DNA from: Olsenella sp. An188
Lineage (GTDB): Bacteria; Actinomycetota; Coriobacteriia; Coriobacteriales; Atopobiaceae
NCBI RefSeq assembly: GCF_002160255.1
Contig: NZ_NFKF01000002.1
Location: forward strand, 248,001 to 312,000
Length of the DNA stretch: 64,000 bases
Direction of reading: 5' to 3'
Of the stretch, positions 1-64,000 are shown piece after piece. The notes under the pieces were generated by a model. It was not told where the DNA came from. It did no database searches and saw only the letters and a program-made list of their open reading frames with translations. Positions within the stretch are counted from its first letter, which is position 1. Each line of letters begins with the position of its first letter. Made by a program: the position numbers and the translations under genes.

Positions 1-1199
1 CGCTCCTCGCGCTGGGAGCCGCCGATGATCTCGCCGATTCCGGGCACGAGGCAGTCGGCGGCGGCGACGGTCCTGCCGTCGTCGTTCATGCGCATGTAGA
101 ACGCCTTGATCGCGGCAGGGTAGTCCGTGACGAAGACCGGACGGCGGAAGTGCTCCTCAGTGAGGTAGCGCTCGTGCTCGGTCTGCAGGTCGCTCCCCCA
201 GTCGACGGGGAACTCGAAGACGTGACCCGCCGCCTGGGCGTCCTGCAGGATCTTGATGGCGTCGGTGTAGCTCACGCGCCCAAAGTCCGAGGTGGCCACG
301 TGAGTGAGGCGCTCCACGAGGCCCTTGTCCACGAACTTGTTGAAGAACTCCATCTCGTCGGGGCAGTGCTCCATCACGTAGTTGATCACGTGCTTGAGCA
401 TGGCCTCGGCGCAGTCCATGTCGCCCGCGAGGTCGCAGAAGGCCATCTCGGGCTCGACCATCCAGAACTCGGCGGCGTGACGGCGCGTGTTGGAGTTCTC
501 GGCGCGGAAGGTGGGGCCGAAGGTGTAGACGTCGCCAAAGGCGAGCGCGAAGTTCTCGGCCTGGAGCTGGCCGGAGACGGTGAGGTTGGCTGCGTGGCCG
601 AAGAAGTCCTGGCTCCAGTCCACGTGGCCGTCGTCGGTGCGCGGCGGGTTCTCCACGTCGAGCGTGGTCACGCGGAACATCTCGCCGGCGCCCTCGGCGT
701 CGGAGGTGGTGATGATCGGCGTGTTCACGTAGACGAAGCCGCGCTCCTGGAAGAAGCTGTGGATAGCGTAGGCGGCCACGCTGCGCACGCGGAAGACCGC
801 GCGGAACAGGTTGGTGCGGCTGCGCAGGTGCTGCTGGGTGCGCAGGAACTCGCGAGTCTGGCGCTTCTTCTGCATGGGGTAGTCCGGGGCAGAGGCGCCC
901 TCCACCACGATCTGCGCCGCCTGGAGCTCGAAGGGCTGCGGGCGCTCGGGCGTGAGCACGAGCTCGCCGGTCACGACGAGCGCAGAGCCCACCCCGGTGG
1001 CGGCTATCTCGTCGTAGTTCTCGAGCTTCTCGCGGTTCATGACCACCTGCAGGTCCTTGAAGCAGGAGCCGTCGTTGAGCATGACGAAGCCGAAGTTCTT
1101 CATGTCGCGGACCGAGCGGACCCAGCCCGCCACGGTCACGGTGGTGCCGCCGAGCGCGTCGGCGTCGGCGAAGAGCTGCGAGATGTGGGTGCGTTCCAC
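1..1199 (-). CDS. asnS: Asparagine--tRNA ligase (AsnRS), C-terminus cut by window edge
   Basis: This class II aminoacyl-tRNA synthetase charges tRNA-Asn with asparagine in the cytoplasm. The minus-strand frame is open from a GTG at 1199 to the window edge, giving about 399 codons of a usual 460-470. The N-terminus reads as an OB-fold anticodon-binding domain ([19 protein letters not shown]). It is followed by class II motif 2 ([20 protein letters not shown]), typical of AsnRS rather than AspRS. An AAAGGAGA ribosome site at 1205-1212 lies 5 bases before the GTG and decides the start. The last 60 or so residues, with motif 3, lie beyond position 1. Confident call. Confidence 0.95.
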
Positions 1200-1318
1200 G
1201 GGGTTCTCCTTTGGTGCGTCGAGGTTCTTCTCGCCTGGTTTGCGCGTCTAACTCTAGCGCAACGGACGGCGCGCCGGAGCGGACACCCCCAGCCGCGGCG
1301 AGAAGCGCCCACACACAG

Positions 1319-1410
1319 AACTGGTCACCTGATATTGCCAGTTTTGAGTAAGACTGGTCACATTAGGTGCCCGGTTTGATAGAGTATTGGTAATTTCATA
1401 TGACCAGTTT
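1319..1410 (+). promoter_or_regulatory. Promoter with ACTGGTCA repeats upstream of the DUF4143 ATPase
   Basis: The sequence shows AACTGGTCA near 1319, GACTGGTCA near 1353 and the inverse TGACCAGTT at 1402-1410. A candidate -35 TTGATA (1376-1381) and -10 TATGAC (1399-1404) are 17 bases apart, and the inverse copy overlaps the -10. This layout fits operator control of the following ATPase gene, possibly by itself. The region is more AT-rich than its surroundings. Operator function is inference. Confidence 0.4.
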
Positions 1411-1419
1411 GGGAGAAGC

Positions 1420-2790
1420 ATGAACCATACCGTTGTTGCCATCCTCCAAGAGTTCTCGCTCGATGCATACCGCCCCATCTTCCACCGCGACCTAGACCTT
1501 GGCGAGCCTCTACCCCCGCGTGCAGGAAACCTCGTCAAAGTCGTGACGGGCATGCGTCGCTCGGGCAAGTCCTACCGCCTCTTTCAGGAAATGGATGCGC
1601 TCCTAGCGGCCGGAGTCCCCGAGAGTCGCATCTGTTACTTCAATTTTGAGGACGATCGCATAAGTCCCGCCACACACCAGACCGGCGACGACGTAATCGA
1701 GGCCTTCCGCTACCTCCACCCAGACGTGGCTCCAGAGGACGGACTCTATCTCTTCTTTGACGAGCTTCAGGAAATGGAGGAATGGGGCTCCTGGCTGCGC
1801 CGCGTCGTGGACACAACGCGGGCAACCATCTACGTAAGCGGCTCATCGTCCAAGATGCTCACAAGCGAGATAGCGACCGAGTTTCGCGGCAGGGCTCTTG
1901 ACTTTGAGCTGCTCCCCTACTCCCTGCGCGAACTTGCCCTGCAAGACGTCGAGCTTGCGGCACACATAGATGATGTCGTCCAGAGCCCGGCACGGCAAAC
2001 GCGACTCCAAGCCCTTCTCGACACCTACCTGACCCGAGGGGGATTTCCGGCAGTCCAAGGGCTCCCCGTGGCACAGGCCAACGGGCTGTTGCAGTCCTAC
2101 ACGCAGCGCGTGGTGGCACGCGATGTGGTGGAGCGTCACAACCTCGCGCGACCGCGCGTTGCCTCCGCACTTGCCTCCCGGCTCATGGGCCTCAGCGGCC
2201 GCCAGCTCTCCGTGCGCAAAATCGAGAACGACCTACGCTCAGCTGGTCTCGCCTCGGGAAGAGGCTACCTCGGGGACCTCATCTCATACTTTGAGGAGGC
2301 GTACCTCGTGTTTCTCGTAAGGGAGCGCTCCCGGGCGCTCTCGGAGAGCACGACCGTCCCGCCCAAGGCATACGCCATCGACCCCGGACTTTCGCTCGCC
2401 AACAGTCGAGCCGGGGTCAGCGACATGGACCAGCGCCTCGAAAATGCCGTCTACCTCGAGCTGAGACGCCGTCATCCCGAGTTTCGCGACGGAGGCATCT
2501 CCACCCTCCGCACCAGGTCGCACGGCTACGAGGTCGACTTCGTCGTGGGCGACGCGCTCGACGAGCGAGCAACCGAGCTCGTCCAGGTAACCGACTCCAT
2601 GGACGACTCCCGAACCGTCGAACGCGAAACGCGCGCCCTCTGGGAGGCCATGGAGGAGCTCGGGGCAAGAGATGGGATTATCGTCGTGCGATCCGGAGCT
2701 CAGGCGCACTATGAGCGCGATGGGATGTCCATCGCCCAGATTCCGGCTTGGAGCTGGCTGTTGTCTACGAACGGAGCGCCGAGCCGCTAG
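1420..2790 (+). CDS. AAA-type ATPase with C-terminal DUF4143 domain
   Basis: The product is a 456-residue cytoplasmic P-loop ATPase of the AAA_14/DUF4143 type. These proteins are common in accessory regions and their function is poorly known. Walker A is GMRRSGKS at residues 44-51, Walker B is LYLFFDELQE near 110, and an arginine-rich sensor segment follows (VSGSSSKMLTSE). The C-terminal part (about 190-440) is DUF4143, with the nuclease-like stretch YEVDFVVGD. ATG 1420 is preferred because GGGAGA lies just upstream; an earlier in-frame TTG at 1387 has no ribosome site. Codon use is less GC-biased than in neighbours, which suggests acquisition. Family call is good; role unknown. Confidence 0.85.
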   Translation: MNHTVVAILQEFSLDAYRPIFHRDLDLGEPLPPRAGNLVKVVTGMRRSGKSYRLFQEMDALLAAGVPESRICYFNFEDDRISPATHQTGDDVIEAFRYLHPDVAPEDGLYLFFDELQEMEEWGSWLRRVVDTTRATIYVSGSSSKMLTSEIATEFRGRALDFELLPYSLRELALQDVELAAHIDDVVQSPARQTRLQALLDTYLTRGGFPAVQGLPVAQANGLLQSYTQRVVARDVVERHNLARPRVASALASRLMGLSGRQLSVRKIENDLRSAGLASGRGYLGDLISYFEEAYLVFLVRERSRALSESTTVPPKAYAIDPGLSLANSRAGVSDMDQRLENAVYLELRRRHPEFRDGGISTLRTRSHGYEVDFVVGDALDERATELVQVTDSMDDSRTVERETRALWEAMEELGARDGIIVVRSGAQAHYERDGMSIAQIPAWSWLLSTNGAPSR

Positions 2791-2833
2791 AATCGTGGGA
2801 GCACACGATGCGGCGACCGCCGGAAGGAGACCC

Positions 2834-3496
2834 ATGGAAGCCTACAAGCGCGAGTTCATCAAGTTCATGGTCGAGAGCGACGTCCTGAAGTTCGGCGACT
2901 TCACGCTCAAGAGCGGCCGCAAGAGCCCGTTTTTCATGAACGCGGGCGCCTACGTCACGGGCAGCCAGCTCAAGTGCCTGGGCGAGTACTACGCCCACGC
3001 CATCCACGACAACTTTGGCCTTGACTTCGACGTGCTCTTCGGGCCGGCGTACAAGGGCATCCCGCTGGCCGTGACCACCGCGATCGCCCTGCACGACCTC
3101 TACGGCAAGGAGGTCCGCTACTGCTCCGACCGCAAGGAGGCCAAGGACCACGGCGCCGACAAGGGCGGCCTGCTCGGCACCTCGCTTGCCGACGGCGACC
3201 GCGTGGTCATGATCGAGGACGTGACCACCTCGGGCAAGTCCATCGACGAGACCTACCCCAAGGTCACCGGCGCCGCAAACGTCGAGGTCAAGGGGCTCAT
3301 CGTGAGCCTGAACCGCATGGAGGTCGGCAAGGGCGGCAAGGTGAGCGCCCAGGAGGAGATCCAGGAGAAGTACGGCTTCCCCGTGGCGAGCATCGTCTCC
3401 ATGTCAGAGGTCGTGGAGGTGCTCGACGGCACCGTCATCACGCCCGAGCTGCACGCCGCGATCGACGCGTACTACGAGCAGTACGGCGTGAAGTAG
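2834..3496 (+). CDS. pyrE: Orotate phosphoribosyltransferase
   Basis: This enzyme makes orotidine 5'-phosphate from orotate and PRPP in pyrimidine synthesis. The 220-residue product has the PRPP-binding motif VVMIEDVTTSGKSIDE (about 120-135) and the substrate segment GPAYKGIPLA. Length fits the family. The start is ATG 2834, fixed by GGAAGGAG just upstream. A TAGAAT -10-like hexamer at 2788-2793 overlaps the end of the ATPase gene, so pyrE may have its own promoter. No other pyr genes are nearby. Confidence 0.93.
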   Translation: MEAYKREFIKFMVESDVLKFGDFTLKSGRKSPFFMNAGAYVTGSQLKCLGEYYAHAIHDNFGLDFDVLFGPAYKGIPLAVTTAIALHDLYGKEVRYCSDRKEAKDHGADKGGLLGTSLADGDRVVMIEDVTTSGKSIDETYPKVTGAANVEVKGLIVSLNRMEVGKGGKVSAQEEIQEKYGFPVASIVSMSEVVEVLDGTVITPELHAAIDAYYEQYGVK

Positions 3497-3513
3497 CCCC
3501 TCGAGGCTCCCGC

Positions 3514-3547
3514 CGCGCGCCGGGAGGCCACCCCCTCCCGGCGCGCG
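3514..3547. terminator. GC-rich hairpin between convergent pyrE and nitroreductase
   Basis: CGCGCGCCGGGAGG (3514-3527) pairs perfectly with CCTCCCGGCGCGCG (3534-3547) around a 6-base loop. It lies between two converging gene ends, so it can end transcription from both sides. No clear T-run follows on either strand. Confidence 0.6.
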
Positions 3548-3554
3548 ACCGGCG

Positions 3555-4070
3555 CTACAGCCGCGTCACGAGCTCGCCGACGTCCCGTCGCTCGAAGTGC
3601 TTGGGCGCGGGACCGCCCTCCGGCGCCGGGTATCCCAGCGGGAAGATGGCCACGAGGTCGCAGCCGGCCATCTCGGGGAAGGCCTCCGCCAGCGCCGGGG
3701 CGTCGAAGTGGCCCACCCACGTGGTCCCGAGGCCGAGGTCGTGCGCGGCGAGCATCACGTGCGTGGCAACGATGCTCGCGTCCACGTCGGCGAAGTTGCG
3801 GCCGTCGTACTTGCGGACCCAGGCCTCGTCGGCGACGGCCCCCACCACCACGAAGACGCGCGCCCCGAAGCTGAACCGCGTGCATGCGCTCAGGCGCTCC
3901 ACGGCCTCCGGGCTCTCGACGACCCACGCGCGCCAGGGCTGCCTGTCAACCGCGGTCGGCGCGGCGACGGCGGCCGCAAGCAGCGCGTCGACCTTCTCGG
4001 GCTCGACGGGGCGGTCGGTGAAGGCGCGGCAGGAGTAGCGGTCGCGCGCAAGCTCAAGGAAGTCGGTCAT
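3555..4070 (-). CDS. Nitroreductase family protein
   Basis: This is a short (171-residue) FMN-dependent nitroreductase-like protein. The N-terminal RDRYSCRAFTDRPV holds the Arg-Ser/Cys-x-Arg segment that binds the FMN phosphate in this family. LGLGTTWVGHF (about 110-120) and VAIFPLGYPAPEG (about 140-152) match conserved family segments. Substrate cannot be told. ATG 4070 is chosen because GAAGGGA precedes it; an upstream in-frame codon at 4097 lacks a ribosome site. It converges on pyrE. Confidence 0.85.
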   Translation of the reverse strand: MTDFLELARDRYSCRAFTDRPVEPEKVDALLAAAVAAPTAVDRQPWRAWVVESPEAVERLSACTRFSFGARVFVVVGAVADEAWVRKYDGRNFADVDASIVATHVMLAAHDLGLGTTWVGHFDAPALAEAFPEMAGCDLVAIFPLGYPAPEGGPAPKHFERRDVGELVTRL

Positions 4071-4112
4071 GGCTGTCCCTTCGTCGCGGGTCCTCACCCG
4101 AGTTTACACCGC

Positions 4113-6857
4113 TCACGCGTAGACGCCGCGCATCCCCGGAACCTGGCCGTTCACCGCGTTTGAGTTAGCGATGGCGTAGAGGTAGCGGTGCATGGCCTGC
4201 CGCATGGCGCGCACCGCCGTGGCGCTCTCGGCGTCCGCCATCTCCCCGGTCGTGGCGGTCGTGGTGAAGTTGACGTCGGTCCCGGCGTAGATGGCCTGGT
4301 TCTTGTCGGTGTAGTCGTAGAGGGACCAGTCCGAGATCACGTACCCGTCAAAGCCCCACTCGTCACGCAGCAGCTCGGTGCAGAGGGCGCGGCTGCCCCC
4401 CGCCCACGTGGCCCCCACGTAGTTGTACGAGCTCATGACCGCCTTGGCGGCCCCCACCTCGCGCTCCCGGCGCTCCCCCGTCGCGGCGTCGAGGTAGGGC
4501 ACGCTCCCGCGCGCCGTCTTGACCACGATCTCGAACGGGCGGCAGTAGATCTCGCGGATGGCCTGCTCGCTCGCCCAGGTGAGCAGGTGCGCGCAGCGGT
4601 TGGTGTCCTGGTCGTTCAGGGCGAAGTGCTTGATCTGGGCGTAGACGCCGCGCGTGAAGGCACCCTCCACCTCCGCCGCGGCGAGCGTCCCGGCCAGCAG
4701 CGGGTCCTCGGAGTAGTACTCGAAGTTGCGCCCGCCGAACGGCGAGCGGTGGCAGTTCATCGCCGGGGCGCACCAGCCGCTCATGCCCGCCAGGAGCAGC
4801 TCGTCGCCGATCGCCTCGCCCATCGCGCGCGCCAGGCCCGCGTCCCACGTCTGCGCCACCAGGTACTCGCTCGGATACCCGCAGTGGCCGGCCTCGCTCA
4901 CGTAGACCGAGATCCCGGCCGGCCCGTCCCCCTCGCGCACCTCGGGCTTGCCCACGGAAGGCACCGAGACGCTCCCGTAGCTGTGGTTGTTGAGCACGAG
5001 GTTCATCGCGTTGGGATGGAGCTGGTCGAGCAGCGGCTCCCAGAGGGGGTCGTCGTAGGGAAGGCCGCGCAGGTCGATGAGGGAGAGACCGTTCTTCGCG
5101 CGCGTGGTCGGCATCTCGTCGTCGGGGTTCACGGCGGAAAGCGCGTCGTACTCCTCGAGCGCCACGTCCACCGAGGCCGCCGTCCGATCCTCGGCGCGCG
5201 TCGGGAACGTCCCGGCAAAGTCGGCGCGCGTGAGCGGCGTGCAGTGCGTCTCCAGGTAGTCGGTCACGTCGTCAAAGCGGTTCGCCACGCTCGCGCCCGT
5301 GGCCGAGTCGGTGTCGTAGACGGTCTCGCCGAGCTCGAGCGTGCGCACGCCCACCACCGTGTGGGAGTCCGAGCGCAGGCTCACCTCGTAGCTCCCGGCC
5401 TCGAGCAGCCACGCCCCGCGGTCGCTGCTCCAGCTCGCCAGGTCGCGCACGGCAAACGAGAGCCCCACCTCCTCGGACGCGCCCGGGGCGAGCTCGGCGG
5501 TCTTGGCAAAGGCGAGAAGCACCACGGCGCTCTTCTCGACCGCGCCCGTGTAGGGCGCGCTCCCGTAGACCTGCACCACGTCGCGGCCCGCCACCTGGCC
5601 CGCGTTGGTCACGCGCGCCCGCACGGACACCTCCTCGCCCTCGCGCGTCACCTCGAGGAGCTCCCGCTCGAACGTGGTATAGGAGAGGCCGTAGCCAAAG
5701 GGGAACGTCACCGCGGCGTCGTAGTCGAAGCCCTCGTAGCGGCCGGCCGCCGCCTCCGCCGCCGCGGTCTCGTAGTAGCGATAGCCCACGTAGACGCCCT
5801 CCTCGTACTCCACGAAGTGGGCGCCCGAGCCGATCGAGGTGTAGTAGTCCGTGACGTCGGGGTAGGTGTGGTCGCCAAAGTTCATGAAGCTCGGCGTGGC
5901 CGAGAGGTCCGACGCCCACAGGTCGCAGGTGCGCCCGGACGGGTTGACCTCGCCCGTGAGGACCCGCGCCACGGAGCGCAGCCCCACCGCCCCCGGAAAG
6001 CCTATCTCCACGAGGGCGGACGCCGCGCAGGGGCCGCCCGGCTCCACGAGCGGGCCAACCTCCATCGTGGTGGCCACGTTGAGCAGCACCACGAGCGCGT
6101 CGCAGGCCTCGCGCGCGGCGGCGAGCAGCTCGCGCTCCTCCGCGCAGAGCTCGAGCTGGTGCTGGCCCTCCTCGTAGCGCGCCGTCTCGGCGTTGGCCAC
6201 GAAGGTCTCCGAGACCCCGGACTCCAGGCTGGCGAGAAGGTCCTGCGAGAGGTCTGCCCCCTCGCCGCTCGGCCGGGAGAGCACGACCACGCCCACCGTC
6301 CCCGCGAGCGAGGCGCGCACCTCCTGCGGGTAGGACCCCCACGGCACCTCGCCGAGGTAGTGCGAGACGGTCTCGGGCCGGTCGAGCGCGCCCACGGTCG
6401 CGCGCGGGTAGTCGGGAGCCACGGACGAGAGCCACTCCCAGGCGGTCGCGTTCACCACGAGCCCGGCGCCCTCCGCCGCCGCGCGCAGGTCCACCGCGGA
6501 CGAGGAGTCTATGAGCGCCGCCCCCGTGCCCCCGTAGACCACGTCGACCGCGCCGCGCCCGAGCAGGCTCACGGTCGTGCCCGGGGCAAGCGGCAGCGTC
6601 CCGTCGTTGGCGAGAAGGACCACGCCCCCTGCCTCTACCTCCTCGGCCACGGCCTCGCCCGCGGCGCGCGCCTCCTCGGTGCTCGCGCAGGAGCTCTCGT
6701 AGTAGGTGGCGTCCCAGCCGGTGGTGTCCCCGACGCTCTCCACGCCTGTCAGCTCGCGCCGCCCGCCGTCGTCGCCAGCCTGCGCTTCGCAGGCGGCAAG
6801 CCCCGCCAGCGCGAGCCCCGCCAGCGCGATCGCTGATCTTCTCGTCGTCGTTCCCAT
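4113..6857 (-). CDS. Circularly permuted GH3 glycosidase, lipoprotein
   Basis: A 914-residue secreted beta-glycosidase-like protein. The N-terminus TTRRSAIALAGL...LAAC is a twin-arginine-like signal with a lipobox, so the enzyme is probably lipid-anchored outside. Domain order is reversed compared with canonical GH3. The C-terminal alpha/beta domain comes first (about 60-330) and a fibronectin III-like domain follows (about 410-520, after FPFGYGLSYTTFE). The TIM barrel is last (about 590-900), with KHFALNDQ and the nucleophile motif VISDW (Asp843). It resembles the protein at 17907-20855 but ends without a membrane tail. Permuted GH3 proteins are known in gut bacteria; substrate is unknown. 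Confidence 0.88.
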   Translation of the reverse strand: MGTTTRRSAIALAGLALAGLAACEAQAGDDGGRRELTGVESVGDTTGWDATYYESSCASTEEARAAGEAVAEEVEAGGVVLLANDGTLPLAPGTTVSLLGRGAVDVVYGGTGAALIDSSSAVDLRAAAEGAGLVVNATAWEWLSSVAPDYPRATVGALDRPETVSHYLGEVPWGSYPQEVRASLAGTVGVVVLSRPSGEGADLSQDLLASLESGVSETFVANAETARYEEGQHQLELCAEERELLAAAREACDALVVLLNVATTMEVGPLVEPGGPCAASALVEIGFPGAVGLRSVARVLTGEVNPSGRTCDLWASDLSATPSFMNFGDHTYPDVTDYYTSIGSGAHFVEYEEGVYVGYRYYETAAAEAAAGRYEGFDYDAAVTFPFGYGLSYTTFERELLEVTREGEEVSVRARVTNAGQVAGRDVVQVYGSAPYTGAVEKSAVVLLAFAKTAELAPGASEEVGLSFAVRDLASWSSDRGAWLLEAGSYEVSLRSDSHTVVGVRTLELGETVYDTDSATGASVANRFDDVTDYLETHCTPLTRADFAGTFPTRAEDRTAASVDVALEEYDALSAVNPDDEMPTTRAKNGLSLIDLRGLPYDDPLWEPLLDQLHPNAMNLVLNNHSYGSVSVPSVGKPEVREGDGPAGISVYVSEAGHCGYPSEYLVAQTWDAGLARAMGEAIGDELLLAGMSGWCAPAMNCHRSPFGGRNFEYYSEDPLLAGTLAAAEVEGAFTRGVYAQIKHFALNDQDTNRCAHLLTWASEQAIREIYCRPFEIVVKTARGSVPYLDAATGERREREVGAAKAVMSSYNYVGATWAGGSRALCTELLRDEWGFDGYVISDWSLYDYTDKNQAIYAGTDVNFTTTATTGEMADAESATAVRAMRQAMHRYLYAIANSNAVNGQVPGMRGVYA

Positions 6858-7274
6858 GAGTTCCTCCCCCGTTGCCTCTCTTGTCTGGCAACGAGCGTAG
6901 GGGACGCGGCCGCCGGCGTGCGTGCGCGCGGCGCGAGACGGCCTCCCGGCGGCGCAACGGGCTCGCGAGGGCCACGAGCGCCGGGGCGCGACCGCCCCCC
7001 AAACGCACGGAGGCCCGGAGCATGGCGTCCGGGCCCCTGAGGCAAGGGAGAGAATGACCGAGGCCGGAACCGGGGAAAGGAGGGGAGGAGCGGCTCGGCC
7101 GTGCTTGTGCGGAAACTCTGGTCACCCTCTCTGTTGAGCCTAGAATAGCCCGCCGGGGCGCGACGGGGCCAAAGCCGGCGCAACCGGCCTGTTTTCCGAC
7201 ACGTTCTGCACTGCTCGCCGTTCGTGCCGGCTCGCGCGGCGCGCGGTAGAATGGATGGCCCGAAAGGAGACGCC
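6858..7274. other. Divergent intergenic region with one hairpin
   Basis: About 420 bases separate the GH3 start (minus) and the helicase start (plus). No credible gene is visible. GGCCCGGA (7012-7019) pairs with TCCGGGCC (7028-7035). A TAGAAT -10-like hexamer lies at 7247-7252, about 22 bases before the helicase start, without a recognisable -35. Another TAGAAT lies near 7141. The hairpin's role is unclear. Confidence 0.4.
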
Positions 7275-9878
7275 ATGCCCGTAGCACCCACAGCCCCCTC
7301 GTCGCCCGCCGTGACCGTGGACGAGGGCGTCAACGGCCCCGGATCGCTGGGCCGCCTCATCCCCTGGCCCGACGACGAGACCTACCCCAACATCGGGGCG
7401 GACGAGGCGCTCGACCTCTTCCTCGGCTGGGTGGACTCACGCGGGATCGAGCTCTGGCCCCACCAGGAGGAGGCCCTGCTGTCGCTGGCGGCGGGCGACC
7501 ACCTCATCCTGGGCACGCCCACGGGCTCGGGCAAGTCCATGGTGGCCCTGGGCATGTGCTTCATGAGCGTGTGCACGGACCGGCGCGCCTACTACACCGC
7601 CCCGATCAAGGCCCTGGTCAGCGAGAAGTTCTTTGACCTCGTGGAGCTCTTCGGCCGCGAGAACGTGGGCATGATCACCGGAGACGCCGCCATCAACGCC
7701 GAGGCCCCGATCATCTGCTGCACGGCGGAGATCCTCGCCAACCAGGCCCTGCGCGAGGGCGAGGGCTGCGACGTGGGCTGCGTGGCGATGGACGAGTTCC
7801 ACTTCTACGCCGACCCCGACCGCGGGTGGGCGTGGCAGGTGCCGCTGCTCACCCTCCCCCACGCGCAGTTCCTGCTCATGAGCGCCACGCTCGGCGACAC
7901 GAGCTCCATCGCTTCCGCGCTCTCCGAGCACACGGGCGGCCGCACGGTGGACACGATCGCCGACGCCCCGCGCCCGGTGCCGCTCTCCTACGAGTTCGTG
8001 GACACGGCGCTCGAGGGCACCGTCGAGCTCGCGCTGCGCGCGGGCGAGGCGCCGCTGTACGTGGTGCACTTCTCGCAGGACGCGGCGCTCGCGAGCGCGC
8101 AGAGCCTGGCGAGCTACGGCGTATCCACCAAGGAGCAGCGCGAGGCCATCAAGGACGCCATCAAGGGGACCCGCTTCACCACCACCTTCGGCAAGACCCT
8201 GCAGCGCCTCCTGGGCTGCGGCGTGGGCGTGCACCACGCCGGAATGCTGCCGCGTTACCGCCTTCTGGTGGAGAAGCTCGCCCAGCAGGGGCTGCTGCCC
8301 GTCATCTGCGGCACGGACACGCTGGGCGTGGGCATCAACGTTCCCATCCACACCGTGGTGCTCACCGCGCTCTCCAAGTTCGACGGGCGGCGCATGCGCC
8401 ACCTCAACGCGCGCGAGTTCCACCAGATCGTGGGCCGCGCGGGACGCGCCGGCTTCGACACCGAGGGCCACGTCATCGCCGAGGCCACCGAGTACGACAT
8501 CGAGAACGCCCGCGCGCTGCGCAAGGCCGGCGGCGACCCCAAGAAGGCCCGCAAGGCGAAGACCAAGAAGCCGCCCGAGGGCTTTGTCGGCTGGAACAAG
8601 CAGACCTTCGAGCGCCTGATCGCGGCGGTGCCCGAGCCGCTGCGGCCGCGCATGAAGGTCACGCACTCGATGGTGCTCGCCGAGGTCGAGCAGGGCGGCG
8701 ACGCCTGGGCGCGCGTGCACAGGCTCATCGAGGACTCCGCGCAGCCCGCCGAGGAGAAGGAGGCGCTCTCCACGCGCGCCGACGAGATCTTCGCCACGCT
8801 CATGGACGCCGGCGTGGTCTCGCGCGAGGAGGGGCCGGACGGCGAGGCCAGCTGGTCCACCACGGTCGACCTGCCGGACGACTTTGCGCTCGACCAGCCG
8901 CTCTCGCCGTTTCTTCTCGCCGCGCTCGAGCTCCTGGACCCGGAGTCTGAGACCTACGCGCTCGACGTCATCTCCATGGCGGAGGCAACGCTCGAGGACC
9001 CGTGGCAGATCCTGCGCGCCCAGCAGCGCGTGGCGCGCGACCGCGCGATGTCTGAGATGAAGGCCGAGGGCGTCGAGTACGACGAGCGCATGGAGCGCCT
9101 GCAGGAGGTCACGTGGCCCAAGCCGCTCGAGGAGCTGCTCGAGGCCGCCTTCGCCGAGTACTGCGAGAAGGTCCCGTGGGCGCGCGACTTTAGCCTCTCG
9201 CCCAAGTCCGTCCTGCGCGACATGGTCGAGACGGCGAGCGACTTCAAGGAGTACGTGGGCCGCTACAACATCGCGCGCTCCGAGGGCCTGCTGCTGCGCT
9301 ACCTCTCCGAGGCGTACCGCGCGCTCGACCGCACGGTGCCGGTGTCAAAGCGCGACGAGCGGCTGACGGACATCGTCTCCTGGCTGGGCCTGGTTGTGCG
9401 CACGGTGGACTCCTCGCTCGTGGACGAGTGGTCCGCGGCGGGCGAGGGCTCGGCCGCCGGCCTGGACGCGGCGCCGCCCGCGGCCGACGAGGTGGTGCGC
9501 GACCGCCGCGGCCTCACGCTGCTCGTGAGAAACGCGCTGTTCGCACGCGTGCGGCTGGCGGCCTTCGGCGACGTGGAGGCGCTCGGCAAGCTCGACGGCG
9601 AGTGGGGCTGGCGCGCGCCGGTGTGGCAGCGCGCACTCGACCGCTTCTACGAGGAGCACGACGAGATCGTGCTGGACGGCGACGCGCGCTCGACCTCCTA
9701 CTACACCATCGACGAGTCCGACGAGCGCTCGGCGCACGTCTGGCACGTCCACCAGGTGTTCCGCGACTCCGACGACGACCGCGACTTCGGCATCTGGGCC
9801 GACGTGGACCTCGACGCCACGCAGGACGAGGGCGCCGTGGTCTTCTCGGGCTACCGCGTGGGCTTCGTGGACGACTAG
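7275..9878 (+). CDS. Ski2-like DEAD/DEAH superfamily II helicase (DUF3516 type)
   Basis: An 867-residue RNA or DNA helicase. RecA domain 1 has Walker A GTPTGSGKS (about 78-86), the DEAH-class box MDEFHFY and motif III LMSATLG. RecA domain 2 has GVGVHHAGMLPRYR, GTDTLGVGINVP and the arginine-finger motif QIVGRAGRAG. A long C-terminal region (about 480-867) fits the DUF3516 extension of actinobacterial Ski2-like helicases. ATG 7275 follows AAAGGAGA; the in-frame codon at 7224 has no ribosome site. Substrate is unknown but RNA is likely by analogy. Confidence 0.88.
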   Translation: MPVAPTAPSSPAVTVDEGVNGPGSLGRLIPWPDDETYPNIGADEALDLFLGWVDSRGIELWPHQEEALLSLAAGDHLILGTPTGSGKSMVALGMCFMSVCTDRRAYYTAPIKALVSEKFFDLVELFGRENVGMITGDAAINAEAPIICCTAEILANQALREGEGCDVGCVAMDEFHFYADPDRGWAWQVPLLTLPHAQFLLMSATLGDTSSIASALSEHTGGRTVDTIADAPRPVPLSYEFVDTALEGTVELALRAGEAPLYVVHFSQDAALASAQSLASYGVSTKEQREAIKDAIKGTRFTTTFGKTLQRLLGCGVGVHHAGMLPRYRLLVEKLAQQGLLPVICGTDTLGVGINVPIHTVVLTALSKFDGRRMRHLNAREFHQIVGRAGRAGFDTEGHVIAEATEYDIENARALRKAGGDPKKARKAKTKKPPEGFVGWNKQTFERLIAAVPEPLRPRMKVTHSMVLAEVEQGGDAWARVHRLIEDSAQPAEEKEALSTRADEIFATLMDAGVVSREEGPDGEASWSTTVDLPDDFALDQPLSPFLLAALELLDPESETYALDVISMAEATLEDPWQILRAQQRVARDRAMSEMKAEGVEYDERMERLQEVTWPKPLEELLEAAFAEYCEKVPWARDFSLSPKSVLRDMVETASDFKEYVGRYNIARSEGLLLRYLSEAYRALDRTVPVSKRDERLTDIVSWLGLVVRTVDSSLVDEWSAAGEGSAAGLDAAPPAADEVVRDRRGLTLLVRNALFARVRLAAFGDVEALGKLDGEWGWRAPVWQRALDRFYEEHDEIVLDGDARSTSYYTIDESDERSAHVWHVHQVFRDSDDDRDFGIWADVDLDATQDEGAVVFSGYRVGFVDD

Positions 9879-9890
9879 CCGCGCGCCGCG

Positions 9891-10892
9891 CTACCCGGCG
9901 AACGGCACGACGTGCGCCACGGCGTCGGCCGGCTCGATGCGCGCGCCGAGCGCGTCGAGGTCGAGAAGGGCGTAGCGCCAGTTGCCCACCCCCAGCTCGC
10001 GCATGTAGCTGAGCTGGCGCAGGCCGTGGCGCGTCTCCATGCGCTCGACGAGGTCGTGGTGGTCCTCCTCGCGCATGGCGTAGACGAGGTCGACGCACGC
10101 CTGGTCGAGCGCGAGGATGTCCGTCGAGGCGAGGATGCCCACGTTGGGCGTCACCACGGGGGCGGCGGCCGTGCCCTCGCAGTCGCACGAGACGCTCATG
10201 TTGCGCATCACGTTCACGAAGGTGATGCGGCGGCCGAAGTGGTCGCACACCGCCTTGGCGCTCTCCATCATGCGCTCCATGAACTCCTCGGTCTTGATGT
10301 CCCACTGGTCGTCGGAGCCGGGGGTGGTGTGGATCTCGGCCTTGCCCACGCGCCCGTCCGCGCACCCGATGCCGATGTTCTTGGCCGAGCCGCCAAAGCC
10401 GCCCTGGGTGTGGCCCTTGAAGTGGGTGAGCACCACGAGGGAGTCGTAGTCGGCCAGGTGGGAGCCCATGTGGACCGCGTCGAACCACTTGCCGCCCGCC
10501 ACGGGGAAGGCCGTGACGCCCTCCTCGTCGAGGATGTCCACCGGGGCGAAGGTCCAGCCGTTGACCTCGAGGGTCTCGCGGTGCTTCTCGGTGGTGTAGC
10601 GGTCGCCGTCGTAGTAGGTGTTGGTCTCCACGATCGCGGCGCCGGGCAGGTCTGCGGCCATGAGCTCGGCCACCCACTCGCGCGGGATGATGTTGGGGCC
10701 GTGCTGCTCGCCGGTGTGGACCTTCACTCCCACCCTGCCGCGCACCTCGCCGGCCACCTGCTCGTAGGCCTTCCGCAGGCCTGCGGCGGAGAGGTCACGG
10801 GTGAAGTAGACGATCGACTCGTTGCCGTCGCGCTCCTCGTAGGGCACGTACCTCTCGCCGCCTGTGCCGGGAACCGGATTCTTCTCTGCCAT
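9891..10892 (-). CDS. DUF362 domain-containing protein
   Basis: A 333-residue cytoplasmic protein of the DUF362 family. Matching segments are GRVGVKVHTGEQHGPNIIP near the N-terminus and LTHFKGHTQGGFGGSAKNIG in the middle. Many relatives carry ferredoxin-type Cys clusters at the C-terminus; none is visible here, so this is the cluster-less form. Function is not established. ATG 10892 is preceded by GAAGGGGG. It converges on the helicase with a 12-base gap. Confidence 0.8.
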   Translation of the reverse strand: MAEKNPVPGTGGERYVPYEERDGNESIVYFTRDLSAAGLRKAYEQVAGEVRGRVGVKVHTGEQHGPNIIPREWVAELMAADLPGAAIVETNTYYDGDRYTTEKHRETLEVNGWTFAPVDILDEEGVTAFPVAGGKWFDAVHMGSHLADYDSLVVLTHFKGHTQGGFGGSAKNIGIGCADGRVGKAEIHTTPGSDDQWDIKTEEFMERMMESAKAVCDHFGRRITFVNVMRNMSVSCDCEGTAAAPVVTPNVGILASTDILALDQACVDLVYAMREEDHHDLVERMETRHGLRQLSYMRELGVGNWRYALLDLDALGARIEPADAVAHVVPFAG

Positions 10893-10922
10893 GGTGCCCC
10901 CTTCGACGATTCCGTTGTCCAC

Positions 10923-10950
10923 ATTGTACGCCCAAGAGACGCTACGTCAC
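10923..10950 (-). promoter_or_regulatory. Sigma-70-like promoter of the DUF362 gene
   Basis: On the minus strand a -35 GTGACG (10950-10945) and a -10 TACAAT (10928-10923) are 16 bases apart, about 30 bases before the start codon. The -10 continues as TACAATGTGG, an extension also seen upstream of the lipoprotein at 32783 and of pth. Confidence 0.5.
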
Positions 10951-11107
10951 TTGTTGTTTGGCCGCGCCTCCCCCGTGACGCAGGAGCGACGCCGAGAGCG
11001 GCCGGCGGCCCGCACGTCAACCGCCGGTGCGACGCGGCGTTCTTCTCGCCGGGCGGTTGATGGCGTACCATAGATAACTCGAAATTCCGCGCAGAGGGAG
11101 GAGCGGC

Positions 11108-13252
11108 ATGGCCGAGCACGACGAGCAGCTTGAGAGCGACCAGCACGACGACCCGATCTTCCAGCAGGAGCAGGCGCACCTCACCGAGCTCTACGCGAAG
11201 CTGACCCAGATTCGCGACGACATCTCGGCCGAGCTTGAGCGCACGCACGCCACCTCGGTGCGCGACCTCCTCGAGATGAGCGAGGAGGTCAACGTCGACG
11301 TGCTCGACCTCGACGACCCCAACTACGACGACCTCGCCGAGGCGGCGGCCTCCATCGAGGCCCTGAACTCCATCATCGACGCCTACAACCAGTTCCACGA
11401 CGTCAACACGGACAAGCTGCGGCGCGTGATGCTGCTGCTCCTGCAGCCCTACTTCGCCAAGGTCACGCTCGAGATGCGTCCCGGCCGGCCGCCGCGCGAC
11501 GTCTACATCGGCGCCGCGGGCATGACCGACGAGCGCAGCCGCCCCCTGGTGGTGGACTGGCGCTCGCCCGTGGCGGAGACCTACTACAACCAGCAGATGG
11601 GCCCCACGAGCTTTGAGGTGGACGGTCGCACGCGCAACGTGAACCTCACCCTGCGCCGACAGTTCGACATCGTGCGCGACAGGCTCAACATGTACTTCGA
11701 CACCACGGTGGCCATCCAGGACTCGCTGCTGCTGGGCGCCCTCAAGAAGCACCACACCGAGAAGCTCCAGGCCATCACCGCAACCATCCAGCGCGAGCAG
11801 AACGAGGTGGTCCGCCACGAGGACGTGCCCGTGCTGCTGGTGAACGGCATCGCGGGCTCCGGCAAGACGAGCGTGCTGCTGCAGCGCATCGCGTTTCTGC
11901 TGTACCGCAACCGCAAGACGCTGCGCGCCGACCAGGTGTGGCTCTTCACGCCCAACAGCGTCTTCGAGAACTACATCGACACGGTGCTCCCCTCCATGGG
12001 CGAGGCCAACCCGCAGACCTTCACCTGGCGTGCCTTCGTGAGCGCGCAGGGCGCCGGCGAGCGCGACCTCGGCGAGGGTTCCGACCCGGACACGCTGCTG
12101 CGCATGGAGGAGCTGGCGCACGGACTTGTCATCGAGGAGGGCGACCTGCGCGAGATTCGCGTTGACGGCGTCGCGCTGCTCAAGCAGGGGCAGGTCAAGA
12201 GCGCCGTTGAGAAGTTCTCCGAGTTCGAGGTGGGCCCGCGCTTCACCGCGCTCGTCAAGGAGGAGCTGCACGACCGCCTCAACCGCCGCCTGTCCCAGAT
12301 GGCAAAGGACGAGGAGCTCCAGGAGGAGATGCTCGGCCTGGACGTGGAGCAGCAGGTGGAGATCTTCGGCGAGACGATCCTGGCGGACGATGACGACGAG
12401 ACGCTCGCCTACGCCAAGCGCTTCGTTGAGGCCCGCTACGCCAGCGCGCACGACGAGATCGAGCGCCTGGCCTGGCTGCGCTTCGACCGCATCGGCATGC
12501 GCCTGCTCGGCCAGAGGGCGCTCTCGGCCACCGAGTGGCTGTGGCTGCGGCTGATCTTCACCGGCGTCGGCGAGCGCGACGCCCGCTTCGTCATGATCGA
12601 CGAGGTGCAGGACTACACCGTGACGCAGCTCATGGTGCTCGCACGGTACTTCTCGCGCGCGCACTTCCTGCTGCTGGGCGACGAGCACCAGGCCATCTAC
12701 GAGGGCACGGCCGGCTTCACGCAGATCGCGGACATCTTCCGCCAGACGCACGGCAGCGTGGACGAGTGCCGCCTGCTTACGAGCTACCGCTCCTCCCCGG
12801 AGATCACGACCCTGTTCACCGGCCTTCTCGACAAGCGCGAGCAGCTGCGGCTGACCTCGGTGCAGCGCCCGGGCGTGGAGCCCGTGATCCGCTCGTTTGC
12901 CGAGAAGGACGCGTACCTCGCGGCGCTGCGCGAGGCCGTGGCCGAGCCCGGCGAGGGCCTCACGGCCGTGGTGGCCGAGAGCGACGCGCGCGTGAACTGG
13001 CTGTCCAAGCAGCTCGGCGACGCGGCGAGGGTGATTCGCGGCGACGTGAGCCTGCCCGCGCGCGGCGTGGTGCTGATGCCGCTGCGCGTTGCCAAGGGCC
13101 TCGAGTTTGACCACGTCATCGTTCCCGACGCCCAGGCCGAGGTCTACCCGGACACGCCGCTCGCCCGCCGGCGCCTCTACACGGCACTCTCCCGCGCCAT
13201 GCACCGCGTGACCGTGCTCGCGCAGGGCGAGATGACGCCGCTCCTGAGGTAG
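11108..13252 (+). CDS. helD: HelD-type RNA polymerase recycling ATPase (UvrD/Rep-like)
   Basis: A 714-residue superfamily I ATPase of the HelD family. In Bacillus and mycobacteria HelD binds stalled RNA polymerase and releases it from DNA. The acidic N-terminus (about 1-75) forms the predicted coiled-coil arm that enters the secondary channel. Walker A is GIAGSGKTSV (about 247-256), Walker B is MIDEVQDYT and the Q-containing motif is LLGDEHQAIYEGT. C-terminal helicase motifs include LLTSYRSSPEI and AKGLEFDHVIVPD. GGGAGGAG lies before the ATG. Divergent from the DUF362 gene. Distinction from plain UvrD rests on the N-terminal arm and VVDWRSPVAETYY. Confidence 0.85.
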   Translation: MAEHDEQLESDQHDDPIFQQEQAHLTELYAKLTQIRDDISAELERTHATSVRDLLEMSEEVNVDVLDLDDPNYDDLAEAAASIEALNSIIDAYNQFHDVNTDKLRRVMLLLLQPYFAKVTLEMRPGRPPRDVYIGAAGMTDERSRPLVVDWRSPVAETYYNQQMGPTSFEVDGRTRNVNLTLRRQFDIVRDRLNMYFDTTVAIQDSLLLGALKKHHTEKLQAITATIQREQNEVVRHEDVPVLLVNGIAGSGKTSVLLQRIAFLLYRNRKTLRADQVWLFTPNSVFENYIDTVLPSMGEANPQTFTWRAFVSAQGAGERDLGEGSDPDTLLRMEELAHGLVIEEGDLREIRVDGVALLKQGQVKSAVEKFSEFEVGPRFTALVKEELHDRLNRRLSQMAKDEELQEEMLGLDVEQQVEIFGETILADDDDETLAYAKRFVEARYASAHDEIERLAWLRFDRIGMRLLGQRALSATEWLWLRLIFTGVGERDARFVMIDEVQDYTVTQLMVLARYFSRAHFLLLGDEHQAIYEGTAGFTQIADIFRQTHGSVDECRLLTSYRSSPEITTLFTGLLDKREQLRLTSVQRPGVEPVIRSFAEKDAYLAALREAVAEPGEGLTAVVAESDARVNWLSKQLGDAARVIRGDVSLPARGVVLMPLRVAKGLEFDHVIVPDAQAEVYPDTPLARRRLYTALSRAMHRVTVLAQGEMTPLLR

Positions 13253-13501
13253 GCGCCCCACGGCAGGCGCCCCACGGCAGGCGCCCTGCCCGCACTTGAA
13301 GACCGCACTTGAGAAGTGCCCGCTGGAAGACCGTTCCGGCGGGCACTTCTCGCCAAACACCGAGAAGGGCAACGCACTCGATTCGCCAACGGCCCCGCGA
13401 CGCCCGCACCCCTCAAGTGCGGGCGTCGAGTGCCCGCCCTTCTCGCCGGACCATGCCGAGCGGTTGGGTATAACTACGGGAAAGCGGAGAGGAGGCCCCG
13501 C
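13253..13501. repeat. Intergenic hairpin and repeat cluster after helD
   Basis: A 14-base unit AGGCGCCCCACGGC occurs twice in tandem from 13251 with a partial third copy. AGAAGTGCCCGC near 13310 is repeated in inverse near 13341. A 12-base stem at 13398-13409/13417-13428 has loop CCCTCAA, and the same 8-base inner stem and loop recur at 17753-17775. Two copies of CTTCTCGCC lie at 13346 and 13439. No gene is visible. Confidence 0.6.
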
Positions 13502-14752
13502 ATGTTCAGCCCGTTCACCGACGAGCAGGGTACGCCCAAGGCGCTGTCGGACGTCACGTACGCCGACCTCGACCAGCTGCGCGAGCTCGAGGAGGGCTTT
13601 GCCCTGGAGCTCAAGCAGACCTTCTCGCCGAGCGTGCGTCGCAAGATCCCCAAGATCGTGGCGTCGTTTGCCAACTCCCGCGGCGGCTGGCTCGTGATCG
13701 GGGTGTCAGACGCCGAGAAGGACCTCTGCCCGGTGCCGCGCCCGACCGCCGACGTGAGCCAGACGATCGGCGAGCTCTGCCGGCGCCACGTCTCCCCCGC
13801 CCCGCGCTTCGACGCGCGCTTCCTGCCCGACCCCACGTGCCCCGACCAGGGCGTTATTCTCGTCCAGGTGCTCGAGGGCGACTTCCCGCCCTACGTGGCC
13901 GACGGCGTGGTGGAGATCCGCGAGGGGTCCACGTCCGGCCCCGCGGCGGGCACCGCACTCGTGGACCTCTACGACAAGGCCACGAGGCGCCGGCTCGAGG
14001 TGCGGATGTTCTGCAAGCGCACGGTCTACTACCCGATGGCGGACGCCGTCCCCGGCGACCTTCCGCTCTTCAACCTCTACCTCTTCCGCATGGGCCGCTC
14101 CCGGGAGGACGTCGCCTCGCGGGAGCGCACCAACGCCAACGCGGCGGCGATGCGCGAGGCCTTTGAGCAGCAGGGGCTCGCCTGCCGCGTCCAGCACGCG
14201 CACGACAGCCTCGTCTTTCGCACGCCGGCCCGCGACGAGGCGGTGGTCCCGCACTCGGCCATCGAGCTCTTTGGGGACGAGTCGATGAAGCTCTCCGTGC
14301 CCGCGGTCCTTCTCGACGGCAAGAGGCGCGCGGACGCCCAGGCGCAGCTCGCGGCACGGGCGCTCTTCTCGCCCGCCGCGGACGCCACGCTCATAGACGC
14401 GCCCGCGACCATGCGACGCGTGACCCGGATGGCCTCGCTGCTCGACCGCTACGTGCGGATTCGAAGGATTCCCTGGTCACAGTACGCGGTCGCCTACGAG
14501 CTGGAGGGAATGGCCGGCGTGACGCTGTGGTCCGACGACGAGTGCTACCTCGCCTACGCCGAGCGGCACGGCGTGCTCTACTGCGCCACCACCGACTGCC
14601 TCTCGCGCGTGCGCTACCTCGACGACGGCGCCCACGACACCTTCCGGGCCCGCCAGTTTGCGGGCAGCCACTTCTTCGAGGCCTGCGGGCTGCCGCTCGG
14701 CTCGCCCGACCCGGAGGACAACGAGCTCGTCGACGCCCTGCTGCGCACGTAG
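13502..14752 (+). CDS. AlbA_2 (Schlafen-like) domain protein
   Basis: A 416-residue protein. The N-terminal half has the AlbA_2 pattern: LEEGFALELKQTFSPSVRRKIPKIVASFANSRGGWLVIGV (about 27-66), equivalent to the E-x-K, FANSxGG and GV(S/D)D elements of the family. AlbA_2 proteins are often annotated as ATP-binding or transcriptional regulators and some are nucleic-acid enzymes. The C-terminal half (about 230-416) is not recognised. ATG 13502 follows GAGAGGAGG, and no partner gene is adjacent. Role unknown. Confidence 0.7.
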   Translation: MFSPFTDEQGTPKALSDVTYADLDQLRELEEGFALELKQTFSPSVRRKIPKIVASFANSRGGWLVIGVSDAEKDLCPVPRPTADVSQTIGELCRRHVSPAPRFDARFLPDPTCPDQGVILVQVLEGDFPPYVADGVVEIREGSTSGPAAGTALVDLYDKATRRRLEVRMFCKRTVYYPMADAVPGDLPLFNLYLFRMGRSREDVASRERTNANAAAMREAFEQQGLACRVQHAHDSLVFRTPARDEAVVPHSAIELFGDESMKLSVPAVLLDGKRRADAQAQLAARALFSPAADATLIDAPATMRRVTRMASLLDRYVRIRRIPWSQYAVAYELEGMAGVTLWSDDECYLAYAERHGVLYCATTDCLSRVRYLDDGAHDTFRARQFAGSHFFEACGLPLGSPDPEDNELVDALLRT

Positions 14753-14795
14753 GGCGGCCCCGGCCCCGGTGCGGGCGGCGCCGGGGACCAACCCG

Positions 14796-17480
14796 CTACT
14801 CCTCCCCGACGTTGCGGTGACGGACGAGCCTCCTGCGATAGAGCCAGGTCTCGTGACGGTTGTCCCAGAGCTTGAAGGCCTCGGCCACAAGCGTGGGAAC
14901 AAGCGACAGCCCCAGGGCGCAGGCCCAGCTCACGGGCCCGATCGGCGCAAGGCCAAAGACGGCGCCGGCCGGCTCCACGAGCACGAGCAGCGAGAAGGCC
15001 GCGACCACGGCGAGCGCGCTCCACACGAGCGGCATGTTGTCGCGCACCGTGCGGCGGAAGACCGAGCCGCGCGTGCGCACCGTGAAGACGTGCAGGACGC
15101 TCGTGAACGCCACCACGAGGAAGCACATCGTCTGGCCCGCCGCCAGGGACGGCCCCTCCCCTCCCGGCAGCCACGCAAACGTCCCCAGCCAGAAGGCGAG
15201 AAGCCCCACCACGGCAAACGCGACGGTCTGCTGGCCGATGGCGCGCGAGATGCCGGCGAAGAAGCTCTCCGTTCGGCCGATGGGCCTGCGCGCCATGATG
15301 CGCTCGTCGGAGCGGTCGCGCGCGAGGTTGAGCCCGGGGATGCCGTCGCCGAGCACGTTGATGAGCAGCAGCATCACGGGCGTGAGCGGGGTGCCCCAGC
15401 CCGCGAGCTGCGCGCCAAGCATGATCACGATCTCCGAGAGGTTGCACGCCAGCAGGAAGTACACCGTGCGCTTGATGTTGGAGAAGACGTTGCGCCCCTC
15501 GCGCACGGCCGCCACGATGGTCGCGAAGTCGTCGTCGGTGAGCACCATGTCCGCGGCCGCCTTGGCCACCTCGGTGCCCGCGCGGCCCATCGCCACGCCC
15601 ACGTCGGCCGCCTTGAGCGCCGGGGCGTCGTTCACGCCGTCGCCGGTCATGGCGACGACCTCGCCCTGCTCCTGCCAGGCCTCCACGATGCGGATCTTGT
15701 CCTCCGGCGAGACGCGCGCGTACACGGAGAAGCCGCGCACGCTCTCGACGAGCTCCTCGTCGGACATGGCGGCGAGCTCGCGGCCGGTGACGACGCGGCC
15801 GCCCTCGCCCAGGAGCCCGATCTGGCGCGCGATGGCCCCGGCCGTGGCGGCGTGGTCGCCCGTGATCATCACGGTGCGGATGCCGGCGCGCCGCGCCAGT
15901 GCGATGGCCCGCGCCGCCTCGGGGCGCGGCGGGTCGATGAGGCCCACGAGCCCCTCGAAGGCGAGGTCGCGCTCGAGCTCCTCCAGGTCGCCGGACACCG
16001 GGAGCTCGTCGACCACGCGGCTGCCGAGCGCCATCACGCGCAGCGCGTCATGGGCGAGAAGGTCGTGCACACGGGCGCGCTCCTCGCGCTCACCGGGCGT
16101 CCCCTCGCGGAAGGGCACGCGGTCGACCGCGCCCTTCGTGAGCACGAGGTAGCGGCCGTCGGGCATGCGGTGGACGCTCGTCATCATCTTGCGCGCAGAC
16201 GAGAAGGGCACCTCGCCCACGCGCGGCAGCTCCTCCTCGAGCCGCTCGCGGGTCTCGCCGCACGCGCCGAGGAGCCGCACGATGGCGCTCTCGGAGGCGT
16301 CTCCCACGATCTTCTCGCCGCCCTCGCCGTCCGGCTCGACGGTCGCGTTGCTGGCCAGGGCGAGGCGACGCAGCAGCTCGAGCTCCGCGCCCTCCGGGAG
16401 CGCATCGTCCCCGACCCTTGCCACGTCCGCGCCGCTCACCCAGAGGCGCCGCACGCTCATGCGGTTCTGCGTGAGCGTGCCCGTCTTGTCCGAGCAGATC
16501 ACCGAGGTGGAGCCCAGCGTCTCAACGGCGGGCAGGCGGCGGATGAGGGCGTTTCTCTCCACCATGTTCTGCACGCCCCGGGTGAGCGTGAGCGTGACGA
16601 TGAGCTGCAGCGTCTCCGGAACGGCGGCCACCGCCAGGGAGACGGCGGCGAGCATCATGGCCCAGAACTCCTCGCCCTGCTGGAGGCCCGTGAGCAGCAG
16701 CGCCACCGCGGCCGCGGCCGCCACGACGCTCACGGAGCGGCTCACGCGCCCGAGGCGGCGCTGGAGCGGCGTCTGGAGCTTCTGGGTGTCGTTGAGGTAG
16801 CCGGCGATGCGGCCCATCTCGGTCTCCATGCCGGTGGCGGTGACCACGGCGAGCGCGTTGCCGGCCGTGACGAGGCAGCCCGAGAAGACCATGTTGGCGC
16901 GGTCGCCCACGGGCGCGTCCGACTCCACGGGCGCGTCGGCGTCCTTCTCGGCCGGCTCGGACTCGCCGGTGAGCGAGGACTCGTCCACGGCGAGGCCCGT
17001 GGTCTCGAGCAGGCGCGCGTCGGCGGCCACGAGGTCGCCGGTCTTGAGGACCAGGACGTCCCCGGGCACCACGTCCGCGGTGGGCACCTCCAGGCGGGCG
17101 CCCCCGCGCAGCACCAGGCAGGTGGGGCTGTTGAGGTCGCGCAGGGCCTCGAGGGCGCGCTCGGCGCCGCGCTCCTGCGTGACGGCCAGCGTCACGTTGA
17201 GCGCAATCACCGCAAAGATGACGAGGGGCTCCAGGTAGCCGTGCCCCTCGCGGACGGCAAGCGCCAGCGAGAGCGCCGCGGCCACGACCAGGATGACGTT
17301 TGCAACGTCCCTGAACTGTCGCAGCACCATCGAGCCCACGCCCTCGGGCTTGGCCTGCCGGTAGGCGTTGGGGCCGCTGGCGGCAAGGCGGCGTGCGGCC
17401 TCCTCGGGCGAGAGCCCAAGGTCGGCACGCACGTCAAGGTCGGACAGGGTCTTCTCGGCGGGAAGGCTCCAGTACGTCAT
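14796..17480 (-). CDS. P-type cation-transporting ATPase (Ca2+-type, P2)
   Basis: An 894-residue membrane pump that uses ATP to export or import a cation. The cation-ATPase N domain (about 1-70) leads into two membrane helices. The actuator motif is SLTGESEP, and the phosphorylation site DKTGTLT has Asp331. GDGVNDAPALK and six C-terminal helices complete the fold. The helix 4 ion site reads AAVPETL where Ca2+ pumps have PEGL. That, together with the overall order, points to a Ca2+/Mn2+-like P2 pump, but the ion is not certain. ATG 17480 follows AAAGAGAG. Apparently monocistronic. Confidence 0.88.
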   Translation of the reverse strand: MTYWSLPAEKTLSDLDVRADLGLSPEEAARRLAASGPNAYRQAKPEGVGSMVLRQFRDVANVILVVAAALSLALAVREGHGYLEPLVIFAVIALNVTLAVTQERGAERALEALRDLNSPTCLVLRGGARLEVPTADVVPGDVLVLKTGDLVAADARLLETTGLAVDESSLTGESEPAEKDADAPVESDAPVGDRANMVFSGCLVTAGNALAVVTATGMETEMGRIAGYLNDTQKLQTPLQRRLGRVSRSVSVVAAAAAVALLLTGLQQGEEFWAMMLAAVSLAVAAVPETLQLIVTLTLTRGVQNMVERNALIRRLPAVETLGSTSVICSDKTGTLTQNRMSVRRLWVSGADVARVGDDALPEGAELELLRRLALASNATVEPDGEGGEKIVGDASESAIVRLLGACGETRERLEEELPRVGEVPFSSARKMMTSVHRMPDGRYLVLTKGAVDRVPFREGTPGEREERARVHDLLAHDALRVMALGSRVVDELPVSGDLEELERDLAFEGLVGLIDPPRPEAARAIALARRAGIRTVMITGDHAATAGAIARQIGLLGEGGRVVTGRELAAMSDEELVESVRGFSVYARVSPEDKIRIVEAWQEQGEVVAMTGDGVNDAPALKAADVGVAMGRAGTEVAKAAADMVLTDDDFATIVAAVREGRNVFSNIKRTVYFLLACNLSEIVIMLGAQLAGWGTPLTPVMLLLINVLGDGIPGLNLARDRSDERIMARRPIGRTESFFAGISRAIGQQTVAFAVVGLLAFWLGTFAWLPGGEGPSLAAGQTMCFLVVAFTSVLHVFTVRTRGSVFRRTVRDNMPLVWSALAVVAAFSLLVLVEPAGAVFGLAPIGPVSWACALGLSLVPTLVAEAFKLWDNRHETWLYRRRLVRHRNVGEE

Positions 17481-17845
17481 GTCTCTCTTTCGGTTGGGAT
17501 GGGCATCCCCTCTTTAATACCCCTATTTTGGTAGGAATATACCGCGGCGAGAAGGACGTGGAGCGAGGGCGCCTGGCGCGACCCCGAGCGCGGCCCGTCC
17601 GAGCCCGCACCGGACGTCGTCCAGGGCCCGCACCTGAGGCCCGCACCCGAGGCCCTCACTCCACAAGTGCGGGCCTCGGCGCGACCACAGAACGCACTTC
17701 TCGCTAAATGGCGAGAAGAACCACGCACCGGGCGCCGCAGCGCCCCCGAGTTGCCCGCACCCCTCAAGTGCGGGCGAGAAGTGCGGGCCGCAAGTGCAGG
17801 CGAGAAGTGCGCGCATCAAGCGCGGCTCGCCGCTCCACACAAAGC
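17481..17845. repeat. Intergenic region packed with hairpins and nonamer copies
   Basis: No gene is visible in about 360 bases. An 11-base stem pairs 17636-17646 (GAGGCCCGCAC) with 17667-17677. CTTCTCGC (17697) and GCGAGAAG (17711) form a perfect 8-base inverted pair 6 bases apart. GCCCGCAC-CCCTCAA-GTGCGGGC at 17753-17775 repeats the hairpin found after helD. Further GGCGAGAAG copies start at 17546, 17773 and 17799. Confidence 0.65.
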
Positions 17846-17877
17846 GGCGCCGGCCCGCAACGCTGCGGACCGGCGCC
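17846..17877 (-). terminator. Terminator of the permuted GH3 gene
   Basis: GGCGCCGGcCCGCA (17846-17859) pairs with TGCGGaCCGGCGCC (17864-17877) with one mismatch around loop ACGC. It lies about 30 bases after the GH3 stop on the minus strand. The following tail is GCTTTGTG, so the U-tract is weak. Confidence 0.65.
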
Positions 17878-17906
17878 CGAAGGAAGGGCTCGCTTACCCG
17901 AATGGG

Positions 17907-20855
17907 TTACTTCTTTGCGGACGCCTCGTCCTTCTCGGCCGCCTCAATCTGCTTGTTGCGACGCGCGCCCAGGTAGCAGCGGGCACCGAGCGCGGCGGCG
18001 CCGACGAGCATGACGGCGCTCGCGCCCCAGACGCCGTACTGCCACGGCGAGGGCGAGGTGGTGATGGTGGAGCCGGGCGCCATGCCCTGCATCGCGTTGG
18101 AGTTGACGACGGTGTAGAGCACGCGGTGGGACGCCTCGCGCAGGCGAGCCACGACGGACGCCTCGCCGGTGCCCTGGAAGGCCGGCGTCATGGCGGCGTA
18201 GGTGAGGTGCATGTCCGTGCCGCCGTCGAGGGCCCAGTTCTTGTCCATGTAGCCGTAGAGGTTGAAGTCGGTGATGATGCAGCCGGTGAAGCCCCACTCG
18301 CCGCGCGGGACCTCGGTGCACAGGGCGTGGCTGCCGCCGGACCACTGGGTGCCCACGTAGTTGAAGGAGCTCATGAGGGCGGTGCAGCCCGGCATCTCCA
18401 CGGTCTCGACGGTGCCCTGGTCGTCCGAGATGTACTTCATCTCGGTCGAGGACTCCTTGATCGTGATCTCAAACGGGCGCAGGTAGATCTCGCGGGCGGT
18501 CTGCTCCGTGGCCCACGTGCAGAGGTGCTGGACGCGGTAGGACTCCTGGTCGTTGAGCGCGTAGTGCTTGACCATGGCGTAGCAGCCGTTGCTCGCGGCA
18601 CCGGAGACCACGGCCGCGCCGATCTTGCCGGCGAGCAGCGGGTCCTCGGAGTAGTACTCGAAGTTACGACCGGCGAACGGGCTGCGGTGCGTGTTCATGG
18701 CCGGCGCGTACCAGCCGTTGTAGCCCGAGGCCAGCGCCTCCTGGCCGACCATCTGGCCGGTACGGTACATGAGCTCGGTGTTCCAGGTCTGGGCCATGAT
18801 GAACTCGGAGCAGTACGCGCAGTTGCCCGTGGCACCGGTGAGCGAGGTGAAGCCGGCCGGGCCGTCGGGCTCGGAGGTGGCGGGCTTGCCGATGTGGGCG
18901 ATCGCCGGCGTGTTGTAGGCGCAGTCGTTGAGCATCGTGGTCATGTCGTCCACGGTGAGCTCGTCGAGCAGCTGGTCCCACATCTCGTCGTCGTACGCCT
19001 TGCCGCGCAGGTCGATGAGGGAGATGCCGTTGTTGGCGCCGGTCGTGGGCATGGCCTCGTCGCCGAGGTGGTCGGCGTAGTTGTACTCCTCGAGCGTGAT
19101 GCCGCACTCGGCAGCCGTCTTGTCGGCGGCAGCCTCGGGCCAGGTGCCGGCAAAGTCGGCGCGCGAGAGGTTCTCGCAGTTGTCCTTCATGTACTGCGTC
19201 ATGTCGTCGAAGCGGTTGGCGAGCTCGTTGCCGGTGGCGGAGTCGGTCTTGTAGACCTGCTCCTCGAGCGTCACGGCCTGCTCGGCGATGACGGTGTGGG
19301 AGTCGGAGCGCAGGGAGATCACATAGTCGCCCGCGTCCAGGACGTAGCCGCCCTCGTCGGAGCTCCAGGAGGCCATCTCGCGCACCGGGATGGTGAGGTC
19401 GACGGTCTCGGACGCGCCGGGGTCGAGCAGCTGCGTCTTGCCAAAGGCGCCGAGCACGACGGCGCTCTTCTCGATGCCGCCCGCCGTGTACGGGGCGGAG
19501 TAGTAGAGCTCGACGACGCACTTGCCGGCGGTGGAGCCCGTGTTGGTGACCGTGACGGAGGCCTCGACGTTCTCGCCGTTCACCGCGCAGGAGTCGAGCG
19601 TCTGCTCGAAGGTGGTGTAGGAGAGGCCGTAGCCAAACGGGAAGACCACGGCGGAGTCGTAGTCAAAGTCGTAGTTGCCGGCCTCGGCCTCTGCGGCGGC
19701 CGTCTCGTAGAAGCGGTAGCCGTAGTAGATGCCCTCCTTGTACTCCACGAAGTACGCGGTGGCGTTGGAGACGGTGCCGGTGTAGTTGGTCGGGTAGTAG
19801 TCGGTAACGTCGGTGTACTGCTTGCCGCCGAAGTTGCCGAAGGTCGGGTCGGCGGTGAAGTCCGCGGCCCAGATGTCGGTCGTGCGGCCGGACGGGTTCA
19901 CGGCGCCGGTGAGCACCTGGCCCACGGCCGCGGCACCCGAGGCGCCGAGCGAGCCGATGGAGAGGATCGCGTCGACCTCGAGCTCGCCGGACATGAGCGG
20001 GCCGAGCTCCATCGGGGTGGAGCCGTTGTAGAGCACGATGACCTTGTCGCAGGCGTCCTTGGCCGCGGTGATGAGGTCGCGCTCCTCCTTGGAGAGCTCG
20101 AGCTCGTGCTGGCCCTCCACGTAGTTGGCGGTCTCGTCGTTGGGCGTGAAGTTCTCGGACACGCCGGAGTTCACGTCGGCGAGAAGGTCGCGGGACAGGT
20201 CGCCGCCCTCGCCGCCGCCGCGGCCGATGACCACGAGCGCCGTCGTTCCTGCGATGGAGCCCTGGGCGTCGGAGCTGTAGGCGGACCAGGGGATCTCGCC
20301 GATGTAGTAGCTCGCCGTGGCCGGGTTGTCCATCGTGATGTTGGCCTTGGGGTAGTTGCTGTAGTTCTCGGCGATCCAGTTGTAGGCGGTGTCGTTGACC
20401 ACGAGGCCCGCGCCCGCGACGCCGTCGTAGAGCGTGGTGCAGTCGTTGGGGTCAACGGTGCCCGAGCCGGCGCCGCCGTAGACGGGGTCGGCGGCGTAGC
20501 GGCCGATGAGGGAGACCTCGGTGCCAGACGCCAGCGGGAGGGCGTTGTTGTCGTTCTTGAGAAGGACGATGCCCTCGCCCTCGATCTCGATGACGACGTT
20601 CTTGGCGTCCTCGGTGGCCGCGCCGCGACCACGGTACTGCTGGTCGTAGTAGGCGGTATCCCAGTCCTCGGAGCCAGGAGCGTTGGTGATGGTGGTCTCG
20701 CCGCCGCCCACGTAGTGGTCGAGCGCCGACTTGAACATGTTGGTGCCCACGTTGGCGGCGACGGTCACGCCCACGAGGGCGCCGGCGCCCACGCCGCTCG
20801 CGACAAAGCCGCGACGTGTCATCTTCTTCGGTTGCTTCTTTGGCTTGTCAGCCAT
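17907..20855 (-). CDS. Circularly permuted GH3 glycosidase with membrane tail
   Basis: A 982-residue extracellular beta-glycosidase-like enzyme. The N-terminus [20 protein letters not shown] is a Tat-like signal or anchor without a lipobox Cys. Order is C-terminal GH3 domain first (about 75-420), fibronectin III-like domain (about 470-590, after FPFGYGLSYTTFE), then TIM barrel (about 660-920). The barrel has KHYALNDQ and IITDF as nucleophile motif (Asp863). The end has a membrane helix (WGASAVMLVGAAALGA) and a Lys/Glu-rich cytoplasmic tail. ATG 20855 follows AAGGAGGAG. It heads the accessory GH3 block. Substrate is unknown. Confidence 0.88.
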   Translation of the reverse strand: MADKPKKQPKKMTRRGFVASGVGAGALVGVTVAANVGTNMFKSALDHYVGGGETTITNAPGSEDWDTAYYDQQYRGRGAATEDAKNVVIEIEGEGIVLLKNDNNALPLASGTEVSLIGRYAADPVYGGAGSGTVDPNDCTTLYDGVAGAGLVVNDTAYNWIAENYSNYPKANITMDNPATASYYIGEIPWSAYSSDAQGSIAGTTALVVIGRGGGEGGDLSRDLLADVNSGVSENFTPNDETANYVEGQHELELSKEERDLITAAKDACDKVIVLYNGSTPMELGPLMSGELEVDAILSIGSLGASGAAAVGQVLTGAVNPSGRTTDIWAADFTADPTFGNFGGKQYTDVTDYYPTNYTGTVSNATAYFVEYKEGIYYGYRFYETAAAEAEAGNYDFDYDSAVVFPFGYGLSYTTFEQTLDSCAVNGENVEASVTVTNTGSTAGKCVVELYYSAPYTAGGIEKSAVVLGAFGKTQLLDPGASETVDLTIPVREMASWSSDEGGYVLDAGDYVISLRSDSHTVIAEQAVTLEEQVYKTDSATGNELANRFDDMTQYMKDNCENLSRADFAGTWPEAAADKTAAECGITLEEYNYADHLGDEAMPTTGANNGISLIDLRGKAYDDEMWDQLLDELTVDDMTTMLNDCAYNTPAIAHIGKPATSEPDGPAGFTSLTGATGNCAYCSEFIMAQTWNTELMYRTGQMVGQEALASGYNGWYAPAMNTHRSPFAGRNFEYYSEDPLLAGKIGAAVVSGAASNGCYAMVKHYALNDQESYRVQHLCTWATEQTAREIYLRPFEITIKESSTEMKYISDDQGTVETVEMPGCTALMSSFNYVGTQWSGGSHALCTEVPRGEWGFTGCIITDFNLYGYMDKNWALDGGTDMHLTYAAMTPAFQGTGEASVVARLREASHRVLYTVVNSNAMQGMAPGSTITTSPSPWQYGVWGASAVMLVGAAALGARCYLGARRNKQIEAAEKDEASAKK

Positions 20856-21176
20856 GGTAACTCCTCCTTGTTCGGATACCCCGACCCTCTCATCTAACGA
20901 GAAGCGCCGCACGGATGCGCGTTCTTCTCGCAAGTAGTCGTTTTCACGGCGTGACTTGCACGCAGCGGGGACGGGTGGTACCGGCGCTGCAAGCGGCTTT
21001 TGAGTGCCTCCGCCTTAAAGTCGAGTTGTGCACGAGCAAAACTCGACCTTTCTCTGGCGAGAAAAACCGTCAAGCCGTCTACCTGCGCAAACTCAGAACC
21101 TGCCTCGCACCTTTTGCCGAAAGTCGAGTTTTGCTCGTGCATAACTCGACCTTGAGGTTTCGCGCTTCAGCGAGAA
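20856..21176. repeat. Intergenic region with a 27-base nested inverted repeat
   Basis: Arms at 21018-21050 and 21121-21153 are inverse copies. The 27-base core has one mismatch, and each arm is itself a hairpin (TCGAGTT...AACTCGA). Between them lies an imperfect nonamer, GGCGAGAAAAACC (near 21057). CGAGAAG (20899) and CTTCTCG (20924) form another inverted pair in the presumed promoter region of the GH3 gene ending at 17907. No gene is visible. Confidence 0.65.
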
Positions 21177-21211
21177 GAGCGCGCCGCTCCGGTTGCCGGG
21201 GCGGCGCGCTC
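21177..21211 (-). terminator. Terminator of GH3 gene 21232-23679
   Basis: GAGCGCGCCGCtCCGG (21177-21192) pairs with CCGGgGCGGCGCGCTC (21196-21211) around a TTG loop, a 16-base stem with one wobble. On the minus strand the tail reads TTCTCGCTGAAG, so the dispersed motif serves as the terminator tail. Confidence 0.75.
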
Positions 21212-21231
21212 CCCGCTCGGGGATCGCTGTC

Positions 21232-23679
21232 CTAGGCGTCAGCCTGAACCGCGGTCTCCGGCTCGGTCAGCGGGCTGGCCTTGTAGGTGGCCGTGCGATC
21301 GTCGTCGATCACGCCGGACCAGTTGAGGCCGAGGCAGAACTCGTAGGTGTTGCCCTCGGAGTCGGTGTAGCACTCCATGTCGCGCGGGACGTCCTCCTCG
21401 TTGGCCTCGACGGTGTCCATGTCCTTGGGCATCTGGAACGGAAGAAGGCCGGAGGGCTCAACCGAACCGGTGATGATGTGGGCGAACGCCTCGTCGATGA
21501 TGCCGTTGAAGCCCATGAGAATCGCGTCGGCAGAGGGCTCGATCTCGGAGAAGACCATCGGGCGGTCAGCGTCGACGATGAGGATGAGCTTGGCACCCTC
21601 CGGGAGCCTGGACTTGACGTCGAGGACCAGGTCAAGGTCGCTCTCGTTGGTGGCGTAGGTGGACTCGCCGTAGTAGGCACGGTTGATGTACTCGCCGTAC
21701 TCGTCCTCGGGGTTCAGAGACTCCTTGCGGACGTTGGGGCCGTCCGCAGTGTACGGACGATACTGGAGCGAGATGGGCTTCCAGTAGGGGCCGGGCTCGG
21801 GCTCGGTGCCCATGATGATGGAGGCGAAGCTCGGGCCACCCTGAACGCCCTGGTAGGCATCCTGCGGGTTGTTCACCTTCACGATGGCGTACTGGACGTC
21901 GGCGAGCTCCTCCGCGGTGAGGCGCGTGATGTCGCCCTCGGCCGGGTTCTCGGGATCGGCGGAGTTGACCGCATCAGTCACGACGTCGAGACCCTCGAAG
22001 ATAGCGGGGTCGATGACCGGGGCGATCGTGGCCGGAGAGGTCCCGAAGGGGCTCGCGGAACCAGCTGTGAACTTCTGGGGGATGTACACCTTTCCGCTCA
22101 GGCCAGACTCGGAGATGACGTTGCCGGCGTTCTTGAGCATGATGACGCACTTCTCGGAAGCCTCCATGCCGAACTGGGCGGGAGCCTCGTTGTCGAAGAC
22201 GGCCTTGGCCACGGTGCGGTCCGAGTAGGGCTGGTCGAAGAGCTCGACGTCGACCATGAGCTTGAAGATGCGGCGGGCGTTCTCGCGGAGCGTGGAGAGG
22301 GCCTCATCCTCTCCGAGCTGCTCGACCATGAGGTCGTAGGCAGACTTGGCAACGTCAGGCTCGAAGGTGCCACCGTGCTGGGAGATCGTGTTCTCCATGA
22401 GCTTCGCGTAGCGCTCCTCGGTGGTGAGGTCGGTGCAGCCGTGGGCGATGGCGTCGAGAATCATCCAGTCGGTGCAGAGCATGCCGTCCCAGCCGGCGTT
22501 GCGCAGAATCGAGATGTTGTGCTTGGAATAGGCGCTGCCAACGTGCTCGCCGAGGCCCTCGGGGTCGTTGGGGTCGTAGGCGATGCCATAGCACGGCATC
22601 ATGGCCGCCACCTGCTCGGTCGAGGAGTCGAGGTGCATGCCGCCGTCGAGGAACGGAACGAGGTGGGCGTTGAAGTTGGAGCCCGGGAAGACGTTCCACT
22701 TGCCGGAGTCGGAGTGGTCGTCACGGCCGCCCTCGTTGGAACCCTCGCCCACGAAGTGCTTGAGCATGACGCCGCAGGACTCGGAGCCCCAGCCCTGGTC
22801 GTCAGTGGCCTCGTCGTCGCCCCACGTGGACTGCATGCCGCCGCCAAATGCCCTGGCAAAGTCACGGTTCAGAGCGGGGTCCTCGGACACGGAACCGGAC
22901 AGACGCGTGCCGCGCGGCTGAGAGTAGACGTCGATCTGAGGACCAAGCTCGCAACGCACACCCGTGGCGCGCCAGGCGCGAGCCTGCCACATGCCGGCCT
23001 TACGCCAGAGGTCCTTGTCCATAGCCGCGGCAAGGCCGTTGCTCGACGGAACGTTGAAGAGGACGTAGGGATCGGAGTAGTTCAGGTACGGGATGCCGTT
23101 GGCACCCTCCTCGCAGATCTGCTGAATCGTGTTGATCCAGCTGACGGCGGAGGCGTAGGACTCCTCGTTTGCGGAGAGACGGGAGACGCCCGCACGCGAA
23201 CCGGCCTCGATCCAGTCGTTAGACTCGGAGTCGCCGCCCGGCGTGGAGGATCCGGAGGTGTTTCCGCCCGCCCACAGCAGCGGGAAGATGTCCTCAGCGC
23301 TCAGGGAGTCGGCAAGGGCCTTGGCGCGGTCCTCGGCGGACTGACGCCAGTCCTCCCACATGTCGAGCTTCCCGTTACCGTTCATATCGCGGAACGCATA
23401 GCCGTCAACCTGGATAATCTTGGCGGTGTTCATGGTGCCCAGCTCGGCGCCACCCTCCTGAGTGACCCTAGTCCAGCCGTCACGCACTTCCTCGCTCGTC
23501 CACTTGGCCTCGACGCCCTCGCCGTCAGGGTCAATCGGGTAGGCATCGGCAGCGGGGGCGGCAAGCGCGTCATCGCCGGACGGGCTCGTGCCAGCTCCGT
23601 TGTCGCAACCGGCAAGGCCCACCAGGCCCGCCGTGACCGCAGAGGCCGCGAGGAAGTTCCTACGCGAGATGTTGCTCAT
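21232..23679 (-). CDS. GH3 beta-glycosidase, Tat lipoprotein (canonical order)
   Basis: An 815-residue surface glycosidase. The start SNISRRNFLAASAVTAGLVGLAGC has twin arginines and a lipobox. An EF-hand-like loop DMNGNGKLDMWEDW (about 95-108) begins the mature enzyme. The TIM barrel carries LKHFVGEG and CTDW with nucleophile Asp404, followed by the C-terminal GH3 domain. It ends in a conserved tail (YEFCLGLNWSGVIDDDRTA) shared by all four canonical paralogs here. ATG 23679 follows GGGAGGAG. It lies 100 bases after the lipoprotein gene 23780-24244 on the same strand, probably one operon. Substrate is unknown. Confidence 0.88.
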   Translation of the reverse strand: MSNISRRNFLAASAVTAGLVGLAGCDNGAGTSPSGDDALAAPAADAYPIDPDGEGVEAKWTSEEVRDGWTRVTQEGGAELGTMNTAKIIQVDGYAFRDMNGNGKLDMWEDWRQSAEDRAKALADSLSAEDIFPLLWAGGNTSGSSTPGGDSESNDWIEAGSRAGVSRLSANEESYASAVSWINTIQQICEEGANGIPYLNYSDPYVLFNVPSSNGLAAAMDKDLWRKAGMWQARAWRATGVRCELGPQIDVYSQPRGTRLSGSVSEDPALNRDFARAFGGGMQSTWGDDEATDDQGWGSESCGVMLKHFVGEGSNEGGRDDHSDSGKWNVFPGSNFNAHLVPFLDGGMHLDSSTEQVAAMMPCYGIAYDPNDPEGLGEHVGSAYSKHNISILRNAGWDGMLCTDWMILDAIAHGCTDLTTEERYAKLMENTISQHGGTFEPDVAKSAYDLMVEQLGEDEALSTLRENARRIFKLMVDVELFDQPYSDRTVAKAVFDNEAPAQFGMEASEKCVIMLKNAGNVISESGLSGKVYIPQKFTAGSASPFGTSPATIAPVIDPAIFEGLDVVTDAVNSADPENPAEGDITRLTAEELADVQYAIVKVNNPQDAYQGVQGGPSFASIIMGTEPEPGPYWKPISLQYRPYTADGPNVRKESLNPEDEYGEYINRAYYGESTYATNESDLDLVLDVKSRLPEGAKLILIVDADRPMVFSEIEPSADAILMGFNGIIDEAFAHIITGSVEPSGLLPFQMPKDMDTVEANEEDVPRDMECYTDSEGNTYEFCLGLNWSGVIDDDRTATYKASPLTEPETAVQADA

Positions 23680-23779
23680 ATCTTTCTCCTCCCAAAAAGC
23701 TATAGGTCTCATTTGGGGCAGGCCACTGCCCCTACCTCAAAACGCATCAAATAGAACGCAGCCCGAGGAAGTCCCCGTC

Positions 23780-24244
23780 CTAGCCGTAGAAGTCGAAGTT
23801 GATGGTGTCGAAGTCGGCGATGCCGAAGGCGTGGGCGTCGCCCTCGCACTTGGCGGAGCCGGTCACGGTGAGCACGACGTCGCCGGCGGTCTCGAGGTGC
23901 AGCGTGATCTCGGACTCGGTGCCCTCCCAGGTGCCGGAGTCGGTCGGCAGGTCGGCGTGGGCCTCGAGGGGCTCCACCGTGCAGGTGCCGTCCTCGGCGA
24001 GGTTCAGGTCGAGCATGTTCTCAGACCCGCCGGCGGTGCCGTAGACGGTGGTGCCGGTGATCTCCACCGAGCCCCTCCACTGGCCCCAGTAGGCGTCCAC
24101 GGCGTCGAAGCCGCCGTCCTCGGAGGCGGCGGGGGCGTCGGAGCCGCCGTCGTCGCCCGTGGCGGCCGGGGTGCCGCCGCAGGCCGCGAGCGGCAGCGCG
24201 AGCGTCACGGCGAGCGCGCCGACAACCAGGAACTGCTTCTTCAT
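23780..24244 (-). CDS. Small lipoprotein of unknown function, copy 1
   Basis: A 154-residue exported lipoprotein. The signal MKKQFLVVGALAVTLALPLAACGG has a clear lipobox (LAAC). A Gly/Ser/Ala/Asp linker (25-45) follows, then a compact beta-rich domain beginning AYWGQWRGSVEITGTTVYG and ending FDTINFDFYG. I do not recognise the domain; it may be a small beta-barrel binding module. A copy differing at about 14 residues lies at 32319-32783. It is first in a likely operon with the GH3 gene downstream and divergent from the response regulator at 24526. Confidence 0.8.
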   Translation of the reverse strand: MKKQFLVVGALAVTLALPLAACGGTPAATGDDGGSDAPAASEDGGFDAVDAYWGQWRGSVEITGTTVYGTAGGSENMLDLNLAEDGTCTVEPLEAHADLPTDSGTWEGTESEITLHLETAGDVVLTVTGSAKCEGDAHAFGIADFDTINFDFYG

Positions 24245-24470
24245 GGGTTTCTCCTCCCTTGTTCTCACGCTATGCGCGTCCCTTCCGCAAGCGCATAACG
24301 CTTCCTTAACACTTAGGACACATTCAAATCCCCAGCCGCCTGCCGAAGGTGCATTTGGCCTGAAGCGCACCTTTCCGGTCACGTCGGTCGCACAGACCCG
24401 CCAAACGGCAACACTAACCGCCCGCAATCGCCGGCAAACGGTTCAGTTTCGCCGGCGAACGTAAAAACGC

Positions 24471-24510
24471 TATGATTTAGCTGGGACGGATATGACTTCG
24501 TTCATATCCG
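24471..24510 (+). promoter_or_regulatory. -10 element and leader hairpin of the first LytTR pair
   Basis: TATGAT at 24471-24476 is a likely -10 with no good -35, which suggests an activated promoter. Just downstream CGGATATGA (24487-24495) pairs with TCATATCCG (24502-24510) around CTTCGT, ending just before the GGGGGAAGGGAAG ribosome site. The hairpin could be an operator or a leader structure masking translation. Role inferred only. Confidence 0.45.
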
Positions 24511-24525
24511 GGGGAAGGGAAGACA

Positions 24526-25236
24526 ATGTACAGGACGCTCATCGTCGAAGACGAGGCGGACGAGGCCCGACGCCTCTCCGACTTCGTGCGCCGCTACGGG
24601 GAGACCCGAGGCGAGGTGTTTCAGCTCACGTGGCTCAAGTCCGCCATGGAGATGCTCTCTGACCATGGCCATTACGACCTGGTTCTCCTCGACATCGACC
24701 TGCCAGGCATAAGCGGCATGGAGGCCGCGCAGCTCATGCGCGTCTACGACGAGACCACGCCCATCATCTTTGTGACCAACCTCGCCAAGTACGCGGTTAA
24801 GGGCTACGAGGTGGGTGCCACGGGATTCATCGTCAAGCCGGTCACCTGGGGAAACCTCTCCATGAACCTCGACCGCGCCATGCGCGCCATCAAGCAGAAC
24901 GCCGGTCGCTCCGTCATGGTCCCCACCGAGGACGGCATGCGCGTGGTCCCGTTCTCCACGATCGTCTACGTGGAGGTCACGGGGCACCGCCTCACCTACC
25001 ACCTCGAGAGCGGGGAGCTTCTTGAGGCGCGAGGGTCGCTCGGCCAGCTCGAGGACGCGCTCAGCGGAGCGCCCATCATCCGAGTGGCCAAGAGCTGCCT
25101 GGTCAACATGGACAAGATCGTCCTCATGCGCCCCCAGTCCCTCCAGATGGTGACGGGAGACACCCTCAGCATCTCGCGCACGCGCAAGCGCGAGGTGGTA
25201 GACGCGGTCACCGACCACCTAGGCGGCAGACGGTGA
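24526..25236 (+). CDS. LytTR-family response regulator, copy 1
   Basis: A 236-residue DNA-binding regulator. The receiver domain (1-120) has the acidic pair Glu8/Asp9, phospho-acceptor Asp56 in LVLLDIDLPG and the FIVKP lysine. The LytTR domain (about 130-235) includes IVYVEVTGHRLTYHL and VAKSCLVNMDKI. It would be phosphorylated by the kinase encoded next, whose GTG overlaps its stop by 4 bases. Probable targets are the divergent lipoprotein-GH3 operon and its own genes; this is inference from position. Confidence 0.9.
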   Translation: MYRTLIVEDEADEARRLSDFVRRYGETRGEVFQLTWLKSAMEMLSDHGHYDLVLLDIDLPGISGMEAAQLMRVYDETTPIIFVTNLAKYAVKGYEVGATGFIVKPVTWGNLSMNLDRAMRAIKQNAGRSVMVPTEDGMRVVPFSTIVYVEVTGHRLTYHLESGELLEARGSLGQLEDALSGAPIIRVAKSCLVNMDKIVLMRPQSLQMVTGDTLSISRTRKREVVDAVTDHLGGRR

Positions 25237-26564
25237 GGGAGTTCTTTGACACGTGGTGGTCCCTCGAGCCCATCGTTCAGCTGCTCGTTCCCATCCTGCT
25301 GTTCGCCCATCGCCTGCCAAGGCGCCCGCATGCCGCCTTACGCGGAGCGGGGGTTCTTCTCGCCCTGTTGTTCATTGCCGTGGTGCCGCTGGCCACGGGG
25401 CTTGTGCGAGGGCTTGACGTACTGCAGACGTTCATCGTGTTCAGTGCGCTGCTCGCGTTCTTTGTGGGAGCGATTCTTCTGGTCTACCGCGTGAGCCTGT
25501 GGACTGCGCTCTTCTGCGCAACGGCGGGCTACACGCTCCAGAACATCGCGAGCGGCCTCACCATCCTCACGCAGATGCTCATAACCGGCCGCGCCAGCGC
25601 CGCGCTCTCAGAACCCCTCGCCTCAATCGTCGCCGTTGGTGTGCCTGCCCTCGTCTATCTCCTGGGATACATCTTCTTCGCCCGAAGCGTGGCGCTCAAC
25701 GGTCTGCTCAACGTCGAGAACCGCCTCATGCTCTCCATGTTTGCCATCGTGGTCATCGTGGTCATCGGCTTTGACCTCATCATCAAGGGGCTCACGTTCG
25801 TCGGAATACCCTTCAACTACCTGCTGCTCCTTCGCTGCGTTCACCCGCTTGTCTGCGTGTTCGTGCTGTTTGCGGAGTACGAGCTGCTCTACGCAAAGCA
25901 CGCGGAGGACGAGCGCGTGGAGACCGAGCGCCTGCTCGCCGAGCGAGAGCGTCAGTACCGCCTCAGCCGCGAGAACATCGAGGCCATCAACATCAAGTGC
26001 CATGACATCAGGCATCAGATCCGCCACCTCGCGGACGGAGGGGCTGCGGTCGATCGCTCGGTGCTCAGCGACATCGCCCGGGAGATCAACGTCTACGACT
26101 CGGTGGTGGAGACCGGCAACGAGGCCCTGGACACCATCCTCACCGAGAAGAGCCTCGCGTGCTCGGGAGAGGGCATCGTGCTCACGGTGATGGCCGACGG
26201 CTCCGCGCTCGACTTCATGACGCCCGCGGACGTCTACGCGCTCTTTGGCAACGCCCTGGACAACGCCATCGAGGCAGTCCGCGGCGTCGACGACGAGGAG
26301 CGCCGCACCATCACGCTCTCGGTCCGCCGCCTCAAGCGGATGGTGGCGGTGAGCGTGGAGAACTATTACTCGGGCGTGACCCGGTTCTCGGACGACGGTC
26401 TCCCGATCACAAGCAAGCGCGACAGGTCCAACCACGGCTTTGGCGTGCGCTCCATGCGCGCGATAGCCGAGCGCTACGGGGGGTCGCTTCACGCCGGCGT
26501 GCAGGACGGGGTCTTCTACCTCAACGTTCTTCTCGCCATGCCGGAGACGCCTGCCTCCACGTGA
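25233..26564 (+). CDS. GHKL sensor histidine kinase (AgrC-like), copy 1
   Basis: A 443-residue membrane kinase. Residues 1 to about 215 form six or so membrane helices with short loops, so the signal is probably sensed within or near the membrane. A coiled linker follows (about 220-250). The H-box is KCHDIRHQIR with His257, the N-box NALDNAIEA and the G-box NHGFGVRSM. No PAS or extracellular domain is seen. GTG 25233 overlaps the regulator stop (GTGA), so translation is coupled. No peptide-pheromone gene is visible nearby, unlike agr systems. Ligand is unknown. Confidence 0.9.
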   Translation: MREFFDTWWSLEPIVQLLVPILLFAHRLPRRPHAALRGAGVLLALLFIAVVPLATGLVRGLDVLQTFIVFSALLAFFVGAILLVYRVSLWTALFCATAGYTLQNIASGLTILTQMLITGRASAALSEPLASIVAVGVPALVYLLGYIFFARSVALNGLLNVENRLMLSMFAIVVIVVIGFDLIIKGLTFVGIPFNYLLLLRCVHPLVCVFVLFAEYELLYAKHAEDERVETERLLAERERQYRLSRENIEAINIKCHDIRHQIRHLADGGAAVDRSVLSDIAREINVYDSVVETGNEALDTILTEKSLACSGEGIVLTVMADGSALDFMTPADVYALFGNALDNAIEAVRGVDDEERRTITLSVRRLKRMVAVSVENYYSGVTRFSDDGLPITSKRDRSNHGFGVRSMRAIAERYGGSLHAGVQDGVFYLNVLLAMPETPAST

Positions 26565-26573
26565 TGTCCCCTG

Positions 26574-26625
26574 TTCTGTGGCTAGTTATGTACAGAATCG
26601 GCTACACTCTTTCATAGAATGAAAG
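26574..26625 (+). promoter_or_regulatory. Promoter and inverted repeats of the toxin-antitoxin operon
   Basis: TTCTGT (26574-26579) and ACAGAA (26592-26597) are an inverted pair. TACACT (26603-26608) is a possible -10. CTTTCA (26609-26614) and TGAAAG (26620-26625) are a second pair just before the ribosome site. Type II antitoxins usually repress their own operon through such palindromes; binding here is inferred. Confidence 0.4.
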
Positions 26626-26633
26626 GGGGTTCC

Positions 26634-26924
26634 ATGGATGCCATATTCTCTGCAACGGCGTTGAGAGATCATCCGCGCGAGGTCAAGGCCGCCGCGCGAG
26701 AGAGCCTAGTACGCATAACCGAGAACGGAAACGGCGCATACGTGTTCTGCTCGGAGGACGTTTTCAGGCGCGAGATTGACGAGGCGGTTGAGCGAGCCCT
26801 CTACGCCGAACGCGCCGAGCGCGCCATCCTTGATGGGCGTAGCGCAATTGCGGCTGGAAACTACGTCGAAGGAATCGGAGCTGCGCGCGAGGCGGTTGCA
26901 CGGCGAAGGGCCGAGCGTGACTAG
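26634..26924 (+). CDS. Type II antitoxin, Phd/YefM-like
   Basis: A 96-residue putative antitoxin. The N-terminus MDAIFSATALRDHPREVKAAARES matches the Phd/YefM DNA-binding fold pattern. The Arg/Glu-rich C-terminus would wrap the toxin. ATG 26634 is chosen over the in-frame codon 15 bases earlier because GAAAGGGGG sits just before it. Its stop overlaps the proposed GTG start of the toxin. It would neutralise the toxin and repress the operon. The pair lies between a kinase gene and a kinase remnant. Confidence 0.75.
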   Translation: MDAIFSATALRDHPREVKAAARESLVRITENGNGAYVFCSEDVFRREIDEAVERALYAERAERAILDGRSAIAAGNYVEGIGAAREAVARRRAERD

Positions 26925-27216
26925 GATGCGCTTCTCCGGCCCGTTTCTTGACGAACTGGCCGAGTTGGACGAATCCGCAGAAGCACGCATCTGGGAAAAA
27001 CTTGAGCTGGTTGAGTCTTTTCCCGGCGTTGGATCGTCTCTTTTGGAGCCGCTTCTTGTGCGTGCGTTTGGTCGAGGCTGCCTCAAGGTCTCCGCGGTCG
27101 GCTACGACGTCATCTACGAGCGCTCAAGCGAAGGGGACGAAGACGACCGCGGCAACGGCGAAGGCGATGAGACCGTCAGCGTGCTTGGCATCATCAAGCA
27201 GCGTCGGATTCGCTAG
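26917..27216 (+). CDS. Type II toxin, RelE/ParE-like
   Basis: A roughly 99-residue toxin candidate. MRFSGPFLDELAELDESAEARIWEKLELVESFPGVG and the end VSVLGIIKQRRIR fit the RelE/ParE fold: N-terminal helices, beta-sheet, basic C-terminus. RelE members cut mRNA on the ribosome and ParE members block gyrase; which applies cannot be told. Start is GTG 26917 (GAAGGG upstream, 8-base overlap with the antitoxin) or ATG 26926. An acidic insert (SSEGDEDDRGNGEGDE) in the C-terminal half is unusual. Confidence 0.7.
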   Translation: MTRMRFSGPFLDELAELDESAEARIWEKLELVESFPGVGSSLLEPLLVRAFGRGCLKVSAVGYDVIYERSSEGDEDDRGNGEGDETVSVLGIIKQRRIR

Positions 27217-27225
27217 GCGCCTGAG

Positions 27226-27393
27226 ATGGGGCAGGGACGATTTGCCCTCAAGTCAAACCTTTCGAAGGCGGTAACGCAAAGAGGCGCGGCGCCCGGGAGG
27301 TACGATGGATTGCTTGAGGCGTCTCAGCACGGGGACGTCTTCTCACTCAACATCCTCCTGTCCCCCGCAGGCACAACGTCCGCGACGAGCTAG
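27226..27393 (+). pseudogene. C-terminal remnant of a fourth GHKL histidine kinase
   Basis: A 55-codon frame ends in GRYDGLLEASQHGDVFSLN followed by ILLSPAG and a TAG at 27391. This matches the C-terminal tails of the intact kinases nearby: ERYGGSL...DGVFYLNVLLAMP at 25233-26564 and EKYDGSL...GIFRLDAVIPV at 30903-32228. Residues before RYDG are only weakly kinase-like and no ribosome site is seen. The rest of the kinase and its regulator are gone. Best read as the stub of a deleted two-component pair. Confidence 0.55.
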
Positions 27394-27544
27394 CCAGCCG
27401 CAGGGAAAGCACCCGTTGCACCCATAGTTAAAACTCTTCAACGGCGAGAAGTACGGCAGGGCGTGACTCCCGTGGGCAAAAGGAGGTGCGGCACCCCGGA
27501 ACAGGGGGGTACCGCACCTGGGAGGGGCAATCTGTTCGAACAGC
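27394..27544. terminator. Terminator of GH3 gene 27545-29965
   Basis: AGGTGCGG (27484-27491) pairs with CCGCACCT (27512-27519), with CACCCC/GGGGGGT continuing the stem inward. On the minus strand a CCTTTTGCC tail follows. A GGCGAGAAG copy lies at 27443. Nothing else is visible. Confidence 0.65.
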
Positions 27545-29965
27545 CTAGAGCTCGATGTGCTCCGGAGTCGTGAGCGGCTCGACCGAGTAGGTCTTCACAC
27601 GGTCGTCGTCAATCACGCCGGACCAGTTGAGGCCAAAGGCGAAGTCGTACTCGTTGCCCTCGGAGTCGACGTAGCACTCGAGGTCACGCGGGACGTCCTC
27701 CTGGTTGGCCTCGACGGTGTCCATGTTGGCCGGCATCTGGAGCGGCAGGAGGGCGCTCGGCTCGGTCTTGCCCGCGAGCAGGTTGAGGTAGTCGTCACCA
27801 CCAGCGTTGAAGCCGATGAGGATGGCATCGGCGAGCGGCTCGACCTCCGAGAAGACCATCGGGCGGTCGGCACTCACGCACAGGACCAGCGGCACGTCTC
27901 CGGAAGCCTCGGACATCTCCTGGACGAAGGTAAGCTCAGAGGCGTTGGCGGCCGTCGTGGACTTGCCCACGTAGCTGCGGTTCTCCTTCTCACCGTTCAC
28001 CACGTCGCCTGCGATGGAGTTCTCGCGCACGTTGGGGCCGTCGGCCACGTACTCGCCGTACTGGAGCGTGATGGGCACGTAGGTCTCGGTCTCGGCGTCA
28101 AAGCCCACACCCGCGGTCGGGTTGTTGATGTAGCAGGCCACAAGATCGCACTCGGCAATCTGCTCGGGCGTGGCGCGGGTGACGTCGGACTCGGCATAGG
28201 TGGGGTTGCCGTCCTCGCCCGCGGGGCCGGTCGGGTCGCCGATGGTATCGGTCACGATCTCAATCACCTCGGAGGCAACGGCCTCGGTGACGGGCAGCGT
28301 CCAGGCGCCGTCGGCAAACTTCATCGGAACGTAGACCTTGGGCTTAGCTCCGCCGCGGTCGGAGATGGCACCGCCCACGTTCTTGAGCATGACGATGGAC
28401 TTGTCCACGGCCTCTGCAGCGAGCGCGAGGAGCTCGTCGCTCTCCACGATCTTGTCGGCAGAGGAGGAGTCGACGTAGGGGCAGTCGGAGAGGCCGATGA
28501 CGTAGAAGGTGCGCAGCGCACGGCGGGCGGACTCGCGGACGCGGGCGAGCGCCTCGTCCTCGCTCGTCTCGCTGGCCATCTCGTCGTAGGCGGCGCGGAG
28601 CGACACGAGGTCAAAGCCTCCGCCAATCTGGTCGACGCCCGCCTCCACGATCTTCTTGCAGCGCTCGACCTTGGTCGCGTCCTCCATGCCCCAGGGGGTG
28701 GAGACCATGGCGCCCGGGTCGTCGATGACTCCCCAGTCAGAGCAGATGAGCCCGTCGTAGCCGCACTTCTCGCGCAGCAGGTCGTTCTTCCACTTGGAAA
28801 ACGCGGAGCCCACGAGCTCGCCGTACTCCTCGGTGTCAGAGTAGGCGATCGAGTAGGAGTCCATGTAGGCCGCGGTCTGGCCTGTCTTGGAGTCCAGGTG
28901 CAGGCCACCGTCCACGAACGGGATGAGGTGCGCGGCCAGGTTGTTGCCAGGATAGACGCAGAACTTGCCGTAGTCGTTGTGCGCCTCGCGGCCCTGCTCG
29001 CCGCAGCCGTCGCCGGGGAAGTGCTTGAGCATGTTGATGACGGACTCGGAACCCCAGCCCTGGTCCTCGCCGGACTCGTCGTAGGTGGACTGGAGACCGG
29101 ACGCAAAGGCGTTGGACATGTCGCGGGAGAGCGCGGGATCCTCGCCAAAGGTGTCGGGGATGCGGCTCCAGCGCGGCTCGCTCGTGATGTCCATCTGGAC
29201 GCCAAGCAGCGTGGAGACGCCCTCGGCACGGTAGGCACGTCCGTACTCGTCCGCAACGCGGCGCACGAGGTCGGGGTCAAAGCTCGCGGCGAGGCCGAGC
29301 GTGCTCGGGAAACCGTAGTCCTTGGGGTTGTTGGAGATGTTCACCGGGATGCCGTAGGTCTGGCCCTCGACGTACTCCTGGAGCTTGTTGACCCAGCGGG
29401 CGAGCACGGGGGCGCCGTTGGCGTTACCAAAGTTGAGCATCGTACGGATGCCGTGGTCGAGGACCTCCTGCAGCGTGGGGTCGGCGTTGTCGCCCTCAAC
29501 GGGGCCGGTGCCCGCAAGGACGTCGGTGATCTCACCGGCGTTGAAGACCGAGCCGTGCAGCATGAGCGCGAGGGCCTCGTCGGCCGTGAGCTGGGCGGCA
29601 AGCGCCGCGGCACGCTCGTCGGCACCCTGGCGCCAGTCCTCCCAGAGGTCAAGCTTGCCGTTGCCGTTGAGGTCCTTGAACGCGAGGCCGTCGACCTGGA
29701 TGAGCTTGTCGGTGCTCGCCACCCCCAGCGTCGCGCCGCCCTCGTTGGTCACGCGCGTCCAGCCGTCGCGCATCTCCTCCTCGGCATGCTTGGGCGTGCC
29801 CGACCCCCACTCCTCTGCGTCGATCGGGTAGGCATCCGCCGCAGGCACCCCCGAGGCGTTGTTCGCCGGGGTGTTACCCTCGCCGCTGCAGCCCGCAAGC
29901 GCCACGAGGGCGCTCGCGGCCGCCGTCGCCTGAAGGAAGTTGCGACGCGTCACGTTCTTCTCCAT
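27545..29965 (-). CDS. GH3 beta-glycosidase, Tat lipoprotein
   Basis: An 806-residue surface glycosidase. The N-terminus NVTRRNFLQATAAASALVALAGC has twin arginines and a lipobox. The EF-hand-like loop DLNGNGKLDLWEDW comes next. The TIM barrel has LKHFPGDGCGEQG, closer to the NagZ-like KHFPGxG pattern than its paralogs, and CSDW with nucleophile Asp410. The C-terminal GH3 domain ends YDFAFGLNWSGVIDDDRVK. ATG 29965 follows GAGGAGGAG. It is the most divergent of the four canonical paralogs and is divergent from the second LytTR pair, its likely regulator. Substrate is unknown. Confidence 0.88.
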   Translation of the reverse strand: MEKNVTRRNFLQATAAASALVALAGCSGEGNTPANNASGVPAADAYPIDAEEWGSGTPKHAEEEMRDGWTRVTNEGGATLGVASTDKLIQVDGLAFKDLNGNGKLDLWEDWRQGADERAAALAAQLTADEALALMLHGSVFNAGEITDVLAGTGPVEGDNADPTLQEVLDHGIRTMLNFGNANGAPVLARWVNKLQEYVEGQTYGIPVNISNNPKDYGFPSTLGLAASFDPDLVRRVADEYGRAYRAEGVSTLLGVQMDITSEPRWSRIPDTFGEDPALSRDMSNAFASGLQSTYDESGEDQGWGSESVINMLKHFPGDGCGEQGREAHNDYGKFCVYPGNNLAAHLIPFVDGGLHLDSKTGQTAAYMDSYSIAYSDTEEYGELVGSAFSKWKNDLLREKCGYDGLICSDWGVIDDPGAMVSTPWGMEDATKVERCKKIVEAGVDQIGGGFDLVSLRAAYDEMASETSEDEALARVRESARRALRTFYVIGLSDCPYVDSSSADKIVESDELLALAAEAVDKSIVMLKNVGGAISDRGGAKPKVYVPMKFADGAWTLPVTEAVASEVIEIVTDTIGDPTGPAGEDGNPTYAESDVTRATPEQIAECDLVACYINNPTAGVGFDAETETYVPITLQYGEYVADGPNVRENSIAGDVVNGEKENRSYVGKSTTAANASELTFVQEMSEASGDVPLVLCVSADRPMVFSEVEPLADAILIGFNAGGDDYLNLLAGKTEPSALLPLQMPANMDTVEANQEDVPRDLECYVDSEGNEYDFAFGLNWSGVIDDDRVKTYSVEPLTTPEHIEL

Positions 29966-30195
29966 GTCTCCTCCTCTTCCGCGCGGGGGTCCCGCGCACC
30001 TGCGATGCGCAATGCACCTCTTTCGGGCCGAAACCCTATCCGCGTACGCCGAGAAGGACGCGTGCGCGTCGAGAGCGGTCCCCCAGAGGACGCAAGATGC
30101 ACTCCCGCTCTCGCAGGCGGCGCCCGCGGGAGAGGGCCGGAAACGGCCCGTCAATCGGCTACGCTAGGCACGGGAAGGATTGTCGGGGAGGAATC

Positions 30196-30906
30196 ATGTA
30201 TCGCGTTTTGATCGTAGAGGACGAGGCCGACGAGGCCTCGACCCTGAGGTCTCACCTCGAGCGGTTTGGGGCAGCGCGCGGGGTGGACTTCTCCATCACG
30301 TGGCTCAAGACGGCATTTGACTTCGTCTCGCAGAGCGGCAAGTTTGACCTCGTGTTCTTGGACATCGACCTCCCGGGCATAAGTGGCATGGAGGCTGCGC
30401 AGCTCATGCGCGTCTACGACGAGGTGACACCCATCATCTTTGTCACCAACCTCGCCCAGTTTGCCGTGAAGGGCTATGAGGTCGACGCACTCGACTTCAT
30501 GGTCAAGCCGGTGGGCTACTATGACTTCTCCCTGCGCATGGAGAAGGCCCTGCGCAAGCTCAGCGCCAACGTTGGCCGCACCATTCCCGTCCCAACCACA
30601 GACGGAGTCCGAGTGATCCCCCTCTCGCTGCTTGACTACGTCGAGGTCCGCAACCACAGCCTCATCTTCCACGTATCGGGCGACGAGCCCCTCTGCGTTC
30701 GCGGCAACCTGAGCACCTTTGAGAAGGAGAACGCCGGAGGACCGCTCCTGCGCATCTCCAAGAGCGTGCTCGTGAACATGGAACGTATCGACTGGGTGCG
30801 GGGCTATGATCTAAGGACCCTCTCCGGGGACGCGCTGCGCATCAGCCGATCGTACAAGCGCGTGGCAACCGAGGAGATAACGCGCTACCTTGGCGGCAGC
30901 AGATGA
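30196..30906 (+). CDS. LytTR-family response regulator, copy 2
   Basis: A 236-residue paralog of 24526-25236. Receiver: Glu8/Asp9, Asp56 in LVFLDIDLPG, lysine in FMVKP. The LytTR domain includes LLDYVEVRNHSLIFHV and ISKSVLVNMERI. ATG 30196 follows GGGGAGGA. The upstream 230 bases, shared with the divergent GH3 gene, hold a GGGCCG-GAAA-CGGCCC hairpin at 30134-30149. Its kinase starts inside its stop (ATGA). It likely controls the divergent GH3 gene and perhaps the lipoprotein at 32319. Confidence 0.9.
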   Translation: MYRVLIVEDEADEASTLRSHLERFGAARGVDFSITWLKTAFDFVSQSGKFDLVFLDIDLPGISGMEAAQLMRVYDEVTPIIFVTNLAQFAVKGYEVDALDFMVKPVGYYDFSLRMEKALRKLSANVGRTIPVPTTDGVRVIPLSLLDYVEVRNHSLIFHVSGDEPLCVRGNLSTFEKENAGGPLLRISKSVLVNMERIDWVRGYDLRTLSGDALRISRSYKRVATEEITRYLGGSR

Positions 30907-32228
30907 ATACGATTGGCTGGCCCATCTGGCCCGTCTCGATCGCCGTCCAGCTTACCGTGGCCGTCCTGCTCCTGGGGAGCCGCCTTACCCCACGCAACGC
31001 GTTCGGACGACGTCTCTGCGCCGTACTTGCGACAACCGCCTGCGTCGCCCTCATCCCGAGCGCCACGGGCCTGATCGACACGCTGGATAGCACCTCGCGC
31101 TACCTCGAGCAGTTCTTCGTCTTCTGCGGCGTGCTCGCCCTTCTCGTCCTGGCGGTACGCCTGCTCTTTGACGCCAACACCTGGGCGGCCCTGTTCTGCG
31201 CCACGACGGCCTACACCATGCAAAACCTTGCGAGCAGCGCCGAGCAGCTTGCGAGAATGGTTCTTCTGGGGCGGGCGCAGGACCTTGACTTCGCGGGTGG
31301 CCAGCTCTTCTCGCTGGCAACCATGGTTCTCTCCTACTCCCTCTGCTACCTTGGATTCATTCGAAAGATTGACCGCTCCGCGCTTGAGCGGATGCGCTCT
31401 CGCACCATGATTGGCGTCTACGTGGTGGTCGCCTTTGCCGTGATCGGCTTTGACCTGGTGGTCAAGAGCGCCTGCAACGAGGGGCTGACCCTGGGGACAT
31501 CCGTGCTGCTGCGCGTTGCGCACGTCCTCGCCTGCGTCTTTGTGCTCGTGTCGGAGTATGAGATCCTCTACGTCCAGCAGCTCCGCGTTGAGAAGGCCAC
31601 GACCGAGCGGCTCCTTGCCGAGCGCGGGCGCCAGTACGAGCTCGCCCGGGGCAACATCGAGGCTATCAACGTCAAGTGCCACGACATCAAGCACCAGATT
31701 CGCACGCTCTCGTCCGGCGGGCGCGTCGCCGACCCAACGGCGCTCGCCGACCTGGCGCATGAGGTGGCTATCTACGACTCCTCCCTCAGAACGGGCAACG
31801 AGGCCCTAGACACCATTCTCACCGAGAAGGGCCTCATCTGCGAGCGGAGAGGAATCACGCTCTCATGCATCGTCGACGGCTCGTCGCTCTCCTTCGTCGC
31901 GCCGAGCGACCTCTACGCCTTCTTCGGCAACGCGCTCGACAACGCCATCGAGGCGGTGAGCGCCTTCGAGGGGCTCGAGCGGCGCACCGTCTCGCTCGTC
32001 GTCAAGCGCCGCGGCAGCATGGTTACCATCCACGAGGAAAACTACTGCGCCAACCAGCCGCGCTTTCTTGACGGCACACCCCAGACCACCAAGCCGGACG
32101 CAGCCAACCACGGCTTTGGTGTGCGATCCATGCGTCTCATAGCCGAGAAGTACGACGGCTCGCTCACGGTCTCCTGCGAGCAAGGCATCTTCCGGCTTGA
32201 CGCCGTGATTCCCGTGGCGGGGAACTAG
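30903..32228 (+). CDS. GHKL sensor histidine kinase (AgrC-like), copy 2
   Basis: A 441-residue membrane kinase, paralog of 25233-26564. Six or so membrane helices occupy residues 1 to about 220, with no large outer domain. H-box KCHDIKHQIR (His260), N-box NALDNAIEA, G-box NHGFGVRSM. ATG 30903 overlaps the regulator stop by 4 bases. The membrane part differs much more from the other copies than the kinase core does, which suggests different ligands. Its gene ends at a strong shared terminator. Confidence 0.9.
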   Translation: MNTIGWPIWPVSIAVQLTVAVLLLGSRLTPRNAFGRRLCAVLATTACVALIPSATGLIDTLDSTSRYLEQFFVFCGVLALLVLAVRLLFDANTWAALFCATTAYTMQNLASSAEQLARMVLLGRAQDLDFAGGQLFSLATMVLSYSLCYLGFIRKIDRSALERMRSRTMIGVYVVVAFAVIGFDLVVKSACNEGLTLGTSVLLRVAHVLACVFVLVSEYEILYVQQLRVEKATTERLLAERGRQYELARGNIEAINVKCHDIKHQIRTLSSGGRVADPTALADLAHEVAIYDSSLRTGNEALDTILTEKGLICERRGITLSCIVDGSSLSFVAPSDLYAFFGNALDNAIEAVSAFEGLERRTVSLVVKRRGSMVTIHEENYCANQPRFLDGTPQTTKPDAANHGFGVRSMRLIAEKYDGSLTVSCEQGIFRLDAVIPVAGN

Positions 32229-32258
32229 CCCCTCGGTTGTACGAAGGGGCAAAAAGAA

Positions 32259-32288
32259 GGCGCGGCGCCTCGGGGATGGCGCCGCGCC
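32259..32288. terminator. Bidirectional terminator between kinase 2 and lipoprotein 2
   Basis: GGCGCGGCGCC (32259-32269) pairs perfectly with GGCGCCGCGCC (32278-32288) around an 8-base loop. On the minus strand the tail is TTCTTTTTGCC, a good U-tract for the lipoprotein gene; it can also stop the kinase transcript from the other side. Confidence 0.8.
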
Positions 32289-32318
32289 CGCAGAGGACGA
32301 CCGTATGTGACGTCTGGA

Positions 32319-32783
32319 TTAGCCGTAGAAGTCGAACTGGATGGTGTCGAAGTCGGCGATGCCGAAGGCGTGGGCGTCGCCCTCGCAGGTGACGGAGTCG
32401 ACAACGGTGAGGGTGACGTCGCCGGCGGTCTCGAGGTGCAGCGTGATCTCGGACTCGGTGCCCTCCCAGGTGCCGGAGTCGGTCGGCAGGTCGGCGTGGG
32501 CCTCGACGGGCTCCACCGTGCAGGTGCCGTCCTCGGCGAGGTTGAGGTCGAGCATGGCCTCGGTGCCGCCCGCGGTGCCGTAGACGGTGGTGCCGGTGAT
32601 CTCCACCGAGCCCCTCCACTGGCCCCAGTAGGCGTCCACGGCGTCGAAGTCTCCGGACTCGGAGGCGGCGGGGGCGTCGGAGCCGCCGTTGTCGCCCGTG
32701 GCGGCCGGGGTGCCGCCGCAGGCCGCGAGCGGCAGCGCGAGCGTCACGGCGAGGGCGCCGACAACCAGGATGTTCTTCTTCAT
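32319..32783 (-). CDS. Small lipoprotein of unknown function, copy 2
   Basis: A 154-residue lipoprotein, about 91% identical by my alignment to the one at 23780-24244. Signal MKKNILVVGALAVTLALPLAACGG with lipobox, acidic Gly/Ser linker, then the same beta-rich domain. Differences cluster in the last third (DVTLTVVDSVTCEGD against DVVLTVTGSAKCEGD). Here it is followed by a terminator and is not followed by a GH3 gene on its strand, unlike copy 1. The DNA is also nearly identical, so duplication or gene conversion is recent. Function is unknown. Confidence 0.8.
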   Translation of the reverse strand: MKKNILVVGALAVTLALPLAACGGTPAATGDNGGSDAPAASESGDFDAVDAYWGQWRGSVEITGTTVYGTAGGTEAMLDLNLAEDGTCTVEPVEAHADLPTDSGTWEGTESEITLHLETAGDVTLTVVDSVTCEGDAHAFGIADFDTIQFDFYG

Positions 32784-32820
32784 GGGACGTGTCTCCTTTC
32801 AAAGGTTCCGGTGCAACCAC

Positions 32821-32826
32821 ATTGTA
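32821..32826 (-). promoter_or_regulatory. -10 element of the lipoprotein copy 2 gene
   Basis: On the minus strand TACAAT is followed by GTGG, 38 bases before the start codon. No TTGACA-like -35 is seen at 16-18 bases. Two GTTT cores 22 bases apart lie just upstream (about 32838-32865). That spacing is compatible with a LytTR dimer site, but the match to the known consensus is poor. Confidence 0.35.
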
Positions 32827-32914
32827 GGTGCCCAGCTCAAACAGGGACGGTCCTTCCCGTAAACCGTCGATTTGAGAGCGCAAGTTGCACCCCTCGACAG
32901 CGAGCCTTTCCCAA

Positions 32915-33013
32915 AAAACCTCGCACCCATAGATTGTTTTTCAAACTTTCGGCAAGAGAATCCCTGTTGATGCGTTATTTGCTTTAAAAAAGAATCAATG
33001 GGTGCGAGGTTTT
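32915..33013. repeat. AT-rich intergenic inverted repeat
   Basis: AAAACCTCGCACCCAT (32915-32930) and its exact inverse (32998-33013) flank an AT-rich centre. Pairing continues imperfectly inward (AGATTGTTTTT against AAAAAGAATCA), giving a possible cruciform of nearly 30 base pairs. This is the most AT-rich stretch of the accessory block. No gene is visible. Confidence 0.6.
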
Positions 33014-33028
33014 GACAGAGGCGAGAAG

Positions 33029-33061
33029 GGCGCGCGCCGGCGAGAAGAACCGGCGCGCGCC
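33029..33061 (-). terminator. Terminator of GH3 gene 33072-35504
   Basis: GGCGCGCGCCGG (33029-33040) pairs perfectly with CCGGCGCGCGCC (33050-33061). The 9-base loop is CGAGAAGAA, part of the dispersed motif. A second motif copy (33020-33028) forms the tail, CTTCTCGCC on the minus strand. Confidence 0.75.
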
Positions 33062-33071
33062 ACCTCCGCAA

Positions 33072-35504
33072 CTAACCCGGGATGACCTCCGTCTCGGGCT
33101 CGGTGAGCGGAGCCGCCTTGTAGGTCGCGGTGCGCTCGTCGTCGATCACGCCGGCCCAGTCGAGGCCGAAGCAGAAGTCGTAGGTGTTGCCCTCGGAGTC
33201 GGTGTAGCACTCGACGTCACGCGGCACGTCCTCGTAGGATGCCTCGACGGTCTCCATGTCCTTGGGCATCTGGCAGGGCAGCAGGCCGGTGGGCTCGACC
33301 TCGCCCTTGAGGATGCGGCCGTACGCCTGCTCGAAGTTGCGGCCCGAGCTCGCCCAGGACCAGAGGATGACGTCGGCGTAGGGCTCGATCTCGTGGAAGC
33401 ACTGGGCGTTGTTGGTGGCCTCGACCGCCAGGATGATCTTGGCGTCGGGCAGGGCCTCGCGGATCTCGATCAGGCGGTCGAGGTCGGCCTCGTTGCTCGC
33501 GGTCACGGACTGGCCACGGTAGGAGCGGTTCTCCTTGGTGCCGTCCTCGAGGATGTCGCCGGCAAGCGAGGGGTCGCGCGCGGTGTCGGCGGTGTAGGGA
33601 CGGTACTGCAGCGAGATGGGCAGGTACTTGGGGGCGTCGGGGTCGACGGGCGCCGCGTCGGGGCCAAAGCCGCCGCCCTGCGGCTCGCCCGCCCCGGTGT
33701 CGGGCGAGGAGATGACGTAGAAGACGTACTCGCAGCCCGCCATGTCCGCCACGGGGAGGTCGGTGATGACCGGGCTCTCGCCGGACTCGTCAACGGTGTC
33801 GGTCACCACGTCAAAGAGCTCGTCGGCGAGGTCCTGGCTGATGGCGGAGCTGACGGTGGCAGGAGTGGACGAGAAGAACCCGCCGCCGGAGGACTTCTGC
33901 GGGATATAGCACTTCGGCTTGCCGGAGATGCCCGCCTCGGAGATGACGTTGCCCTTGTTCTTGAGCATGACGATGGAGCGGTCGGACGCCTCCTGGCCAA
34001 AGTCGAGGGCGGCCTGGTCGTTCAGGATCTCCTTGGCGCGCTCGCGGTCGGAGTAGGGGTTGTCGAAGAGCTCAACGCGGTTCATCACCGTGAAGATGCG
34101 GCGCGCGGAGTCGCGCACGCGGGCGAGCGCCTCGTCCTCGCCATACTCCTGCTCGTAGAGCTTGTACCCCTCGGTGGCCACGTCGACCGCCCAGTCGCCG
34201 CCGACCTGGTCGACGGTGGCCTCGAGGAGCTTCTCGAAGCGCTCGGGCTCGGTCATGTCCTTCACGCCGTGGGCGCGGTCGCCGAAGTCGGTCTCGCGCA
34301 GAATCTGCCAGTCGGTGGTGATCATGCCGTCCCAGCCGGCGTTGCGCAGGATCATGAGGTTGCGCCTGTTGTAGGCGCCACCCCAGATCGGGCCGAGGGA
34401 CTCGTCCTCGGTGTAGGCGATGCCGTAGTTGGGCATGACCGCCGCCATCTGACCCGTCGAGGACTCGAGGTGCATGCCACCGTCGAGGAACGGGATGAGG
34501 TGGGCGTTGAAGTTGTCGCCGGGGAAGACGTCGTACTTGCCCGCGTCGTTGTGGTCGTTGCGGCCGCCCTCGACGGCGCCGGCGCCCACGTAGTGCTTGA
34601 GCATGATGGCGACGGAGTCCTCGCCCCAGCCCTTGTCGTCGGTGCAGTCGTCGTCACCCCAGGTGGACTGCATGCCGCCGCCGAACGCCTTGCAGAGGTC
34701 GCGGTTGGCCGCGGGATCCTCGCTGATCGAGCCGCCCAAGCGCGTGTAGACGATGTTGGAGCCGATGTCGATCTGCGGGCCGAGGTTCACGCGGGCGCCC
34801 GTGACGCGCCACGCGCGACCGGTGTAGTGCCCCGACTTCTTCCACAGCTCCGGGTCGAAGGAGGAGACCAGGCAGTGGTTGTCCGGGATGTCGTAGAGCT
34901 GGTAGGGATCGGTGGAGTTCATGTACGGGATGCCGTACTTGTCGTTTGCCTCGCACCACTCCTGGACCGCGTTGATCCAGGCGATGGCGCTCGCGTAGGT
35001 GTCCGCGTTGGCGTTTGCGCGGGAGACGCCCGCACGAAGGCCCTCGCCGAGCTTGGCCTCGGAGTCCTCGTCAAGCGGGGCGCTCGTGCTCATCATGCCG
35101 TCGTGGAACATGAGCGGGAGGATCTCCTCGGCGCTCATCGTGTCAGCGAGGCTCTTGGCGCGGTCCTCATCGCTCTGGCGCCAGTCCTCGTAGAGGTCGA
35201 GCTTGCCGTTGCCGTTGAGGTCCTTGAACGCGTAGCCGTCGACCTGGATGATCTTTGCGGTGTCCATGACGCCGAGCGTGGCGCCGCCCTCCTGGGTCAC
35301 CCTGGTCCAGCCGTCGCGCACCTGCTCGGAGGCCCACTTGGCCTCGACGCCCTCGCCGTCAGGGTCGATGGGGTAGCTGTCGGCCGACGGCGCCGCCGTC
35401 TCGTCGCTCGCCGCCGGCGCGGTCGCGTCGCAGCCGGCGAGGCCCATGAGGCCTGCCGTGACCGCGGAGGCGGCCAGGAAGTTCCTGCGCGTGATGTTGC
35501 TCAT
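33072..35504 (-). CDS. GH3 beta-glycosidase, Tat lipoprotein
   Basis: An 810-residue surface glycosidase. SNITRRNFLAASAVTAGLMGLAGC gives the Tat signal and lipobox. DLNGNGKLDLYEDW is the EF-hand-like loop. The TIM barrel has LKHYVGAG and TTDW with nucleophile Asp398; the C-terminal GH3 domain ends YDFCFGLDWAGVIDDERTA. ATG 35504 is preceded by GGGAGAAGGAA. It is closest to 35722-38166 and probably arose by tandem duplication. The two genes are separated by a terminator, so this one has its own promoter. Substrate is unknown. Confidence 0.88.
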   Translation of the reverse strand: MSNITRRNFLAASAVTAGLMGLAGCDATAPAASDETAAPSADSYPIDPDGEGVEAKWASEQVRDGWTRVTQEGGATLGVMDTAKIIQVDGYAFKDLNGNGKLDLYEDWRQSDEDRAKSLADTMSAEEILPLMFHDGMMSTSAPLDEDSEAKLGEGLRAGVSRANANADTYASAIAWINAVQEWCEANDKYGIPYMNSTDPYQLYDIPDNHCLVSSFDPELWKKSGHYTGRAWRVTGARVNLGPQIDIGSNIVYTRLGGSISEDPAANRDLCKAFGGGMQSTWGDDDCTDDKGWGEDSVAIMLKHYVGAGAVEGGRNDHNDAGKYDVFPGDNFNAHLIPFLDGGMHLESSTGQMAAVMPNYGIAYTEDESLGPIWGGAYNRRNLMILRNAGWDGMITTDWQILRETDFGDRAHGVKDMTEPERFEKLLEATVDQVGGDWAVDVATEGYKLYEQEYGEDEALARVRDSARRIFTVMNRVELFDNPYSDRERAKEILNDQAALDFGQEASDRSIVMLKNKGNVISEAGISGKPKCYIPQKSSGGGFFSSTPATVSSAISQDLADELFDVVTDTVDESGESPVITDLPVADMAGCEYVFYVISSPDTGAGEPQGGGFGPDAAPVDPDAPKYLPISLQYRPYTADTARDPSLAGDILEDGTKENRSYRGQSVTASNEADLDRLIEIREALPDAKIILAVEATNNAQCFHEIEPYADVILWSWASSGRNFEQAYGRILKGEVEPTGLLPCQMPKDMETVEASYEDVPRDVECYTDSEGNTYDFCFGLDWAGVIDDERTATYKAAPLTEPETEVIPG

Positions 35505-35663
35505 TTCCTTCTCCCTTTTTTCGTTCCCTTGCAGGGCCGTGCTTCAGGTTGGATTAAACCGCCCCCAGCTCACGAGCCGAGAAGCCCCGCACGATCGGTC
35601 GAGGCCGCCACACGGATTGCAGGTGGCGTCGTCTGGATGGCAACCCGAGCGCTCAAAGAAAGC

Positions 35664-35693
35664 GCCCGCAGGCAGCCGGAGCCACCTGCGGGC
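35664..35693 (-). terminator. Terminator of GH3 gene 35722-38166
   Basis: GCCCGCAGG (35664-35672) pairs with CCTGCGGGC (35685-35693), loop of 12 bases. The minus-strand tail GCGCTTTCTTTGAG is T-rich. It lies 28 bases after the stop. Confidence 0.7.
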
Positions 35694-35721
35694 AAAAGGG
35701 AGGAAGCCCGAGACGAGGAAG

Positions 35722-38166
35722 CTACTCGCCGGGCGTGACCTCCGTCTCGGGCTCGGTGAGCGGCGCCGCCTTGTAGGTGGCCGTACGCTCGTCGTCGATC
35801 ACGCCGGACCAGTTGAGGCCGAAGCAGAACTCGTAGGTGTTGCCCTCGGAGTCGACGTAGCACTCCAGGTCGCGTGGGACGTCCTCGTAGGAGGCCTCGA
35901 CGGTCTCCATGTTGGCCGGGTGCTGGGCGTTAAGCAGACCGGTGGGCTCGACCTCGCCCTTGATGATGTTGGCCCAGGCAGCGTTCTGCAGGCCGCCCTG
36001 CATGTTCCAGGCAAAGAGGATGACGTCGACGTACGGCTCGATTTCCGAGAAGACCATCGGGCGGGTGGCCTCAACGAGCAGGATGATCTTGGCACCCTCC
36101 GGGAGCTTCTCGCGCAGCTCGAGCACGAGGTCGAGGTCGCTCTCGTTGCTCGCCGAGGCGGACTGCCCGAAGTAGCTGCGGTTCTCGTACTCTCCCGCCT
36201 CGTTGACGTGCGCGATGGACTCCTTGCGCACGGCATCGGAGTCGGCGGTGTAGGGCCGGTACTGCAGCGTGATGGGGTGGTAGACGAGGGGCTCTCCCGT
36301 GTCACCGCCCATGAGGGAGACACCTCCCGTGACGCCGTCGTTGGGGTCGGTGGGGTTCTTGACCTTGACGATCGCGTACTGGACGTCAGCAAGCTCCTCT
36401 GCGCTCAGAGAGACGATGTCCTCGCCCTCGACGCCGTCGCTCACCACGTCGTAGTCACCGAGCAGGTCCGCCTCCACGGCCGTGTCAAACGTGGGCGTGG
36501 CGTCGCCGCCCATCATGACCACGAACATGTTGGGCTCGGTTTTCTTGACTGGCATGTAGACCTTGGCGCCCGCGCCGAGGCCACCCTCCTTGATGACGCC
36601 GCCCGCGTTCTTGAGCATGACGACGGACTTCTCCGCGGCCTCGAGGCCAAACGCGGCCGCGGCCTCGCTCTCAAGAACCTCGCGGGCGGACGCGACGTCC
36701 GAGTACGGCTGCTCGAAGAGGCTCACGTGAATCATCACCTTGGCGATGCGGCGCGCCGACTCGCGGACGCGCTCGAGCGCGCCCTCCTCGCCGAGCTCCG
36801 CGACGAGGGCCTCGTAGGCCTCCATGCCGGTGTCGTACATGTAGGCGCCGCCGTACTGGTCGATGCCGGCGTTGACCATCTTCTCGTAGCGCTGCGCCTC
36901 GGTGAGCGACCCAACGCCGTAGGTCTGCTGGTTGATGATGCCCCAGTCGGTGCAGAACATGCCGTCCCAGCCGGCGTTACGCAGGATGTCGAGGTTGCGC
37001 TTGTTGTAGCCGGCCCCCACGAGCTCGCCGTACTTCTCGTCCTCGTCGTAGGCAACGCCGTAGCAGGGCATCACCGCGTCCATCTGCCCGGTCGTCGAGT
37101 CGAGGTGCAGACCGCCGTCCAGGAACGGGACGAGGTGGGCGTTGAAGTTGTCGCCGGGGAAGACGTTGTAGCGCCCGGGGTCAGCGTGGTCGTTGCGGCC
37201 GCCCTCGACCGAGCCCTCTCCCACGTAGTGCTTGAGCATGGCGGCAACGGAGTCCTTGCCCCAGCCCTGGTCGTCGGTGGCGTCGTCGTCACCCCAGGTG
37301 GACTGCAGACCTCCGGAGAAGGCGGCCGTGAAGTCGCGGTTCAGGGCCGGGTCCTCGCCCACCGAGCCGGAGAAGCGACAGCCGAGCGGCTGGGAGTAGA
37401 CGTCGACCTGCGGGCCGAGCAGGCAGCGCACGCCGGTCGCACGCCAGGCGCGTCCGAGCCACATGCCCGCCTTGCGCCAGACGTCCTTGTCCATCGAGGC
37501 GGCGATGGCAAGGTTGTCCGGCAGACCAAAGAGCTGGTACTGGTCGGTGGAGTTGAGGTACGGGATGCCCCACTCGCTCTGCTCGCAGATCTCCTGCACG
37601 TCGTTGATCCAGGAGATGTCGGACGCGCAGGACTCGAGGTCGGAGGAGAGGCGAGAGACGCCCGCGCGCGAGCCCGCCTTGACGAGGTCGTACTTCTCGG
37701 TCTCCTCGCTCGCCTCCGCGCCCGGGCCACCCGGGCCACCGCCCATCGAGGTGTCCCCGCCGTGCCACATGAGCTTGATGCACTCCTCGGCGGGAAGCGC
37801 CGCCGCCAGCGCCGCCGCGCGGTCGTCCGCGCTCTGGCGCCAGTCCTCCCAGAGCTCGAGCTTGCCGTCGCCGTTCATGTCGCGGAAGGCGTAGCCGTCG
37901 ACCTGGATGATGCGGGCGGCGTCCATGACGCCGAGCGTGGCGCCGCCCTCCTGGGTCACCCTGGTCCAGCCGTCGCGGACCTCCTCGGAGGCCCACTTGG
38001 CCTCGACGCCCTCGCCGTCCGGGTCGATGGGGTAGCTGTCGGCCGACGGCGCCGCAGCCCCGTCGCCCGCCGCCGGGGCCTGGGCCCCGTCGCAGCCGGC
38101 GAGGCCCATGAGGCCCGCCGACACCGCGGACGCCGCCAAGAAGCTCCTTCGCGTGATGGTTCTCAT
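35722..38166 (-). CDS. GH3 beta-glycosidase, Tat lipoprotein
   Basis: An 814-residue surface glycosidase. RTITRRSFLAASAVSAGLMGLAGC gives twin arginines and lipobox. DMNGDGKLELWEDW is the EF-hand-like loop. The TIM barrel has LKHYVGEG and CTDW with nucleophile Asp407. A Gly/Pro-rich insert (GGGPGGPGAEA) lies near residue 140. The C-terminal GH3 domain ends YEFCFGLNWSGVIDDERTA. ATG 38166 follows GGGAGGAAGAG. It is divergent from the third LytTR pair, across a 216-base region, which is its likely regulator. Substrate is unknown. Confidence 0.88.
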   Translation of the reverse strand: MRTITRRSFLAASAVSAGLMGLAGCDGAQAPAAGDGAAAPSADSYPIDPDGEGVEAKWASEEVRDGWTRVTQEGGATLGVMDAARIIQVDGYAFRDMNGDGKLELWEDWRQSADDRAAALAAALPAEECIKLMWHGGDTSMGGGPGGPGAEASEETEKYDLVKAGSRAGVSRLSSDLESCASDISWINDVQEICEQSEWGIPYLNSTDQYQLFGLPDNLAIAASMDKDVWRKAGMWLGRAWRATGVRCLLGPQVDVYSQPLGCRFSGSVGEDPALNRDFTAAFSGGLQSTWGDDDATDDQGWGKDSVAAMLKHYVGEGSVEGGRNDHADPGRYNVFPGDNFNAHLVPFLDGGLHLDSTTGQMDAVMPCYGVAYDEDEKYGELVGAGYNKRNLDILRNAGWDGMFCTDWGIINQQTYGVGSLTEAQRYEKMVNAGIDQYGGAYMYDTGMEAYEALVAELGEEGALERVRESARRIAKVMIHVSLFEQPYSDVASAREVLESEAAAAFGLEAAEKSVVMLKNAGGVIKEGGLGAGAKVYMPVKKTEPNMFVVMMGGDATPTFDTAVEADLLGDYDVVSDGVEGEDIVSLSAEELADVQYAIVKVKNPTDPNDGVTGGVSLMGGDTGEPLVYHPITLQYRPYTADSDAVRKESIAHVNEAGEYENRSYFGQSASASNESDLDLVLELREKLPEGAKIILLVEATRPMVFSEIEPYVDVILFAWNMQGGLQNAAWANIIKGEVEPTGLLNAQHPANMETVEASYEDVPRDLECYVDSEGNTYEFCFGLNWSGVIDDERTATYKAAPLTEPETEVTPGE

Positions 38167-38351
38167 CTCTTCCTCCCTACCTCTGCCCGGTCGGGAGCGT
38201 CGCGCCCGCCGGGGCTCCGCAGTACCAAACTTAAGGAAGATTGAAAGTCGCCCGCTGCCGGCCAAGCCCCCCTTCGCACAACCCGTCGGTTTCGCCGCAC
38301 GTTTTGCGCCACCCGCCGGTCGCCGGATGACCGACGCCACCTCTCACCTGC

Positions 38352-38357
38352 TAGTAT
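38352..38357 (+). promoter_or_regulatory. -10 element of the third LytTR pair
   Basis: TAGTAT lies 25 bases before the regulator start; no -35 is clear. The upstream region contains GTTTCGCCG (38289-38297), also found upstream of the first pair (24446-24454). This shared 9-mer is a possible regulator site. Confidence 0.35.
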
Positions 38358-38382
38358 TTGGCAGGGGAGAAGGGGAAGGAAC

Positions 38383-39096
38383 ATGTACAGAATCGCACTC
38401 GTCGAGGACGAACTCGACGCCGCTGACGCGCTCGCGGCGTTTCTCGACCGCTATGCGCAGGAGCGCGGGCTCGACTTCGCGCTCGCGCGCTTCACCAACG
38501 CCATGGACTTCGAGCTCACCAAGGAGAGCTTCGACCTCGTGTTCATGGACATCCAGATGCCCGGCATCAACGGCATGGAGGCCGCGCACCTCCTGCGCAC
38601 CTACGACGAGGTGACCCCCATCGTCTTTGTGACCAACCTCGCCCAGTACGCCGTGCGCGGCTACGAGGTCGACGCGCTCGACTTCATCGTCAAGCCCGTC
38701 ACCTACTTCAACTTCCGCATGCGCATGGACAAGGCCATGCGCCACATCCGCCGCAACTCCGGACGCTCCGTCAGCGTCTCAACGCGCGACGGCATGCGCG
38801 TGATACCGCTCGCCGACATCGAGTACGTCGAGGTGAGCCGCCACGACCTCTCTTACCACCTCGTGGGCGCGGAGGAGCCCTTCGTGGTCTACGGCAGCCT
38901 CGTGGCCTTTGAGCAGGAGGTCGAGGGAGGCCCGTTCGTGCGCATATCGGCGAGCTGCCTCGTCAACATGAACCACGTCCGCTCCGTGCGGGGCTCCGCG
39001 CTCGTCATGAGCGGAGGGGAGACCCTCTACTTCAGCCGCTCCCGCAAGCGCGAGGCGCTCGCCACCATCACGAGCTTCTTCGGCGGGAGCATCTGA
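38383..39096 (+). CDS. LytTR-family response regulator, copy 3
   Basis: A 237-residue paralog of the regulators at 24526 and 30196. Receiver: Glu8/Asp9, Asp56 in LVFMDIQMPG, lysine in FIVKP. The LytTR domain has IEYVEVSRHDLSYHL and ISASCLVNMNHV. ATG 38383 follows GGGGAAGGA. Its stop shares one base with the kinase start (TGATG). It is divergent from a GH3 gene, the same arrangement as copy 2. Confidence 0.9.
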   Translation: MYRIALVEDELDAADALAAFLDRYAQERGLDFALARFTNAMDFELTKESFDLVFMDIQMPGINGMEAAHLLRTYDEVTPIVFVTNLAQYAVRGYEVDALDFIVKPVTYFNFRMRMDKAMRHIRRNSGRSVSVSTRDGMRVIPLADIEYVEVSRHDLSYHLVGAEEPFVVYGSLVAFEQEVEGGPFVRISASCLVNMNHVRSVRGSALVMSGGETLYFSRSRKREALATITSFFGGSI

Positions 39097-40430
39097 TGGC
39101 CTTCGACGCCGCGCTGCTCTCCGCCTTCACGATCGTCAAGCTCGCGCTGGCAACGTGGCTCTTCTCGCACACGCTGCCACGTCGCCCGTCCTTCTCGGCG
39201 CGCTTCGTCGTGGCGCTCGTCACGGTCGGGTGCCTCGCGGCGGCCATGCCGATCATGGGCTTCTCGGTCTTCCCCACCCTGACCGACGACTTCAGCTTCG
39301 TCGCAGCGGTCCTGCAGTTCGTGGCGGTTCTCGCCGTGGACATCGTGCTGCAGCGCGCGCTCTTCTCGTGCTCGGTCTGGACGTCGACCTTCTGCTGCTC
39401 CATGGCCTACCTGCTGGAGAACCTCTCGTCCGCCGCGGAGCGAGCCATGGGCACCTTCTTTCCCAGCTCCAGCTATCCCCCGCCGCTGCTCGAGACGTCA
39501 CTGAAGTACTGGCTGATCTCCGCCGTGGTGTTTGCGGCCGCCTACCTGCTGCTCATTAGGCGCATCGAGAAGAACGGGCTGCTGCAGATCTCCGACCCGG
39601 TGATGGTCGTCTCCGCGGCCCTCGTGATCATAGTGAACATGGTGCTCGACCTCGTGATCAAGGACGTCTCCGTCCCCGACTTCGCACTCCCGCGCCGCTA
39701 CACCGAGGCGCTCTGCTGGATCTACATCCTCGTCTGCGTCTACCTCATGTACTCGCTCTTCGAGATCATCTACACCCGGCGGCTGCGGCTCGAGGTGGCC
39801 ACGAGCGAGCGCCTGCGCGCCGCCGAGGCCCGCCAGTACGAGCTCTCGCGCGCCAACATCGAGGCCATCAACCTCAAGTGCCACGACATCAAGCACCAGA
39901 TCCGCGCGCTCGGAGGGGGCGGCCAGGCGATCGACGAGCGCGTGCTCGCAGACATGGAGCGCGAGGTCGAGGTCTACGACTCGGCGGTCAAGTCCGGCAA
40001 CGACGCCCTGGACACCATCCTCACCGAGAAGGGCCTGGTCTGCCAGCGCGACGGCATCACGCTCTCGTGCATCGCCGACGGCGCGGCGCTCGGCTTCATG
40101 GACGCGGTCGACCTCTACTCGCTCTTTGGCAACGCGCTCGACAACGCCATCGAGGCCGTGGAGCGGCTCGACGACCCCGAGCGGCGCAGCGTCTCGGTGA
40201 TCGTGCGGCGCGCGGGCGACATGGTCTCCGTGCACGTGGAGAACTTCTTCGACGGCCAGGTGCACTTTGGCGACGACGGCCTGCCCGTCACCCGCAAGGA
40301 GGATCAGGCAAACCACGGCTTTGGCACGCGCTCGATGCGGCTCATCGTGGAGCGCTACGGGGGAACGATCTCCGCCAACGTGACCGACGACGTCTATCAC
40401 GTGAACGCGCTCATCCCGCTTCCGGCGTAG
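39096..40430 (+). CDS. GHKL sensor histidine kinase (AgrC-like), copy 3
   Basis: A 444-residue membrane kinase. Residues 1 to about 220 hold six or so helices. The third loop (FFPSSSYPPPLLETSLK) is longer than in its paralogs and may take part in ligand contact. H-box KCHDIKHQIR (His263), N-box NALDNAIEA, G-box NHGFGTRSM. Translation is coupled to the regulator. It is the last gene of the GH3/two-component block. Confidence 0.9.
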   Translation: MAFDAALLSAFTIVKLALATWLFSHTLPRRPSFSARFVVALVTVGCLAAAMPIMGFSVFPTLTDDFSFVAAVLQFVAVLAVDIVLQRALFSCSVWTSTFCCSMAYLLENLSSAAERAMGTFFPSSSYPPPLLETSLKYWLISAVVFAAAYLLLIRRIEKNGLLQISDPVMVVSAALVIIVNMVLDLVIKDVSVPDFALPRRYTEALCWIYILVCVYLMYSLFEIIYTRRLRLEVATSERLRAAEARQYELSRANIEAINLKCHDIKHQIRALGGGGQAIDERVLADMEREVEVYDSAVKSGNDALDTILTEKGLVCQRDGITLSCIADGAALGFMDAVDLYSLFGNALDNAIEAVERLDDPERRSVSVIVRRAGDMVSVHVENFFDGQVHFGDDGLPVTRKEDQANHGFGTRSMRLIVERYGGTISANVTDDVYHVNALIPLPA

Positions 40431-40480
40431 GGGCCGGCGCAGCTGGCGCGGCCGGCAGCGCGTTCTTCTCGCCAGCACTC

Positions 40481-40486
40481 TATAAT
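40481..40486 (+). promoter_or_regulatory. -10 element of the PFL/DUF711 gene
   Basis: A perfect TATAAT followed by GGG. It overlaps the ATG at 40485, so that codon cannot be the start and the TTG at 40524 is used instead. A CTTCTCGCC copy (40465-40473) lies in the -35/-10 spacer. Confidence 0.6.
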
Positions 40487-40523
40487 GGGTGCCCACGAAC
40501 GCCCGCGCGAGAAAGGCCCCGCC

Positions 40524-41888
40524 TTGGACATCACCCCGCAGGAAGTTGCCGAGACCCTCTCCATGGTCTCCGAGCAGAACCTCGACCTCCGCACCATCAC
40601 GATGGGCATCTCGCTCGCCGGCTGCGCCGACGAGGACATGTCGCGCATGTGCGACAAGGTGTACGACCGCATCACGCGCACGGCCGAGCACCTTGTGGAG
40701 ACCGCGAACGACCTGCAGGCCGAGTACGGCATCCCCATCGCCAACAAGCGCGTCTCGGTGACGCCGATCGCGCAGATCGCCGCGGGCTGCGCCGACGAGG
40801 ACCTCTCCCCGCTCGCGCACGCTATGGACCGCGCGGCCGAGACCCTGGGCATCGACTTCATGGGCGGCTTCTCCGCCCTCGTGCAGAAGGGCATGGGGGG
40901 CGCCGACCGCCGCCTCATCGCAAGCGTGCCCGAGGCGCTCGCCACCACCGAGCGCGTCTGCTCCTCGCTCAACATCGCGTCCACGCGCGCGGGCATCAAC
41001 ATGGACGCCGTGCTGCTCTCCGCCGAGACCATCCTCGAGTGCGCGCGCCGCACGGCAGACATCGACTGCTACGGCGCGGCCAAGTTCGTGGTCTTTGCCA
41101 ACATGGTTGAGGACTCGCCGTTCATGGCGGGCGCCGTCCACGGCTCCGGCGAGGCCGACGCGGTCATCAACGTGGGCGTCTCCGGCCCGGGCGTCATGGC
41201 CGCGGCGCTCTCCGAGCTGCCCGAGTCCGCGAGCCTCATGGACGTGGCCGAGAAGATCAAGCAGACCGCCTTCAAGATCACGCGCGCCGGCGAGCTCATG
41301 AGCCGCGAGGCGAGCCGCCGTCTGGGCGTCGAGAAGGGCATCGTGGACCTGTCGCTCGCGCCGACGCCGGCGGCCGGCGACTCCGTGGCCAAGATCCTGG
41401 AGATCATCGGCGTGGGCGAGTGCGGCGGCCCCGGCACTACCTGCGCGCTCGCGCTCTTGAACGACGCCGTCAAGAAGGGCGGCGTCATGGCCAGCTCCTC
41501 CGTGGGCGGCCTGTCCGGCGCGTTCATCCCCGTGTCCGAGGACGCCGGCATGATCCGCGCGGCCGTGGACGGCGCGCTCTCCCTGGAGAAGCTCGAGGCC
41601 ATGACCTGCGTCTGCTCCGTGGGCCTGGACATGATCGCCGTGCCCGGGGACACCTCGGTGGAGACCATCGCCGGCATCATCGCCGACGAGATGGCCATCG
41701 GCGTCATCAACACCAAGACCACGGCCGTGCGCCTCATCCCGGCCATCGGCCGCAAGGAGGGAGACATGCTCGAGTTTGGCGGCCTGTTCGGTTCCGCTCC
41801 GGTCATGCCCGTCAACCGCTTCGCCGGCAGCGTGTTCGCGCACCGCGGCGGCCGCTTCCCCGCCCCGCTCAACAGCCTCAAGAACTAG
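40524..41888 (+). CDS. PFL family protein (UPF0210/DUF711)
   Basis: A 454-residue cytoplasmic protein of the UPF0210 family, widely conserved and related in fold to glycyl-radical enzymes but without a proven reaction. Matching segments are [15 protein letters not shown] near the N-terminus, the middle [13 protein letters not shown] and the end [17 protein letters not shown] 40524 is chosen because GAGAAAGG lies 7 bases upstream and a TATAAT promoter overlaps the earlier in-frame ATG. In other actinobacteria it pairs with an ACT-domain gene; none is seen here. Confidence 0.85.
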
Positions 41889-41990
41889 CGAGAAGAACCG
41901 CGCGGCCAGGTGCTCCTCCGGCCGCGCGGTTTTTCTCGCCGCGCGGGTTTTGCGGCTGCGCGGTTCTTCTCGCCGCGCGGGTTTTGCGGC
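41888..41990. terminator. Bidirectional terminator built from the dispersed motif, plus a 34-base duplication
   Basis: The arms 41888-41907 and 41920-41939 pair over 20 bases with one wobble, starting in the stop codon. The left arm begins GCGAGAAGAACC and the right arm ends GGTTTTTCTCGC, so the stem includes the A- and T-tracts. A 24-base block (41933-41956) is repeated exactly at 41967-41990, right up to the murB stop. The region separates convergent PFL and murB genes. Confidence 0.75.
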
Positions 41991-42914
41991 CTAGCCCAGG
42001 AAGCGCACCTCGGGCTCAAGGCGCACGCCGAACTGGCGCTCGACCTCGTCCTGCACGTGCTCGATCACCGCGTGGACGTCGGCCGACGTGGCCCCGCCGA
42101 GGTTCACCACAAACCCGGCGTGCTTCCTCGAGACGGCGGCGCCCCCGACCTGGTAGCCCATGAGGCCGGCGTCCATGATGAGCTTGCCCGCGAAGTGGCC
42201 CTCGGGCCGCTTGAACGTGGACCCAGCGCTCGGGAGCTCGAGCGGCTGCTTCTCCTCGCGCCTGCGCATGAGGTCGTCCATCGTGGCGCGGATCTTCTCG
42301 GGGTCGCCCTTCTCGAGGGCAAACGTGGCCGAGAGCACGACAAGGCCCTCGGACGCCACACGACTGCGACGGTAGCCCAGCTCGAGCTCATCGACGCCAA
42401 GCGTGTCGATCGAGCCGTCCGGGCTCACCACGCGCACGCTCTTGAGCACGTCCGCGACGCACCCGCCGTAGGCACCCGCGTTCATGAAGCACGCGCCGCC
42501 CACCGAGCCCGGGATCCCGCAGGCAAACTCCAGTCCGGAGAGGCCCAGCTCGCAGGCCATCTCGGAGGCCTCGCGCAGGTCGACGCCCGCCTCGCACGTC
42601 ATCTCGGCGCCGTCCACCGTGACGCCCACCAGGCCGTCGGCCACCGCAACGATCACCCCGCGGTAGCCCTCGTCGGAGACGAGCAGGTCGGAGCCGCGGC
42701 CCAGGACAAAGCGCTCGACGCCGTCCTCGTCGCAGGCGCGCAGCACGTCGCGCACCTCGCCCGCGTCCTCGGGAATCACGTAGAGGTCGGCAGGCCCGCC
42801 CACGCGAAAGGTGGTGTGCTCGCTCATCGGCTCGGACTCGAGCACGTTCTGCTCGCCCACGATGGCGCGCAGGCGCCACGCAAGGGGCTCTCGGGCGCTC
42901 TCGCTCTCGGACAT
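41991..42914 (-). CDS. murB: UDP-N-acetylmuramate dehydrogenase (MurB)
   Basis: A 307-residue flavoenzyme that reduces UDP-GlcNAc-enolpyruvate with NADPH in peptidoglycan precursor synthesis. The FAD-binding domain has HTTFRVGGPADLYV (about 33-46) and GIPGSVGGACFMNAGAYG. The catalytic serine lies in LPSAGSTFKRPEG. The C-terminal glutamate is in LEPEVRFLG. This is a type I/II-like MurB of normal length. ATG 42914 follows GAGGAAAGGAAG. It is divergent from the FMN riboswitch. Confidence 0.93.
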   Translation of the reverse strand: MSESESAREPLAWRLRAIVGEQNVLESEPMSEHTTFRVGGPADLYVIPEDAGEVRDVLRACDEDGVERFVLGRGSDLLVSDEGYRGVIVAVADGLVGVTVDGAEMTCEAGVDLREASEMACELGLSGLEFACGIPGSVGGACFMNAGAYGGCVADVLKSVRVVSPDGSIDTLGVDELELGYRRSRVASEGLVVLSATFALEKGDPEKIRATMDDLMRRREEKQPLELPSAGSTFKRPEGHFAGKLIMDAGLMGYQVGGAAVSRKHAGFVVNLGGATSADVHAVIEHVQDEVERQFGVRLEPEVRFLG

Positions 42915-42977
42915 GTCTTCCTTTCCTCGGACGTCAGCTCGTCACAGTATACCAGCGCGCACCGCCCCGATACGTGC

Positions 42978-42983
42978 TACACT
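42978..42983 (+). promoter_or_regulatory. -10 element upstream of the FMN riboswitch
   Basis: TACACT lies 16 bases before the first riboswitch helix. No convincing -35 is visible. Confidence 0.4.
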
Positions 42984-42989
42984 CGCGCT

Positions 42990-43133
42990 GTCAGTTTCAG
43001 GGCGGGGTGAAAGTCCCCACTGGCGGTGACGGGAGGCGCGCGGCGCCGGGCCCGAAGTCCGCGACCCGCTAAAAAGGCGGCTGACCCGGTGAGACTCCGG
43101 GACCAACGGTTACAGTCCGGATGGAAGAAACGG
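42990..43133 (+). ncRNA. FMN riboswitch (RFN element)
   Basis: The conserved RFN blocks are present in order: CAGGGCGGGGTGAAAGTC, CCCACTGGCGGTGA, GCCCGAAGTCCGCGACCC, GGCTGACCCGGTGAGA, CTCCGGGACCAACGGTTACA and GTCCGGATGGAAGAAAC. GTTTC near 42994 closes the basal helix with GAAAC near 43127. FMN binding would reduce expression of the riboflavin importer. The riboswitch ends only about 10 bases before ribU, so control of ribosome access is more likely than a separate terminator. Confidence 0.95.
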
Positions 43134-43141
43134 AGGCCGTC

Positions 43142-43726
43142 ATGGCTACTTCCACGCACGCTACGCACAGCTCGCACGACACCCACTCCACCACCGTGGG
43201 CGGGGCCTGGTCTACGCGGCGCATCGCCATCACCGCGCTGTTCTGCGCCCTGGCGTTCGTCCTCACCTTCGTGGAGATCCCCATCTTCCCGCCCGCGCCG
43301 TGGCTCATGTACGACCCGTCCGGCATCGTCGCCTTCGTCGCCGCGCTCGCCTTCGGCCCGAGCACCGGCGCCGTGGTCGCCGTGCTCCCGTGGGTGCTCA
43401 AGACGCTCTTCTCGTTCAACCCCTACGGTCACGTCATGGCAATTCTCGCCGGCCTCACGCTCGTGCTGCCCGCCGCCCTCATCGCGCGCCGCGTGAGCGG
43501 GCCGCGCGGCCTGGCGCTCGGGATGCTCGTCGGCGCCGCGGCGTCCGTCGTCGCCTGCGTGTTCGGCAACATCGTCATCACGCCGCTCTACACCGCCGTC
43601 TCCACGGCCGACGTCATCGCGATGATCGTGCCCATCCTGCTGCCGTTCAACCTCATCAAGGTCGTCATCAACTGCGTGGTGACCGCGCTCGTGCAGAAGC
43701 CCGTCTCTCAGGCCCTCTCCGCGTAG
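43142..43726 (+). CDS. ribU: ECF transporter S component for riboflavin (RibU-like)
   Basis: A 194-residue membrane protein with about six helices that binds the vitamin. The FMN riboswitch upstream assigns riboflavin. A His/Ser/Thr-rich N-terminal tail (about 1-25) precedes ITALFCALAFVLTFVEIPIFPPAPWLMYD. The last is close to the RibU pattern of an aromatic and proline-rich loop after helix 1. ATG 43142 is chosen because an earlier in-frame ATG at 43121 lies inside the riboswitch. Seven bases separate it from ecfA. Confidence 0.88.
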   Translation: MATSTHATHSSHDTHSTTVGGAWSTRRIAITALFCALAFVLTFVEIPIFPPAPWLMYDPSGIVAFVAALAFGPSTGAVVAVLPWVLKTLFSFNPYGHVMAILAGLTLVLPAALIARRVSGPRGLALGMLVGAAASVVACVFGNIVITPLYTAVSTADVIAMIVPILLPFNLIKVVINCVVTALVQKPVSQALSA

Positions 43727-43733
43727 GCGCCGC

Positions 43734-45491
43734 ATGGGCCAGCCTGGCGAGAAGAACCCGGCGGCCGCGGGCGCGCCGGTGCGGCTCGAGCACGTCACCC
43801 TCGTCTACGACGGCGGCGTGCGCGCGCTCGACGACGTCTCCCTCACGGTGGCGCGCGGCGAGCGCGTGTGCGTGCTCGGGGCGAACGGCTCCGGCAAGTC
43901 CACGCTCGCCTCGGTGATCTGCGGCCTCATCGCCCCTGACGCCGGGGAGGTCGAGCTCGTGGGCGAGCGCGCGTGCGCCGACGGCACCCCCGACCTCGAG
44001 GCATACCGTCGCGCGCGGCGGCGCCTCGGCCTCGTGTTCCAGAACCCCGACGACCAGATCGTCACGAGCGTGGTGGCCGACGACGTGGCCTTCGGCCCGG
44101 AGAACCTCGGCCTGCCGCGCGAGGAGATCGCCGCGCGCGTGGCCCGCGAGCTGCATCGCGTTGCCCTCGACGACTACGCGCGGGCGGACCCCACGCGCCT
44201 CTCGGGCGGACAGAAGCAGCGCGTGGCCATCGCCGGGGCGCTCGCCATGGAACCCGCGGTGCTCGTGCTCGACGAGCCGGGCTCGCTGCTCGACGTGCGC
44301 GGGCGTGCCGCCATTCTGCGCGTGATGGGCAGGCTCGCCGCGGCAGGCACCACGCTCGTCCACGTGACCCACTTCATGGAGGAGGCCCTCGAGGCCGACC
44401 GCGTCGTCGTGCTCGACCACGGCCGCGTCGCGCTCGAGGGCACGCCGGGGGAGGTCTTCTCACACGGGCCGGAGCTCGCCGAGCTCGGCCTTGAGGTGCC
44501 GTTCGCCGCGCGCCTCTCGCAGCGCCTGGGCCTGCCCTGGACCTGCGACGAGTCCACCCTCCTCCGTGAGCTGGGACCGTGCCCCGGTTCGCGCGAGCCT
44601 TCCATGCCATCCGGATCTGACATCAAAAATGGGCGCGAGCCGCAGCCTGGCCCCGTCTTGCGGGTCGAGCACGCGTCCTTCTCGTATGACGGTCGGTCGC
44701 ACGCGCTTGAGGAGGTCTCGTTTGAGGTTGCGCGCGGCACGTCCACGGCGATCGTCGGGCAGACGGGATCTGGCAAGTCCACGCTGCTGCGCCTGCTCTG
44801 CGGCCTGGAGACCCCCGACGAGGGGCGCGTCCTCGCGTGCGGAAACGACACCTCGACGCGCCGCGGGCGCAGGGCCGCGCGGCACGCCGTGGGATACGTG
44901 ATGCAGCACCCCGAGCGCCAGCTCTTTGCCGAGAGCGTCGAGAAGGACGTGGCGTTCGGCCCGCGCAACCTCGGACTCTCTGCCGAGGAGGTGGACCGGC
45001 GTGTGGGTCGCGCCCTCGACATCGTCGGCCTCGCCGAGAAGCGCCACGCCTCCCCCTTCAAGCTCTCCGGCGGCCAGAGGCGCCTCTGCGCGCTCGCGGG
45101 CGTGCTCGCCATGCAGCCCGAGGTCCTCATCCTCGACGAGCCCACCGCGGGCCTCGACCCGCGCGGGCGCGCCATGCTGAGGGGCGTGCTCGCCCGCCTG
45201 CGCGAGCGCGGCGTCACGCTCGTCCAGGTCACGCACTCGATGGAGGACGCTGCGCGCGCCGACCGCGTGATCGCGCTCGACCAGGCGCGGCTCGTCTGCA
45301 CCGGGACGCCGCACGAGGTCTTCGCCCGAGAGAACGAGCGGCGACTCGCGCAGAGCGGTCTTGGCATACCGCGCTCGCTACGCGTCGCGCGAGAGCTGGA
45401 GCGCCGCGGCTGGTCCTCCCTCGGCGACCCCCTCACCACCGACGAACTCGTCGCCGCGATACGAGGAGGGGTGGATGGCGCTCAGGCTTAG
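43734..45491 (+). CDS. Fused ECF transporter ATPase (EcfA-EcfA')
   Basis: A 585-residue fusion of two ABC ATPases that powers the ECF importer. Domain 1 (about 15-255): Walker A GANGSGKST, Q-loop FQNPDDQ, signature LSGGQKQR, Walker B VLVLDEPGSLLD. Domain 2 (about 310-545): Walker A GQTGSGKST, MQHPERQLF, signature LSGGQRRL, Walker B ILDEPTAGLD. Domain 1 has GSLLD instead of the usual TSxLD D-loop. Many bacteria encode the two ATPases separately. A GGCGAGAAG copy lies in codons 4-7. No strong ribosome site is seen, so coupling to ribU is likely. Confidence 0.9.
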   Translation: MGQPGEKNPAAAGAPVRLEHVTLVYDGGVRALDDVSLTVARGERVCVLGANGSGKSTLASVICGLIAPDAGEVELVGERACADGTPDLEAYRRARRRLGLVFQNPDDQIVTSVVADDVAFGPENLGLPREEIAARVARELHRVALDDYARADPTRLSGGQKQRVAIAGALAMEPAVLVLDEPGSLLDVRGRAAILRVMGRLAAAGTTLVHVTHFMEEALEADRVVVLDHGRVALEGTPGEVFSHGPELAELGLEVPFAARLSQRLGLPWTCDESTLLRELGPCPGSREPSMPSGSDIKNGREPQPGPVLRVEHASFSYDGRSHALEEVSFEVARGTSTAIVGQTGSGKSTLLRLLCGLETPDEGRVLACGNDTSTRRGRRAARHAVGYVMQHPERQLFAESVEKDVAFGPRNLGLSAEEVDRRVGRALDIVGLAEKRHASPFKLSGGQRRLCALAGVLAMQPEVLILDEPTAGLDPRGRAMLRGVLARLRERGVTLVQVTHSMEDAARADRVIALDQARLVCTGTPHEVFARENERRLAQSGLGIPRSLRVARELERRGWSSLGDPLTTDELVAAIRGGVDGAQA

Positions 45492-46278
45492 CATCGGGCA
45501 GTACTTCGCCGCAAGCTCCCCCATCCACCGTCTCGACGCGCGCGTCAAGCTGGTGTGCGCGCTCGTCGTCCTGGTGGCGGTCTTCTGCATCTCCAACCCC
45601 GCCCAGCTCGCGCTCGGCGTTCTTCTCGCCGTCGCGCTCCCGGCGCTCGCGTGCATCCCCGCGGGACGCGTCTTTGCGTCGGTGCGCCCGCTCGTGGTGT
45701 TTCTCGCCGTGCTCTCGCTCTTCAACCTCGTCTTCGTGCGCACCGGAGAGCCGCTCGCCACCCTCGGGCCCGTCACCGTCACCACGGGCGGGGCGTGGGC
45801 GGCCGTGCTCTACGCCATCCGCTTTGCCGTGGCGCTCGTAGTGGGTTCGCTCATCCTGCTCACCACCACGCCCACGCAGCTCTCCGACGCCTTCGACCGC
45901 ATGCTCTCCCCGCTCTCGCGCGTCGGCCTGCCCGGCCACGAGATCGCGATGGTCTTCTCGCTCATGATGCGCTTCGTTCCCACCCTGGCCGACGAGGCCT
46001 CGGCCATCATGGACGCGCAGTCCCTGCGCGGCGGCGCCTTCGACGAGGGCGGCCCCGTCCGGCGCGTGCGCTCGATCGTGCCCGTGGTGGTGGCGCTGCT
46101 CGCAAGCGGCCTGCGCCACGCCGACGGCCTCTCCCGCGCGCTCGACGCCCGCTGCTACGAGGGCGGCGTCGGGCGCACCCACCTCCACGAGCCGCGACTG
46201 GGCCGGCGCGAGGCCGTGGCGGTGGTGGCTACCGCGGCTTTTGTGGTCCTTCTCGCCGTGCTTGGAGCATTCTTCTAG
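45475..46278 (+). CDS. ecfT: ECF transporter transmembrane component (EcfT)
   Basis: A 267-residue membrane subunit that couples the ATPases to the S component. About five or six helices are seen, and the cytoplasmic coupling helices carry the Ala-Arg-type motifs (AQSLRGG and LDARCYEGG). ATG 45475 follows GAGGAGGGG and overlaps ecfA by 17 bases. Together with ribU and ecfA it makes a complete ECF importer under the FMN riboswitch. If the same EcfAT also serves other S components elsewhere, the riboswitch would affect them too. Confidence 0.9.
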   Translation: MALRLSIGQYFAASSPIHRLDARVKLVCALVVLVAVFCISNPAQLALGVLLAVALPALACIPAGRVFASVRPLVVFLAVLSLFNLVFVRTGEPLATLGPVTVTTGGAWAAVLYAIRFAVALVVGSLILLTTTPTQLSDAFDRMLSPLSRVGLPGHEIAMVFSLMMRFVPTLADEASAIMDAQSLRGGAFDEGGPVRRVRSIVPVVVALLASGLRHADGLSRALDARCYEGGVGRTHLHEPRLGRREAVAVVATAAFVVLLAVLGAFF

Positions 46279-46324
46279 GCCGCCGCCCCACCGGAAGACG
46301 AGACAGAGGGACTGTCCTCTCGCA

Positions 46325-47383
46325 TCACCGTCCATACCCCTCGAGCGGGGCTTCGTACGCCAGGCTCACGGTCGTCCCAACACGGACCTCCGTCCCGGGG
46401 TCGAGAGACATGCTCGTAACGCGCGGCTGGTTGACCATGGGCTTGTCAGGCACCCCCTGGTAGCTGGTAAAGGCCGGGTCGGGAACAAGCCCCGCGTCCT
46501 CAAGCGCGCGCGTTGCGTCAATGGGCGACATGTCATAGACGCTGGGCACCTCGGTGTCGCTTGTGACCGTGAGGTAGACGGTCGCGCCCTCGTAGAGGCT
46601 GTCCGGCAGCCGCGGGTCCCCGTCGGAGAGCGCCTCTGTGATGAGGCAGCGCTCGTCGTCCACGTCTCCCTCACGCGTGACTCGAACCTCAGCGACGCCG
46701 CCCTCCCGATAGCCTGCCACGACGTCGTCAAGGCTCACGATGCCGAGGGTGTGGGAGATGGCGGTCAGCTCACCGGGCGCAGCCTCCGCGGGGCCCGCCT
46801 GCTTGCCCGGCCACCACGCGGCGACGGCCAGGAGGATGAGGAGAATCGCAACCGACACGATTGCGAGGGTCCCACGGCGGCGCGCCTGACCGCGCGGGCG
46901 CTCCGGAGCGCCCTTCTCGCCTGATGCGAGAAGCCCCACGAGCTCGCCGCGTGAGTGAATGCCCAGCAGCCGGTAGCCGTTCGCGCGGGCCGAGCTGACC
47001 GTGCCCGGGGCAATCCCGAGCTCCCGGGCTATCTCCGCGGAGCTGTTCCCGGCAGCAACGAGCGCAAGGACGGATGCCTGCGTCTCGCTGAGTCCGCGGG
47101 CACGAAGCGTCTCTCGCCCCACGGGCCCGACCGAGGGGGAGGCCGCGGGGGCTCCGCACTTCTCGATGAGCTCGGAGGCGCCGGAGAGGCCCAGCTTGCG
47201 ATAGGCGTTCTGGCGCAGGCTCCCCACGGTCGAGGGGCTGATGCCCATGAGCGGCGCCGCCGCCTCCGCGGTCATGCCGGCCAGGACGGATCGAGCGGCA
47301 AGACGCTCGCGCTCGGTAAGGCCACGCTCGGCAAAGAACCGCTCTGCCTCGGGTGACGCCTTGGGGATGCGCTCCTCTGCCAT
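46325..47383 (-). CDS. Membrane-bound regulator: two LuxR-type HTHs, one TM helix, PASTA domain
   Basis: A 352-residue protein of unusual design. Residues 21-76 and 97-152 are each a LuxR/GerE helix-turn-helix (GLTERERLAARSVLAGMTAEA and GLSETQASVLALVAAGNSSAE). A basic stretch and one membrane helix follow (171-191). The outside part ends in a PASTA-like domain (279-345, PSVYDMSPIDATRALEDAGLV). PASTA domains bind muropeptides or beta-lactams in PknB and PBP2x. I infer a one-component sensor that links a cell-wall signal to transcription. ATG 47383 follows GGGAAGGGAGG. Targets are unknown; purL is divergent. Confidence 0.82.
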   Translation of the reverse strand: MAEERIPKASPEAERFFAERGLTERERLAARSVLAGMTAEAAAPLMGISPSTVGSLRQNAYRKLGLSGASELIEKCGAPAASPSVGPVGRETLRARGLSETQASVLALVAAGNSSAEIARELGIAPGTVSSARANGYRLLGIHSRGELVGLLASGEKGAPERPRGQARRRGTLAIVSVAILLILLAVAAWWPGKQAGPAEAAPGELTAISHTLGIVSLDDVVAGYREGGVAEVRVTREGDVDDERCLITEALSDGDPRLPDSLYEGATVYLTVTSDTEVPSVYDMSPIDATRALEDAGLVPDPAFTSYQGVPDKPMVNQPRVTSMSLDPGTEVRVGTTVSLAYEAPLEGYGR

Positions 47384-47587
47384 GCGTGCCTCCCTTCCCC
47401 GCCGTGCCTCGAGTATAGGGCGTGAGACGCCCCCGCCCGTGGCAACGCGCATATGAACCTCGTTTGCCATGCGCCCTACGGACACGGGAGGCGGGCGATG
47501 ACACGCGCCAGCCCCGCGAGCGGTAGCATTTTGCCGTAGAATGGTGGGACTAGTCGGCTTCCTCGGTATCTCAGGAGGTAACAGCGC

Positions 47588-50500
47588 ATGGTCTCTCGCA
47601 TCTATGTGGAGAAGAAGCCTGGATTTGACGGAGAGGCCAAGGGCCTCGAGCGCGAGCTCAAGACGCTCCTTGGCATCGACGCCCTCACCAACCTGAGAAT
47701 CATCAACCGCTACGACGCGGAGGGGCTCACGCCCGAGCTCTTCGAGCGCTGCGTGCCCACGGTCTTCTCGGAACCGCAGACCGACGTGGCCACCACCGAG
47801 ATGCCCGAGGTCGCCGCAGGCGCCGCGGTCTTTGCCGTCGAGTTCCTCCCCGGCCAGTTTGACCAGCGCGCCGACTCCGCGAGCGAGTGCATCCAGCTCA
47901 TCTCCCAGGGAGAGCGCCCCGTCGTGCGCTCCGCGAAGGTCTACGTGCTCGAGGGCAGCCTCAGCGACGAGGACGTCGCCGCGGTCAAGCACTACGTGAT
48001 CAACCCGGTCGAGGCGCGCGAGGCCTCCCTCGAGCCGCGCGCCACGCTGCGCCAGGACTACCCCGAGCCGGCGGACGTCGAGGTGCTCGACGGCTTCCTC
48101 ACGCTCGACGCCGCCCAGCTCCAGGCCTTCATCGACGAGCGCGGCCTGGCCATGGACCTCGCGGACATCACCTTCTGCCAGAGCTACTTCGCCGGCGAGG
48201 GCCGCGTCCCCACGATCACCGAGATCCGCATGATCGACACCTACTGGTCCGACCACTGCCGCCACACCACCTTCGGCACGGCCCTCGAGCACCTGCAGTT
48301 TGACGACAAGGTCGTGGCGGCCGCCTTCGACCGCTACATGGAGATGCGCCACGAGCTCGGCCGGGACAACAAGCCCATCTGCCTCATGGACATGGGCACC
48401 ATCGGCGCCAAGTACCTCAAGTCGACCGGCCAGCTCAAGAACCTCGACGAGTCCGAGGAGATCAACGCCTGCACCGTCAAGGTCAAGGTGGACGTCAACG
48501 GCGAGGACCAGGACTGGCTGTTCCTCTTCAAGAACGAGACCCACAACCACCCCACCGAGATCGAGCCCTTCGGCGGCGCGGCCACCTGCATCGGCGGCGC
48601 CATTCGCGACCCGCTCTCCGGCCGCAGCTACGTCTACCAGGCCATGCGCGTGACCGGCGCGGCCGACCCCACGGTCCCCGTGTCCGAGACCATGGCCGGC
48701 AAGCTCCCGCAGCGCAAGCTCGTCACCACCGCCGCCGCCGGCTACTCCAGCTACGGCAACCAGATCGGCCTGGCAACCGGCCAGGTCAGCGAGCTCTACC
48801 ACCCCGGCTACGTGGCCAAGCGCATGGAGATCGGGGCCGTCGTGGGCGCCACGCCGGCCAGCCACGTGCGCCGCGAGTGCCCCGCCCCCGGCGACGTGAT
48901 CGTGCTTCTCGGCGGCCGCACCGGCCGTGACGGCATCGGCGGCGCCACGGGCTCCTCCAAGGCCCACAACGTCGAGTCCCTCGAGAAGGACGGCGCGGAG
49001 GTCCAGAAGGGCAACGCCCCCATCGAGCGCAAGCTCCAGCGCCTCTTCCGCCGCGAGGACGCGTGCCGGCTCATCAAGCGCTGCAACGACTTCGGCGCCG
49101 GCGGCGTCTCGGTGGCCATCGGCGAGCTGGCAGACGGCCTGGACATCAACCTCGACCTCGTGCCCAAGAAGTACGAGGGCCTAGACGGCACCGAGCTCGC
49201 CATCTCCGAGAGCCAGGAGCGCATGGCCGTGGCCCTGGCCCCCGAGGACGTCGACGAGTTCCTGCGCTACGCCCACGATGAGAACCTCGAGGCCACGCCC
49301 GTCGCCACCGTCACCGAGGAGCCCCGCCTGCGCATGCACTGGCGCGGAGCCACGATCGTCGACGTGAGCCGCGAGTTCCTCGCGTCCAACGGCGCGCCCA
49401 AGTCGCAGTCCGTGCGCGTCGAGGCCCCCGCGGAGTTCGAGCACACCTGGCCCGGCTCCACAGTCGGTGAGAAGTTCCGCGCGCTCGTGACCGACCTCAA
49501 CGTGGCCTCCAACAAGGGCCTCTCCGAGCGCTTCGACTCCACGATCGGCGCCGCCACCGTCCTCATGCCCTTCGGCGGCCGCACGCAGCTCACGCCTGCG
49601 ATGGCCATGGTCGCCAAGCTCCCCGTCGACGGCGAGACCACCACGTGCTCGGGCATGGCCTGGGGCTTCAACCCCTACCTCATGAGCGCCAACTGCTACA
49701 CGGGCGCCTACCTCTCGGTCGTCGAGTCCGTCGCGCGCATGGTGGCGGCCGGCTTTGCGCACGAGGACCTCTACCTCACGTTCCAGGAGTACTTCGAGCG
49801 CCTGCGCGACGTCCCCAGCCGCTGGGGCAAGCCCACCGCCGCCCTTCTCGGCGCCCTCATGGCGCAGGTCGACCTGGGCATCGGCTCCATCGGCGGCAAG
49901 GACTCCATGTCCGGCAGCTTCGAGGACCTGGACGTGCCGCCCACGCTCGTCTCGTTCGCCACGGGCCTGGGCCACGTCGACCGCGTGACGTCGCCCGAGT
50001 TCAAGGGCGCCGGGCACCGCGTGCTCGTGGTCGTCCCGGACTACGCCGAGGACGGCCTCACGCCTCAGGCAGACGCCCTTCTCGCCGCGTTTGACCTGGT
50101 CGAGGGGCTGGTTGGCCGCGGCGACGCCCTGGCCGTCTCCACGCCCGGCTACGGCGGTGCCGCCGAGGCCGCGTTCAAGATGTGCGTGGGCAACCAGCTG
50201 GGCCTCGAGGTCGCGCCGGCGTTTGGCTCCGACGCCCTCTTCTGCCCCTCCTACGGCAGCTTCCTCGTGGAGCTCTCCGACGACGCCACGCTGCCCGAGC
50301 CGCCCGAGGGCGTGACCCTCTCGCTCTTTGGCACCACGACCGCCAGCTACGAGCTCACCGTCTCCGGCGAGAAGATCGACCTCTCCGAGCTCCAGGAGGC
50401 CTGGGAGGGCGCCATCGAGAGCGTGTTCCCCTACCGCGCCGACGGCGAGAGCGTTGAGCCCATCTCCTTCGACCCCGAGCTCGCCCGCGCCGCCCGTCCG

Positions 50501-51322
50501 GCTCCCGCCGTCCGCGTGGCGCGCCCGCGCGTGGTCATCCCCGTCTTCCCGGGCACCAACTGCGAGTACGACACCGCGCACGCCTTCGAGCGCGCCGGTG
50601 CCGTGGCGGACGTCTTCGTCATCAACAACCTCACGCCCGAGGCCGTGGCCGAGAGCACCCACGAGCTCACGCGGCGCATCCGCGAGAGCCAGATCGTCAT
50701 GATCCCCGGCGGCTTCTCCGGCGGCGACGAGCCCGACGGCTCCGCCAAGTTCATCACCGCGTTCTTCCGCGCGCCCGAGGTCACCGACGCCGTGCGCGAG
50801 CTCCTGCAGTCCCGCGACGGCCTCATGCTCGGCATCTGCAACGGCTTCCAGGCGCTCGTGAAGCTGGGCCTCGTGCCCTACGGCGACATCCGCCCGATGG
50901 ACGACACCTGCCCCACCCTCACCTTCAACACCATCGGTCGCCACCAGAGCCGTCTCGTGCGCACGCGCGTTGCCTCGACGCTCTCCCCGTGGCTCTCCAA
51001 GTGCGAGGTCGGCGACGTCCACAACATCGCGATCTCCCACGGCGAGGGCCGCTTCGTGGCCTCGCCCGAGCTCCTCGATAAGCTCGTGGCAGCCGGCCAG
51101 GTGGCCACGCAGTACGTGGATGAGAGCGGCGTCCCGGGCATGTCGCTCGACGTCAACCCCAACGGGTCGGTGCTCGCCATCGAGGGCATCACCTCGCCGG
51201 ACGGTCGCGTCCTCGGCAAGATGGGCCACACCGAGCGCTCCGGCGCCGGGCTCTACAAGAACGTGCCGGGCAACGCGTACCAGCCCCTGATTGAAGGCGG
51301 CGTGGCGTACTTCACGGCATAA
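47588..51322 (+). CDS. purL: Phosphoribosylformylglycinamidine synthase, single-chain PurL-PurQ
   Basis: A 1244-residue enzyme that converts FGAR, glutamine and ATP to FGAM in purine synthesis. The N-terminal PurS-like and linker regions (1 to about 200) precede the AIRS-like halves. Landmarks are TYWSDHCRHTTF, FKNETHNHPTEIEPFGGAATC and GAGGVSVAIGELA. The C-terminal glutamine amidotransferase (about 975-1244) begins VIPVFPGTNCEYD and has nucleophile Cys1084 in LGICNGFQ. CAGGAGG lies before ATG 47588. TAGAAT at 47537-47542 is a likely -10. No other pur gene is in the window. Confidence 0.95.
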   Translation: MVSRIYVEKKPGFDGEAKGLERELKTLLGIDALTNLRIINRYDAEGLTPELFERCVPTVFSEPQTDVATTEMPEVAAGAAVFAVEFLPGQFDQRADSASECIQLISQGERPVVRSAKVYVLEGSLSDEDVAAVKHYVINPVEAREASLEPRATLRQDYPEPADVEVLDGFLTLDAAQLQAFIDERGLAMDLADITFCQSYFAGEGRVPTITEIRMIDTYWSDHCRHTTFGTALEHLQFDDKVVAAAFDRYMEMRHELGRDNKPICLMDMGTIGAKYLKSTGQLKNLDESEEINACTVKVKVDVNGEDQDWLFLFKNETHNHPTEIEPFGGAATCIGGAIRDPLSGRSYVYQAMRVTGAADPTVPVSETMAGKLPQRKLVTTAAAGYSSYGNQIGLATGQVSELYHPGYVAKRMEIGAVVGATPASHVRRECPAPGDVIVLLGGRTGRDGIGGATGSSKAHNVESLEKDGAEVQKGNAPIERKLQRLFRREDACRLIKRCNDFGAGGVSVAIGELADGLDINLDLVPKKYEGLDGTELAISESQERMAVALAPEDVDEFLRYAHDENLEATPVATVTEEPRLRMHWRGATIVDVSREFLASNGAPKSQSVRVEAPAEFEHTWPGSTVGEKFRALVTDLNVASNKGLSERFDSTIGAATVLMPFGGRTQLTPAMAMVAKLPVDGETTTCSGMAWGFNPYLMSANCYTGAYLSVVESVARMVAAGFAHEDLYLTFQEYFERLRDVPSRWGKPTAALLGALMAQVDLGIGSIGGKDSMSGSFEDLDVPPTLVSFATGLGHVDRVTSPEFKGAGHRVLVVVPDYAEDGLTPQADALLAAFDLVEGLVGRGDALAVSTPGYGGAAEAAFKMCVGNQLGLEVAPAFGSDALFCPSYGSFLVELSDDATLPEPPEGVTLSLFGTTTASYELTVSGEKIDLSELQEAWEGAIESVFPYRADGESVEPISFDPELARAARPAPAVRVARPRVVIPVFPGTNCEYDTAHAFERAGAVADVFVINNLTPEAVAESTHELTRRIRESQIVMIPGGFSGGDEPDGSAKFITAFFRAPEVTDAVRELLQSRDGLMLGICNGFQALVKLGLVPYGDIRPMDDTCPTLTFNTIGRHQSRLVRTRVASTLSPWLSKCEVGDVHNIAISHGEGRFVASPELLDKLVAAGQVATQYVDESGVPGMSLDVNPNGSVLAIEGITSPDGRVLGKMGHTERSGAGLYKNVPGNAYQPLIEGGVAYFTA

Positions 51323-51338
51323 GTTCGCACGCACGGCT

Positions 51339-51408
51339 GGCCGCCCGCCCTTCTCCCCAGCTCATTGGGCTTCGCCCAAAAGTCGCTGGGCGAGAAGGGC
51401 GGGCGGCC
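51339..51408 (+). terminator. Long composite hairpin after purL
   Basis: Arms at 51339-51361 and 51385-51408 pair over about 22 bases with one bulge and contain the motif GGCGAGAAG (51389-51397). A small inner hairpin TTGGGC-TTC-GCCCAA sits in the loop (51365-51379). No U-tract follows. Confidence 0.55.
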
Positions 51409-51460
51409 TGTTGCTGTGCGTCATCTGCAAAGCACCAACACGCCGCCGGAGGATCTAGAC

Positions 51461-52450
51461 GTGATTGCTGAAGAGGAAAACGCACCTGCAAAGAAGCCGT
51501 TTCTGGCCACCACGCCGGGCGTGGTTCTCGCCTGCCTGGCGGCGTGCTTTCTGTGGGGGTCGGCGTTCCCGTGCGTGAAGATCGGCTACGAGCTGTTTGC
51601 CGTCGACGCTGCGGACGTGCCGTCCATCCTGGCGTTTGCGGGGGTGCGCTTCACGCTGGCCGGGCTCATGGTGGTGGTCGGCATGAGCGTGGCGCGGCGG
51701 CGCGCCTTCGTACCCGAACGGCGCGACCTGCCGGCCATCGGGGTGCTGTCGCTCTTCCAGACGGTGCTGCAGTACGTGCTCTTCTACGTGGGCCTCGCCA
51801 ACTGCGCGGGCGTCACGAGCTCCATCCTCGAGGCGAGCAACTCCTTTCTCTGCGTGCTGCTGGCGGCGCTCGTCTTTCGCTTCGAGCGGCTCACGCCGCG
51901 CAAGCTGCTCGGCTGCGCGGTCGGCTTTGCCGGCGTGGTGCTCGTCAACGTGACCGGCGAGTCCGGCGGGCTCTCGTTCACGCTTGCCGGCGAGGGCATG
52001 GTGCTCGCCTCGACCGTGGCCGCCGCCACGTCGAGCAACCTCGCCAAGCGCTTCTCGTCCAGCCACGACCCGGTGCTGCTGTCCGGCTGGCAGTTCGTGG
52101 TCGGAGGCGTGGTCATGATGGCGGTGGGTTTCGCCGCAGGCGGGCACGTGGCGCCTGCCGACGCCGCCGACCCGCTGCCCGCACTCGCGCTTCTCGGCTA
52201 CCTGGGCTTCATCTCAGCGGCCGCCTACTCACTGTGGTCGCTCGCGCTGGCCGCGAACCCGGTCTCGCGCGTGGCGGTCTTCGGCTTCATGAACCCGGTC
52301 TTTGGCGTGCTGCTCTCCGCGGTCCTTCTCGGCGAGACGAACGTGGTGAGCCCCGTGGTTGCCGTTGCCGCGCTTGCGCTGGTGAGCGTGGGCATCGTGG
52401 TGGTGAACCGGCCCGAGGCGGCCGTCGGAAGTGCCCGACGCGAGGCGTGA
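51461..52450 (+). CDS. EamA/DMT-superfamily transporter
   Basis: A 329-residue membrane protein with ten predicted helices in two EamA repeats (about 15-150 and 165-315). It would export or import a small metabolite or amino acid; the substrate cannot be told. GTG 51461 is chosen because GGAGG lies 8 bases upstream and an earlier in-frame ATG falls inside the purL hairpin. LEASNSFLCVLLAALVF and FGFMNPVFGVLLSAVLLGE are typical EamA segments. Confidence 0.85.
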   Translation: MIAEEENAPAKKPFLATTPGVVLACLAACFLWGSAFPCVKIGYELFAVDAADVPSILAFAGVRFTLAGLMVVVGMSVARRRAFVPERRDLPAIGVLSLFQTVLQYVLFYVGLANCAGVTSSILEASNSFLCVLLAALVFRFERLTPRKLLGCAVGFAGVVLVNVTGESGGLSFTLAGEGMVLASTVAAATSSNLAKRFSSSHDPVLLSGWQFVVGGVVMMAVGFAAGGHVAPADAADPLPALALLGYLGFISAAAYSLWSLALAANPVSRVAVFGFMNPVFGVLLSAVLLGETNVVSPVVAVAALALVSVGIVVVNRPEAAVGSARREA

Positions 52451-52674
52451 CTTTGGTTGTCAGTGCTTTTTGCCCGGTCGTCCGAGTAGCTCCTCGAAAA
52501 GGCCTCGCAAAGCCGCAGGTCAGAAAATGGCACCTGAGAGATAGTACTTAGGCTCCCCTCGCAAAACCGCAGACAACCCCGCCCAACGGCCCCGAGACGC
52601 TCGTCGCCGAACGCGCAGCGGGCCCCAGCGCCGGCGCGCCTACGATAGGGGCGTCGACAACGGAGGGAGCAGCC
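52451..52674. other. Intergenic region with short repeats upstream of the serpin gene
   Basis: GGTTGTC near 52455 and GACAACC near 52572 are inverse copies. CCTCGCAAAGCCGCAG and CCTCGCAAAACCGCAG are near-direct repeats about 54 bases apart. TACGATAGGGG near 52641 may hold a -10. No gene is visible. Confidence 0.4.
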
Positions 52675-53982
52675 ATGGGACGACCCGCCAAGACCCTCAC
52701 ACGCGTGGTCCTTCTCGCCCTGTGCGTCGCGCTTGCCGGGTGCGCGCCGTCCTCGCTCAGCCTCACGGCGACGGAGCTCACCGCGCACGAGGGCCTTGCG
52801 GCGGACGACTCCCCCATCTACGACACGCTCACCGACCCCACGGCGGAGGCCGCCGTCTACGACTTCTCCGCACGGCTCTTCCGGGAGTGCGTGCGGCAGG
52901 ACTCGGGAGGCAACGTGTTCGTCTCCCCGCTCTCGGTGCTCTACGCGCTCGCGCTCGCGGAGAACGGCGCCGCGGGACAGACGCTTGCGCAGCTCGAGGC
53001 GGCCACGGGGATGAGCGCGGGGCAGCTCACGGACTACCTCAACGCCTACGCGCGGCGCACGGCGGGAGAGGACGTCTTCGACGCGGGCGTGAGCGGGGAC
53101 GCCCTCGAGCTCTCCCTGGCAAACTCCGTCTGGCTGCGCGACTCCGAGGGTCTTGTCGTGGGTGACGAGTTCCTCGCGGCGTGCGGGGAGCGGCTCGGCG
53201 CTCAGGCATACCGCGCCGCCTTTGACCAGTCCACGGTCGACGACGTCAACGCATGGGTGAGCGAGCGCACGCACGGGATGATCCCGGAGCTGCTAAGCCA
53301 GATCCCCGCGAGCGCGCAGCTCTACCTCATCAACGCGCTCGCCTTCGAGGGGACCTGGGAGGAGCCCTACGACGAGGAGGGCAGCATCGAGCCCGACGTC
53401 TTCACCACGGAGGAAGGCGTCGAGCAGGATGTGCGGATGATGCGCTCGCACGAGCAGAGCTACCTGGAGAACGACCTGGCCACGGGCTTTGTCAAGCCGT
53501 ACGAGAACTACAACTACGCCTTCGTGGGGATCCTTCCCAACGAAGGCGTCACGGTCGGCGAGCTCCTGGAGTCCCTCGACGGGACGGCGCTGCGCGAGTT
53601 GCTCACGCCCGTCGAGTACGCCTCGGTGGACGCGGGGCTACCGATGTTCACGACCACCTACCAGACCGAGCTCACCGACGCCCTGCGCGCGCTCGGCATA
53701 GACGATGCCTTCGATGGGCAGGCCGCGGACTTCTCGCCCATGGGCGAGTCGGAGGACGGGCCGCTCTACGTTGGCCAGGTGATTCACAAGACCTACGTCG
53801 ACGTGAACGAGGAGGGCACGCGCGCCGCGGCAGTCACCTCGGTCGGGATGGACGGCGCCTCCGGCACCCCCGACAATCCCGTGGTCAACGAGGTCATTCT
53901 CGACCGGCCGTTCGTTTACCTGATCGTGGACCAGCAGACCATGACGCCCGTCTTCATGGGAGTGGCCGAGTCAATCGGCTAG
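52675..53982 (+). CDS. Serpin-family protease inhibitor, lipoprotein
   Basis: A 435-residue serpin with a lipoprotein signal (LLALCVALAGC). Serpins trap serine or cysteine proteases by cleavage of an exposed loop. NVFVSPLSVLYALALAENGA (about 82-101), LYLINALAFEGTWEEPY and the C-terminal DRPFVYLIVDQQT are typical. The hinge EEGTRAAAVT (379-388) is of the inhibitory type. Counting from it places P1-P1' at Ala395-Ser396, which suggests elastase-like targets. Surface anchoring suggests defence against host or competitor proteases. GGAGGGAG precedes the ATG. Inhibitory activity is inferred. Confidence 0.9.
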   Translation: MGRPAKTLTRVVLLALCVALAGCAPSSLSLTATELTAHEGLAADDSPIYDTLTDPTAEAAVYDFSARLFRECVRQDSGGNVFVSPLSVLYALALAENGAAGQTLAQLEAATGMSAGQLTDYLNAYARRTAGEDVFDAGVSGDALELSLANSVWLRDSEGLVVGDEFLAACGERLGAQAYRAAFDQSTVDDVNAWVSERTHGMIPELLSQIPASAQLYLINALAFEGTWEEPYDEEGSIEPDVFTTEEGVEQDVRMMRSHEQSYLENDLATGFVKPYENYNYAFVGILPNEGVTVGELLESLDGTALRELLTPVEYASVDAGLPMFTTTYQTELTDALRALGIDDAFDGQAADFSPMGESEDGPLYVGQVIHKTYVDVNEEGTRAAAVTSVGMDGASGTPDNPVVNEVILDRPFVYLIVDQQTMTPVFMGVAESIG

Positions 53983-54176
53983 CCCTTCGGCCGTCGGTGC
54001 GTGAGGTGCCAGCCGCCGCAGTACGGGCACTCGTAGACAAAGATCTTTGGCGCGTCCTTGCGGCGCGAGCTCTTCTCGGCGGCCTTTGCCGCCTCCACAC
54101 GCGTCTCGTAGCGCCTCTTGCGCCCGCACGCCCTGAACTCCGCCGGATCCTCGCCGGCCCTTGGCTGCGCCCTCAT
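53979..54176 (-). CDS. Small zinc-ribbon-like protein
   Basis: A 65-residue basic protein. Cys residues in AEFRACGRKRRY and YECPYCGGWHLTHRR suggest a zinc-binding knuckle; similar small proteins occur in phages and actinobacteria with no known role. ATG 54176 follows GGGGGAGG. Its stop overlaps the serpin stop by 4 bases tail to tail. Confidence 0.65.
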   Translation of the reverse strand: MRAQPRAGEDPAEFRACGRKRRYETRVEAAKAAEKSSRRKDAPKIFVYECPYCGGWHLTHRRPKG

Positions 54177-54298
54177 GACTCGCCTCCCCCGTCGCGCGGG
54201 CGTAACGCCCCCCTGCATGGCCCGCCTCAGGATACGCCAAAATGAGGGGAACAATTTGCCCTCCTCGCGCATGTTATGGGCAGGGAGGTGATGCGCAA

Positions 54299-54919
54299 GT
54301 GACTGGCCAGACCAACGGATCAAGCCCGCACAAGCGTGGCGAGAAGTTCATGCGGTATGCGATGGGCGCGCACGGAGGGTCCGTCTACCTCGCGGCGCTC
54401 GCGCAGACCCGCTCGGAGCACGACGCGCAAGACGTTGCGCAGGACGTGTTCTGCAGGCTACTTACCGACGAGACCGCCTTCACCGGCGACGAGCACCTGC
54501 GCGCCTGGCTGCTGCGCGTGACGGTGAACCGGTGCCGCGAGCTTCACCGGATGCCGTGGCGACGCCGCGTGGACGCGCTCTACGACGCCTACGCGGCACC
54601 CTCGGATCAGGGCGCGGTCAACGAGCAGATCTGGCGGGCCTTCGACCTCGTCGCGGTCTGCGCGGCCGAGGAGTTTGCGCAGAGGATGGCGGGCGTTGAG
54701 CTCACGCTCTCTGCGAGCCTCGCGAACGGGAGCGCGCAGACGCGGCGCTATCGCTTTGACCCCGTGGAAGACGCGAGGGAGCGCTACGCAGCCTACCTCG
54801 GCCAGATCACCGACCTCGAGCTCCAGCGCGAGGTCGAGGGCACCGACACGAGCGCGCAGGTCCAGGAGCTCATGGGCAACCCGCCAAGCCTCTACCTCGT
54901 TACGGAGCTGGACGGGTAG
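54299..54919 (+). CDS. ECF sigma-like protein lacking region 4, probable chimera
   Basis: A 206-residue product. The first 85 or so residues are sigma-70 region 2: SEHDAQDVAQDVFCRLLTDE and HLRAWLLRVTVNRCRELHR. No region 4 helix-turn-helix follows. Instead the C-terminal 100 residues (VELTLSASLANGSAQTRRYRF...QVQELMGNPPSLYLVTELDG) look like the tail of a different, probably exported or anti-sigma-type protein. An internal deletion joining a sigma gene to its downstream neighbour would explain this. GTG 54299 follows GGGAGG at a long spacing. Probably not a working sigma factor. Confidence 0.55.
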   Translation: MTGQTNGSSPHKRGEKFMRYAMGAHGGSVYLAALAQTRSEHDAQDVAQDVFCRLLTDETAFTGDEHLRAWLLRVTVNRCRELHRMPWRRRVDALYDAYAAPSDQGAVNEQIWRAFDLVAVCAAEEFAQRMAGVELTLSASLANGSAQTRRYRFDPVEDARERYAAYLGQITDLELQREVEGTDTSAQVQELMGNPPSLYLVTELDG

Positions 54920-55415
54920 GCACGCGGCCGTATAGCTCTGCACGATGTCGAGCACCTGGCGCGTACCGAGGTCGTCCGGGATGCGCGCCATCACCTTGGT
55001 GACCTTGCCCAGCTGCTCGAGCCGGCGCTCGTTCTCCACATGGCCGGCCACGACGTAGCGGCGCAGCACGTCCGTGGCCCAACGGCGAAACTCCACGCCG
55101 CGCCGCGACTTCACGCGATAGCCGACGGAAAGAATCATGTCGAGGCTGTAGTGTTCGACCTGCCGAACAACCTCACGGTCGCCCTCGAGTCGAACTGTCG
55201 CAAATTTTGCGACAACTCGACTCTCGCTTCCCGCAAGCTCCTCGCGCAGCGCATTCGCGACGTGCTTGCCAATCGTCTTAACGTCGCGGCCATAAAGCGC
55301 GGCCAGCTGGTTGCGGTTAAGCCAAATCTCCTCACCCTCGGGGTCAATTCTTACTGGTAGCGTAACCTCCCCGTCTGCCGACTCAAAACAGGACAATGCC
55401 CTTCTCCGTGCTCAT
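54920..55415 (-). pseudogene. rhuM-like gene, frameshifted and truncated
   Basis: ATG 55415, with AGGAGG 6 bases upstream, reads MSTEKGIVLF and then a stop. Removing one base from the four-base A-run at 55385-55388 restores ESADGEVTLPVRIDPEGEEI and the rest of a RhuM N-terminus. That includes HYSLDMILSVGYRVKSRRG and FRRWATDVLRRYV. Homology ends near IVQSYTAA (about 54930), where full-length relatives continue into a Fic-like or other domain. The frame beyond runs antisense through the sigma-like gene and is not credible. RhuM-type proteins are typical of accessory islands. Confidence 0.75.
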
Positions 55416-55491
55416 GTGCGCCTCCTATCCATCGGACTTCTCGATAGAACGAATGTACGCCTATGACCGGACAATAATTAGGCAGCAAGAA

Positions 55492-55519
55492 GGCGGCCCG
55501 CCTCCAACGGCGGACCGCC
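55492..55519 (-). terminator. Terminator of the malic enzyme gene
   Basis: GGCGGcCCGCC (55492-55502) pairs with GGCGGaCCGCC (55509-55519), one mismatch, 6-base loop. The minus-strand tail is TTCTTGCTG. Confidence 0.7.
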
Positions 55520-55551
55520 AATGATACGGAAGGGACTGTTCCCTTTGTCTC

Positions 55552-56730
55552 CTACGCGCGAGCGACTCCGGACTTGCGGGCCGCCTCGGCCACGGCAGCA
55601 GCCACGGCAGGCGCCACGCGCTCGTCAAAGGCGCCGGGGATGATGTACTCGGCGCAGCGCTTGTCGTCGTCCACCAGGCCGGCGATGGCGTAGGCGGCGG
55701 CCTCCATCATCTCGTCGTTGATGTCGGAGGCGTGCACGTCCAGGGCGCCGCGGAAGATGCCCGGGAAGGCCAGGACGTTGTTGATCTGGTTGGGGAAGTC
55801 GGAGCGGCCCGTGGCGGCCACGGCGGCGCCGGCCGCCAGCGCCTCGTCCGGCATGATCTCCGGCACGGGGTTGGCGCAGGCAAAGATGATCGGGTCGGCG
55901 GCCATCGTGCGCACCATGTCGGCCGTGAGCACGCCCGGCGCGGACACGCCCACAAAGACGTCGGCGCCGGCCACGGCGTCGGCCAGGGTGCCCTTCACGC
56001 CCTCGCGGTTGGTCCACGTGGCGATCTCGGCCTTCTCGGGGTTGAGGCCCTCGCGGCCCTCGTAGATGGCGCCCGTGCGGTCGCAGATGATGACGTCGCG
56101 CACGCCCATGCGCTGCATCAGCTTGGCGATGGAGATGCCCGCGGCGCCGGCGCCGGAGAAGACCACGCGCACGTCCGCCAGCTCGCGGCCGGTGAGGCGG
56201 CACGCGTTGATGAGCGCGGCGCAGGTCACGACGGCCGTACCGTGCTGGTCGTCGTGGAAGACGGGGATGTCGCAGACCTCCTTGAGGCGGCGCTCGATCT
56301 CAAAGCAGCGCGGCGCGGAGATGTCCTCGAGGTTGATGCCGCCAAAGCTGCCGGCCAGCAGCTCCACGGTGCGCACGATCTCGTCCACGTCGTTGGAGCG
56401 GATGCACAGCGGGAAGGCGTCCACGTCCGCGAAGGTCTTGAACAGGGCGCACTTGCCCTCCATGACCGGCATGCCCGCCTCGGGACCGATGTTGCCCAGG
56501 CCCAGCACCGCGCTGCCGTCCGTGACCACGGCCACCAGGTTGCCGCGGCGCGTGTACTTGTAGGAGTCCTCCACGTTATCGCGGATCTTGAGGCACGGCT
56601 CGGCGACGCCCGGCGTGTAGGCCACGGCCAGCTCCTCGGGCGTGGTGATCGGCGCGCGGCTGATCACCTCGATCTTTCCGCCCCACTCCTCGTGCTTGTC
56701 CAGCGCGTACTGCTTGGCGTCCTCGGCCAT
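55552..56730 (-). CDS. NAD(P)-dependent malic enzyme
   Basis: A 392-residue enzyme that decarboxylates malate to pyruvate with NAD(P) reduction. The short prokaryotic form has the catalytic segments AYTPGVAEPC and GLGNIGPEAGMPVMEGK. Its metal and substrate segment is NLEDISAPRCFEIE, followed by FHDDQHGTA. The dinucleotide fold is FSGAGAAGISIAKL. NAD versus NADP preference is not clear. ATG 56730 is chosen because GGGAG lies 6 bases upstream; the ATG 12 bases earlier lacks a ribosome site. Single gene with its own terminator. Confidence 0.92.
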   Translation of the reverse strand: MAEDAKQYALDKHEEWGGKIEVISRAPITTPEELAVAYTPGVAEPCLKIRDNVEDSYKYTRRGNLVAVVTDGSAVLGLGNIGPEAGMPVMEGKCALFKTFADVDAFPLCIRSNDVDEIVRTVELLAGSFGGINLEDISAPRCFEIERRLKEVCDIPVFHDDQHGTAVVTCAALINACRLTGRELADVRVVFSGAGAAGISIAKLMQRMGVRDVIICDRTGAIYEGREGLNPEKAEIATWTNREGVKGTLADAVAGADVFVGVSAPGVLTADMVRTMAADPIIFACANPVPEIMPDEALAAGAAVAATGRSDFPNQINNVLAFPGIFRGALDVHASDINDEMMEAAAYAIAGLVDDDKRCAEYIIPGAFDERVAPAVAAAVAEAARKSGVARA

Positions 56731-56870
56731 GTGTGCTCCCATCTCACGGACCGGCCACCGCCGGCCAGAACTCACGACAAGCACCAGTCTAGCCGCGGGA
56801 GGCGCACGCGCGCCCACAATTTCGACGTTTGACACGCAGGCGAGAAGAACGCCAACCCGCGCGCCCCCGC

Positions 56871-57404
56871 CTACCCCAGTGCGATCGCGCCGAGCCAGCC
56901 CCACCGCGGCTCGGACATCACCCCGTACGCGCTCGCCCACAGCTCGAGCGGAGCCGTCCGCACCCGTCCGCCGGCGCACTCCATCACCTGGCCGTCCCCC
57001 ACGTAGAGGCCCACGTGGCCGTGAGCCCAGCCGGCCGTGTCGTAGGGGTGGCGTCCCACGGCCACGATCATCCCCACGAGCAGCTCGCGCGCGTCCGTGA
57101 GGTGGCAGAACCCGTCATAGAGCTCCCGCGCCGTGCCGACCACGTAGGGAGCCCCCGCACTCGCCAGCACGTTCTCGACCCACGTCGCGCACTGGTCCTC
57201 GCAGGTCGCGGGCGTGGCGTGCGCGCACTCGACCGCGCGCCGCTGCCGCGCGCCCGCGTCCATGAGCGCCTGCGGCTCGTGGCCCGCCGGCACCTCTCGC
57301 CAGGCGGGCTGCCCGTGGACGGTCGTCGCGCCGTCCTCGGCGAGAAGCCCGCGCGCGGCGAGCGACGCAAGCAGGCGCTCGCGCATGTGGTCCTTCTCGC
57401 CCAA
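56871..57404 (-). CDS. NlpC/P60-like cysteine peptidase
   Basis: A 177-residue protein with a likely papain-like fold. The Cys candidate is Cys72 in CEDQCATWVENVLASAG and the His lies in HGHVGLYVGDGQVMECAGG, an order typical of NlpC/P60 and CHAP enzymes that cut peptidoglycan stem peptides. No signal peptide is seen, so it may act inside or leave by another route. Start is TTG 57404 (GGGAGG upstream) or ATG 57386 (AGAAGGA upstream). No holin or phage gene is nearby. Confidence 0.72.
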   Translation of the reverse strand: MGEKDHMRERLLASLAARGLLAEDGATTVHGQPAWREVPAGHEPQALMDAGARQRRAVECAHATPATCEDQCATWVENVLASAGAPYVVGTARELYDGFCHLTDARELLVGMIVAVGRHPYDTAGWAHGHVGLYVGDGQVMECAGGRVRTAPLELWASAYGVMSEPRWGWLGAIALG

Positions 57405-57674
57405 GCGTCCTCCCGGGGTAGCGCGACAGCCTCGTGCCCAGTCTACCAGCGACCCCCCGTGATGGCCCTCGTGCCCCGCCCCGGAGCCGTCGGACGCACC
57501 CGTACCCTCCGCGACCGAGCGCGGGGTGACGCGGCCCGTGCCCGCCCGCCGTCAACCGGAAAGATTTGGGGTTGTTCGCACGGCGAGAAGAACCGCGCCC
57601 CCAGGTCGTATACTGTTCAATGGCCTAAGGAGCAGCCCGACGCGCCTGCGCGGGAGCCAGCAGAAAGGACCCTC
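57405..57674. promoter_or_regulatory. Divergent promoter region upstream of galE
   Basis: TATACT at 57609-57614 is a likely -10 for galE, 61 bases before the start. The motif GGCGAGAAGAACC (57582-57594) covers the expected -35. Otherwise I see nothing coding in this stretch. Confidence 0.45.
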
Positions 57675-58730
57675 ATGAGCGAGAAGATCGCACCCCAGGA
57701 CACCTGCGTGCTCGTGACCGGCGGCGCCGGTTTCATCGGCAGCCACACCGTCGTCGAGCTCCTCAAGGGCGGCTACCAGGTCGTCATCGTGGACGACCTC
57801 TCCAACGCCTCGCCCAAGGTGTGCGAGCGCATCAAGACCATCGTGGGCGAGAGCGCCGCGGGCAACCTCGCCTTCTACGAGGCCGACGTCAACGACCGCG
57901 CGGCCCTCACCAAGATCTTCGACACCCACCGCATCGACCGCGTGATCCACTTCGCCGGCTTCAAGGCCGTCGGCGAGTCCGTCACCAAGCCGATCGAGTA
58001 CTACTCCAACAACATCGGCAACACGCTCACCCTGGTGGACGTCATGCGCGAGCACGGCTGCAAGTCCATCATCTTCTCCAGCTCCGCGACCGTCTACGGG
58101 GACCCGGACTCTCTGCCGCTCACCGAGGAGAGCCCCAAGAAGCCGGCGACCAACCCCTACGGCTGGACCAAGTGGATGATCGAGCAGATCCTCACCGACC
58201 TCCACACCGCCGACCCCGAGTGGGACGTCGTGCTGCTGCGCTACTTCAACCCCATCGGCGCGCACCCCTCGGGCCTCATGGGCGAGGACCCCAAGGGCAT
58301 CCCCAACAACCTCGTGCCCTACGTCGCGCAGACCGCCATCGGCAAGCGCGATGCCGTCCACGTCTTCGGCAACGACTACGACACCCCCGACGGCACCGGC
58401 GTGCGCGACTACATCCACGTCTGCGACCTCGCCTCGGGCCACGCGGCGGCGCTCGCCTGGATGAACGGGCGCACCGGCGTCGAGGTCTTCAACCTCGGCA
58501 CGGGCAAGGGCACCTCGGTGCTCGAGATCATCCGCGCGTTCTCCGCGGCGTGCGGCCACGAGGTCCCCTACGTCATCGAGCCGCGCCGCGCCGGCGACGT
58601 CACCGCCAACTACGCCGACTGCACCAAGGCCCGCGAGCTCATGGGCTGGGAGGCCAAGTTCGACATCGACGACATGTGCCGCGACTCCTGGAACTGGCAG
58701 TCCAACAACCCCAACGGCTACGAGGGCTAG
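57675..58730 (+). CDS. galE: UDP-glucose 4-epimerase
   Basis: A 351-residue SDR-family enzyme that interconverts UDP-glucose and UDP-galactose for the Leloir pathway and cell-surface sugars. The Rossmann motif GGAGFIGSH (about 16-24) binds NAD. The catalytic segments are FSSSATVYGDP and the Tyr-x-x-x-Lys in NPYGWTKWM. RYFNPIGAHPSG and VRDYIHVCDLASGH are typical GalE. AGAAAGGA precedes the ATG. It is followed after 30 bases by the polyprenyl synthase gene, possibly co-transcribed. Confidence 0.95.
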   Translation: MSEKIAPQDTCVLVTGGAGFIGSHTVVELLKGGYQVVIVDDLSNASPKVCERIKTIVGESAAGNLAFYEADVNDRAALTKIFDTHRIDRVIHFAGFKAVGESVTKPIEYYSNNIGNTLTLVDVMREHGCKSIIFSSSATVYGDPDSLPLTEESPKKPATNPYGWTKWMIEQILTDLHTADPEWDVVLLRYFNPIGAHPSGLMGEDPKGIPNNLVPYVAQTAIGKRDAVHVFGNDYDTPDGTGVRDYIHVCDLASGHAAALAWMNGRTGVEVFNLGTGKGTSVLEIIRAFSAACGHEVPYVIEPRRAGDVTANYADCTKARELMGWEAKFDIDDMCRDSWNWQSNNPNGYEG

Positions 58731-58760
58731 CCGCCCCGGTCACCGGAAGCGAGAAGAACC

Positions 58761-59804
58761 ATGGCACAGCCCTTCGTCGACTACCTCGCCAGCCGCCTGC
58801 CGCTCGTGGAGGACGCGCTCACGCGGGCCGCGGACGCCCCGCTCACGGACGGCGCCTGCGCGGGCGACCTGCGCGGCTTTCTCTACGAGCCGCTCGAGCG
58901 CTTCACGGCGGGCGGCGGCAAGCGGGTGCGGCCGGCGCTCTGCCTGCTTGGGGCCGAGGCCGTTGGCGGGAGGGCTGCCGACGCGCTCTCGTCCGCCGTG
59001 GCCGTGGAGCTCTTCCAGAGCGCCGCGCTCATCCACGACGACATCGCCGACGAGGGCGAGCTGCGCCGCGGCGAGCCGTGCCTTCACCGCACCGTCGGCG
59101 AGGGGCTGGCGATAAACGCCGGCGACCTGGCGCTCGTCCAGGTCTTCGAGGTGGTCCTCTCCGACGGCCGGCTCGACCCGGCGCGCCGCCTGCGCGTGCT
59201 GGAGGAGCTCGCGCGCATGGAGCGCCACACCCTCGAGGGGCAGGCGCTCGACCTGGGCTGGGTCCGCGAGGGGCGCTGGGACGTCACCTCGGACGACTAC
59301 CTCTACATGGTCACGAGCAAGACGGCCTGGTACTCCGCCGCCATGCCGCTCTACCTGGGCGCGCTCGCCGCGGGCGGGGCGGAGGAGGCGGCGCGCGGCC
59401 TGCTCGACCTCGGGCTCGACGCGGGCGTGGCCTTCCAGCTCCAGGACGACCTGCTCAACCTCGTCGGCGACGCCGAGGCGCAGGGCAAGGACTTCCGCTC
59501 CGACATCACCGAGGGCAAGCGCACGCTCGCCGTGGTCTGGGCGCTCGAGCACCTGGGCGAGAAGGACCGCTCCGAGCTCGTGGGGCTTCTCGCGAGCGCC
59601 ACGGCGGACCCCGCCGAGCTGGCGCGCGCCGTGGAGCTCATCGAGGCGGGCGGCGGCATCGAGCGGTGCCGGGCGCTCGGGCGCGAGCTGGCGGAGCGCG
59701 CGAAGGGGCGGGCCTGCGGGCTCGCCGAGGACGGGCTGGTCACGGCAGAGGCTCGCGACCTTCTCGTCTCTATGGCAGACTTCTTCGTGGAGCGAGCGGC
59801 GTGA
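58761..59804 (+). CDS. Polyprenyl (trans-isoprenyl) diphosphate synthase
   Basis: A 347-residue enzyme that condenses isopentenyl diphosphate units. The first aspartate-rich motif is HDDIADEGELRRG (about 94-106) and the second LQDDLLNLVGD (about 230-240), each flanked by conserved Arg/Lys (GGGKRVRP at 53-60). Bulky residues (LFQSAALIH) before the first motif set chain length, but farnesyl, geranylgeranyl or longer cannot be settled. The motif GCGAGAAGAACC ends directly at the ATG, and its GAGAAG may serve as the ribosome site. Confidence 0.88.
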   Translation: MAQPFVDYLASRLPLVEDALTRAADAPLTDGACAGDLRGFLYEPLERFTAGGGKRVRPALCLLGAEAVGGRAADALSSAVAVELFQSAALIHDDIADEGELRRGEPCLHRTVGEGLAINAGDLALVQVFEVVLSDGRLDPARRLRVLEELARMERHTLEGQALDLGWVREGRWDVTSDDYLYMVTSKTAWYSAAMPLYLGALAAGGAEEAARGLLDLGLDAGVAFQLQDDLLNLVGDAEAQGKDFRSDITEGKRTLAVVWALEHLGEKDRSELVGLLASATADPAELARAVELIEAGGGIERCRALGRELAERAKGRACGLAEDGLVTAEARDLLVSMADFFVERAA

Positions 59805-59850
59805 GGGCACCAATGCCGCCGCGCACCCCACTGAACGCATAGGAGAGGAC

Positions 59851-60768
59851 ATGGACACGATCTGCGAGGGCGCCGTCGGCGCCGCCGTCGAGGACATTCA
59901 GGACAGGCTTGGCTCCGTGGGCTACGCCGTCGACGAGGCCGAGCGCGCCGAGAGCCGCTTCGGCCGCTCCACCGCGACGGCCGTCGCGCGCTTCCGGCTG
60001 GACCACGGCCTCTCGCTCGGCGACGCCGTGGACGCCGCCACGTGGTCGGCGCTCGTCGACGAGTGCTACCAGCTCGGCGACCGCACCCTCTACCTGCGCC
60101 TCCCCAACTTCCACGGCAACGACGTCCGCCAGCTCCAGGAGCGCCTCAACGTGCTCGGCTTCTCCTGCGGCGAGCCCGACGGCGTCTACGGCGTCCACAC
60201 CGAGGCGGCCGTGAAGCTCTTCCAGGAGAGCATCGGCGCGCTCGCGGACGGCATGGCCTTCCCCGACACCTTCGACGCCATCGAGCGCCTGCGCCACGTC
60301 TGGGCCGGCAAGCCCGCCGCGGGCCCGCACCCCCAGGGCGCCATGGGCTTCGCCCGCGCCGCGAGCGTGCTCAACGACGCCGGCATCGCCATCACCGCAG
60401 ACGACCCCATCTCGCGCAACGTGGCCGGCCGTATCTGGAACCTCGCCCACGCCACCGTCGACGACTGCGCGCTCGACCTCGTGGACTCCCCCGAGTCGAC
60501 GCCCTCCGACGCGCGCGCCCTCATCGTGCTGTCCACCGAGCCCCTGCCCGAGAACGTGGCGCCCGACATGGGCAACGTCATGCTCGACGACATAGACACG
60601 CTGCCGATGCGCCTGCGCACGGCCATCCAGAGCTCGCCCGCCCGCCCGCGCGCGGTGCGCGTGGAGCTCCCGGTCGGCGCGTCGGCCTTCACGATCAGCG
60701 ACGCCCAGACCTTCGCGGTCCTTCTGCTCGACGCCATCTGCGCCGCGTTCGACCGCCTGGAGCTGTAG
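59851..60768 (+). CDS. Peptidoglycan-binding protein, CwlM-like without amidase
   Basis: A 305-residue protein with two PG_binding_1 domains (about 5-70 and 85-150). The linker YQLGDRTLYLRLPNFHGNDVRQLQERL resembles the same region of mycobacterial CwlM. The C-terminal 140 residues lack the zinc-binding His/Glu pattern of an amidase and are not recognised. No signal peptide is present. Mycobacterial CwlM is a cytoplasmic activator of MurA. A similar regulatory role here, near glmU, is inference. GGAGAGG precedes the ATG. Confidence 0.75.
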   Translation: MDTICEGAVGAAVEDIQDRLGSVGYAVDEAERAESRFGRSTATAVARFRLDHGLSLGDAVDAATWSALVDECYQLGDRTLYLRLPNFHGNDVRQLQERLNVLGFSCGEPDGVYGVHTEAAVKLFQESIGALADGMAFPDTFDAIERLRHVWAGKPAAGPHPQGAMGFARAASVLNDAGIAITADDPISRNVAGRIWNLAHATVDDCALDLVDSPESTPSDARALIVLSTEPLPENVAPDMGNVMLDDIDTLPMRLRTAIQSSPARPRAVRVELPVGASAFTISDAQTFAVLLLDAICAAFDRLEL

Positions 60769-60858
60769 GGGGCCGCACCGCGGCGAGCCCGAGGCGTGCT
60801 CGAGCAGAGCCCGGGGCCAGCGGTTAGGCCTCGCATGTCAGAAGGTAGGAGAAACACG

Positions 60859-60887
60859 AGGTCCTTCTCGCCCGGCGAGAGGGACCT
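60859..60887. terminator. Palindrome made of two inverted motif copies
   Basis: AGGTCCTTCTCGCC (60859-60872) and GGCGAGAGGGACCT (60874-60887) are inverse copies with one G-T pair. An outer AGAAGGT/ACCTTCT pair surrounds them. It lies between the converging CwlM-like gene and tRNA-Gln and probably ends both transcripts. Confidence 0.6.
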
Positions 60888-60942
60888 TCTGCCCGTGCAT
60901 GTCTCAGGGCTTGCGGAAGGCGCAGGCGCCACAAGAGAAAAA

Positions 60943-61017
60943 TGGCAGGGGTAGTAGGATTCGAACCCACATTGATGGCACCAAAAACCACTGTCCTAAC
61001 CATTGGACGATACCCCT
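60943..61017 (-). tRNA. tRNA-Gln (anticodon UUG)
   Basis: The minus strand folds as a cloverleaf. AGGGGTA pairs with TACCCCT in the acceptor stem. The D arm is GTCC...GGAC, the anticodon loop TTTTGGT reads UUG, and the T loop is TTCGAAT. The discriminator is G and CCA is encoded. A TTTTT run follows directly after the tRNA. Confidence 0.93.
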
Positions 61018-61120
61018 GTGCGCAAGCATTGTAGCAAGAAGCTGGCACCGTCCGCCCACGACAATCTGGGGTATCATGGATGCGCAAACAGGGACAAACG
61101 CGTCGCTTGGAGGCTACCCA

Positions 61121-62515
61121 ATGCCCATGACCGCGATCATCCTCGCCGCCGGCGAGGGAACGCGCATGAAGTCCCGTCACCCCAAGGTAATGCACAAGCT
61201 TCTTGACCGCCCGCTCGTCTCCTGGGTCATCCGCGCCGCGCGCGGGGCCGGGGCCGAGCGCGTCGTGGTGGTCGTGGGGCACGGCGCTGACGAGGTGCGG
61301 GCTCATCTAGCAGGCGAGAAGGACGTCGAGTGCGTCGAGCAGACCGAGCGGCTGGGCACGGGCCACGCCGTTCGCGTGGCGCTCGAGGAGGCGTGCGTCA
61401 ACGAGGGTGCGGTGCTCGTCCTGAACGGCGACGGCCCGCTCGTCGAGAGCGAGACCCTCCGCCGCCTGGCCAAGCCCGTCGCCGACGACGGAGCCGCCGA
61501 GGCCATCCTCACCTGGACGCCTGCCGACCCCTTCGGCTACGGCCGCCTCGAGTTCGACTCCGAGGGCGACGTGACGCGCATCATCGAGCAGAAGGACTGC
61601 ACGCCCGAGCAGGCCGCGAGCCTCACCGCGTGCAACCCCGGCTTCTACGCCTTCGACGGCGCCAAGCTCGCGGCCCACATCGGTGAGCTCTCCACCGCCA
61701 ACGTCCAGCACGAGTACTACGTCACGGACATGGTGGAGATCCTGCGCGGTCACGGCGAGCGCGTGGCCGCCGTGCGCACCGAGGACGCCGACGAGCTCCT
61801 CGGCGTAAACAGCCGCGCCCAGCTCGCCCAGCTCACGGCCATCGCGCGCGACCGCATCAACGCGCGCCTCATGGACGAGGGCGTCACCATCGTCGACCCG
61901 GCGACCACCTGGGTCGGCCCTGACGTGACCGTCGGGCGCGACACGGTCCTTCTCCCCATGACCATGCTCTGGGGGAGCACGACCGTCGGCGATGAGTGCG
62001 TGGTCGGCCCCAACACCCGCCTCACCGACTGCACGGTGGGCTGCCGCGTCTCCCTCGAGGAGACCGCGGGCGTTGACGTGACGATCGACGATGACGTCAC
62101 CTGCGGCCCGCGTTGCTACCTGCGCGGCGGCGCGCACGTCTTGCGCGGCGCGCACGTGGGCACCCACGTCGAGATCAAGAACTCCGTGATCGGCGAGGGC
62201 TCCAAGGTCCCGCACCTCTCCTACATCGGCGACTGCACGATGGGCTCCGGCGTCAACATCGGCGGCGGCTCCATCACCTGCAACTACGACGGCGTCCACA
62301 AGAACCGCACCGTCATCGGCGACGACGTCTTCGTCGGCTCCGACACCATGATGGTCGCGCCCGTCACCATCGGCGACGGCGCGCTCGTGGGCGCAAGCTC
62401 CTGCGTCACCAAGGACGTCCCTGCCGACGCGCTCTACCTCGAGCGCGCCGAGCAGCGCATTGTAGAGGGGTACGCCGCCAGGCGACTCGAGCGACTCAAG
62501 AGAGACGAGGCCTAG
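61121..62515 (+). CDS. glmU: Bifunctional GlmU: UDP-GlcNAc pyrophosphorylase / GlcN-1-P acetyltransferase
   Basis: A 464-residue enzyme making UDP-N-acetylglucosamine. The N-terminal uridylyltransferase has LAAGEGTRMKSRHPK (about 7-21). The C-terminal half (about 255-464) is a left-handed beta-helix of hexapeptide repeats with the acetyltransferase site GGGSITCNYDGVHKNRT. ATG 61121 follows TTGGAGG. Its stop abuts the prs start, so glmU-prs are one unit, with pth downstream, a common order in Gram-positive bacteria. Confidence 0.95.
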   Translation: MPMTAIILAAGEGTRMKSRHPKVMHKLLDRPLVSWVIRAARGAGAERVVVVVGHGADEVRAHLAGEKDVECVEQTERLGTGHAVRVALEEACVNEGAVLVLNGDGPLVESETLRRLAKPVADDGAAEAILTWTPADPFGYGRLEFDSEGDVTRIIEQKDCTPEQAASLTACNPGFYAFDGAKLAAHIGELSTANVQHEYYVTDMVEILRGHGERVAAVRTEDADELLGVNSRAQLAQLTAIARDRINARLMDEGVTIVDPATTWVGPDVTVGRDTVLLPMTMLWGSTTVGDECVVGPNTRLTDCTVGCRVSLEETAGVDVTIDDDVTCGPRCYLRGGAHVLRGAHVGTHVEIKNSVIGEGSKVPHLSYIGDCTMGSGVNIGGGSITCNYDGVHKNRTVIGDDVFVGSDTMMVAPVTIGDGALVGASSCVTKDVPADALYLERAEQRIVEGYAARRLERLKRDEA

Positions 62516-63514
62516 ATGTACGAGAACCTGAGCGAGCCCATGCCGCTGAAGAAAGAGATCAAGCTCTACACCGGCACCGGCAACCCCGAGCTGTCCCAGA
62601 AGATCGCCGACATCCTGCACCTCGAGCTTCAGGGCCTCAAGATCGAGAAGTTCGCCAACGGAGAGATCTACGCGCGCTTCGACGAGTCCGTCCGCGGCGA
62701 CGACGTCTTCTTCATCCAGTCGCTCTCCGGTGCTAGCGTCAACGACCTGCTCATGGAGACCCTCGTCGTGGCCGACGCAGCCAAGCGCGCCTCCGTCTCC
62801 AAGTTCACCGCCGTGCTCCCCCACTACTGCTACGCGCGCCAGGACCGCAAGGCCGCCGCGCGCGAGCCCATCACCGCACGCCTCGTGGCCAACCTCCTCG
62901 AGGCCGCCGGCGTCGACCAGGTGATCACCGTCGACCTCCACCAGGGCCAGATCCAGGGCTTCTTCGACATCCCGGTGACGCACCTCACCGCCCTGTACCT
63001 CATCGGCGACTACTTCAGGGAGAAGGGCTTCGACTGGACCAACACCGTCGTGGTCTCCCCGGACATGGGCCGCGCCAAGGTCGCCAAGCGCCTCGCCGAC
63101 TACCTGGGCTGCGAGGTCGCCATCGCCCACAAGAGCCGCCCGAAGCACAACGCGTCCGAGGTCATGGGCATCATCGGCAACATCGAGGGCAAGACCTGCA
63201 TCGTCAACGACGACATGATCGACACCGCGGGCACCCTCTGCAACTCCGTCCGCAAGCTCAAGGAGATGGGCGCCGGCGACATCTACGTCTCCGCCACGCA
63301 CGGCATCTTCTCCGGCGAGGCCATCCAGCGCCTCGAGGACGCCCCGCTCGTGGAGTGCGTCGTCACCGACATCATCCCCTGCGAGGCCGTCAACCTCCCC
63401 GGCTCCAAGATCAAGACCGTCTCGGTTGCCAACGAGCTCGCGGAGGCCATCAACAGCGTCTACATGCGTCGCTCCGTCTCCGAGATCTTCGGCGGCCGCG
63501 GCGCCGAGATCTGA
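62516..63514 (+). CDS. prs: Ribose-phosphate pyrophosphokinase (PRPP synthase)
   Basis: A 332-residue class I PRPP synthase that makes PRPP from ribose 5-phosphate and ATP for purine, pyrimidine and His/Trp synthesis. ANGEIYARFDESVRG, the flexible catalytic loop YARQDRKAAAREPI (about 105-118), the metal-binding VDLHQGQIQGFFD and the ribose-phosphate loop NDDMIDTAGTL are all present. GACGAGG gives a ribosome site. It supplies PRPP for the pyrE and purL products encoded in this window. Confidence 0.96.
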   Translation: MYENLSEPMPLKKEIKLYTGTGNPELSQKIADILHLELQGLKIEKFANGEIYARFDESVRGDDVFFIQSLSGASVNDLLMETLVVADAAKRASVSKFTAVLPHYCYARQDRKAAAREPITARLVANLLEAAGVDQVITVDLHQGQIQGFFDIPVTHLTALYLIGDYFREKGFDWTNTVVVSPDMGRAKVAKRLADYLGCEVAIAHKSRPKHNASEVMGIIGNIEGKTCIVNDDMIDTAGTLCNSVRKLKEMGAGDIYVSATHGIFSGEAIQRLEDAPLVECVVTDIIPCEAVNLPGSKIKTVSVANELAEAINSVYMRRSVSEIFGGRGAEI

Positions 63515-63542
63515 TCGGCCGAGAAACCCCTGCGCACCGCTC

Positions 63543-63564
63543 GGGGCCGCCTTCGGGCGGCCCC
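63543..63564 (+). terminator. Hairpin with UUCG loop after prs
   Basis: GGGGCCGCC (63543-63551) pairs perfectly with GGCGGCCCC (63556-63564) around a TTCG tetraloop, 29 bases after the prs stop. No T-run follows, so termination may be partial. Confidence 0.65.
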
Positions 63565-63607
63565 GCTGCATGTGAGGACACGTTCGCGCCGGGCCCGCGC
63601 GACGCGC

Positions 63608-63841
63608 GCTTAAGAAACCCGAGTTGTGGCAATCTCGGCCACCACGGTGCTTAGGAATCCGGGGTTGTCCCTGCCGCGGAGGTGCCCGTGCTTAAGGAAT
63701 CAGGGTTGTCCCGCTCCGGCGGGCGAGAAAAACCACCATCCGGGCGTCCTTCTCGCACATAGGCGGGCGGTCGCAGGGGGACAACCCGGCTTTTCTAAGC
63801 GCAAAACCTCGGCCGAGTGCCATAACCCCCAATTCGTAAGC
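63608..63841. repeat. Array of five 23-base repeats (three direct, two inverted)
   Basis: Copies of GCTTAnGAAnCnGGGTTGTcCC lie at 63608-63630, 63649-63671 and 63690-63712 in one direction. Inverse copies lie at 63778-63800 and 63819-63841. Imperfect forms of the dispersed nonamer (near 63722 and 63749) sit at the centre. The outermost copies also match beyond the repeat (CTCGGCC). The array fills the gap between prs and pth. No gene is visible in it. Confidence 0.65.
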
Positions 63842-63879
63842 ACCCGACCCGCGGCGGGCGGCACCGGGCCGCGGGCATC

Positions 63880-63885
63880 TACAAT
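63880..63885 (+). promoter_or_regulatory. -10 element of pth
   Basis: TACAAT followed by GTGG, 28 bases before the start; no -35 is seen. The repeat array lies immediately upstream. Confidence 0.5.
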
Positions 63886-63912
63886 GTGGTGATCGCAACG
63901 AAAGGAGGCGCC

Positions 63913-64000
63913 ATGCCTGCAAAGACCCCGGCCAAGTCGGCCGCAGTCCGCATCGTCTGCGGCCTCGGCAACCCCGACGCCGAGTACGCCCACACCCGCC
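63913..64000 (+). CDS. pth: Peptidyl-tRNA hydrolase, N-terminus only
   Basis: The first 29 codons of a gene cut by the window end. After a short Ala/Lys-rich leader, VRIVCGLGNPDAEYAHTR matches the Pth signature, in which the Asn in GLGNP and the following Tyr contact peptidyl-tRNA. Pth frees tRNA from peptides that drop off the ribosome. AAAGGAGG precedes ATG 63913. The glmU-prs-pth order supports the call. Confidence 0.9.
   Translation, partial: MPAKTPAKSAAVRIVCGLGNPDAEYAHTR

Follow-up and report, generated by a model that had tools for sequence, protein, structure and literature searches.

A membrane-tethered regulator of Olsenella sp. An188 joining two classes of LuxR-type HTH to a predicted outer PASTA domain, with a conserved candidate operator before its gene

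The locus and the layout of the encoded protein

The window, which is the whole 64,000-nt stretch of Olsenella sp. An188 DNA that was analysed, carries on its minus strand a gene for which the ORF check placed the ATG at 47383 and the end of the stop codon at 46325. These are exactly the limits given by the preliminary description, made from the sequence letters, and the 352-aa product also has the two LuxR-type HTHs and the single membrane helix between HTHs and PASTA part that had been claimed there. The following features were assigned.

46325..47383, minus strand: coding sequence of the regulator (HTH-HTH-membrane helix-PASTA-like unit-PASTA), 352 aa
47389..47394, minus strand: Shine-Dalgarno-like GGGAGG 5' of the ATG, by sequence
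47156..47323, minus strand: HTH1, GerE/LuxR type, class A (first-position class), aa 21-76, by Pfam and VIA
46937..47104, minus strand: HTH2, GerE/LuxR type, class B (second-position class), aa 94-149, by Pfam and VIA
46817..46873, minus strand: single membrane helix, aa 171-189, with a basic stretch before it, by hydropathy
46562..46768, minus strand: first PASTA-like unit, degenerate, aa 206-274, by AlphaFold at low model confidence and by alignment with three-PASTA relatives, below the Pfam cut-off
46361..46552, minus strand: second PASTA domain, aa 278-341, by Pfam and fold match

The GerE family (PF00196) scored 76 bits over the whole protein against a cut-off of 23.5, in two stretches of which the best covers aa 98-149, and hydropathy gave one strong peak, at aa 171-189, directly after the basic stretch ERPRGQARRRG. 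Since the basic side of a membrane helix is cytoplasmic according to the positive-inside rule, this stretch would place the HTHs in the cytoplasm and the PASTA part outside, an orientation predicted from that rule only. No kinase domain appeared among the 23 Pfam rows for the protein, which sets it apart from PASTA kinases such as PknB/Stk1; the NCBIfam model PknB_PASTA_kin reached 21.3 bits against a cut-off of 450, and this match covers the helix and PASTA part only. A PDB sequence search with the whole protein returned only FixJ and a VqmA-type protein, both weakly. The AlphaFold model of the full protein (10 sequences) had a mean pLDDT of 68.2 and a pTM of 0.33, with confident HTHs and, at lower confidence, beta-alpha-beta units at 206-274 and 276-343; the low overall values mean that the spatial order of the domains is not predicted.

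Two other views of the locus were rejected. An 880-aa ORF proved to be a same-frame upstream read-through, whose extra part lies opposite purL, and the relatives start at the ATG that corresponds to 47383. As for a phage origin, a viral-contig scan gave 34 pattern stretches, none encoding a relative.

The PASTA ectodomain

Pfam placed PASTA (PF03793) in one stretch, aa 278-341, at 32.3 bits (E 9.7e-8, cut-off 23.2), and a genome-wide PASTA scan hit the identical place at 34.2 bits, together with two more loci in the same genome, one with four matches in a 704-aa frame on contig C13 and one with three in a 312-aa frame on C15. The ectodomain modelled alone had a pLDDT of 71.6 and a pTM of 0.62, and its top fold match was PASTA 2-4 of PknB (Foldseek E 1.0e-4). 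The PASTA part of S. aureus PBP1 (7o61) aligned with it at a VIA Z of 9.1 (rmsd 1.9, 58 aligned), the match covering positions 76-147 of the model, which are the second unit. A profile built from seven ectodomains likewise found PknB in the PDB, at E 4.3e-8. The second unit thus has both a score above the curated cut-off and a PASTA fold. The first unit (aa 206-274) lies under the Pfam cut-off and resembles PASTA by fold only, at low confidence. The ectodomain is therefore made of two PASTA-like units, the first degenerate. One external PASTA domain and a C-terminal region folding as PASTA had been expected beforehand; the domain at 278-341 stands and so does its fold, but it is preceded by a second unit that had not been foreseen and that does not reach the Pfam cut-off.

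Kinases and penicillin-binding proteins are the settings in which PASTA signalling is known. PMC5786024 and PMC6428115 report that the PASTA domains of PrkC and PknB bind wall fragments, and PMC6428115 proposes Ser556/Lys557 and Asn559/Gln560 as the residues of muropeptide binding in PknB. The stretch of our protein that aligns with this part of the PASTA3-4 linker does not conserve these SK/NQ residues, reading TVTSDTEVP against VSKGNQFVMP in PknB, and therefore a different ligand may be bound, or the PASTA part may only anchor the protein.

The same genome also encodes a PASTA lipoprotein without HTH, at C15:44446-45192 (locus L039, 2947-3693, minus strand). It has a Tat-like/lipobox start and lies between desulfoferrodoxin-like and nadE-like genes, and the best matches of its ectodomain were the ectodomains of HTH-PASTA proteins, at 38-43% identity. 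In genome G292, an HTH-PASTA gene adjoins the same gene group (L060).

Two classes of HTH domain in one chain

Both HTHs superposed well on LuxR-type DNA-binding domains. The region of HTH1 (aa 11-79) matched VpsT (VIA Z 8.8, rmsd 2.1, 66 aligned) and HTH2 matched StyR (Z 10.3, rmsd 1.9, 63 aligned) and NarL (Z 10.1), and the GerE-type HTHs match DNA-bound NarL and RcsB structures. The recognition-helix residues are unlike those of the NarL type, presumably giving the protein a specificity of its own.

To compare the two domains, we used 66 HTHs. Ten were single ones, and the rest came pairwise from 28 two-HTH membrane proteins, whose three layouts were HTH-HTH-helix, helix-HTH-HTH, and an arrangement in which an HTH stands inside the helices or at each of their ends. 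The tree needed two changes for first-position and one for second-position HTHs against a shuffled mean of 21.5, although the branch dividing A and B had a support of only 71/83, with few columns. By mean identity, with G297 added, same-position HTHs of other layouts were nearer than opposite-position ones for 29/29 first and 29/29 second HTHs, and nearer than the HTH's own partner for 29/29 first and 27/29 second HTHs. The sample is biased, its proteins being the top hits of a query holding both classes. Even so, an A/B pattern that crosses the layouts is hard to reconcile with separate recent duplications. The single HTHs of HTH-helix-PASTA proteins fell with the first class in the tree. The two classes are thus old ones, and they appear to have been kept as pairs with no recent duplication. 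Two different classes in one chain fit an asymmetric site read by one chain, and A and B presumably have different jobs on DNA.

The same A/B pair stands at the C-terminus of helix-HTH-HTH proteins from another family of the bacterial order (L023, L026, L029, L030). Polytopic membrane proteins with two LuxR-type HTHs were also seen, one of them in the same genome at C1:344168-345040 (L040) and others at L031, L033-L038, L043, L047 and L058; in all of these, one HTH is C-terminal and the other precedes the helices or sits between them, unlike the one-HTH DadR type described for Eggerthella lenta.

Distribution of the architecture and exchange of the outer part

We searched 296 Coriobacteriia genomes with the protein, and 31 genomes of the genus and 140 of the family with an 11-row profile. 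The closest relative, in G292, was 64% identical with the same layout. The profile found the HTH-HTH-membrane order in 9 of the 31 genus genomes and in at least 10 of the 140 Atopobiaceae genomes, giving at least 13 proteins; 7 of the 13 have a PASTA ectodomain. A scan of genome contigs gave 10 loci, all in Olsenella, Thermophilibacter or Atopobiaceae. The number of PASTA stretches varies, with one by Pfam in our protein and in G292 and three in L062, L063, L065 and L066; the ectodomain of L069 was assigned by alignment.

Four proteins (L061, L064, L067, L053) carry a different outer part, and Pfam gave no outer domain in the three of them that were scanned (L061, L064, L053). In the second HTH-HTH gene of G082 (L045/L068), the frame is broken about the helix, past the basic stretch that precedes it, and the gene may be a pseudogene. 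The G297 protein lacks PASTA and shows four peaks of hydropathy. Since those without PASTA carry another outer part or a broken frame, the outer part appears to have been exchanged. Other Atopobiaceae proteins (L018-L021, L024) have a PASTA-like stretch and a helix with only one HTH. The architecture is real, is conserved within one bacterial family and is a new combination of known parts; among the titles listed by a literature search with little coverage of subscription journals, none described PASTA joined to a LuxR-type or other HTH or a protein with two LuxR-type HTHs.

At L133 2653-3675 (minus strand), an HTH-HTH protein has about four membrane helices in place of the outer part, and a related promoter element lies before its gene. 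Small lipoprotein genes lie directly after or near the HTH-PASTA gene at L062 (6455-6988), L066 (6752-7312) and L069 (6755-7315). Their homologues occur in 14 of the 31 genus genomes at E 1e-3, some as short partial matches, and their best match in the genome of the window lies away from the regulator gene, at C1:365362-365871. The small lipoprotein gave no Pfam family (best E 0.14).

A conserved element in the promoter

Two further features lie upstream of the gene.

47439..47469, minus strand: candidate operator TGGCAA-N4-GGTTCATA-N6-TTGCCAC, conserved upstream of relatives
47412..47417, minus strand: -10-like box TATACT, by consensus only

The element is asymmetric, lies 21 nt before TATACT and was first spotted as a shared block in the 200 nt upstream of each gene. 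Our gene and those of G292 and G030 are 81-84% identical over its 31 nt, against 24-34% in the 100 nt before it. We then built a two-box matrix (GGTTCATA, 5-7 nt, TTGCCAC), trained leave-one-clade-out and compared with 6070 background windows from which known sites had been removed. With this matrix, 7 of 12 genes outscored all 6070 background windows, their sites lying 48-63 nt before the ATG. Matches were weak in the three paralogues G187b, G120b and G082b (score reached by 51/6070 background windows) and in G280 (173/6070), and no element was found in G187a, whose score was reached by 1143/6070. In G297, which was found later and stood outside the matrix, the best site of the 3513-nt locus is upstream, 95 nt from the ATG, with a score reached by 22/6760 background windows. 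In 11/12 genes the hexamer most like TATACT follows the block by 20-22 nt, with exact TATACT in 4/12; for the remaining gene, G120b, distances of 20 and 25 nt score equally.

A short pattern gave 7 hits in 6 of the 31 genus genomes, 6/7 of them before HTH-HTH genes, and a reversed control pattern gave none. As the pattern was drawn from those six promoters, six hits arise by design, and therefore only the near-absence of other sites is informative. A 19-base pattern allowing up to 3 mismatches hit one site in the genome of the window, the own promoter. Five places in the window matched GGTTCATA-N6-TTGCCA at the same tolerance, against 1.27 expected, and only the promoter one was free of mismatches. 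Because the genes next to it differ among relatives bearing the element, it travels with the HTH-HTH gene and not with the neighbours.

GerE HTHs are DNA-binding domains, and two good domains of this family together with a conserved upstream element make DNA binding by the pair likely. The earlier expectation that the HTHs are fit for DNA binding thus held for domain quality and for the upstream element, its test being passed in part only. The spacing bears on the sign of regulation: with 22 nt between TTGCCA and TATACT, the former is too distant to be a normal -35, and therefore activation of the own promoter appears likelier than repression. The preliminary description proposed that two HTHs in one chain could bind DNA without dimerising, but the inverted repeat TGGCAA...TTGCCA inside the element could also let two chains bind together, which suggests that a second chain may join at the inverted arm TGGCAA.

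That the element belongs to another regulator, the HTH-HTH-PASTA protein acting elsewhere, seems unlikely. It would explain why the element is weak or absent in G280 and G187a despite conserved HTHs, but a general regulator should have further sites, and the element stands before HTH-HTH genes in differing neighbourhoods and almost nowhere else in the 31 genomes; moreover, two paralogues of one genome (L066, L067) vary in HTH2 helix and element together. Another alternative starts from RodZ, a wall/shape protein in which a single membrane helix links an HTH to an outer part; a protein of this kind would have the HTHs bind proteins rather than DNA. We regard this as very improbable, given the match of the two GerE-type HTHs to DNA-bound NarL and RcsB structures and the conserved promoter element.

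Several further candidates were rejected. The looser pattern GGTKCATAN{4,7}TTGC gave two sites in the genome, near chance, one being the own promoter and the other an intergenic stretch that resembles a tRNA neighbourhood by eye, so that neither this pattern nor the 19-base one at up to 3 mismatches found a second target there. A second site in G259 lies inside a glycosyltransferase-like ORF, antisense. A regulon read from the neighbourhood was dropped because neighbours differ between relatives, and no target is named. Control of purL by the element is unlikely, because in relatives other genes lie upstream of the element, which still stands before the HTH gene.

Comparison with known systems

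CadC and ToxR are single-helix regulators that act from the membrane without phosphotransfer. Like them, our protein has an N-terminal cytoplasmic DNA-binding part (orientation by the positive-inside rule), a single helix and an outer sensor in one chain. The DNA-binding domain of CadC and ToxR is one winged HTH (Trans_reg_C type), in contrast to the two LuxR-type HTHs and outside PASTA here; they are proteobacterial and the present regulator is from Actinomycetota, and the searches made gave no sequence relation. With GerE in place of a winged HTH, it probably works like CadC but is no CadC-family member.

DadR, CadR and HcdR of Eggerthella lenta are described in PMC9734109 as LuxR regulators with 10-12 TM helices, acting as activators. 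They share with our protein the bacterial class and a LuxR-type HTH on a membrane protein, but theirs is one C-terminal HTH after 10-12 N-terminal membrane helices, whereas here an N-terminal double HTH is followed by one helix and an outside PASTA. The PASTA kinases PknB, PrkC and StkP resemble it in having a cytoplasmic effector, one helix and an outside PASTA, and the ectodomain matches PknB by sequence and fold; they differ in that the effector is a kinase instead of a DNA-binding pair, and in the ligand residues of PknB. The regulator therefore belongs neither to the PASTA kinases nor to the DadR type or the CadC family. Finally, RcsA-RcsB and BldM-WhiI are heterodimers of NarL-type regulators that set two different GerE HTHs on an asymmetric site, with the HTHs on separate chains there and both in one chain here.

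Proposed mode of action

We propose that the protein is probably a membrane-integrated one-component regulator, CadC/ToxR-like, acting on its own promoter, with PASTA as outside input or wall anchor. A single membrane helix would tether the class A and class B HTHs on the cytoplasmic side, with the two PASTA-like units standing in wall space. The A/B pair would read the asymmetric site, which lies immediately upstream of the own -35 element and partly takes its place, and possibly further targets. The outer domain would set whether or where this site is read, either by keeping the protein at wall material or through a bound ligand such as a wall fragment or wall protein.

The PASTA part of the same regulator might instead be only an anchor or docking site, for example for the C15 PASTA lipoprotein or a PBP, and no wall-fragment receptor. 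We consider this a real possibility, if somewhat short of an even one. The genome does encode an HTH-free lipoprotein whose ectodomain is of the regulator's kind (L039), PknB-type ligand residues are missing, and ectodomains have been swapped for non-PASTA ones while the HTH pair and element stay; on the other hand, binding of wall fragments has been reported for PrkC and PknB PASTA (PMC5786024 and PMC6428115), and ligand sites vary from kinase to kinase.

Going further than the proposed one-component regulator, we tentatively put forward a direct wall-to-gene switch, which is rather doubtful at present. Here the A and B HTHs would form a built-in heterodimer on an asymmetric self-owned operator, and the outer module would have been swapped in evolution, the alternatives being differing counts of PASTA units, a helix bundle or another small domain. 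PASTA wired straight to DNA-binding domains would let the wall state set the transcription of one promoter without a kinase cascade, and the dedicated promoter element makes this idea testable. If it is true, the same A/B pair in other membrane layouts of Coriobacteriia would point to a general design in which one constant two-key reader of DNA is combined with sensors that can be exchanged. The pairing of HTH classes in one chain also suggests how membrane-tied LuxR-type regulators, numerous in Coriobacteriia, may gain specificity.

Elsewhere in the window, we noted an FMN riboswitch at 42989-43136 (plus strand, 102 bits) ahead of apparent ECF transporter genes, and a tRNA-Gln(TTG) at 60943-61017 (minus strand).
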